Assembly: GCA_039801245.1 (NCBI GenBank)
Contig: JBDRUF010000002.1
Span: forward strand, 37,329 to 69,653
Direction of reading: 5' to 3'
DNA from: a candidate division WOR-3 bacterium
Lineage (GTDB): Bacteria; Hydrothermota; Tepidihabitantia; Tepidihabitantales; Tepidihabitantaceae
DNA length: 32,325 bases
The notes below the pieces were generated by a model. That model saw nothing but the letters and a program-made list of their open reading frames with translations, searched no databases and had not been told where the DNA came from. Positions 1 through 32,325 of the stretch are shown here, one piece after another. Every line of letters starts with the position of its first letter. Positions within the stretch are counted from its first letter, which is position 1. Position numbers and translations under genes: made by a program.

Positions 1-860
1 CATTTGAAACCCTCACCGGTGTTGAGGTTATGATTGACGACACACCCGGGGCGATCATCATCTCTGGTTTTGACCCGGTGCGCCGCGAGATTGCCCGGCT
101 GGCAATGGAAAAACTTGTAACGGACGGGAGAATTCATCCAGCACGCATCGAAGAGGTTGTTACCCGCACGCAAGAGGAGATGGAGCAGCTGATTAAATCA
201 ACTGGTGAAGAGGTGATCTTGGAGATGGGCATCATCGGTCTCCATCCAGAGATGGTCAAACTCTTAGGAAGGTTGCGTTATCGAACCAGTTATGGGCAGA
301 ATGTCCTTCTTCATAGTCGGGAGGTTGCCTATCTCGCATCCCTGATGGCACAGGAACTCGAGCTTGATGCGGCAATTGCCCGGCGTGCGGGTCTTCTCCA
401 TGACATCGGTAAGGCAACTGACCAGACATTTGAAGGCACTCACGCAGAGATTGGCGCAGAACTTGCTCGGCGCTATGGAGAGCAAGAGGTCATAATCAAC
501 GCCATCGCCGCCCATCACGAGGAGGCAACAATGGATTCACCATATGCCTTTCTCGTTGCCGCGGCTGACAGCGTCTCTGGCGCCCGTCCTGGCGCAAGGC
601 GTGAGAGTTTTGAGACCTACATCAAGAGAATTGAAAGTCTCGAGGCAATTGCTGCCTCCTTTGAAGGTGTTGAGCGGGCTTATGCGGTCCAGGCTGGGAG
701 AGAGATTAGGGTGCTGGTTGAACCTAATAAAATCTCTGACCAGGAGGCATCAGAACTGGCTGCCAGGATTGCCAGCCAGATTGAATCCGAACTCAAATAC
801 CCTGGTCAAATCAAAGTGATGGTGATCCGTGAGACTCGGGCTGTGACCTATGCCCATTAA
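1..860 (+). CDS. rny: Ribonuclease Y, C-terminal part (5' end outside window)
   Basis: The reading frame is open from the first base of the window, so the gene starts upstream. The first full codon is at position 3. RNase Y is a membrane-anchored endoribonuclease that starts mRNA decay; the usual order is TM helix, coiled coil, KH domain, HD domain. Here the end of the KH domain is visible ([20 protein letters not shown], then [12 protein letters not shown] and [11 protein letters not shown]). The HD phosphohydrolase domain follows, with [16 protein letters not shown] and the metal-binding [10 protein letters not shown]. After it comes the family C-terminal segment [23 protein letters not shown]. 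The N-terminal TM helix and coiled coil are missing only because of the window edge. The stop at 858-860 overlaps the start of the next gene by 11 nt, a common rny-ymdB pairing that suggests co-transcription and translational coupling. Confidence 0.95.
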
Positions 861-1668
861 ACGGGTTCTCTTTTTAGGCGATATCTGTGCCGAGCCTGGT
901 CGCCATGCCTTGCGGTATTTATTGCCTAAACTCAAAGAGGGACTAAAGCCTGATTTTTGCATAGTGAATGGCGAAAATGCCGCTGGCGGTTTCGGTATCA
1001 CCCCTCGCCTGGCTCAGGAAATATTCTCTGCCGGTGCTGATTGTATCACCACCGGTGATCACGCCTTTGACCGCAAGGAGGTATGGGAATACCTTGATAC
1101 CGAACCCCGCATCTTAAGACCACTGAACTATCCACTGCCCGCGCCAGGCAGGGGCTGGGGAGTTTACCGATTACCTGGGGAAGAGAATCAAGAGGTTGTT
1201 ATTGGCGTAATCAACCTTTTGGGCAGGGTGTTTATGAAGCCAATTGATTGCCCATTTCAGCGCGTACAATCACTACTTGAAGAACTGAATAAAACCACCC
1301 GTCTTATCATCGTTGACTTTCATGCTGAGGCAACCGCAGAAAAGCAAGGGATGGGTTGGTTTCTCGACGGGAAGGTTTCCGCAATTTTGGGTACCCACAC
1401 CCATATCCAGACTGCGGACGAAAGGATTTTGCCTCGAGGCAGCGCTTATATTACCGATGTCGGAATGTGCGGTGCGTTTGACTCAGTTTTGGGGATGAGA
1501 AAGGACCTTTCTATCCGCCGGCTGGTGGAGATGGTGCCAATTCGGCTCCAGCCCGCCACTGAGGACATTAGAATCAACGGGGTTGTTGTCGACATCGATA
1601 CGGAAACGGGTGCCGCTCTGCGGATAGAGAGAATATGCCAGAACCTTGGTGGGAATGGCGTTATTTAG
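850..1668 (+). CDS. ymdB: YmdB-family (TIGR00282) metallophosphoesterase
   Basis: A 272-residue protein of the YmdB/TIGR00282 family, cyclic-nucleotide phosphodiesterases with a dimetal centre that are typically encoded next to RNase Y. Family length is about 260-270, so it is complete. Visible metal motifs are GDICAEPGR (D11), NGENAAGG (E42, N43), GDHAFD (D70, H71), a His in DFHAEAT, and [11 protein letters not shown]. From knowledge of B. subtilis YmdB, ligands include D8, E39, N40, N67, H68, H150, H175 and H177. All appear conserved except that N67 is Asp here (D70, codon 1057-1059). The start ATG lies inside the end of rny. The 3' end overlaps uvrA, encoded on the other strand, by 8 nt (1661-1668). 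Function is assigned by family; the natural substrate in this organism is unknown. Confidence 0.9.
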
Positions 1669-4498
1669 AGTCCCGCCGCAATAAGGGTTTTAAGAACTTG
1701 CCCGTCCAGGAGTTAGGACAACGCGCAACCTCTTCTGGGGGACCAGCACAAACCACCTCACCACCTCCATCACCACCTTCGGGACCAAGGTCAATAATCC
1801 AGTCTGCACATTTTATCACCTCAAGGTTGTGCTCAATCACCACCACAGTATTTCTTTTGTCAACCAAGCGGTTAAGCACACCCAGAAGAAGCCGCACATC
1901 CTCAAAATGGAGACCGGTTGTTGGTTCGTCAAGGAGATAAATGGTTTTGCCTGTGCCAATCTTGGCAAGTTCACGTGCCAGTTTAATTCGCTGTGCCTCG
2001 CCCCCTGAGAGGGTTGGGGCGGGCTGACCTAACTTGATATAACCTAAGCCGACATCCTTTAAAAGTCGCAGCTTTCTCTCAATCGCCGGTACATTGGTGA
2101 AAAAGTCGTAAGCCTCATCGACACTCATCTCCAGGACCTCACTGATTGTCTTTCCCTTGTATTTGACATCAAGGGTCTCACGGTTGTAGCGTTTTCCCTT
2201 GCAGACATCGCAGGTGACATAGACATCAGGGAGAAAGTGCATCTCCACGCGAATGATACCATCACCCGCGCACGCCTCACACCTGCCCCCGCGCACATTA
2301 AATGAAAACCTACCGGGCTTATACCCACGCATCCGCGCCTCTTTGGTTTTGGCAAAGAGTTCGCGAATCGGCGTAAAGGCATTGGTATAGGTTGCGGGAT
2401 TTGACCTCGGCGTCCTCCCGATAGGAGACTGGTCAATATTGATGACCTTATCAATCATTTCCAACCCGATGATGCGGCGATGTGCGCCCGGTTTTTCGAG
2501 TGAGCCGTAGAAATGGCGCGCCAGCGCCCGGTAGAGAATGTCGTTCACGAGGGTGCTTTTGCCCGAGCCAGATACACCAGTGATGCAGACAAACAAACCT
2601 AAGGGAATTTTGACATCAATCCCTTTGAGGTTGTTCTCCCGGCACCCTTCGATGGTCAAATAACCAAATTGTGGCTTGCGCCGTTCTGCCGGCAAATCAA
2701 TCATTTTTCTTTTAGCAAGATAGGCACCGGTAAGTGAATCCGGGCAGGCTTTGATATCAGCCGGCGTACCCTGGGCTACAACCCTGCCGCCATCAGCACC
2801 CGCACCAGGACCCAAGTCAATCACCCAGTCCGCCTCAAGAATTGTCTCCTCATCATGCTCAACCACTATGACGGTATTGCCCAAATCACGCAGACCCTTA
2901 AGGGTTGCCAAGAGCTTGCGGTTGTCCCTCTGGTGCAAGCCAATTGAAGGTTCATCAAGGATGTAGACCACACCTACAAGACCAGAACCAATCTGAGTCG
3001 CCAGCCGCACCCGTTGCGCCTCTCCTCCCCCTAAACTTTCGGTTGTCCGGTCAAGGGTGAGGTAGTCAAGCCCAACCGCACGCATAAAACCGAGGCGCCG
3101 GCGCAGTTCTTTGATGACCTCGCGGGCGATTGCCTCCTCCTTTGGACTCAACTGTAACTCGTTGAAAAAATTCAGCGCCTCCTTTACCGAAAAGCGGCAG
3201 ACATCAGCGATAGAGAGTCCGGCAATCTTGACCGCCAGCGCCTCGGGTTTGAGCCTTGTCCCCGAGCATTTGGGGCAGGGCAGGACCGACATAAACCTTT
3301 CCACCCATTCCCGGCGCGAGTCGGATTCGGTTTCCTTATATGTGCGCTCAAGATAGGGGATCAGCCCTTCATAGCGGTCCTCCCAGGAGTATTCCCATTT
3401 ATCATTTTCATATTTGAACTGCAACTCCTCTTCGGTTCCATACAGGATTGCCCTGCGTGCAGGTGCAGGCAAATCCTTCCAAGGGGTGTCCAGCCGAAAG
3501 CGGTATTTTCTGCTCAGACTCTCTAACTTCCCTAAAAACCAGCCGCTTTTCTCCCTGACCTCGCCCCAGGGTGCAATCGCACCATCAAGGATAGAAAGGC
3601 TGGGGTTAGCAATCAGCCGGTCAGGGTCAATCTCCATCCTTGTTCCCAAACCATGGCATTTTGGGCAGGCGCCATAGGGTGAATTAAAGGAAAAAAGCCT
3701 TGGTGAAATCTCTTCAAAGGAAAAGCCGCAATCCGGACAGGCAAATGCCGCCGAGAAGACCATCTCCTCATTCTTTGCCCCACCCAAAGCAACAATACAA
3801 AGTCCATTACCCTCCTTCAGCGCCAGTTCCACCGAATCCGCAATCCTTTTGCGCATCTCCTCCTTGATGCTGAGCCGGTCTATCACCAGTTCAATATTGT
3901 GCTTTTTATATTTCTCTAATAGCGGTACTTCTTCAATCTCGTAAATCTTGCCGTCAACCCTGACACGGATATAGCCCCGGCGCTTTGCCTGTGAAAGGAG
4001 TTCGCGATACTCCCCCTTTCTCCCCCGGATCAAAGGGGCAAGAATCACGATGTTTGTCCCTGCAGGGATAGAAAGCAAGTTGTCAACAATCTGGTCAGTG
4101 GTCTGAGAGCTTATCGGCTTGTTGCACTTCGGACAGAAGGGCTTGCCAATCCGGGCAAATAAGAGCCGGAGATAGTCATAGATTTCGGTGGTGGTGCCGA
4201 CCGTTGAACGCGGATTGCGCGCGCTTGTCCGTTGCTCAATCGCAATCGCGGGTGAAAGCCCGGTAATCTGGTCGCAGTCCGGCTTTTCCAGCATCCCCAA
4301 AAACTGCCGGGCATAGGTGGACAAAGACTCAATATACCGGCGCTGACCCTCAGCGTAAATCGTATCAAACGCCAATGAGGATTTGCCTGAACCGGAGATA
4401 CCGGTAATCACCACCAGTTTATTCCTCGGGATATCAAGGTTGATATTCTTGAGGTTGTGCTCTCTTGCCCCGCGAATTGCTATTACATCACCTGCCAT
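1661..4498 (-). CDS. uvrA: UvrABC excinuclease subunit A
   Basis: A 945-residue UvrA, the damage-recognition ATPase of nucleotide excision repair, acting as a dimer with UvrB. Length is normal (about 940). The first ABC half has a Walker A at residues 33-40 (GISGSGKS), a zinc-finger insertion (CPDC...CPKC) and [13 protein letters not shown]. The second half has Walker [10 protein letters not shown], the zinc finger CEAC...[16 protein letters not shown] and [13 protein letters not shown]. An oddity is that the first ABC signature reads LGGGEAQR (residues 489-496) where the family normally has LSGGEAQR. The Ser is Gly, codon GGG at 3029-3031. The second signature is normal. The ATG is preceded by no Shine-Dalgarno but by a TATAAT box ending 10 nt upstream, so the message is probably nearly leaderless. 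It is convergent with ymdB and transcribed alone. Confidence 0.97.
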
Positions 4499-4508
4499 TG
4501 GAAAGATA

Positions 4509-4536
4509 ATTATAGGCGATTGCCTTCGGGGGTCAA
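4509..4536 (-). promoter_or_regulatory. uvrA promoter, TTGACC-16-TATAAT
   Basis: On the minus strand TTGACC (4536-4531) is followed by a 16-bp spacer and a perfect TATAAT (4514-4509). Only 10 nt separate the -10 box from the uvrA ATG, so transcription should start within about 3-5 nt of the start codon. No LexA-type box was recognised by eye. Confidence 0.8.
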
Positions 4537-4806
4537 GAGCGCAAGGATTGGAGAACTTAGATTAGGACCAAATTGAGCGGGGGATTATTACCCTGCAAAG
4601 GTTGTTTTCCGTTAAGTATCGTTATTACGAGACTTAAAACAAAATGGCGGGAGAGAAATGTGTAGTTATATATACACTTAGGATTTGACCTTTTCTGTGC
4701 CACCAAGGGCTCGGACCGCTTTGGCAATGAGTTGGATACAGCCCTGCTCCTTACTGCACATAGGGAAAATCTAATGAATAAATCTGTCAATTCCTGCAGA
4801 AAATAT
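4537..4806. other. Intergenic region between the DUF4159 gene and uvrA
   Basis: Together with the uvrA promoter this is about 308 bases without a recognised gene. No tRNA, strong terminator or long reading frame was seen. On the minus strand a 27-codon frame (4761-4678, starting MCSKEQGC) exists, but it has no ribosome binding site. A small dyad GTGTA-N8-TACAC lies around 4662-4679 in AT-rich DNA. The stretch may hold the end of the ftcD operon transcript. Confidence 0.4.
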
Positions 4807-5427
4807 TCAGCGGGTAAGAAAATAGACGATGATGTTGATGCCCATTCTGATTGCCTCCTCCCGCTTTTCCGGCGGGTCGTTGTAGCGGTCGGTCCAGCCG
4901 TCAGAGATGTTGGAGTTATAGGTGTAAAAAACAGCCATCCTGCCACCAATAAAAATCCCATAACCTTTGGGCGGACCTTCGTAATGCTCGTGAATCTTCG
5001 GCAGACCCTGAGGAAAGTGATAAAAGGAGTGATAAATTGGATGGTCAATTGGCAGTTCAACCAGTTCCGCATTGGGAAACACCTTTTTCATCTCCCGGCG
5101 AAAGGATTCATCCATTCCATAGTCATCATCCGCATAAAGAAAGCCACCCCGCTCAAGAAAACCGCGCAACCGGCGCACCTCCTCATCTGAGAAACTGATA
5201 TTGCCATGACCGGTCATAAAAAGAAAAGGATAGTTGTAAAGTTTTTCATCCAAAAGGCTCACCTGCGCCTCATCGGTCAAAGCGGTGATGTTTGTCCGTT
5301 TATTTAACTCCTTGCAGAGGTTGGGAATTATTTCTGGGTCGTTGTACCAGTCTCCGCCGCCAGAATACTTCAGCCGGGCAATCTGAAACTGTGCGAGTAG
5401 GGAAAAAGCCAACAAAAGCGGCATCAT
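4807..5427 (-). CDS. Exported DUF4159 family protein
   Basis: A 206-residue protein with a short N-terminal signal-like segment (MMPLLLAFSLLAQ). The DUF4159 domain follows directly, starting FQIARLKYSGGGDWYNDP, which is the typical opening of this family. The rest carries FMTGHGNISFSDEE, LRGFLERGGFLYADDD and PIDHPIYHSFYHFPQGLPKI, giving the fold of a class I glutamine-amidotransferase-like domain. The biochemical function of DUF4159 is unknown. The frame is open further upstream, but the start is placed at 5427 because AAAGGCAAGG precedes it and the ATGA overlaps the stop of the PHP gene by 4 nt; 5424 is an equally possible second ATG. It is the last gene of the ftcD-PHP-DUF4159 operon. The family is often found in lineages with large periplasmic proteomes, but its role beside ftcD is not obvious. 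Confidence 0.85.
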   Translation of the reverse strand: MMPLLLAFSLLAQFQIARLKYSGGGDWYNDPEIIPNLCKELNKRTNITALTDEAQVSLLDEKLYNYPFLFMTGHGNISFSDEEVRRLRGFLERGGFLYADDDYGMDESFRREMKKVFPNAELVELPIDHPIYHSFYHFPQGLPKIHEHYEGPPKGYGIFIGGRMAVFYTYNSNISDGWTDRYNDPPEKREEAIRMGINIIVYFLTR

Positions 5428-6275
5428 CCTTGCCTTGCCTTTCGTTTGAGTGCGGCAAGGTACTGATAGGGCAACCTGATATCGCCGAGATAGACCCTGC
5501 CGAACTTCCTGCCACCATGGCAATCACTGCCACCGGTGACAAGTAACCGGTTCTTTTCTGCCATCTCCAGGTAATGGTCAACCTGGCGCTGGTTGTGTTC
5601 TGGATGCCAGACCTCTATCCCGTCAACACCGGCGGCAATCACCGTGTAGAGCAGACCGTCGTTGCCATAGGTGGCAGGATGGGCGATAACCGCTATTCCA
5701 CCGGCGCGGTGAATAAAATCCACTGCTGCCAGTGGTGTCAGGCGCATCTTGGGAAAGTAAGCCGGACCGTCATAGCCGATGTAGCGCTCAAAAGCCTCGC
5801 CGATGTTCTGGACCGCCCCTACCTCAACCAGGGCCTGAGCGATGTGCGGTCTGCCAATCGCGCCCGCGCCTGCCAGTTCCTTGACCCGTGCGGTGCTCAC
5901 CTGCCACCGACCTCCACTCAACTCGTTCAGTTTCGCCACCATCTGTTCTGCCCGTTTTAGGCGGCTGGCGCGCACCCGGGCAAAGAAATTCAACACCTCC
6001 TCATCGTAATAATCAATATAATAACCAAGGATATGGACATCGGTGCCATTGACATAGCAACTCATCTCCACGCCGGGCACAACCTCAATCCCCGCCTTCT
6101 TGCCCTCTCCCTTTGCCCGCTCAATACCATCAACCGAATCATGGTCGGTGATGGCAATCGCACTAATCCCCTTGCGTTTTGCCTCCATAACCACCTGTTC
6201 AGGCGTAAAGAGCCCATCAGAAAACAGGGTGTGGATGTGCAGGTCCACCTCAGCGGTGTTTGGGCGACTTTTCAT
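5424..6275 (-). CDS. PHP-domain phosphoesterase (YciV/TrpH-like)
   Basis: A 283-residue PHP-domain protein. The trinuclear metal-site motifs are clear: VDLHIHTLFSDG (H13, H15), AITDHDSVDG, VVPGVEMSC, IAHPATYG and GGSDCHGG near the C-terminus. The insertion with GAIGRPHIAQALVEVG is typical of the YciV/RNase AM and 3',5'-nucleoside bisphosphate phosphatase group. The likely activity is therefore hydrolysis of phosphomonoesters on small nucleotides (such as pAp) or 5'-to-3' trimming of short RNA. Which of these applies cannot be told from sequence. The ATG at 6275 follows AGGGGAA. The gene lies 27 nt after ftcD and overlaps the DUF4159 gene by 4 nt, so the three genes form one transcription unit. 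Confidence 0.88.
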   Translation of the reverse strand: MKSRPNTAEVDLHIHTLFSDGLFTPEQVVMEAKRKGISAIAITDHDSVDGIERAKGEGKKAGIEVVPGVEMSCYVNGTDVHILGYYIDYYDEEVLNFFARVRASRLKRAEQMVAKLNELSGGRWQVSTARVKELAGAGAIGRPHIAQALVEVGAVQNIGEAFERYIGYDGPAYFPKMRLTPLAAVDFIHRAGGIAVIAHPATYGNDGLLYTVIAAGVDGIEVWHPEHNQRQVDHYLEMAEKNRLLVTGGSDCHGGRKFGRVYLGDIRLPYQYLAALKRKARQG

Positions 6276-6302
6276 TTCCCCTGGAATTTTATTAATAACG
6301 CC

Positions 6303-7817
6303 CTATCCCATCCTCGTGGTTACAATCCTGAGATATTCCTCAACCAGTCCTGCCATTTCTGCGGAGAGTTCATCAACCATCTCCCGCTTCTCCTGAACAA
6401 ACTGATTATCCTTGATGCCGCCGAGGTTGATTAAGACATTCAGCCGCGCCCCTTTGAAGGCGGCGTCAAGGTTTAGCGTTGCCACACCGGCATCACTGAT
6501 TGAACTCTTGTTGCCAAACTCCACCACCGGCTTGCACAACCTCAATGTGTCCAGTGCCAGTTCCATTGTTCGAAAGGGAACCTCTGCCGCCTTTTTCAGC
6601 GCCTCGCTTATTGCCCTTTCCCTTTCCTGCCGCTCCATTTCGGTCATCTTTGGCAGTTTGTAAGCCGCCATCACCTCCTTGAACGAACTGGCATCCTCGT
6701 CCATCAGGCTGAGAAAGCGCTCCCGTCTTGGAATCAGTTTTTCCTTGACCGCCTTCAACTCCTCTTCAAACTCCTCATAGCCCTTCTTGCCGATAGTCAG
6801 GTTTGCCACCATCGTCATCAGGGCGGTGCCAATTGCGCCGTTCAGTGCCGCGGCACTTCCTCCACCTGGAACCGGGGCAGCAGAGGCGAGTTCGTTGAGA
6901 AAGTCGGGTAGCCCCTGCGCCGGCATAAGCCGGTTCTCAAGAATCTGCTCCTTCTTGAAGCCGTTCAACTGGAGATAGAACTGGGCGCAGTCAATCAGCG
7001 CCGCCTGGGGCACCAAGCCAACAATCTCCGATTCCACCACTCCCACACCATAGCGCTGCGCCTCCCTTTTCACCGTTTCGAAAACCCGATAAAGTGGTGT
7101 CTTCGTGTAGTCGGTCATATTGATCGAGACCTGGGCGCAGTTTTTCTCCTTAAGTTCAAAGCCCAGCGCCTTCACATACCTGAACCCACCACTCCTGAAC
7201 CTGATTGCCTTGGCAATCTTTTCCGCAATCTTCACATCCGGTGTGGACAGGTTGATGTTATAGGCGATCAAGGGCGCACGCACCCCAACAACCGTAGCAC
7301 CGGCAGTGGGATGGAGTTCAGGTCTGCCAAAATCTGGTGCCCGGTCAGGGTCGGTCTTAATCGCCTCACGCAAACCCTCAAACTCCCCTTTACGGATGTT
7401 CGCCAGGTCCTGACGGTCAGGTCTGGTTGCTGCCAGTTCATAGAGATAAACCGGGATGGAAAGTTCGTCGGCAATTCTCTTTCCCAACCTCTTGGCAAGT
7501 TCAATGCATTCTGCCTGGGTTACCCCAGAGATGGGTACAAAAGGCACCACATCGGTGGCGCCGATGCGGGGATGCTCACCCTGATGCTTGGTCAGGTCAA
7601 TAAGTTCGGCAGCGGTCCTGGTGGCACGAAATGCCGCCTCCAGAACCGCCTCGGGCTCACCCACAAAACTTATTACCGCCCGGTTGTGGTCAGGGTTCAT
7701 CTCCTGGTCCAAAAGGGTAACGCCGGTAACCGACCTGATGGCACCAACGATGCGCTCAATTACCTCAGGTCTTCTGCCTTCACTGAAATTGGGAACACAT
7801 TCAACAATTCTTCTCAT
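6303..7817 (-). CDS. ftcD: Bifunctional glutamate formiminotransferase / formimidoyl-THF cyclodeaminase
   Basis: A 504-residue fusion. Residues 1 to about 300 are glutamate formiminotransferase (VECVPNFSEGR at the N-terminus, then DPDHNRAV-like NPDHNRAVISF, KHQGEHPRIGATDVVPFVPI). Residues from about 308 to 504 are the cyclodeaminase domain (LPDFLNELASAAPVPGGGSAAAL, then the helical bundle ending EEYLRIVTTRMG). The enzyme transfers the formimino group of formiminoglutamate to tetrahydrofolate and then releases ammonia to give methenyl-THF, linking histidine (or purine) breakdown to the C1 folate pool. The length matches fused bacterial and animal FTCD. No hutH, hutU or hutI gene is visible in the window. 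The ATG has a good ribosome binding site (AAGGAG, 7 nt away). It is the first gene of a three-gene operon driven by a strong promoter at 7844-7871. Confidence 0.93.
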   Translation of the reverse strand: MRRIVECVPNFSEGRRPEVIERIVGAIRSVTGVTLLDQEMNPDHNRAVISFVGEPEAVLEAAFRATRTAAELIDLTKHQGEHPRIGATDVVPFVPISGVTQAECIELAKRLGKRIADELSIPVYLYELAATRPDRQDLANIRKGEFEGLREAIKTDPDRAPDFGRPELHPTAGATVVGVRAPLIAYNINLSTPDVKIAEKIAKAIRFRSGGFRYVKALGFELKEKNCAQVSINMTDYTKTPLYRVFETVKREAQRYGVGVVESEIVGLVPQAALIDCAQFYLQLNGFKKEQILENRLMPAQGLPDFLNELASAAPVPGGGSAAALNGAIGTALMTMVANLTIGKKGYEEFEEELKAVKEKLIPRRERFLSLMDEDASSFKEVMAAYKLPKMTEMERQERERAISEALKKAAEVPFRTMELALDTLRLCKPVVEFGNKSSISDAGVATLNLDAAFKGARLNVLINLGGIKDNQFVQEKREMVDELSAEMAGLVEEYLRIVTTRMG

Positions 7818-7843
7818 TTTGACTCCTTATCTTCTTATTTTTT

Positions 7844-7871
7844 ATCATAACCGCGAGTTCACAACTGTCAA
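7844..7871 (-). promoter_or_regulatory. ftcD operon promoter, TTGACA-16-TATGAT
   Basis: On the minus strand TTGACA (7871-7866), a 16-bp spacer and TATGAT (7849-7844) precede ftcD. The -10 box ends 26 nt before the ATG, leaving room for a leader of about 20 nt that contains the AAGGAG ribosome binding site. It is divergent from the promoter of the gene at 7936. Confidence 0.8.
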
Positions 7872-7901
7872 CCTTGCATTTTCTGAGCCAATTGGGCAGA
7901 G

Positions 7902-7929
7902 TTGCCTTATCGGTATCAGGTTTTAAAAT
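7902..7929 (+). promoter_or_regulatory. Promoter, TTGCCT-16-TAAAAT, for the PP-loop gene
   Basis: TTGCCT (7902-7907), 16 bp, TAAAAT (7924-7929). Only 6 nt lie between the -10 box and the ATG at 7936, and there is no Shine-Dalgarno. Transcription would start at or very near the A of the ATG, giving a leaderless mRNA. Confidence 0.6.
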
Positions 7930-7935
7930 AGAGAT

Positions 7936-8916
7936 ATGCCAAAGGCGGTGTGTATGTTTTCCGGGGGCCTGGACTCAATCCTTGCCTGCCGGCTCATCCT
8001 TGAGCAGAAGGTTGATGTTATTGCACTCCACTTTCTTAACCCCTTTCACCCGTTTCCCAAGTCTTCTGCTCGTTACCCTGTGCGTAAGGCAGCAGAGCAA
8101 TTGGGCATTCCGCTTAAAATCATACCCTTGCGGGAGGAGTACATCCAGATGGTGAAAAAGCCAAAATATGGCTATGGCGCGGGTATGAACCCCTGCGTTG
8201 ACTGCCGCATCTTTACCTTGAAGTTGGCAAAAAGGTTTATGGAACAGGTTGATGCCGACTTTGTCTTTTCTGGCGAGGTTTTGGGTCAGCGTCCATTGTC
8301 CCAAAATCTGCAGGCAATGAAACTGATAGAAAAAATTTCCGGGCTTGAAGGCAGGCTTTTGCGCCCGCTTTCTGCCCGGCTGCTTGAGCCGACCTTGCCG
8401 GAAACAGAGGGTGTGATTGATAGGGAAAAGCTGCTTTCTTTTCAAGGAAGATCAAGGAAACCGCAGATTGCCCTTGTTGAAAAATATGGCATCAGGGACT
8501 ATCCCAATCCTGCTGGTGGCTGCCTTTTAACCGATAAGACATTTTCTCAAAGGCTTAAGGAGGCGTTCGGGCATAATGAGGAAACGGTCAGGGATATAAA
8601 GATACTGCGCATTGGGAGACATTTCCGGCTGCCTTCTGGTAAGAAGGCTGTTGTTGGCAGGAATGAGAGGGAGAATCGGGCTCTTTATAACCTCGCTACA
8701 AAGGATGATGCAATTTTAGAGCCGGTTGATGTTGCCGGACCGTTGGTCTTGGTGATAAAATCCGATGCCATTGATGATATTGAAACCGCAGCCCGGCTTT
8801 GTGCCCGCTACTCTGATGGCAAACACCTGGGACAGGTGCAAATTCGGTGTGATGACCGCACCTTTAATGTTGCCCCTCTTGAAGAGGAGAAAATCAGAAA
8901 AATCCGAATTGACTGA
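7936..8916 (+). CDS. PP-loop ATP-pyrophosphatase, thiouridylase-like (MnmA/ThiI-like)
   Basis: A 326-residue enzyme of the PP-loop ATP-pyrophosphatase class. The ATP-binding motif SGGLDS is at residues 9-14, right at the N-terminus. A Cys pair lies in GMNPCVDCR (C87, C90) and a further Cys in YPNPAGGCLLTD (C196). The spacing of C87/C90 and C196 recalls the catalytic Cys pair of MnmA-type tRNA 2-thiouridylases, so it probably adenylates and thiolates a tRNA uridine. The C-terminal about 110 residues (DIKILRIGRHFRLPSGKKAVVGR...) form an extra domain commonly present in this uncharacterised subfamily. The substrate (U34, U8 or other) cannot be read from the sequence. The start ATG has no Shine-Dalgarno and the -10 box is 6 nt upstream. 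It is transcribed divergently from ftcD. Confidence 0.8.
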   Translation: MPKAVCMFSGGLDSILACRLILEQKVDVIALHFLNPFHPFPKSSARYPVRKAAEQLGIPLKIIPLREEYIQMVKKPKYGYGAGMNPCVDCRIFTLKLAKRFMEQVDADFVFSGEVLGQRPLSQNLQAMKLIEKISGLEGRLLRPLSARLLEPTLPETEGVIDREKLLSFQGRSRKPQIALVEKYGIRDYPNPAGGCLLTDKTFSQRLKEAFGHNEETVRDIKILRIGRHFRLPSGKKAVVGRNERENRALYNLATKDDAILEPVDVAGPLVLVIKSDAIDDIETAARLCARYSDGKHLGQVQIRCDDRTFNVAPLEEEKIRKIRID

Positions 8917-8922
8917 ACTTTT

Positions 8923-8939
8923 TTCCGAATAAGTCGGAA
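8923..8939 (+). terminator. Short inverted repeat after the PP-loop gene, possible weak terminator
   Basis: TTCCGA (8923-8928), 5-nt loop, TCGGAA (8934-8939) lies 7 nt after the stop codon at 8916. The stem is 6 bp and is followed by TTATCC rather than a T run, so termination would be weak. It could also be a processing or binding site. Confidence 0.35.
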
Positions 8940-9023
8940 TTATCCATAAAAACAAACAAATTCCTGTTGGTTAAGGTTGTGTTAGCAATTATATTTTCGC
9001 AACTTAGCAAGAATCTGATACCA

Positions 9024-9056
9024 CCGGGGGAGTGACCCCGGGGGTAAATATATAAT
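9024..9056 (+). promoter_or_regulatory. G/C-rich dyad plus TATAAT box upstream of the 2H-protein gene
   Basis: A 6-bp perfect dyad CCGGGG (9024-9029)-GAGTGA-CCCCGG (9036-9041) sits just before a TATAAT (9051-9056) that lies 12 nt upstream of an in-frame ATG at 9069. The -35 region is poor; the dyad occupies that place and may bind a regulator. This may be a second, regulated promoter in addition to the one at 9088-9116. Confidence 0.4.
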
Positions 9057-9087
9057 CTCTTATCGCCAATGATGTTAAAGTTAGATA

Positions 9088-9116
9088 TTGCTAAGAGTTA
9101 TGAATTTGGCTATAAT
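9088..9116 (+). promoter_or_regulatory. Promoter, TTGCTA-17-TATAAT, giving a leaderless GTG start
   Basis: TTGCTA (9088-9093), 17 bp, TATAAT (9111-9116), then 6 nt to GTG at 9123. The predicted +1 falls at about the GTG. It lies inside the longer reading frame that begins at 9069, which is one reason to prefer the GTG start. Confidence 0.5.
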
Positions 9117-9122
9117 TTGGTT

Positions 9123-9674
9123 GTGAAAGCGGTTCAGTTCAGTGTTGTGGCTTTTCCGAAACTTGAACGGGAGGTTGATTTTCTGCGCCTGCGCGAACGA
9201 TTTGCACCGCAAGTTGCTCAACTTGAACCACATATTCAATTGGTTCAGCCCTGGGTGCCAGCAGAGTTGGGGGAGGTGATGGCGGTAATTGAGTTTATCA
9301 GTCAGGCAAGAAGGGCGCTTCACCCCCTCGCAATTGCGGCTGAAAACTGGCAGGAGTCAGGCGAATTTCTGATTGGCGAGATTACCAAAGGTCAGGATGA
9401 GCTCATCTCCTTGCGCAAAAATATTCTCGGTGCAGAACCGGCATCCTTACTTATCCCTGAGTTAGGTGCTGCCCCGCATCTCACCCTTTTCCGCATCACC
9501 GGGAAAAATGAGCGGGCACAGGCGATTGTTGAGGCGAACCGGATTGGCAGGACACTCGGGGTTGTTGATGCCTTGATTCTGATTCGCACCCTGCCGGATG
9601 GGATGTGGCAAATGGTGGCAAAATTTCCCTTTGGCATCGCCAGGGTTGACTTTTACGAGCGCCTTGTAACCTAA
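9123..9674 (+). CDS. 2H phosphoesterase superfamily (2'-5' RNA ligase-like) protein
   Basis: A 183-residue protein. The start GTG at 9123 is chosen because family members begin with a beta strand like VKAVQFSVVAFPKL and because TATAAT ends 6 nt upstream; an ATG at 9069 would add 18 residues (201 in total). The 2H superfamily carries two H-x-T/S motifs about 80 residues apart in a bilobal fold. It acts on 2',3'-cyclic phosphates or 2'-5' linkages in RNA. The second motif is intact (PHLTLF, H119, T121). The first reads EPHIQLVQPW (H37, Q39), with Gln where Thr or Ser is expected, so the catalytic pair is altered on one side. The signature AFPKL...LRERFAPQVAQLEPHI resembles family members closely. 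It is monocistronic, 9 nt short of the repeats that precede a sigma-54 promoter. Its cellular role is unknown. Confidence 0.72.
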   Translation: MKAVQFSVVAFPKLEREVDFLRLRERFAPQVAQLEPHIQLVQPWVPAELGEVMAVIEFISQARRALHPLAIAAENWQESGEFLIGEITKGQDELISLRKNILGAEPASLLIPELGAAPHLTLFRITGKNERAQAIVEANRIGRTLGVVDALILIRTLPDGMWQMVAKFPFGIARVDFYERLVT

Positions 9675-9677
9675 ACC

Positions 9678-9716
9678 GTTCAAAAGTTACCATTTCTGGA
9701 CATTTCTGTTCAAAAG
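9678..9716 (+). repeat. Paired direct repeats upstream of sigma-54 promoter, candidate activator sites
   Basis: GTTCAAAAG occurs at 9678-9686 and again at 9708-9716, exactly 30 nt apart (about three helical turns). Between them CATTTCTG occurs at 9691-9698 and 9701-9708, 10 nt apart (one turn). These lie about 80-115 nt before the predicted +1 (about 9794), the usual place for binding sites of an NtrC-type activator such as the one encoded at 12065. Binding is inferred. Confidence 0.4.
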
Positions 9717-9766
9717 CTTGGACTGTGCCAATATTTTAAGTTTCAGAAAAACAATCAATTAGCAAT

Positions 9767-9783
9767 TTGGCACAATCGTTGCT
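9767..9783 (+). promoter_or_regulatory. Sigma-54 (-24/-12) promoter
   Basis: TTGGCAC (9767-9773), 5 bp, TTGCT (9779-9783). The GG at 9769-9770 and GC at 9781-9782 are 12 bp apart, matching the sigma-54 consensus TGGCAC-N5-TTGCW. The predicted +1 is near 9794, which leaves a 26-nt leader holding AAAGGAGG before the ATG at 9820. Confidence 0.88.
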
Positions 9784-9819
9784 TGTTTATAAGGCAATGA
9801 AAAACAAAGGAGGACAAAA

Positions 9820-10698
9820 ATGAAAAAGTTAGCAGCGCTCTTTGCAATAGGAGCCTTAACCGGGCTTCTCCTTGCCGGAACAGGCGGTATTACCGGCAGG
9901 GTAACAGACCTTATAACAGGTAATCCGATAGCCAATGCGGTTGTTGTTGCCTGTTCAGACAGCACCCCTATGGGTCGAGCCCAGACAAACGAAGATGGGG
10001 TATATCTAATTGAAGGGCTTGAGCCAGGAGGATATCAGGTAATCGCCCGCAAACAGGGGTATGTTCCTGCCCATTATCCAACCAAGGTTATTGTTCAGGA
10101 GGGGCAAATCACCACCGGCATTGACCTGCGCCTCAGGCAGATTCAACCCCAGACCGGTGCAATCAGTGGCAGGGTCACAGACAAATTAACCGGTGAGCCG
10201 ATTCACGGTGCGGTGGTTTATGTTCACGGTGCCAATGGCAGACACCGGATGCGTACTGACCGACAGGGGTATTACATCATTCGCGGTCTGCGTCCGGGCA
10301 GGTATCAGGTCAGCGCCAAGGCAAGGCGTTATTTCCCCGAAACATATCCTGAACCGGTAGAGGTGCGCAGGCATGAGGTTACTGAAAACATCAACTTCGC
10401 GCTTCAGCCCAAGCCGCGGAAAGGTGGCATCATCGGTCAGGTGGTTGATGCTCAGACCGGCTATCCGATTGCGGGTGTCTTGGTCATCGCACGCGGGGAG
10501 CAGGGTGAGGGACAGGCAAGAACCGATGGACGCGGTTTTTACCGGATTGGAGGTTTGAACCCAGGCGTTTATGAAGTCTCGGCATTCAAACCGAAGTATC
10601 AACCTCAAACCTATCCGGAATTGGTGCCGGTTCGGCCTGGTTCAGCAACCCGGGGAATTGACTTCCGCCTGGAACCGCTTCAGCGGAAAGTTGATTAG
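9820..10698 (+). CDS. Secreted protein with three carboxypeptidase-regulatory-like domains
   Basis: A 292-residue exported protein: signal peptide at residues 1 to about 20 (MKKLAALFAIGALTGLLLAG), then three tandem domains of about 88 residues. Each opens G-x-I-x-G-x-V-x-D-x-x-T-G-x-P-I (GGITGRVTDLITG, GAISGRVTDKLTG, GGIIGQVVDAQTG) and carries an R-T-D-x-x-G-x-Y-x-I-x-G-L-x-P-G-x-Y-x-V block. These are CarboxypepD_reg / CnaB-like beta-sandwich domains, used as structural or sugar- and protein-binding modules in the periplasm or on the surface. No enzyme domain is attached. The start is preceded by AAAGGAGG and by a consensus sigma-54 promoter. A strong terminator at 10718-10750 makes it monocistronic. 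The adjacent kinase/regulator pair, with a sigma-54 activator, is its likely controller. The precise role is unknown. Confidence 0.85.
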   Translation: MKKLAALFAIGALTGLLLAGTGGITGRVTDLITGNPIANAVVVACSDSTPMGRAQTNEDGVYLIEGLEPGGYQVIARKQGYVPAHYPTKVIVQEGQITTGIDLRLRQIQPQTGAISGRVTDKLTGEPIHGAVVYVHGANGRHRMRTDRQGYYIIRGLRPGRYQVSAKARRYFPETYPEPVEVRRHEVTENINFALQPKPRKGGIIGQVVDAQTGYPIAGVLVIARGEQGEGQARTDGRGFYRIGGLNPGVYEVSAFKPKYQPQTYPELVPVRPGSATRGIDFRLEPLQRKVD

Positions 10699-10717
10699 CC
10701 CGTTGTTTGACCTCCTT

Positions 10718-10750
10718 GCCCTCCGGCAAGACCCTGCCGGAGGGCTTTTT
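10718..10750 (+). terminator. Strong intrinsic terminator
   Basis: A perfect 11-bp stem GCCCTCCGGCA / TGCCGGAGGGC (10718-10728 with 10735-10745), a 6-nt loop and a run of five T. It ends the transcript of the secreted protein at 9820 and separates it from the kinase gene. Confidence 0.92.
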
Positions 10751-10762
10751 AACAAAAATTTG

Positions 10763-10790
10763 TTGACCTCCTGCAGTTATAGTGTAAATT
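10763..10790 (+). promoter_or_regulatory. Kinase-regulator operon promoter, TTGACC-16-TAAATT
   Basis: TTGACC (10763-10768), 16 bp, TAAATT (10785-10790), directly after the terminator. The GTG codons at 10794 and 10800 lie 3 and 9 nt behind the -10 box. Start at 10800 would give an essentially leaderless mRNA. Confidence 0.65.
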
Positions 10791-10793
10791 AGA

Positions 10794-12068
10794 GTGAAGG
10801 TGAGCAGGTTTACGGTTTATTCTATCGTACTCGCTGTGCTGGTGATAGTCATTTTCAACATCCATTCCTGGTTGGTTATTTCAAAAACCAAGGCGGCGCT
10901 TGAAGCCGAAATGGGCAACCGGCTTGAAGGTTTGGCTCTGACTATTGCCACTCAGTTAACAGGCAGAGAAGATTATCAGGATATTTTACCCATTTTCACC
11001 GAAACGATAAGTCAGGCTGAACTTTTAAACATCTTTCTTGTTGACGAAAGCCTGCGCTTTATTGTCAATGCGCGTGCGCCTGAGAGTAAAGGGGAAACCA
11101 GCCCGATGCTGGAACTTGATGAATCTGAAATTCTCTCCGCATTCAGCGGTCTCATCACCCCGACCCGGCTCTACGCTGCCGGACCTTATTATCTCAAGAC
11201 CGTTTATGCGCCGGTCTACAACCGGGAGGGAATTGTCAGTGCGGTGCTTGGTGTTGAGGCAGATGCCCGTTTCTTCAAGACCATCGCCAATTACAGCCGC
11301 TCGCTCTTCTTTATCAATCTCTTAAGTTTGCTTGCCCTGTCCGCAATTGTGTTTGCCGGTGTAAGTCTCAGCCGGCGCGCGCTGAGGATGGAAAAGATAG
11401 CTTCCCAGACCGCCACCTTTGCCCTGCTGGGGGAGATGGCAGCAGCACTTGCACACGATTTGCGCAACCCACTGGCAACAATCCTCGCAGCAACCGAGCG
11501 AATCCAGATTCGCTATGACGCTCAAAATGACCAGACATTTGATTGCATCAAAGAGGAGCTCAGCAGGCTCAACCGCACCCTCGCCAATTATCTCAATATC
11601 GGAACAGGTAAAGCCGAGGAAATGGAAGAGGTTGACATCACCGAGATGTTCGACACTATCCTTGATACTCTGAAAACAGAAATCAGGCAAAACGACATTC
11701 AGGTCGAAAATCACCTCCGGGAGTTACCGAAAATAAAAGGCTCGCCCATCCAGTTGCGGCAGGTGTTTATCAATATCCTCCTCAATGCGATTCAGGCGCA
11801 GCCTAATGGCGGGCTGATTCGCATCAGCGCCCAAACTGAGCCGGGGTCAAAACCGCGCTGGCTGACAATTCAAATTACCGACCACGGTCCTGGCATCCCG
11901 CACCGGCATCTCAACCGGGTGTTTGAACCTTTCTTTACCACCAAGGATAAGGGGAGCGGATTAGGACTTTTTATTGTCAAAAGGCTGGTAGAGATGCATC
12001 AAGGCAAGGTAAAGATAATTAGCGATGAGCAAAAGGGAACAACGGTGGAGGTAAAACTGCCGGTATGA
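10794..12068 (+). CDS. Membrane sensor histidine kinase (NtrB/ZraS type)
   Basis: A 424-residue sensor kinase. TM helix 1 is at about residues 7-25 (VYSIVLAVLVIVIFNI). An extracytoplasmic sensor of about 140 residues follows (LFNIFLVDES-like LLNIFLVDES, then VYAPVYNREGIVSAVLGVEAD, a CACHE-like pattern). TM helix 2 is at about 172-194. The dimerisation/phosphoacceptor domain has ALAHDLRNPL with H221. The HATPase domain follows with the N box (QVFINILLNAIQAQ), ITDHGPGIP, FEPFFTTKDKGSGLGL and the end TTVEVKLPV. The start is GTG at 10794 or, more likely from the promoter position, GTG at 10800; there is no Shine-Dalgarno. The stop overlaps the regulator ATG by 4 nt, so the two form a two-component pair. 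The signal it senses is not visible; cell-envelope state is a guess from the target genes. Confidence 0.9.
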   Translation: MKVSRFTVYSIVLAVLVIVIFNIHSWLVISKTKAALEAEMGNRLEGLALTIATQLTGREDYQDILPIFTETISQAELLNIFLVDESLRFIVNARAPESKGETSPMLELDESEILSAFSGLITPTRLYAAGPYYLKTVYAPVYNREGIVSAVLGVEADARFFKTIANYSRSLFFINLLSLLALSAIVFAGVSLSRRALRMEKIASQTATFALLGEMAAALAHDLRNPLATILAATERIQIRYDAQNDQTFDCIKEELSRLNRTLANYLNIGTGKAEEMEEVDITEMFDTILDTLKTEIRQNDIQVENHLRELPKIKGSPIQLRQVFINILLNAIQAQPNGGLIRISAQTEPGSKPRWLTIQITDHGPGIPHRHLNRVFEPFFTTKDKGSGLGLFIVKRLVEMHQGKVKIISDEQKGTTVEVKLPV

Positions 12069-13402
12069 GAATACTCTTGGTTGATGATGAAGCCCGCTTC
12101 TGTCAATTAACCGCCGAAAATTTAAAAGCGGCGGGGTATGATGTTGATAATCTTACCGACGGCAACGAGGCACTCCAACGCCTGAAAAGAGGTAGTTATG
12201 ATGTGGTGATTACTGACCTGAAGATGGTACCGGTGGATGGAATGGCAATTCTTGCTGCTGCCAAGGAATCAAACCCTGAAACCGAGGTGGTGATGATAAC
12301 TGGCTATGGCACAATTGCGCTTGCTGTTGAGGCGATGCGTCAAGGTGCATTTGACTTCATCACCAAGCCGGTATCTTTGAACCATCTCCTTGCCGTTCTG
12401 AAAAAAATCGCTCTGCTCCATCAGACAAGAAAGGAAAATCTGCTGTTAAGACAGGAACTGAAGACCACCAGCAGGTTTGCCGAACTGGTTGGTGAAAGTC
12501 AGGCATTGAACCAGGTGCGCAACCTTGTCAACAAGGTTGCGCCCAGTGATGCCACCATTCTCATTACCGGGGAAAGCGGCACCGGGAAAGAACTCGTCGC
12601 CCGAATGATTCATCGCGCCAGCCCCCGCGGCCAGAAGCCTTTTGTCGTAATGCACGCTGCTGCCCTGCCCGAAACCCTGCTTGAGTCTGAACTTTTCGGC
12701 TATGAAAAAGGGGCCTTCACCGGTGCCACGAGCACCAAGCCCGGTCGCCTTGAGCAGGCACAAGGGGGCACCCTTTTTCTCGATGAGATTGGTGAGATCC
12801 CAGGTCAGTTCCAGATAAAACTTCTGCGCTTCCTTCAAGATAAAACCTTTGTCCGGTTGGGGGGAAATCAAACTATAACCGTAGACACCAGAATCATTGC
12901 CGCCACCAACCGCAACCTGATTGAAGAGGTGCGACAAGGTAAATTTCGCGAGGACCTTTATTATCGGCTGGCGGTATTCCCGATTCAGATGCCACCACTG
13001 CGTGAACATAAGGAGGATATCCCTGCATTATGTGATCACATCCTGAGTCGGCTCGGGTATAACCGCGGCCTGTCAGATGAGGTTATTGAGGTTCTTCAAG
13101 CATATGATTGGCCCGGCAATGTCAGGGAACTGGAAAATGTCCTCGAACGTGCTTTGATCCTATCAGGAGGAGAAGAAATCAAGCCTACACACATCCAGTT
13201 TCCTGAGCCAGCAAAGTTAATCCCCAATGCCGAGCCAGGAAAACTGGGCTCTCTTGAGGAACAGGAAAGGATAATGGTCTTAGAGGCGCTTAAGAGGACA
13301 GGTGGCAATAAATCAAAGGCAGCAAAAATACTGGGCATCACCAGAAGAATGTTATATACGAAAATCGCCAAGTATGGAATCAAAGATGTTGGCGAAAGGT
13401 GA
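12065..13402 (+). CDS. NtrC-family sigma-54 activator (receiver-AAA-Fis)
   Basis: A 445-residue response regulator of the usual NtrC layout. The receiver domain is residues 1 to about 120, with acidic D7-D8, phospho-acceptor D51 in VVITDLKM and the K of FITKP. The AAA+ domain has Walker A GESGTGKE at about residue 169, the sigma-54 contact loop GAFTGA at 216-221, Walker B-type TLFLDEIGEI and an arginine-finger region. The C-terminal Fis-type helix-turn-helix reads GGNKSKAAKILGITRRMLYTKI. It should bind upstream sites and drive open-complex formation at -24/-12 promoters after phosphorylation by the kinase at 10794. The two such promoters seen in the window flank this pair (9767 and 13489), which makes them the obvious targets. 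Confidence 0.95.
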   Translation: MRILLVDDEARFCQLTAENLKAAGYDVDNLTDGNEALQRLKRGSYDVVITDLKMVPVDGMAILAAAKESNPETEVVMITGYGTIALAVEAMRQGAFDFITKPVSLNHLLAVLKKIALLHQTRKENLLLRQELKTTSRFAELVGESQALNQVRNLVNKVAPSDATILITGESGTGKELVARMIHRASPRGQKPFVVMHAAALPETLLESELFGYEKGAFTGATSTKPGRLEQAQGGTLFLDEIGEIPGQFQIKLLRFLQDKTFVRLGGNQTITVDTRIIAATNRNLIEEVRQGKFREDLYYRLAVFPIQMPPLREHKEDIPALCDHILSRLGYNRGLSDEVIEVLQAYDWPGNVRELENVLERALILSGGEEIKPTHIQFPEPAKLIPNAEPGKLGSLEEQERIMVLEALKRTGGNKSKAAKILGITRRMLYTKIAKYGIKDVGER

Positions 13403-13433
13403 GCATTTTAAGCCGCTATTGTTCTTTCAGGTG

Positions 13434-13456
13434 CATATTTCTAATTGTCATATTTC
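13434..13456 (+). repeat. Direct repeat upstream of second sigma-54 promoter
   Basis: CATATTTC occurs at 13434-13441 and 13449-13456. It lies about 60-82 nt before the predicted +1, where an enhancer-binding protein would sit. It resembles the CATTTCTG repeats before the other sigma-54 promoter only loosely, so assignment as activator sites is tentative. Confidence 0.3.
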
Positions 13457-13488
13457 CTTCAGCTTTCGTATCTATGTACTTTATTTAT

Positions 13489-13505
13489 CTGGCACATTAT
13501 TTGCA
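13489..13505 (+). promoter_or_regulatory. Sigma-54 (-24/-12) promoter with +1 at the start codon
   Basis: CTGGCACA (13489-13496), 4 bp, TTGCA (13501-13505). The GG at 13491-13492 and GC at 13503-13504 are 12 bp apart, as required. Counting GC as -13/-12 puts +1 at 13516, the A of the first ATG of the downstream gene. Confidence 0.87.
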
Positions 13506-13515
13506 TAATAAGAGG

Positions 13516-14535
13516 ATGATGAAGCAGGTGTTATTTATAATTTTACTCTTTGCCGGATTCCTATTAGCCCAAAACCAGGAGCGGGTCCGCCAAGAACTTG
13601 AGAAAACTGACGAACTGATCAAACAGGCAAAAGAGGTTGTTGAAACAGTAAACAACCCTGATGCGCAGGCGGTTTTGAATCAGGCGGTTGAGATTCAGAA
13701 TTCCGCCTGGGATGGTTACAGGAGAAGGCGCTTTCGGTGGGCATACAGCCGGACACTGGCAGCAAGGCAAAAGGCAAGGGAGGCAACGGAGATGGTTAGG
13801 AACGCCCCAGAGCGGATTAGGGCTGAAATTCGTCGCACCGCTGAGGTGATGAATGAAGCAACACCAAGAATAATTAGAGCAAATGAACCCCGGGCGTTAG
13901 AGTTGTTAAAAATGGCTCAGAAGGAACAGTCTGCAGCCCAAGGTTATCTGCATCAGCGTCGGTTTAGGCTGGCCTTGCGATTTACTTTTGCTGCCCGCAA
14001 CCACCTCTATGAGGCACTAACCAGGGCTAAGCGATTGACCGCACCTGAGTTGGTAAAAGAGGAGATTGACCGAACCCAGGGTTTAATTGCGAAAATCCAG
14101 GAGGAAATTCAGGAGAGTCATAATCTGCGCGCTCAGGAAATGTTTGCCAAAGCGGGTGAGTGGCAGGTTAAGGCGCAGAACAGATTCCGGCTCAGGCTTT
14201 TTGCTCAGGCGCTCAAATTTACCCTTGCGAGCCGCGACCTGATGTTCCGCGCCCGCGAGATAATGACAAGTGAAATTGATGCCACCCTGGTACAACTGGC
14301 ATTGGATGAAACCGATCATCTCCTTGCCAGCTGGTCAGAGAAGATATTAGCAGAAGGTGAATCAGAAGCGATGCGACTGCTCCAAGAGGCGAAAAAACAT
14401 CAGAATACTGGCAGGGAACTTTTTGCTGCAGACAGCCTTGATAAGGCGCTCTTGGAGACAACGCAGGCACGCCGATTGCTAAACCGGGCGATTGAACTGC
14501 TTCATATTGAAGAACCCGCTTCTGAGCGGGAGTGA
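13516..14535 (+). CDS. Exported helical protein with four tandem ~78-residue repeats
   Basis: A 339-residue exported protein with no family I recognise. Signal peptide is at residues 1 to about 19 (MMKQVLFIILLFAGFLLAQ). The mature part is four tandem repeats, at about 22-98, 99-177, 178-253 and 254-330. Each has helix 1 (E-x-V-R-x-E-I-x-x-T-x-x-L), a helix with A-x-x-L-x-x-A-x-x-x-Q, and the best conserved block R-R-x-F-R-x-A-L-x-F-T-x-A-A-R (seen as RRRFRWAYSRTLAAR, QRRFRLALRFTFAAR, RLRLFAQALKFTLASR). It is rich in charged residues and Ala, so helical hairpins like TPR or a coiled bundle are expected, in the periplasm. The frame is open upstream to 13399, but that part overlaps the sigma-54 promoter and is not coding. 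The second ATG at 13519 is also possible. It overlaps the barrel gene by 1 nt (TGATG). Confidence 0.82.
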   Translation: MMKQVLFIILLFAGFLLAQNQERVRQELEKTDELIKQAKEVVETVNNPDAQAVLNQAVEIQNSAWDGYRRRRFRWAYSRTLAARQKAREATEMVRNAPERIRAEIRRTAEVMNEATPRIIRANEPRALELLKMAQKEQSAAQGYLHQRRFRLALRFTFAARNHLYEALTRAKRLTAPELVKEEIDRTQGLIAKIQEEIQESHNLRAQEMFAKAGEWQVKAQNRFRLRLFAQALKFTLASRDLMFRAREIMTSEIDATLVQLALDETDHLLASWSEKILAEGESEAMRLLQEAKKHQNTGRELFAADSLDKALLETTQARRLLNRAIELLHIEEPASERE

Positions 14536-15761
14536 TGCGGCTCATATTAATAGTCATAGGTCTATTGATCAGAAACGACGCCGGTATCGGTGGCGACTAT
14601 TCAACCCAGCGCTATACTATTACCGATACAATCACTAAGGACACAACTTCTCCTGGTGCCGAACTACGAACTTTCTGGACTATTTACCTGAATAACGATA
14701 AACCCGCACGAAACCTTCAGAGCGAGAACGCCATCTCAATCTCTAATGTGTCCATTCACGACCGATTCCATTTCGGCTTCAGCACCGAACTCAATCCCAA
14801 AATCCGCTTGCAGGCAACAGCCGATGGCGAACTGCGCTATTATCACCACTACCTTCCACTTTTGGGCGATACGCTTCAGCGTAACTCCTACTTCAACAAC
14901 AACCTGAAACTGGGAGTTGGCTCCCGTTTTTTAAACAATCTCACCGTAACCATCCAGGAAAATATCGAGCTTCACCACTATCTCTCTTCAGATACTTTTA
15001 CCTATAACTACTTTATCAATCGGGCAGGAGTTATTGCCAATCTCAATATCGGTGAGTTGTCACTCATTACATTAAACTACAACTATAACCGCCTCTGGGC
15101 GCAAAACCAATCAGAACAAAATTATGCTGAAAACAAATTTAACCTTGATTGGGATAACTATTTAGGCACCGACTTGCACCTCACATTTTCTGATTACTTC
15201 ACTCGGCGCAGTTACGCCAACAGGTTACGCAGCTACTGGGAGGTAGAACCACAGTTCTCTTGCAACTGGGATTTCAGCCCGCAAATCGGATTGAAGGTTG
15301 ACGAAAATCTGCGTCTGACCTGGTTTGATGAAACCACCGCTGTCTATCAGAATCAGGCAGAAAACAGAATCGGACTGGGGTTAGAATTCAGACCCGGTTC
15401 TATTTTGACATTCTCCCTAGGACCACAATTTGATGTCTCCCGTTCATTAGCCCATCCTACCGACCAAGACTACCGGGAACTTGCCTTGTATTTGGGAGCC
15501 GACCTGTTCAAATCCGACTGGGTCTGGTTATCTATTGAAGACCGTTTTGGTGAGCGCCGGTATCTATTCTCCGATTCCGGTTTTCAGTCCGATTACCGGT
15601 TTAATGAGTTTAGCCTTTTTGGTAACTGGAAAATCATTCCTACCAGCCGTGGTGGATTCAACTTGGAGGTGATGGTAAGTATCGCCCCAGAGTGGCACCA
15701 AGAGGCGATCGACAATCTTGCCGCCACCTATTGTCTGTTGGAACTAAAATACTCTTGGTGA
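14535..15761 (+). CDS. Putative outer-membrane beta-barrel protein
   Basis: A 408-residue protein with a short hydrophobic N-terminus (MRLILIVIGLLIRND) and a mature part rich in alternating polar/aromatic strands. Examples are NSYFNNNLKLGVGSRFLNNLTVTIQENIELHHYL, read across 14890-15000, and the end YCLLELKYSW with a terminal aromatic residue, typical of outer-membrane beta barrels. Tyr, Asn, Trp and Phe are abundant, and no enzyme motif is visible. The start at 14535 follows GAGCGGGAG and overlaps the stop of the helical-repeat gene; GTG at 14532 is an alternative. Genetic coupling with the repeat protein under sigma-54 control suggests an envelope complex of barrel plus periplasmic partner. 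That is inference from context. Confidence 0.7.
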   Translation: MRLILIVIGLLIRNDAGIGGDYSTQRYTITDTITKDTTSPGAELRTFWTIYLNNDKPARNLQSENAISISNVSIHDRFHFGFSTELNPKIRLQATADGELRYYHHYLPLLGDTLQRNSYFNNNLKLGVGSRFLNNLTVTIQENIELHHYLSSDTFTYNYFINRAGVIANLNIGELSLITLNYNYNRLWAQNQSEQNYAENKFNLDWDNYLGTDLHLTFSDYFTRRSYANRLRSYWEVEPQFSCNWDFSPQIGLKVDENLRLTWFDETTAVYQNQAENRIGLGLEFRPGSILTFSLGPQFDVSRSLAHPTDQDYRELALYLGADLFKSDWVWLSIEDRFGERRYLFSDSGFQSDYRFNEFSLFGNWKIIPTSRGGFNLEVMVSIAPEWHQEAIDNLAATYCLLELKYSW

Positions 15762-15853
15762 GCTATCATCCATCCCCGAATTTTCTCTAAGCGCTGATTT
15801 TATCATAATCTAAGTAGTTAGGTGCTAATTTTATTGCGGGAGGGGCTATTGTA

Positions 15854-15884
15854 TTGACTTTAACTAAAATGGGGTTATTATAAT
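15854..15884 (+). promoter_or_regulatory. Promoter of the methyltransferase operon, TTGACT with TATTAT/TATAAT
   Basis: TTGACT (15854-15859) is followed after 16 bp by TATTAT (15876-15881), or after 19 bp by TATAAT (15879-15884). The ATG at 15889 is 7 or 4 nt further on, with no Shine-Dalgarno, so the transcript is expected to be leaderless. Confidence 0.65.
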
Positions 15885-15888
15885 AACT

Positions 15889-16917
15889 ATGCCTAAAATA
15901 TACACTGAAATTGAAAATCTTATTATCACGGAGGTTAAACCCACCGAGTCCAATAGCGCCGAGCAGACCTACGAAAGGCTCGAAAGGGTTGCCGGGAATC
16001 TCCCTGTGATTGATGTCCCCCAAGATTTAAGCCTTGAAACACACTTTGTTGAAGAGGCACAGATTTGTGATTTCCGCGCCCATCTCGCCGGTTGCAAGGA
16101 GATACTTGATGTTGGGTGCGGTGATGGCTGGCCACTCCTGCGCCTGGCGCCCTTTTTTGAATCTGTTACCGGGATTGACGCTTCTGGCCGACGCGTTGCC
16201 ACCTCTCTTGCCAATGCTGAACGCTTGGGGATTAAAAACATCCGGGTATTACAGATGTCAGCAACTGCTTTGGATTTTGCTGATGATTCGTTTGATGCTG
16301 TGGTCAGCGCCTTCGGCGTTGAGCAGTGTCCAGACCCTTATCAGGCTTTACGGGAGGTATTCAGGGTCTTAAAGCCCGGAGGAAAGTTACGCCTGGTATT
16401 CGAGGCCTACGAGACTGCTGGCCGGGTTGTTACCGAGCAGGTGTTTTTAACCGAAAATGAGGAAAGCCTGGGGTATCACTATGTCCTTAGGCATCAGCGC
16501 CCTCCTTGGGAGCGAAACTATTTGGTAAAGTTTACCCCGACACCAGAGATAAAGGAGGAGTTTCGCCGGCTAAAGGATTTGATTGCCCGGCTCGGTTCTG
16601 TACCGACCCAGGTACCAGAAATTGGAAAGGATTTTCTTGAGAAGAACCTTGGCTATGTGAAGGGTGGCAGTTGGTATGAACTTGAGCATTTCACCAGCAC
16701 CGCTATGAAAGAGACGCTGGAGGAGATCGGGTTTGTTGATGTCGAGATAATATACTATGCCGGCACATTTGCCCGGAAGCTTTGGGGAGAGATTAAGGAC
16801 GAGGGGATGTCAGCAACCCAGTTGAAAGCCGTCTGCCGGGGTCTGGCTGAATTGGCAAAAGAGATGCAAGCGCCTGCGGGTTCAGGTGAGCCGGTAAAGG
16901 CGATTAAGCCAAAATGA
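15889..16917 (+). CDS. Class I SAM-dependent methyltransferase
   Basis: A 342-residue class I (Rossmann) methyltransferase. The SAM-binding motif I is EILDVGCGDGWPLLRL (about residues 71-86), followed by the acidic VTGIDAS, ATALDFADDSFDAVVSAFGVEQ and the motif EVFRVLKPGGKLRLVFE. The core resembles UbiE/Methyltransf_11 enzymes. The long N-terminal part (60 residues) and the C-terminal about 150 residues are not standard and may define the substrate. No substrate can be named. The 3' end overlaps the lipoprotein gene by 4 nt (ATGA), so the pair is translationally coupled. The start is preceded by a -10 box rather than a ribosome binding site. Confidence 0.85.
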   Translation: MPKIYTEIENLIITEVKPTESNSAEQTYERLERVAGNLPVIDVPQDLSLETHFVEEAQICDFRAHLAGCKEILDVGCGDGWPLLRLAPFFESVTGIDASGRRVATSLANAERLGIKNIRVLQMSATALDFADDSFDAVVSAFGVEQCPDPYQALREVFRVLKPGGKLRLVFEAYETAGRVVTEQVFLTENEESLGYHYVLRHQRPPWERNYLVKFTPTPEIKEEFRRLKDLIARLGSVPTQVPEIGKDFLEKNLGYVKGGSWYELEHFTSTAMKETLEEIGFVDVEIIYYAGTFARKLWGEIKDEGMSATQLKAVCRGLAELAKEMQAPAGSGEPVKAIKPK

Positions 16918-18203
16918 AAATAAAGGAAAGGGGTTTTGCGGTTGGCGGCATTATCCTCAGTTTGTTGCCGCTGTTTTTTCTTTCGTGTCAATCAAAGCCG
17001 CAAGGTGAACCGATTGGCACTACTTATCTCGAGCTGGCTAAAGCCGAGGTTTGGAGGGTACCAGCCAACAGTCAGGCCCAGGTTGTCGGTCTGACAGGCG
17101 GGGATTTAATTGTTTCATATAATGATGAGGTTGTGCAGACATTCCAAGATTTGCTTGAGATTGAGAAAAGGAGCTTCGGACATGCTGAGAAGGTGAGGCT
17201 GGGGGTCTTGCGCAACGGTCAGGAGTTGGTGATGGAATCCGAGCCCCTCCCGCTTGGCTTTATTCCTAACTCCGAGCGTTTTTCTGCAAGTCTGGCTAAG
17301 GCGTTGGAGGATATTTTGAAACATTTTGGTCTCCCCAGTTACTACGACTGGCTTGCAGCAATCACCGGCGAGTCTTTTGGACTGACAGTGCGGGATGAGG
17401 ACTGCTTCTCCTGGGGAACCGGTGGCAGGTCCATTGAGTTCCTCCCCAATATTTCTAACCTAACAGGTCTCTCCTTCGAACCACTCTATCAGCACCCTCC
17501 AGGAGAATCTTTAAGAAATCACGAAGGAATCGATGCTGTCAAATCGGCACTGATAGCGGCGAAAGGGGTCGGATTCCCAGTAGTTGTTGTCTACGGGAAA
17601 TGGGATACCAAAAGAGCAAAATGGGGAATTGCTACCAGGGTTGATACAATGGGAATAACGCCTCGGGTTTATGGTTATACTGTCGGCGCGGGGAGCGAAC
17701 AGCCGCTCATCGGTGAAATCGTCGCTGCATATAAGGTAAGGTTTCGGGGTGGCTGTTCCTTGGAACCTGTGGGACTTGTGAAGGCTGTTCTCACACAGGG
17801 GCTGGAACTGGGTCTATCAGCCAGAGACACCGGCTGGCATTCCGGGTTAGAGGCGTATGACATTCTAATAAAAAGCCTCAGCCAATTTCCGGTGTGTCCC
17901 CAAGGAACTGATACCGCCAGTGAATGTTTCTATGACCTGCTCTGGAAACTCATCGCCAGTAAGGAGAGCGCCAATCAATTCTTTGATGATATGAAGATGG
18001 CGCTGCCCGAAAAGGCTGTTCTTTTTGATGAGGTGATGGCGAGGAACCGGGCGGTTATCGCCCGGCTTGAAGGGATTGCCGGTAGGGGGTTGAGGTTGAA
18101 CTCCGTGACTAACCAGGAGAAGATAGCCGAGGTTTTAACGGGTATTGCCGAGATTGAAAACGAGATTTTAGGCTTGTATGAGGAGATACTCGCCGAACTA
18201 TAA
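16914..18203 (+). CDS. Lipoprotein with PDZ-like domain and uncharacterised C-terminal domain
   Basis: A 429-residue predicted lipoprotein. The signal sequence ends in a lipobox LFFLSC (Cys about residue 25). A PDZ-like domain covers about 35-120 (VWRVPANSQAQVVGLTGGDLIVSYNDEVVQTFQDLLEI... and VRLGVLRNGQELV, quoted here only as landmarks). The remaining about 300 residues contain DEDCFSWGTGG, GFPVVVVYGKWDTKR, GIATRVD and GWHSGLEAYDILIKSL. They recall papain-fold domains of the butirosin BtrH / C39-like type, where a Cys near the N-terminus of the domain and a GleAY segment occur. No complete Cys-His pair can be proven. It is coupled to the methyltransferase by a 4-nt overlap. It is convergent with the beta-helix gene, 6 nt away. 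Function unknown. Confidence 0.7.
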   Translation: MKIKERGFAVGGIILSLLPLFFLSCQSKPQGEPIGTTYLELAKAEVWRVPANSQAQVVGLTGGDLIVSYNDEVVQTFQDLLEIEKRSFGHAEKVRLGVLRNGQELVMESEPLPLGFIPNSERFSASLAKALEDILKHFGLPSYYDWLAAITGESFGLTVRDEDCFSWGTGGRSIEFLPNISNLTGLSFEPLYQHPPGESLRNHEGIDAVKSALIAAKGVGFPVVVVYGKWDTKRAKWGIATRVDTMGITPRVYGYTVGAGSEQPLIGEIVAAYKVRFRGGCSLEPVGLVKAVLTQGLELGLSARDTGWHSGLEAYDILIKSLSQFPVCPQGTDTASECFYDLLWKLIASKESANQFFDDMKMALPEKAVLFDEVMARNRAVIARLEGIAGRGLRLNSVTNQEKIAEVLTGIAEIENEILGLYEEILAEL

Positions 18204-18209
18204 TCTCCC

Positions 18210-20156
18210 TCAGGGACCCTCCTCGTAAATATCTTCTTCTCCATAATGATGAAGAAAATTATAATATCTCAGTGTATCCGGGTCCAGTGGGCTGTAAAAA
18301 AGGGCGATGCAGTATTTGGGCGTATAGGCGATTTCGTTGTGGATTATTTTGGGTGCGCTCTGGCGGACAACAACCTCACCGCGGGCACCTGCACCACCGG
18401 CATAAAGTATCTGGCAGCGCTCTAAGATGGTGCCGCTGCGGGTGAATGCACCAAAATCTATTCCCTGCCAGAAACCGGCTGAATCAACCTCCCCGGTGAA
18501 AACAATTGAATCCGGGATTCCTTGGGCAATTAGCCTTCCCGGTTCCTTATCGCCAACCCTTATTCCCGCATTGCGGCTGAAGAGCAGTTTTAAACCCGAC
18601 CCAATATAGAGGCTGGGCGCAAATTGTGAGCCCACTTCAATGATGCCGGTTATCTTATACGGCACACCGTGATTGCCCCAGGAGGCGTCCTGAATGACGG
18701 TGTCGCCCGAAACAAGGATGTAATTGTCTTGGTTAAAAACAAACCGATTGCCCTGACCGATCGTCCCCACATGACGTGCTTGAATGTGTAAGGGATAGCG
18801 GGCACAGGCGGTGATGAGATTGTGGTCAAACTGTCCGAACCCTGTTCCTAATGAGTAAATCCCGGCGCTGGCACTGTTTTGGACCTTGGTGCCCTCCATC
18901 TTCACGGGCGCATACACCAGTATCGCGGCTACGCCATTTCTGCCTGCACCGTCAATCAGACAGTTCTTTAATAAGGTCTGCTCGGCAATGGTGTTATTCC
19001 AGAACTCAATCCCTTGCCAATAGTCACCTCCGATCCCGGCAAAGACAATCTGACCATAGGTGCCATCAGCAGTAAGTGCACCCGGTTTTCCTACGCCCAC
19101 CCTGAGTTTTGCCGAATCGGCAAATTTCAGGGTGCACTCCGGTGCGATGGTGAGTTTCGGTAAGGAATCACCGGCAACCGTAACCGTCGCACTCACATAA
19201 TAAGGAATACCATGGTTGTGATATGTCTGCGAACGACCAACTGTGCCCCCTGTTATTTGAACAAAGTCAAAACCGTTCCCGCGCAACCTATTCCCCGAAC
19301 CAAGTGTGCCCGCCGCCTCAGCATCCAACACAATCGGGAAGCCCCTGCAGCCGGTAATGACATTGTTGGCAAAACCGGTAAAACCTCCACCCTGACAAAG
19401 AACCCCGGAACCGGCACTTGTCGTTATTGAGCAGCCCTCAACCGCAATCCAGGCGTTATTGAGCATAAGGGTGGCGCCGTCTTTGCCACCATTTTCAAAC
19501 AGGCAGTTGAGGAACCGGCATTTGGTTTTGTCGGTTTTGCTTAAAAATTTTATTCCGGACCAGGAGGATTCGGGCACCATGGGGCTGAAACGGATAAAGG
19601 CATTTGCCCCGCCTTCGGCCCTGATCGCACCTGAAGAAAAGTTGCCCACAGTAATTTTGACACCGGGTGCGATCAGCACCCTTGCCCCTGGCGCAATTGT
19701 CAATGTTGCCTCCACCTCCAAGTCACCAATAACATAATGCGGGTCTTTATCTTTTGTCCAGGTTTCATCCGCAGCAATTCTTCCCTGGTGGTAGGTCCCC
19801 GGAAGCGGCATCGTCACCACCGCAATCACCTCAGAACTGTCGCTGTTTCCTGCCCGGTCAAAAGCCAAAGCCTGGAGCCGATGAACCGTTCCTGCCTGAT
19901 AGCCGCTCAGGTTCCACTCCCATTCAAAGATAGAGTCGTTGCCGGTGGAGTCGATGCCGCTTAGCGCTTCATCAACAAAAAATTGGACCAATGCTACTCC
20001 CCGGTTGTCGGTGGCATAGGCCTGCACCTTGACCAGGCTGGCAACAGTATCCCCATCCTGCGGAAATGATATTCTTACACGCGGGGCGATTTCATCTGGT
20101 CCTAAACAGGCGGCGATGATGAGAAACAGTATGGTTAAGAGCCTTAACCTTACCAT
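18210..20156 (-). CDS. Secreted lipoprotein with Ig-like domain and parallel beta-helix
   Basis: A 648-residue predicted lipoprotein: signal LLTILFLIIAAC with lipobox IAAC (Cys about residue 17). A bacterial Ig-like domain follows at about 25-115 (APRVRISFPQDGDTV...VKVQAYATDNRGVALVQFFVD). Two to three long beta-helix segments come next, with repeated signposts: LTIAPGARVLIAPG / LTIAPECTLKFADS / LYIGSGLKLLFSRN, then GxRVGxxxPGxLxAxG, WxGIxF and FxxCxIxxAG. This pattern, repeated about every 180 residues, indicates right-handed parallel beta-helix (PbH1) rungs and resembles surface proteins that bind or cleave polysaccharide. No catalytic residues are obvious. Its start overlaps the end of the gene at 20150 by 7 nt, so it belongs to the tRNA-Asp transcript. 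Usual length for this class is variable. Confidence 0.78.
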   Translation of the reverse strand: MVRLRLLTILFLIIAACLGPDEIAPRVRISFPQDGDTVASLVKVQAYATDNRGVALVQFFVDEALSGIDSTGNDSIFEWEWNLSGYQAGTVHRLQALAFDRAGNSDSSEVIAVVTMPLPGTYHQGRIAADETWTKDKDPHYVIGDLEVEATLTIAPGARVLIAPGVKITVGNFSSGAIRAEGGANAFIRFSPMVPESSWSGIKFLSKTDKTKCRFLNCLFENGGKDGATLMLNNAWIAVEGCSITTSAGSGVLCQGGGFTGFANNVITGCRGFPIVLDAEAAGTLGSGNRLRGNGFDFVQITGGTVGRSQTYHNHGIPYYVSATVTVAGDSLPKLTIAPECTLKFADSAKLRVGVGKPGALTADGTYGQIVFAGIGGDYWQGIEFWNNTIAEQTLLKNCLIDGAGRNGVAAILVYAPVKMEGTKVQNSASAGIYSLGTGFGQFDHNLITACARYPLHIQARHVGTIGQGNRFVFNQDNYILVSGDTVIQDASWGNHGVPYKITGIIEVGSQFAPSLYIGSGLKLLFSRNAGIRVGDKEPGRLIAQGIPDSIVFTGEVDSAGFWQGIDFGAFTRSGTILERCQILYAGGAGARGEVVVRQSAPKIIHNEIAYTPKYCIALFYSPLDPDTLRYYNFLHHYGEEDIYEEGP

Positions 20157-20953
20157 CGCTTGCCAAGGGAGTGAAGGAGCCAGCCATCTTTGGTCTTTTT
20201 CAGGTAAATCTCTGTCCCTCTTGGTCGTGGCAAGACCCTTTTCCCGGCACTTGACCAGGGCTTGAGGTCGAGCGCCACCATGCCAATCGGACCGAACAGC
20301 CGCACCACCGCCACCTCAATATAAAAGTGAGCCCGGGGTGGTTGTGGATCTTTTTCAAACTCATCCTTTTTGCGCCAGGTGAAAAAGTGACCATCATCTG
20401 ACCAAGGCTCGCCACCAAGCCCCCCTCCCGCAACCACCACCAGTGTCTCGGGGAGATTCACCCTCTTTGCCCGAATCCATTGCAAACCGTCCCGGGAGAC
20501 AAAATACCTTAGCCCCAGTTTGGCAATCGCCCGCAGCGCCAGGGTATCGCTTGACCCGTATTCAAAGGAATGGTTTAAAATTTTTGAAATCCAGACCAGC
20601 TGCCAGCCCGAGTCGGTATAAAGCCAGCTCTGGTAAAGGTAATTGTAGTCATCTTCGCCCTGAAAGTAGATGTAGGTGGAGACATGCCCGCCCAGGCCGG
20701 TGATGTCAACCACCTTGTTGTTGACACTAAGGATCCGGCGCTCTTTCAGCCAGGCCTTCACCGCGGAGTCAAACTGGGCAAAGGGGTGCTCCCTGCGGAA
20801 TTCGGGAACAAACAGGTTGTAGATTTCCCGGGTGTTGCCGTTGATCAATGCCGAACCGACATCCCTTGCCTTGAAGTCAAGTTGATACTGGAGTTTTGGT
20901 TCAACGGCAAAAACCAGCCCGAGAGCAAGAAGGGAAATTGCAATTACCTTCAC
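20150..20953 (-). CDS. Exported protein of unknown function, directly behind tRNA-Asp
   Basis: A 267-residue protein with a signal peptide (start VKVIAISLLALGLVFAVEPK). The frame is open further upstream, but that part is the tRNA, so the start is GTG at 20953, only 4 nt after the tRNA discriminator base. The mature part begins with a segment that may be NTF2/SnoaL-like (REIYNLFVPEFRREHPFAQFDSAVKAW..., ending WQLVWISKIL, residue landmarks only). A beta-rich half follows (YFVSRDGLQWIRAKR, HFYIEVAVVRLFGPIGMVALD, EIYLKKTKDGWLLHSLGKRW). I do not recognise the family. No Shine-Dalgarno precedes the GTG. It is co-oriented and overlapping with the beta-helix lipoprotein gene. Confidence 0.75.
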   Translation of the reverse strand: MKVIAISLLALGLVFAVEPKLQYQLDFKARDVGSALINGNTREIYNLFVPEFRREHPFAQFDSAVKAWLKERRILSVNNKVVDITGLGGHVSTYIYFQGEDDYNYLYQSWLYTDSGWQLVWISKILNHSFEYGSSDTLALRAIAKLGLRYFVSRDGLQWIRAKRVNLPETLVVVAGGGLGGEPWSDDGHFFTWRKKDEFEKDPQPPRAHFYIEVAVVRLFGPIGMVALDLKPWSSAGKRVLPRPRGTEIYLKKTKDGWLLHSLGKRW

Positions 20954-20957
20954 CAAG

Positions 20958-21033
20958 CGGGCCCGACCAGATTTGAACTGGCGATCTTCGCCGTGACAGG
21001 GCGACGTGTTAAACCAGGCTACACTACGGGCCC
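20958..21033 (-). tRNA. tRNA-Asp (anticodon GUC)
   Basis: A 76-nt cloverleaf on the minus strand. Acceptor GGGCCCG pairs with CGGGCCC, the D stem is GTGT/ACAC and the anticodon stem TCGCC/GGCGA. The anticodon loop CTGTCAC places GTC at positions 34-36. The T arm is GCCAG-TTCAAAT-CTGGT. The discriminator is G and CCA is not encoded; the next bases are CTTG and then the GTG start codon of the exported-protein gene. Confidence 0.96.
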
Positions 21034-21041
21034 AGTGTTTA

Positions 21042-21070
21042 ATAATATAATCTTTACTACTTGCTGTCAA
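21042..21070 (-). promoter_or_regulatory. tRNA-Asp promoter, TTGACA-17-TATTAT
   Basis: On the minus strand TTGACA (21070-21065), 17 bp, TATTAT (21047-21042). The box ends 8 nt before the tRNA 5' end, so the primary transcript starts at or 1-2 nt before the mature tRNA. Confidence 0.75.
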
Positions 21071-21221
21071 ATACTAACTGGTTGATTTTTTCGGTTTATC
21101 GCCTAACAATAGGTTAACTCACACAATGGCAAATGCTTAACGGGTTGATTTCGCCTGGGTGCGGGTTAAAAGGGCTCGTCCCCTCCACCCTCCCGGTGGT
21201 GGGGAGGGTTTTAAATTGGCA

Positions 21222-21256
21222 GGGTTGGGCGCTTTTCCCAACCCATCCTGATGGGT
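21222..21256. repeat. Two adjacent perfect hairpins between tRNA-Asp and the HD gene
   Basis: GGGTTGGG (21222-21229)-7 nt-CCCAACCC (21237-21244), and overlapping it ACCCATC (21241-21247)-CT-GATGGGT (21250-21256). They share bases 21241-21244, so only one can form at a time. Upstream at 21181-21210 is a further imperfect CCCTCCACC/GGTGGTGGGGAGGG dyad. All lie before the promoter at 21267 and so are DNA sites or the end of an unseen transcript. Confidence 0.55.
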
Positions 21257-21266
21257 GATGGCGCAA

Positions 21267-21294
21267 TTGACACTCAAACAGTGCCCAATATAAT
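21267..21294 (+). promoter_or_regulatory. HD-glyQ operon promoter, TTGACA-16-TATAAT
   Basis: A fully consensus promoter: TTGACA (21267-21272), 16 bp, TATAAT (21289-21294). The expected +1 is near 21301, and the leader holds GGAGG (21307-21311) before a TTG start at 21318. Confidence 0.88.
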
Positions 21295-21317
21295 TGTGGA
21301 AAAAATGGAGGCAAACC

Positions 21318-21863
21318 TTGGACCGTGAAACTGCCTGGAAACTTGTTAACAGTTCGGTAAAGAATCAGAATCTGATTAAGCATATGCTGGCAACCGAAGC
21401 CTGTCTGCGCGCCCTTGCCCGGCGACTGAATCAGGATGAGGAGAAATGGGGTCTTGCCGGACTCCTCCACGACCTTGACTATGAGCAGACCAAGGATGAC
21501 CCGACAAGCCATGCACTGGTTGCTGCCCAGATTCTTGCCGGTCACAATGTTGATGAAGAGATCCTGCAGGCGATAAAAGCCCATTCGGGCAATGTGCCCG
21601 CGGTGTCGCTTCTGGACAAGGCGATTGTTGCAACCGACCCTGTTACCGGTTTGATTGTGGCGGCGGCGTTGATGCATCCGGAAAAGAGACTTGCCGGTGT
21701 TGATACCGAGTTTGTCCTGCGCCGGTTCAAGGATAAGCGCTTTGCCGCTGGTGCCAATCGCGAGCAGATTCAGCGGTGCTCGGAACTGGGCTTGTCTTTG
21801 GAGGAGTTTGTGACCATCTGTTTGCAGGCGATGCAGTGCATTGCCGGTCAACTGGGACTCTAA
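21318..21863 (+). CDS. HD-superfamily (HDIG-type) hydrolase
   Basis: A 181-residue small HD protein. The start is TTG at 21318 because GGAGG lies 6 nt before it; the longer frame from 21294 would overlap the -10 box. HD motif features are [14 protein letters not shown] (first His), LLHDLDYE (HD pair), [13 protein letters not shown] and IKAHSGN. The final Asp of the HD signature is probably in [16 protein letters not shown]. This matches HDIG-type hydrolases acting on nucleotides or phosphoesters, but the substrate is unknown. It lies 7 nt upstream of glyQ and shares its promoter. A TTG start plus a good ribosome binding site suggests modest translation. Confidence 0.85.
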
Positions 21864-21870
21864 ATCGGCT

Positions 21871-22743
21871 ATGGCAGAAAAGCCGCTCTCGTTTCAGGAA
21901 CTGATACTGCGCCTGCAAAAATACTGGGCTGACCAGGGCTGTGCCATCCTTTCACCCTATAACTCTGAGGTTGGTGCCGGCACCTTTAATCCGGCAACCT
22001 TTCTGCGGGTGCTTGATTCCAAGCCCTGGAATGTGGTCTACTGCGAACCTTCAAAAAGACCGCGGGACGGCAGGTATGCCCAGAACCCGCTGCGGGTGCA
22101 GCAGTTCTGGCAGTTGCAGGTGATTTTGAAGCCCGCGCCCGCAGATGTCCAGAACCGCTACCTCAAGAGCCTGGAGGCGGTTGGGATTGACCTGAAGAAA
22201 AATGACATCCGTTTTACCGAGGACGACTGGGAATCTCCAACCCTTGGTGCGTGGGGCTTGGGCTGGCAGGTGGAACTGAACGGAATTGAAATCACCCAGT
22301 TCACCTATTTTCAGCAGTGCGGCTCAATTGACTTGAAGGTGATTCCGGTGGAGTTGACCTATGGTCTGGAGCGGATTGCGATGTTCATTCAGGGCGTTGA
22401 CTCGGTGTTTGCTGTTCGCTGGAACGAGGATTTGACTTGGGGTGATGTTTATCGCCAGAATGAGGAGGAGTTTTCCCGGTTCAATTTTGAGGAGGCGGAT
22501 GTGGAACTTTTCCGGGTTTTGTTTGACCGGTTTGAGAGTGAGGCGCAAAGGCTGTTGAAATTGGGGCTGGTTTATCCGGGTTATGACTGTGTGATAAAAT
22601 GTTCACATTTTTTCAATCTCCTTGAGGCGCGGGGTGCGATCAGCGTTTCCGAACGCCAGAATTATATTGCGCGGGTCAGGCGCCTTGCCCGGCTCGCAGC
22701 AACCACCTATCTGAAAAAGGTCGAGCCCCAAAGCGAAATCTAA
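21871..22743 (+). CDS. glyQ: Glycyl-tRNA synthetase alpha subunit
   Basis: A 290-residue GlyQ, the catalytic alpha subunit of the bacterial (alpha-beta)2 glycyl-tRNA synthetase, which activates glycine with ATP. Class II features are present: [29 protein letters not shown] at the N-terminus (landmark), [26 protein letters not shown]-like [31 protein letters not shown] and [15 protein letters not shown] (class II motif 3). Length is normal (about 290-300). The ATG at 21871 is used rather than the upstream in-frame ATG at 21841, which lies within the HD gene. There is no glyS downstream; the next gene is clpB on the other strand after the hairpin at 22796, so the beta subunit must be encoded elsewhere. 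Confidence 0.96.
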
Positions 22744-22795
22744 GTTTTCCAGAACCCGAAATTAATATTGGCTGATTTTGTTTATAAAAATTGGC

Positions 22796-22857
22796 GTCGG
22801 GAGCAGGGAAACAAGGGGGTTTTGGTGGGTTGGGAAGGAGGGATACCTGCTCCCGAC
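22796..22857. terminator. 12-bp inverted repeat with G-quadruplex loop between glyQ and clpB
   Basis: GTCGGGAGCAGG (22796-22807) and CCTGCTCCCGAC (22846-22857) are perfect complements. The 38-nt loop holds GGGGG-N7-GGG-N2-GGG-N5-GGG (22815-22842), a canonical G4 motif on the plus strand. AAAATTTT follows on the plus side, and AATTTTT follows the arm on the minus side after a GCC. It lies between two convergent genes and is probably a two-way terminator, though the long loop is unusual. Confidence 0.6.
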
Positions 22858-22885
22858 AAAATTTTAAAGTTCCCGATTGTCTGCC

Positions 22886-25432
22886 TTATTCGGGCATAAG
22901 AACAATCTCGTTCTCTATAACCTTTATTCTCACCCTTTGTGGTCGCTTCTCAAGAATCAACCTTGCCAGTTGATTCTCAATGCGACTCTGTATCACCCGT
23001 TTCAAGGGTCTTGCTCCAAATTCCGGGTCGTAGCCTTCCTGCGCAAGCATATCCTCTACGCCCGGTTCAATTATAACCTCAATGCCCTCTTCTGTCAACT
23101 GCTGCTTGAGGCGGTTCAGTTGCAAATCCACAATCTTTCTTATCTCTGCCTTGGTTAAGGGCTCAAACACCACAATCTCATCAATCCGGTTGAGGAATTC
23201 GGGCCGGAAGTGCCGGCGTAACAGCGCCATCAGTTCATCCCGGTCAAACCTGCCATCCCTTGCCATCTCGGTGCCGAGGTTTGAGGTCATAATCACCACC
23301 GTATTGCGGAAATCAACAACCCTGCCATGACCATCGGTGAGCCTGCCGTCATCAAGAATCTGCAAGAGGATGTTGAACACATCCGGATGCGCCTTTTCAA
23401 TCTCATCAAGAAGGACAACCCGGTATGGTCTGCGCCTGACCGCCTCGGTCAACTGCCCGCCCTCCTCAAAACCGACATAGCCTGGGGGCGCGCCGATCAA
23501 CCTTGAGACCGTGTGCTTTTCCATATACTCAGACATATCCAGGCGCACCATCGCCTCCTCGCTGTCAAACAAAACCTGTGCCAGGGTCTTTGCCAGTTCG
23601 GTCTTGCCCACCCCGGTTGGACCGAGGAAGATGAATGAACCAATCGGCTTTTTGCGCTCACCAATTCCTGCCCTTGCCCTTCTGATGGCATTGGCAACCG
23701 CGGCCACCGCCTTGTCCTGACCGACAATCCGCTTGTGAATCTCCTCCTCAAGCCTGAGCAGTTTCTCCCTTTCCGATTCAAGGAGGTTCTTTACCGGGAT
23801 GCCGGTCCATTTGGCAACCACCTCGGCAATATCCTCTTCGGTAACCTCCTCGCGCAAAAGCCGGTGGCTTTTGTTTGACCTCTCCAGTTGGGCAAGCTCC
23901 TTTTTCAGTTGCACCAGTCTGCCGTACTCAAGTTCGGCTGCCCGATTAAGGTCATATTTGCGCTTTGCCAGTTCAATCTCGTGCTGCACCCGCTCAATCT
24001 CCTCCTTGAGTTGCCGGCGTTTTTCCATCTCCTTGCGTTCCGCCTCCCACTGCGCCTGCAGCCTTGCCTCATCCTCTTTCAGATTGGCAATCTCCTTTTC
24101 AATCTCCTCCAGGCGCTGTTTGGAGGCGTCATCAACCTCCCTTTTTAATGAGAGTTTCTCCATCTCCAGTTGCAGGATTTTGCGCTCGAGGTCATCAAGT
24201 TCCACCGGCTTGGAGGTAATCTCCATCTTCAGTTTTGCCGCCGCCTCGTCAACAAGGTCTATCGCCTTGTCCGGTAAAAACCTGTCCGAGATGTAGCGAT
24301 TGGAAAGGACCGCAGCGGCAACAAGCGCGCTGTCCGCAATCCTTACCCCGTGATGAACCTCATAGCGCTCCTTGAGACCGCGGAGAATTGAGATGGTCTC
24401 TTCAACACTGGGCTGGTCAACAAAGACCGGCTGGAACCGGCGCTCCAACGCCTTGTCCTTTTCAATATACTCGCGGTACTCATCCAGCGTGGTGGCACCG
24501 ATGCAGCGCAGCTCACCCCTTGCCAGCATCGGCTTTAACAGGTTGCCGGCGTCAATTGCACCCTCAGCCTTGCCCGCACCGACAATCAGGTGCAGTTCAT
24601 CAATAAAGAGGATTATTCTGCCATCAGCTGCCGCCACCTCCTTTAAGACCGCCTTGAGCCGGCTCTCAAACTCGCCCCGATACTTGGTGCCGGCAATGAG
24701 TGCGCCCAAGTCAAGGGCAATCAGGCGCCTTTCCTTCAAACTTTCCGGCACATCACCCTTGACAATCCTCTGCGCCAGACCCTCAACAATTGCGGTCTTG
24801 CCCACACCCGCCTCACCGATCAGCACCGGGTTGTTCTTTGTCCGGCGCGAGAGCACCTGCATCACCCGCCGAATCTCGTCATCCCTGCCAATCACCGGGT
24901 CAAGTTTTCCCTCGCGTGCGAGCCGGGTAAGGTCCCTGCCAAACTTTTCCAAAGGCTGATACCGGTCTTCAGCAGAACGGTCGGTTACCCTTTGGTTTCC
25001 GCGCAGCTCCTTCAAGGTGGCAAGGACCCGGTTTCTCTCAACGCCAAAGGTTCTGAAAACCCGCGCAACCGCCCCATCCTTCAGGTTTAAAAGACCGAGG
25101 AGGAGATGCTCGGTGGAGACAAACTCATCCTTGAACCGCTTCGCCTCATCCTCGGCAGCGGTTAAGACCTGCTGCGCCCTTGAGGAGAGATAAATCTGCC
25201 CTGAGCCGGCAACCTTTGGTCGGTCCTTCAGCGCCACCTCAATATGCTCGCGGATGTGCTCAGGTCGGGCACCAACCCGGGAAATAATCTCTGGGACAAG
25301 ACCATCCTCCTGGTCCAAAAGGGCAAGGAGGATGTGCTCGGCGTCCAGTTCGGGATGGGAATACCTTTGCGCCAGAGACTGCGCCTCAAAAAGGGCAGCC
25401 TGTGCCTTTTCAGTAAACCTCTCAATATTCAT
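22886..25432 (-). CDS. clpB: ATP-dependent chaperone ClpB
   Basis: An 848-residue Hsp100 disaggregase working with DnaK. Two Clp_N repeats at about 1-145 ([31 protein letters not shown]) are followed by AAA-1 with Walker A GEAGVGKT and [13 protein letters not shown]. The long coiled-coil M domain at about 400-525 (rich in E, K and R) distinguishes ClpB from ClpC. AAA-2 has [38 protein letters not shown] and the sensor region NRIDEIVVF. It has normal length and a full set of motifs. The ATG is preceded by GAGAGG. A TAATAT box (25454-25449) is present, but no -35 match was seen, so it may use another sigma factor. No CIRCE element was found. It is transcribed alone, convergent with glyQ. Confidence 0.94.
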
Positions 25433-25792
25433 ATTTTGACCTCTCTATATATTAGACTCCCTTTCCCCCCTCCTGATGCGGTTTTCCCTTTGTCGGCAGG
25501 GGTAATTTTTGCCAATTTTATCATTGCTGGCTAAAGCCTTGATTTCCCTTCCAGCTTACCTATTTGGAAAAAGGTTAAATCCTCTATCCATTTTAGAGAG
25601 GGAATCAGATAGGGGAGGGTGGGGGGAACGAGCCCTTAAAACCACGGAGTAAGAACTAAAAACTCGTTAACTGTTTGCCGTTGTGCGATTTAAACCGTTA
25701 ATTTGCGAAGATTAGGGAAATTGGGCGTTAATTTTTGCCATTTTCGGGCTCTTAATGAGGGGGAGCCTGAGTTTTTTAAATTTCCAAACTGC
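25433..25792. other. Long intergenic region between divergent clpB and secreted-protein operon
   Basis: About 360 bases without a gene. Seen here: the clpB leader on the minus strand; a dyad CCTCT-N-AGAGG near 25583-25608; a purine-rich stretch GGGGAGGGTGGGGGGAA (about 25613-25629); and GAGCCC near 25630 with GGGCTC at 25746, an inverted pair about 110 nt apart. A weak terminator-like hairpin GGCTC-N11-GAGCC (25747-25767) is followed by TGAGTTTTTT just before the promoter at 25793. No reading frame or RNA gene was recognised. Confidence 0.4.
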
Positions 25793-25844
25793 TTGACAAA
25801 TTGAAAAAATCTGGTATAATTATAATTGATAAAAAGGAGGTAAT
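25793..25844 (+). promoter_or_regulatory. Consensus promoter TTGACA-16-TATAAT with ribosome binding site
   Basis: TTGACA (25793-25798), 16 bp, TATAAT (25815-25820), immediately repeated as TATAAT at 25821-25826. AAAGGAGG (25832-25839) then precedes the ATG at 25845. It drives the three secreted-protein genes, which are 9 nt apart from one another. Confidence 0.9.
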
Positions 25845-27170
25845 ATGCGCCCCCAGGCTTTGGGTCTGTTTTTCCTTGTCATTGCCACCGTGGCCACCGC
25901 CCAGTGGCTGGAAAAGACAATCTATCTGCCCGACTCTGCCGGACCTCAAATGTTGTGTTACAATCCACTTAGCCGTAAACTCTACTGCGCCAATGAATGG
26001 AATTGCACCATAACTGTAATTGATGGCGCATCTAATGCCATCCTCGCTCATATCCCGGTTGCCACCCATCCCAGCGCCATCTGTATAAACTCTCTCAACA
26101 AGGTTTACTGTGCGGGCGAAAACTCAACGCTATTAACCGTAATTGATGGCACAGGTGATTCTGTAATCAAAACTATTGATATCGGCGCAACCAGTTACAT
26201 CATCGGCTCCAATCCCACAACCAATAAGATATATTGCGGTGGAAACGAGACTCCTACGGTTATACTGGATGGATGCGCGGATACAGTGCTGAAAGTTCTT
26301 TATGAAGAAAGCGGCACCTATTCAATCTGGTGCGACCCAAATATAAACAAAGTTTACATCGGTAGCGCTGAGTTTTGGGGCGTCAGAATCTACGATGGCA
26401 ATGCTGATACCTTACTTGCTGGCATTTTCACACAAACTCGCTTTCCTTCGGCAATTATCGGCAACCCGAACCACCCAAAAGTTTATAGCGCCGGAACTGA
26501 CTGCGATACCATTTGGGTGATTGATACCCACGCCGATACGGTTATGCGAAAGATTACAGTCCCTAACCGCTCAAGTGTACAGGATTTGTGCTATGCGCCC
26601 GATTACGACCGGCTCTATTGCGCCACTGAAAGGGAAATGGATGCCTGGCTTATGATTGTTGATGGTCAAACCGACTCACTGCTAAATCTAATTCCGGTTC
26701 GGCGTTTTTCCAACTTCCTGCTTTATAACTCTATTAATGATAAAATCTATTATACTGCCGATTCCTTGTGGGTGATTGATGCTGCCACAAACCAAGTTCT
26801 GAAGAAGCTATATGCCGGCAGAGGACTTACCAATATGGCTTGGAACCCGATTGAGAACCGTGTTTATGTTGGTGGCAAGTTTAGCAACACCATCACCGTA
26901 TTTCGTGACAGTCTGCCTTCAGGCATAACCGAAGTAAATTCAACGCTTGATACCCCCTTTGCACCTACAACTGTCCGCAAAGTACTCAACTTGAATTCTG
27001 AAATGTGCAATCTCCAATCGAAGCTCGCACTCCTTGACATCTCCGGCCGCAAGGTCCTTGACCTCAAACCCGGGCATAATGACATCCGCCATCTCAGTCC
27101 AGGTGTGTATTTTCTGATGCGGAAAAATGACACTGCGAGTGATAGCAAAAAGATTTTAATTGTCAGATAA
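25845..27170 (+). CDS. Secreted YVTN-type beta-propeller protein with C-terminal sorting tail
   Basis: A 441-residue secreted protein. Signal peptide is residues 1-17 or so (MRPQALGLFFLVIATVATAQ). The mature part is a run of about 45-residue propeller blades of the pattern N-K-V/I-Y-C-x-G...V-I-D-x-x-x-D-S/T-V (NKVYCAGENSTLLTVIDG, NKIYCGGNETPTVILDG, DRLYCATEREMDAWLMIVDG). The last about 70 residues form a tail: PTTVRKVLNLN, LALLDISGRKVLDLKPGHND, IRHLSPGVYFLMRK and KILIVR. That tail follows the type A T9SS sorting-domain pattern of surface-exported proteins. Repeated Y-C-A positions give conserved Cys. It is first in a three-gene operon, 9 nt before the next. The ligand or role is unknown. Confidence 0.85.
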   Translation: MRPQALGLFFLVIATVATAQWLEKTIYLPDSAGPQMLCYNPLSRKLYCANEWNCTITVIDGASNAILAHIPVATHPSAICINSLNKVYCAGENSTLLTVIDGTGDSVIKTIDIGATSYIIGSNPTTNKIYCGGNETPTVILDGCADTVLKVLYEESGTYSIWCDPNINKVYIGSAEFWGVRIYDGNADTLLAGIFTQTRFPSAIIGNPNHPKVYSAGTDCDTIWVIDTHADTVMRKITVPNRSSVQDLCYAPDYDRLYCATEREMDAWLMIVDGQTDSLLNLIPVRRFSNFLLYNSINDKIYYTADSLWVIDAATNQVLKKLYAGRGLTNMAWNPIENRVYVGGKFSNTITVFRDSLPSGITEVNSTLDTPFAPTTVRKVLNLNSEMCNLQSKLALLDISGRKVLDLKPGHNDIRHLSPGVYFLMRKNDTASDSKKILIVR

Positions 27171-27179
27171 GGAGGCGAA

Positions 27180-29531
27180 ATGAAAAAAACATTAATCATT
27201 TTCCTCGTTTTAATATGCACTGCAATTGTCTTTGCCCAGTGGCTGGAAAAGACAATCTATCTCCCCGACTCCTTCGGTGGTCCAATAAGCCCTGAGAGAA
27301 TCTTTTATCACGCTGCGAACAACACCGTTTTCGTCTTTGGCTATCATGACCCGGCGATACTTGTCCTTGACGGTGTTACCCATCGCAAGATTGCCCGGAT
27401 TGACCTGCCCGGATATGCCGGCAACTTCTCCTACAACCCCGAGGAAAACAAACTGTATGTTTGCCAATCTTACAATTACTCGCTCTATGTGATTGACCCT
27501 GCTGGCAACCGCCTCATCCGCACCATTACCCTGCCCCATTATGCCTATGACATCACCTACAATCCGAACCTGAACCGGGTTTACATTGTTGGTGAGGAGT
27601 ATTGCAGTGTGATTGACTGCGTTCGCGACAGCCTCCTCAAGACCATTCCCCTGCCCGAGTACTCAAAAAACATCTGCTGTGCCACCCTTGTCAACAAGGT
27701 TTACTGCGTGATGGATAATGATGATGTGGCGGTGATTGACTGCACAAGCGATAGCATCATCAAGACATTTTACTCTGGTGCCGGTCCTTATGGAATGCTT
27801 TACAACCACCTGACCAACCGGCTCTACATCGCCGAAGGGTATGATGAGGATATCACCGTTGTTGACTGCGAGCGGGACTCGGTTATCCGCTGGGTGATCG
27901 CCGGCTATGAACCAAAACTGCTGTGTCTCAACCCCATCAGCAACAGGTTCTACTGCGCCGACTGGGAGGGTCACTGGTTTGGAATTTATGATGCCCTTGC
28001 CGACACCCTTATCAGATGGATTCATCTCGGTGAGCTTGACGACTCTCAGCGCGGTCTGGTGTTTGACTCCATTGACAACCTCGTTTATGTCTCCCTTACC
28101 GACCAGGACAGCATTGCGGTCATTGACGGCGCCGGCGACACCGTTCTGCGCAAAATCCCCATACCTGGAAGAAGACCCTATGGGCTCGCCTACAACCCCA
28201 GGCGCAATATAGTCTATTGTGCGGAATGGTCGAGCGCAACCGTTGCCTTTTATGATGCGCGCACCAGCGCTCTTATTGGCAGCCAGCAGATTCTAAGATT
28301 CCCGGCTGAGATGCTTGTGCACATCTCAGGAAACGACAGGCTTTACTGCGCCAACCCTCAGCAACCGTTGCTTATTCCAATTGAGTGCGCTACTAACCGC
28401 ATCCGCAACCCTTTTTCTATTGGCACGAGACCCCGAGGTTTGGTTTACGCCGGGCAGAGTAACCGTGCCTATGCCCTCTCCGGGATTGACAGTTGCGTAG
28501 TCTCGATTGACTGTTCTTTAGACTCTGCGCGAAAGACGATTCCTGTGCCCGATTTACCTGGCAATGGCTGCTACGCCTTTGATTTGAACCGCATCTACTG
28601 CGCCCTGACTAACGAAGATTCAATCGTTGTCATTGACTGCAACCAGGACTCAGCCATCCTGACCATCACCACTCTGGACTTTCCCAAAATACTCGGGTAT
28701 GTGCAGGAGCACAAACTCCTCTACTTTTCTGAAGGCTACACCGCGCGCAGGCTGACGGTATTTGATGCGCTGAATAACCAACGAATAGCCCAGATTGATC
28801 TCGGTGACGACCCGCAGCAAATTACCTATATTCCCCGGGAAAACCTCCTTGCCTGCCTTATTGGTTACAGCGATTCACTGATTTTTATTGACTGCTCCAC
28901 CCATACGGTCCGGAATATGCTTTATATTCCGCAGGGAACGAAGAATATGATTTACAATCCACAAAACAACCTGCTCTATCTTGCCGCCTACTACCACACA
29001 CTCCTGGTCATCAACCCTGCCCAGATGACAATTGTTGAGTCAATACCCATTGGCTCCGACGCGGCGGCAATGGCGCTGGATGAAATTGCCAACAAACTTT
29101 ACCTGTCAATGAACTATTCCAATCGCGTCTTGGTTGTTGACTGCCAGACCAATCGCCTCGCCGCAGAAATAACGGTTTATGGCTATCCGCACGCCCTCGC
29201 CTTCAGCCCACAGAACCGGCGGATGTTCGTTGCCACTCCCAACAACTCCGCCATTGCTGTCCTCCGTGACACGATTATGGTTGATATTGCCGAACAGAAC
29301 CCAAAATCTGAAGCTCAACAAATAACGCCGACGATTGTCCGCAATGTCCTGAAATTGGAGCCGGTCTTTGGTCTGCGCTCATCGGTCCTTCTCCTTGACA
29401 TCACCGGTCGCAAGGTCCTTGACCTAAAACCAGGTGCCAATGACATCCGCCATCTCAGTCCAGGTGTGTATTTTCTGATGCGGAAAAAAGGCACTGCAAC
29501 AGAAAGCAAAAAGATTTTAATTGTCCGATAA
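27180..29531 (+). CDS. Large secreted YVTN-type beta-propeller protein with sorting tail
   Basis: A 783-residue protein of the same type: signal peptide MKKTLIIFLVLICTAIVFAQ, then the segment QWLEKTIYLPDS shared almost base-for-base with the previous gene. About 14 blades follow, of the form N-K-L-Y-V-C...V-I-D-C-x-x-D-S-V/I-I-K-T-I, with many VIDC motifs; at this length two propellers are likely. The tail (NVLKLEPVFGLRSSVLLLDITGRKVLDLKPG... ending KILIVR, landmarks only) matches the sorting domain of its neighbours. RBS AAGGAGG precedes the ATG. A 50-nt segment of the tail region (from 27078) is identical to the first gene, and a 126-nt segment to the third. No enzyme motif is visible; it is probably a surface structural or binding protein. 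Confidence 0.87.
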   Translation: MKKTLIIFLVLICTAIVFAQWLEKTIYLPDSFGGPISPERIFYHAANNTVFVFGYHDPAILVLDGVTHRKIARIDLPGYAGNFSYNPEENKLYVCQSYNYSLYVIDPAGNRLIRTITLPHYAYDITYNPNLNRVYIVGEEYCSVIDCVRDSLLKTIPLPEYSKNICCATLVNKVYCVMDNDDVAVIDCTSDSIIKTFYSGAGPYGMLYNHLTNRLYIAEGYDEDITVVDCERDSVIRWVIAGYEPKLLCLNPISNRFYCADWEGHWFGIYDALADTLIRWIHLGELDDSQRGLVFDSIDNLVYVSLTDQDSIAVIDGAGDTVLRKIPIPGRRPYGLAYNPRRNIVYCAEWSSATVAFYDARTSALIGSQQILRFPAEMLVHISGNDRLYCANPQQPLLIPIECATNRIRNPFSIGTRPRGLVYAGQSNRAYALSGIDSCVVSIDCSLDSARKTIPVPDLPGNGCYAFDLNRIYCALTNEDSIVVIDCNQDSAILTITTLDFPKILGYVQEHKLLYFSEGYTARRLTVFDALNNQRIAQIDLGDDPQQITYIPRENLLACLIGYSDSLIFIDCSTHTVRNMLYIPQGTKNMIYNPQNNLLYLAAYYHTLLVINPAQMTIVESIPIGSDAAAMALDEIANKLYLSMNYSNRVLVVDCQTNRLAAEITVYGYPHALAFSPQNRRMFVATPNNSAIAVLRDTIMVDIAEQNPKSEAQQITPTIVRNVLKLEPVFGLRSSVLLLDITGRKVLDLKPGANDIRHLSPGVYFLMRKKGTATESKKILIVR
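29331..29456 (+). repeat. 126-bp identical C-terminal cassette, copy 1
   Basis: Bases 29331-29456 are identical to 30270-30395 in the next gene (same strand and reading frame; both begin ACGATTGTCC and end CGCCATCTC). Flanking bases diverge at once on both sides. The copies encode the same part of the sorting tail. Recent gene conversion or cassette exchange is the simplest explanation. Confidence 0.92.
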
Positions 29532-29540
29532 GGAGGCGGA

Positions 29541-30473
29541 ATGAAAAAAACAACCATTCTTCTCGTCCTGATATGGACCGCAATTGCCTTTGCCCAGGTG
29601 GATTATGCGGTAATAAGCATTGATGCACCCAGAGGCTTTGTTGTGAGAGATGAGTATATTACACCCAGCGCCACCATTCGTTACTATGGCGCTGGACCAA
29701 GACCCTTCTGGCTTTACTTCTTTGTTCGTGACTCATTAGCCAACCTTATCTATGAGGAGTCTGTATATGTTGAGACAATTCCCGGCCCTCCCCTGCCCAA
29801 AATGCGCTTCTGTAACTTGGGAAGATATGCTGTCCGCTGCTCCCTTTACTGCGAAGAAGACACCAACTCCGCCAACGACTGGCTTGAGGATACATTCCAG
29901 GTTATTGGAGACATCAGGATTATCATTCTCTCTGTTCCTCGAGATACAACCGATACCCTTACCAACTGGAGACCAAGGGTTAGATTTAGCAACTATGGTT
30001 CATCCCCAGAGTCTATTGGTGCTGCTATGCTTTTTTCCGATACATTAAATATCATCTATGCTGATACCCAGTATTTCTGGCTTGATGCCGGTATGCAATT
30101 AGTTGTTCCTTTCTATTTTATCCGTTTTACTACCCTTGGCCCTCATTATGGCTGGCTGACTCTCTTTCGCCCTTATTATGACTCAATTGGCTGGGAATTC
30201 ACAGTCGTCCCATACATCATCGGCATCGCAGAAGAACACTTAACACCATCCGCCCAACCCATCACGCCCACGATTGTCCGCAATGTCCTGAAATTGGAGC
30301 CGGTCTTTGGTCTGCGCTCATCGGTCCTTCTCCTTGACATCACCGGTCGCAAGGTCCTTGACCTAAAACCAGGTGCCAATGACATCCGCCATCTCGCACC
30401 TGGTGTATATTTCGTTCGTGAAGGCACAGCAACAACGGGAGTGATAATTAGCAAGATAGTAATTACCCATTAA
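29541..30473 (+). CDS. Secreted protein with CARDB-like domains and sorting tail
   Basis: A 310-residue secreted protein. Signal peptide MKKTTILLVLIWTAIAFAQ is followed by two beta-sandwich stretches. The first is at about 20-120 (VDYAVISIDAPRGFVVRDEYITPSATIRYYG, typical opening for CARDB-type adhesion domains). The second is at about 125-230 (IRIIILSVPRDTTDTLTNWRPRVRFSNYG...). The sorting tail is ITPTIVRNVLKLEPVFGL..., IRHLAPGVYFVREG, KIVITH. The tail coding sequence is identical over 126 nt to that of the preceding gene, although the N-terminal domains are unrelated. The ATG has AAGGAGG, 9 nt after the previous stop. It is the last gene of the operon. Confidence 0.83.
   Translation: MKKTTILLVLIWTAIAFAQVDYAVISIDAPRGFVVRDEYITPSATIRYYGAGPRPFWLYFFVRDSLANLIYEESVYVETIPGPPLPKMRFCNLGRYAVRCSLYCEEDTNSANDWLEDTFQVIGDIRIIILSVPRDTTDTLTNWRPRVRFSNYGSSPESIGAAMLFSDTLNIIYADTQYFWLDAGMQLVVPFYFIRFTTLGPHYGWLTLFRPYYDSIGWEFTVVPYIIGIAEEHLTPSAQPITPTIVRNVLKLEPVFGLRSSVLLLDITGRKVLDLKPGANDIRHLAPGVYFVREGTATTGVIISKIVITH
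30270..30395 (+). repeat. 126-bp identical C-terminal cassette, copy 2
   Basis: Second copy of the cassette at 29331-29456, in the CARDB-like gene. The first gene of the operon has a diverged version, sharing only shorter blocks with copy 1 (for example 27078-27127). Confidence 0.92.
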
Positions 30474-30497
30474 GACCTTCTGATTTCGCCTGCAAAC

Positions 30498-30525
30498 TTG
30501 ACTTTGAAGAGTTATGGGTTAATTT
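30498..30525 (+). promoter_or_regulatory. Promoter, TTGACT-16-TAATTT, for the lyase gene
   Basis: TTGACT (30498-30503), 16 bp, TAATTT (30520-30525). The leader of about 60 nt ends with GGCAGGAG before the ATG at 30591. No long stem-loop riboswitch was recognised in it. Confidence 0.65.
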
Positions 30526-30590
30526 TACAGGTGTTTTCCATAATTGGATTCTGTGTCTCTCAACAGGAAAAAAGCGGCAGGAGTTAACTG

Positions 30591-32267
30591 ATGGATAAAA
30601 ATATTGACTTTTTTGTCCGGCAATTTGAAGAACTGTTAAACCGCCCGCCTGAGCCAGGAAGGTATTTTCAACCCCGTCCCTATCGTAATGCCGCTGTCAG
30701 ATTTCGCGCCCACACCGCTCACAACTGCGAAAAGGCAAGGGAGGTCTTTAATACCTCTGCCTGTCCGTTGCATTCGGTGAAAGCAAGGGCAGAACTGGTG
30801 AAGAAGATTGGCTTGAATCCCTTTATGTTCCCTGCCCATCTTTTGCCGGGCTGTGATTTACTTTCCGATTCCGGCACAACAACAATGACAATGGAGCAAT
30901 GGGCGCAGATGCTTTTGGGAGATGAGGCTTACGGTTCAAATGAGGGGTATTATGAACTCAACGAGCAGATTGGTATAACCTTTGGGAAGGAATGGCAGCA
31001 GCGCCTAAATGGTGATGAACAGACGCTTTTCATTTTCCATCAGGGACGAGCAGCCGAGCATGCCCTTTTTTTCAACCTTGCCCGTCTTCTCGTGGAAAGA
31101 AAAATACCACCATTGCGAGAGAAGATAAATAAAATCCCGGATAAAACCGGTGTTTTTGCCCGGTTGCTTGACGGAATCAATCGCCTGAAGAGAAAGACCG
31201 AGAGCGAGCCCTGTTACCTCATTCCCAGTAACGGTCATTTTGACACCACTGAGGCAAACATCGCTGATGCCGGCATCGTGCCTTTGAATCTAAACTGCGC
31301 CGAACACCGTGCCGACGACGAAAGCTTTCCCTTCCGCGGCAACATCAATTTGGAGGAACTGGGTGAACTCTTGGATAAGGTCCCCGAGCACATTCCCCTT
31401 GTTTATCTTACCATTACGAACAACACCGGTGGTGGGCAGCCGGTGGCAATGGCAAATATCAGGTCGGTGCGGAAAATGACCGCTGAGAAAAACATCCCGT
31501 TTTTCCTTGATGCCTGCCGTTTTGCTGAAAACGCCTGGTTCATTAAGCAGCGGGAGCCTGGGTTCAGAGAAAAATCACTCACGGAGATTATCCAGGAAAT
31601 CTTCAGTTATGTTGACGGCTTTCACATCAGTCTGAAAAAGGATGGATTGGTCAATATCGGCGGTGCGCTTGTCATTCGTCCTGAGGGGTTGTTTGCCCGC
31701 CCCCCTTATCAGGTGTTGTTGAATAGGCTGACCGACTATCAGATTCTCACTGAGGGGCATCCAACATATGGTGGTCTTGCCGGCAGAGACCTGAAGGCGA
31801 TTGCCGAGGGGCTGCGGATGGTTGTCAAACCCGAATACCTTCAGGCGCGTATCGACCAGGTGCGCCGATTTGCTGAAAGGCTCGCTGCCTACAATATACC
31901 AGTAATCAAACCTGCTGGCGGTCATGCGGTTTATATAAATGTTGACCGCTTCTTTGCTGATGTCTGCTCCAATGATAGCGATTACAAGGGGATTTCCCTT
32001 GTGGCGCTGCTCCTTATCGCTGGTCACCGGCTCTGCGAACTGGGGGTCTATGCCTTTGAACTGGAAAACACCCAGCCGCCGCGGAACAATTTTGTCCGTG
32101 CGGCTGTGCCCCGCCTTGCCTATGAGGACCAGGACCTTTTTGCCGCTGCCGAGGCAATAAAACTGGTGTATGAGCACCGCGACCGGATTCCGGCGGTTAA
32201 AGTTATCTATGGCGCTGATTTGCCCCTGCGCCATTTCAAAAGTCGTTTCCGGTTCTTAGGTGAGTGA
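30591..32267 (+). CDS. Tryptophanase / tyrosine phenol-lyase family PLP enzyme
   Basis: A 558-residue PLP beta-eliminating lyase of the TnaA/TPL family, which splits Trp to indole or Tyr to phenol, each with pyruvate and ammonia. Family landmarks are KKIGLNPFMFP, LLSDSGTTTMT, LGDEAYGSNEGYYEL, FHQGRAAEHALF, NGHFDTTEAN, TNNTGGGQPVAMAN, DACRFAENAWFIKQRE, HISLKKDGLVNIGG and GHPTYGGLAGRD. The PLP lysine is K350, second Lys of SLKKD, with K349 before it as in the family. It is longer than TnaA/TPL (about 456-471 residues): an N-terminal extension of about 30 and an insertion of about 35 at 172-207 (Lys/Arg-rich, predicted helical). Which substrate is used cannot be decided. The ATG has GGCAGGAG. 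No tryptophan transporter or tnaC-like leader peptide was seen nearby. Confidence 0.9.
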   Translation: MDKNIDFFVRQFEELLNRPPEPGRYFQPRPYRNAAVRFRAHTAHNCEKAREVFNTSACPLHSVKARAELVKKIGLNPFMFPAHLLPGCDLLSDSGTTTMTMEQWAQMLLGDEAYGSNEGYYELNEQIGITFGKEWQQRLNGDEQTLFIFHQGRAAEHALFFNLARLLVERKIPPLREKINKIPDKTGVFARLLDGINRLKRKTESEPCYLIPSNGHFDTTEANIADAGIVPLNLNCAEHRADDESFPFRGNINLEELGELLDKVPEHIPLVYLTITNNTGGGQPVAMANIRSVRKMTAEKNIPFFLDACRFAENAWFIKQREPGFREKSLTEIIQEIFSYVDGFHISLKKDGLVNIGGALVIRPEGLFARPPYQVLLNRLTDYQILTEGHPTYGGLAGRDLKAIAEGLRMVVKPEYLQARIDQVRRFAERLAAYNIPVIKPAGGHAVYINVDRFFADVCSNDSDYKGISLVALLLIAGHRLCELGVYAFELENTQPPRNNFVRAAVPRLAYEDQDLFAAAEAIKLVYEHRDRIPAVKVIYGADLPLRHFKSRFRFLGE

Positions 32268-32280
32268 CTATTTATCTTGC

Positions 32281-32321
32281 TTGACAAACAATGTTCTTCA
32301 TTTATTTTAACCACAAGGAGG
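32281..32321 (+). promoter_or_regulatory. Promoter and ribosome binding site for a gene beyond the window
   Basis: TTGACA (32281-32286), 16 bp, TATTTT (32303-32308), then AAGGAGG (32315-32321) 4 nt before the window end. A start codon is expected just outside. The -10 box overlaps the probable leader, so the leader is short. Confidence 0.7.
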
Positions 32322-32325
32322 TCTT

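Follow-up and report, generated by a model that had tools for sequence, protein, structure and literature searches.

A tRNA-Asp gene kept directly upstream of an exported-protein gene in candidate division WOR-3 bacteria, and the probable origin of a near-leaderless mRNA at the tRNA 3' end

In a candidate division WOR-3 bacterium (genome G000), the gene for a 267-aa exported protein (CDS 1) starts 4 nt downstream of the sole tRNA-Asp gene, and this adjacency is conserved across the order. It is considered likely that the tRNA and the downstream genes form one unit transcribed from the tRNA promoter, that a cut at the tRNA 3' end yields a near-leaderless mRNA and thereby gates its translation, and that the locus exemplifies an arrangement found across the lineage. 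The broader proposal, an order-wide bacterial tRNA punctuation in which a large share of tRNA genes give rise to leaderless mRNAs, possibly through a non-canonical endonuclease, is put at about even chances. If true, envelope, secretion and housekeeping genes would be translated only once tRNA processing had taken place, gene output would be tied to tRNA maturation, and these genomes would be a place to seek an unknown tRNA 3' endonuclease.

Organization of the tRNA-Asp locus

Positions refer to the window, the whole 32,325-nt stretch of G000 that was analyzed, and the features of the locus lie on its minus strand. The tRNA-Asp (GUC) was placed by Infernal at 20958-21033 (G000:C2:58286-58361); ARAGORN gave 20957-21033, the difference arising because it counts one extra base. 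The discriminator is G20958 and CCA is not encoded, as for 43 of the 44 tRNAs of the genome by a simple sequence test. The spacer CTTG (20954-20957) is followed by CDS 1 (20150-20953), with its GTG start at 20953-20951, and the CDS 1 stop codon overlaps the ATG of CDS 2 (18210-20156) in the sequence ATGGTAA. A promoter scan of this strand returned a single site, a sigma70-type promoter at 21042-21070 lying 5' of the tRNA, with a -35 element TTGACA (21070-21065), a 17-nt spacer and a -10 element TATTAT (21047-21042). The scan found no promoter between the tRNA and CDS 1 and no terminator on this strand. No Shine-Dalgarno (SD) sequence precedes CDS 1, 4 nt being too short to hold one and the 3' strand of the tRNA containing none. 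The locus has the make-up of a mixed tRNA-mRNA operon: tRNA first, a coding sequence on the same strand, a promoter only upstream, and neither terminator nor promoter between them.

A preliminary description of this DNA had given the same tRNA end, discriminator and spacing, and had CDS 1 expressed from the tRNA promoter with no separate promoter or SD sequence; Infernal, the promoter scan and the sequence itself support this. It had also named two observations that would speak against such an arrangement, a promoter inside the tRNA and a conserved later start codon with a ribosome binding site of its own. The scan returned no such promoter, and the next in-frame start comes only 109 nt on, beyond the signal peptide. 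On the plus strand, a perfect promoter (TTGACA-16-TATAAT, 21267-21294) stands directly 5' of an HD-domain gene, which probably begins at a TTG a few codons 3' of the mechanical ORF start, after GGAGG.

An in-frame TTG at 20956 is an alternative start for CDS 1 and would leave a leader of 1 nt. Sequence comparison favours GTG 20953, from which MK and a hydrophobic stretch align with the ATG-started relatives (MKFFLPLFLFTGLLLAVEPK and similar). The CDS 1 protein carries a signal peptide and has no match in Pfam. Its AlphaFold model (pLDDT 88) consists of two helix-plus-sheet halves; in the PDB its best matches are to NTF2-like proteins, with weak E-values of about 2e-3, and two NTF2-like domains are tentatively predicted. 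An origin as a de novo gene was considered and set aside, as the predicted two-domain NTF2-like fold would argue against it. CDS 2 encodes a 648-aa protein with a lipoprotein-like signal and beta-helix and Big_7 domains (Pfam).

Conservation in the order and recurrence at other tRNA genes

In a profile search the CDS 1 family turned up in 25 of the order's 28 genomes, and 119 genomes from elsewhere in the phylum gave no match; the named relatives belong to candidate division WOR-3 (phylum Caldifarciminota). The proteins diverge to about 25-30% identity across the order. Both genes could be placed in 24 of the 28 genomes, as CDS 1 of G024 is cut by a contig end and three assemblies are without both; the 24 include G011, where a contig end truncates the tRNA-Asp and leaves its final 44 nt. 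The adjacency in related genomes, which the preliminary description had proposed to check, was kept in 23 of these 24, with tRNA-Asp directly 5' of CDS 1 on the same strand, so chance is not the explanation. The genomes searched have one tRNA-Asp gene each, additional matches being 21-23 nt pieces that were taken as parts of other tRNAs. In the exception, G021, the tRNA-Asp and the CDS 1 homologue lie on different contigs, and another gene with an SD-like AGAGGAAAGG follows the tRNA 47 nt downstream. The promoter 5' of the tRNA-Asp could be read in 22 genomes and had at least 10 of 12 matches in each.

Membership of the pair in a larger conserved block was rejected: the flanking genes are not shared between different families of the order, and the linkage is therefore specific rather than a by-product of general synteny. 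Conservation of CDS 2 as a partner is limited to the family of the window, where it accompanies CDS 1 in 13 of the 15 genomes that have CDS 1. The earlier statement that two envelope proteins would be tied to the tRNA therefore holds only in part, the second of them being kept in one family.

Leader lengths were counted from G73 and read by eye. They fall at 0-11 nt in 13 of the 23 genomes (G001 and G002, 0; G011, 1; G000, G012 and G013, 4; G022, 6; G004 and G019, 7; G018, 8; G003, 9; G009, 10; G007, 11), at 16-24 nt in five and at 31-50 nt in five. Since leaders of 16-50 nt occur in 10 of the 23, a very short leader is not strictly required. The 0-11 nt leaders hold no SD sequence save AGGA in one genome. 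Translation through the tRNA was also considered, the reading frame of CDS 1 being open in the window back to TTG 21070. In the relatives there are stops or other frames, and because the frame of CDS 1 relative to the tRNA varies among genomes, conserved read-through is excluded.

Other tRNAs were scanned for downstream coding sequences under one crude mechanical gene-calling rule, taking all 44 tRNAs of G000 and, in three further genomes of the order, samples of 30, 38 and 37 (for G003, G019, G025 and G031 the counts cover sampled tRNAs only). Where no second tRNA came next on the same strand, a tRNA had a same-strand coding sequence starting within 40 nt downstream in 17/32, 14/23, 19/29 and 17/26 cases (53-66%). 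The corresponding count was 8/29 in a genome from another family of the class, and 2/19 in E. coli K-12, the one species outside WOR-3 used as a baseline, whose tRNAs encode CCA and were taken from 13 selected tRNA-bearing stretches. By annotation, the nearest same-strand coding sequence in these E. coli stretches is 67 nt off (tpr), followed by tufB at 114 nt.

Twenty tRNA-CDS pairs recurred, defined as the same anticodon with a homologous protein in at least two genomes. The genes led by a tRNA include, by NCBIfam, those for SppA (tRNA-Ile), FabH (tRNA-Glu), phosphopentomutase (deoB, tRNA-Leu), GluRS (gltX, tRNA-Ser), hypoxanthine phosphoribosyltransferase (tRNA-Pro), PRPP synthetase (tRNA-Gln) and TadA (tRNA-Arg(ACG)). 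For several of these (SppA, FabH, deoB, gltX, PRPP synthetase and TadA), start codons 9-13 nt from the tRNA fit the family models to within a few residues, so start calling cannot account for the short leaders. Leaders of up to 15 nt before ATG are U-rich and were without an SD sequence in 18 of 19 cases (G000, G003 and G019); SD sequences are commoner in the longer leaders of the same genomes (6/18). At many loci, then, tRNAs directly abut the starts of coding sequences, as in tRNA punctuation.

Three arrangements may be recorded separately. In four genomes of the order, tadA lies 8-20 nt 3' of tRNA-Arg(ACG), the tRNA that TadA edits (L092:3084-3563, L130:13573-14022, L194 at its Arg-ACG pair, and L042:7462-7951; one identified by NCBIfam match, the others by homology), a layout that suggests that enzyme and substrate share one transcript. 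At L032:7953-9017, a gene whose product begins with a signal-peptide-like stretch lies 28 nt downstream of a selenocysteine tRNA. At L029:9557-11260, tRNA-Thr, Tyr, Gly and Thr precede the gene for EF-Tu.

Proposed formation and translation of the mRNA

In the proposed sequence of events, tRNA-Asp, CDS 1 and CDS 2 would be transcribed as a single unit from the tRNA promoter, and RNase P would form the tRNA 5' end. By cutting at the discriminator or immediately 3' of it, an endonuclease would make the tRNA 3' end and the mRNA 5' end at once. The freed mRNA would carry a 5' monophosphate and a leader of 4 nt, the spacer CTTG being its entire predicted length (0-11 nt in the nearest relatives). 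Given such a cut, the GTG would stand 4 nt from the 5' end with no SD sequence, and the ribosome would begin on a leaderless or near-leaderless message. Before the cut, the ribosome would be blocked by the stable 7-bp acceptor stem, which lies 5 nt away from the start codon; because the 30S subunit needs single-stranded RNA where the stem sits, translation should depend on the cut. Across the lineage, tRNAs would act as removable 5' ends of operons, the tRNA-Asp/CDS 1 pair being one instance.

Leaderless initiation at other genes is indicated by a sequence signature. In G000, TATAAT-like hexamers give 30 hits at -14 to -10 from start codons, where their frequency over positions -50 to -20 predicts about 6.6, and of the 217 genes that have free space upstream only 67 carry a correctly placed SD-like motif; G019 likewise has its TATAAT-like peak near -12. 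A -10 box peak at this distance marks transcription starting at the start codon itself, from which leaderless mRNAs are probably widespread in the lineage and translated routinely. The 16S rRNA retains a normal anti-SD, so SD-led starts are also used.

The preliminary description had named RNase Z as the cutting enzyme, and this could not be established. Canonical RNase Z is missing above the curated cut-offs of TIGR02651 and TIGR02650 (Thermotoga-type) in all 28 genomes of the order, although nearly all tRNAs there are without CCA. Weak sub-threshold matches occur in nearly every genome. In G000, G003 and G019 the match is a conserved PF12706-fold protein of about 255-265 aa, which aligns to the beginning of the RNase Z model, and in several genomes to its end as well, with the middle missing. 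This divergent metallo-beta-lactamase protein (L151:2994-3788) keeps the HxHxDH motif and adjoins a mutL-like gene, the neighbour having been read from sequence. It is the leading candidate for an RNase Z-like enzyme, but may instead be a different hydrolase. RNase E/G is clearly encoded, as its strong match shows, and might cleave U-rich spacers at other pairs; spacers of 0-4 nt leave it little room. In Cutibacterium (Propionibacterium) acnes, endonucleolytic tRNA 3' processing takes place without an obvious RNase Z (PMC3848588).

The lack of a canonical RNase Z match also bears on the main rival, a plain mixed operon in which the tRNA lends only its promoter and the tRNA and protein come from different transcript copies. 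In one variant, 3'-to-5' exonucleases would degrade the mRNA portion until they reach the tRNA; in the other, the protein would be made from uncut transcript. With no canonical RNase Z above cut-off in the 28 genomes, and with tRNA-first operons known in E. coli (PMC1183518), such as thrT-tufB and metY-rimP, this reading has a modest but real chance of being correct. The E. coli gaps, however, are at least 67 nt (tpr, tufB, rimP), with room for a leader and an SD sequence, whereas the start codon in 13 of the genomes studied here lies 0-11 nt from the acceptor stem, where, on structural grounds, an uncut transcript would offer the 30S subunit no room.

Far less probable is a promoter within the tRNA gene that gives CDS 1 a leaderless primary transcript. 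Leaderless promoters seem common in G000, and a tRNA sequence is too constrained for separate conservation of a promoter to show, but the -10 element would fall in the GC-rich acceptor strand (CGGGCCCG), which has no TAnnnT, and none was returned by the scan. Similarly slight is the chance that the adjacency has no bearing on expression and reflects a frozen accident or a mobile-element-like insertion. The 3' ends of tRNA genes are common insertion sites and the CDS 1 family is confined to one order; against this, no integrase or repeats were noticed beside CDS 1 (no dedicated search was made), the linkage has outlasted the loss of all other neighbours with the start codon staying close, and the arrangement recurs for about 20 unrelated genes.

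Comparison with known systems

Both mixed tRNA-mRNA operons and, separately, leaderless mRNAs have precedents in bacteria. A literature search that largely lacked subscription journals found no precedent for bacterial tRNA punctuation, and novelty is for that reason judged cautiously: within the literature covered, and as far as it shows, lineage-wide coupling of tRNA ends to message starts is described for organelles only.

The E. coli mixed operons (thrU-tyrU-glyT-thrT-tufB, metY-rimP-nusA and tyrTV-tpr) resemble the WOR-3 locus in having the tRNA first, one promoter and a same-strand coding sequence, and the order Thr-Tyr-Gly-Thr-EF-Tu of the first is also kept in WOR-3. They differ in that gaps of 67, 114 and 206 nt (tpr, tufB and rimP) hold a normal leader, whereas in WOR-3 gaps of 0-20 nt are common, the SD sequence is usually missing, and a coding sequence follows closely after more than half of the tRNAs that do not precede another tRNA. 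Actinobacterial leaderless mRNAs (PMC3848588, PMC4681348, PMC4633059) likewise begin translation no more than about 10 nt from the 5' end, allow GUG or UUG as start and have no SD sequence, but they arise at transcription start sites, whereas the WOR-3 5' end would come from tRNA processing. In Thermococcus kodakarensis, tRNA-Lys lies inside the 159-nt leader of TK0306 (PMC4247193), so that a tRNA is again co-transcribed ahead of an mRNA; that is a single case, with the tRNA contained in a long leader and no genome-wide pattern in that paper, whereas the WOR-3 arrangement recurs across the genome.

By analogy, mitochondrial tRNA punctuation, in which RNase P and ELAC2 excise tRNAs to give leaderless mRNAs (Ojala 1981, as cited in PMC5203842), is the nearest parallel in mechanism. 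WOR-3 differs from mitochondria in being a bacterium with many promoters, in having the tRNA as first cistron behind its own sigma70 promoter, in its intact anti-SD, in a cut that we infer from sequence, and in having no canonical RNase Z above cut-off. Common to both are a tRNA that abuts the start codon, little or no leader and no SD sequence, and in WOR-3, too, the mRNA 5' end would arise from tRNA 3' processing; if this is true, these bacteria would provide a free-living counterpart to mitochondrial tRNA punctuation.
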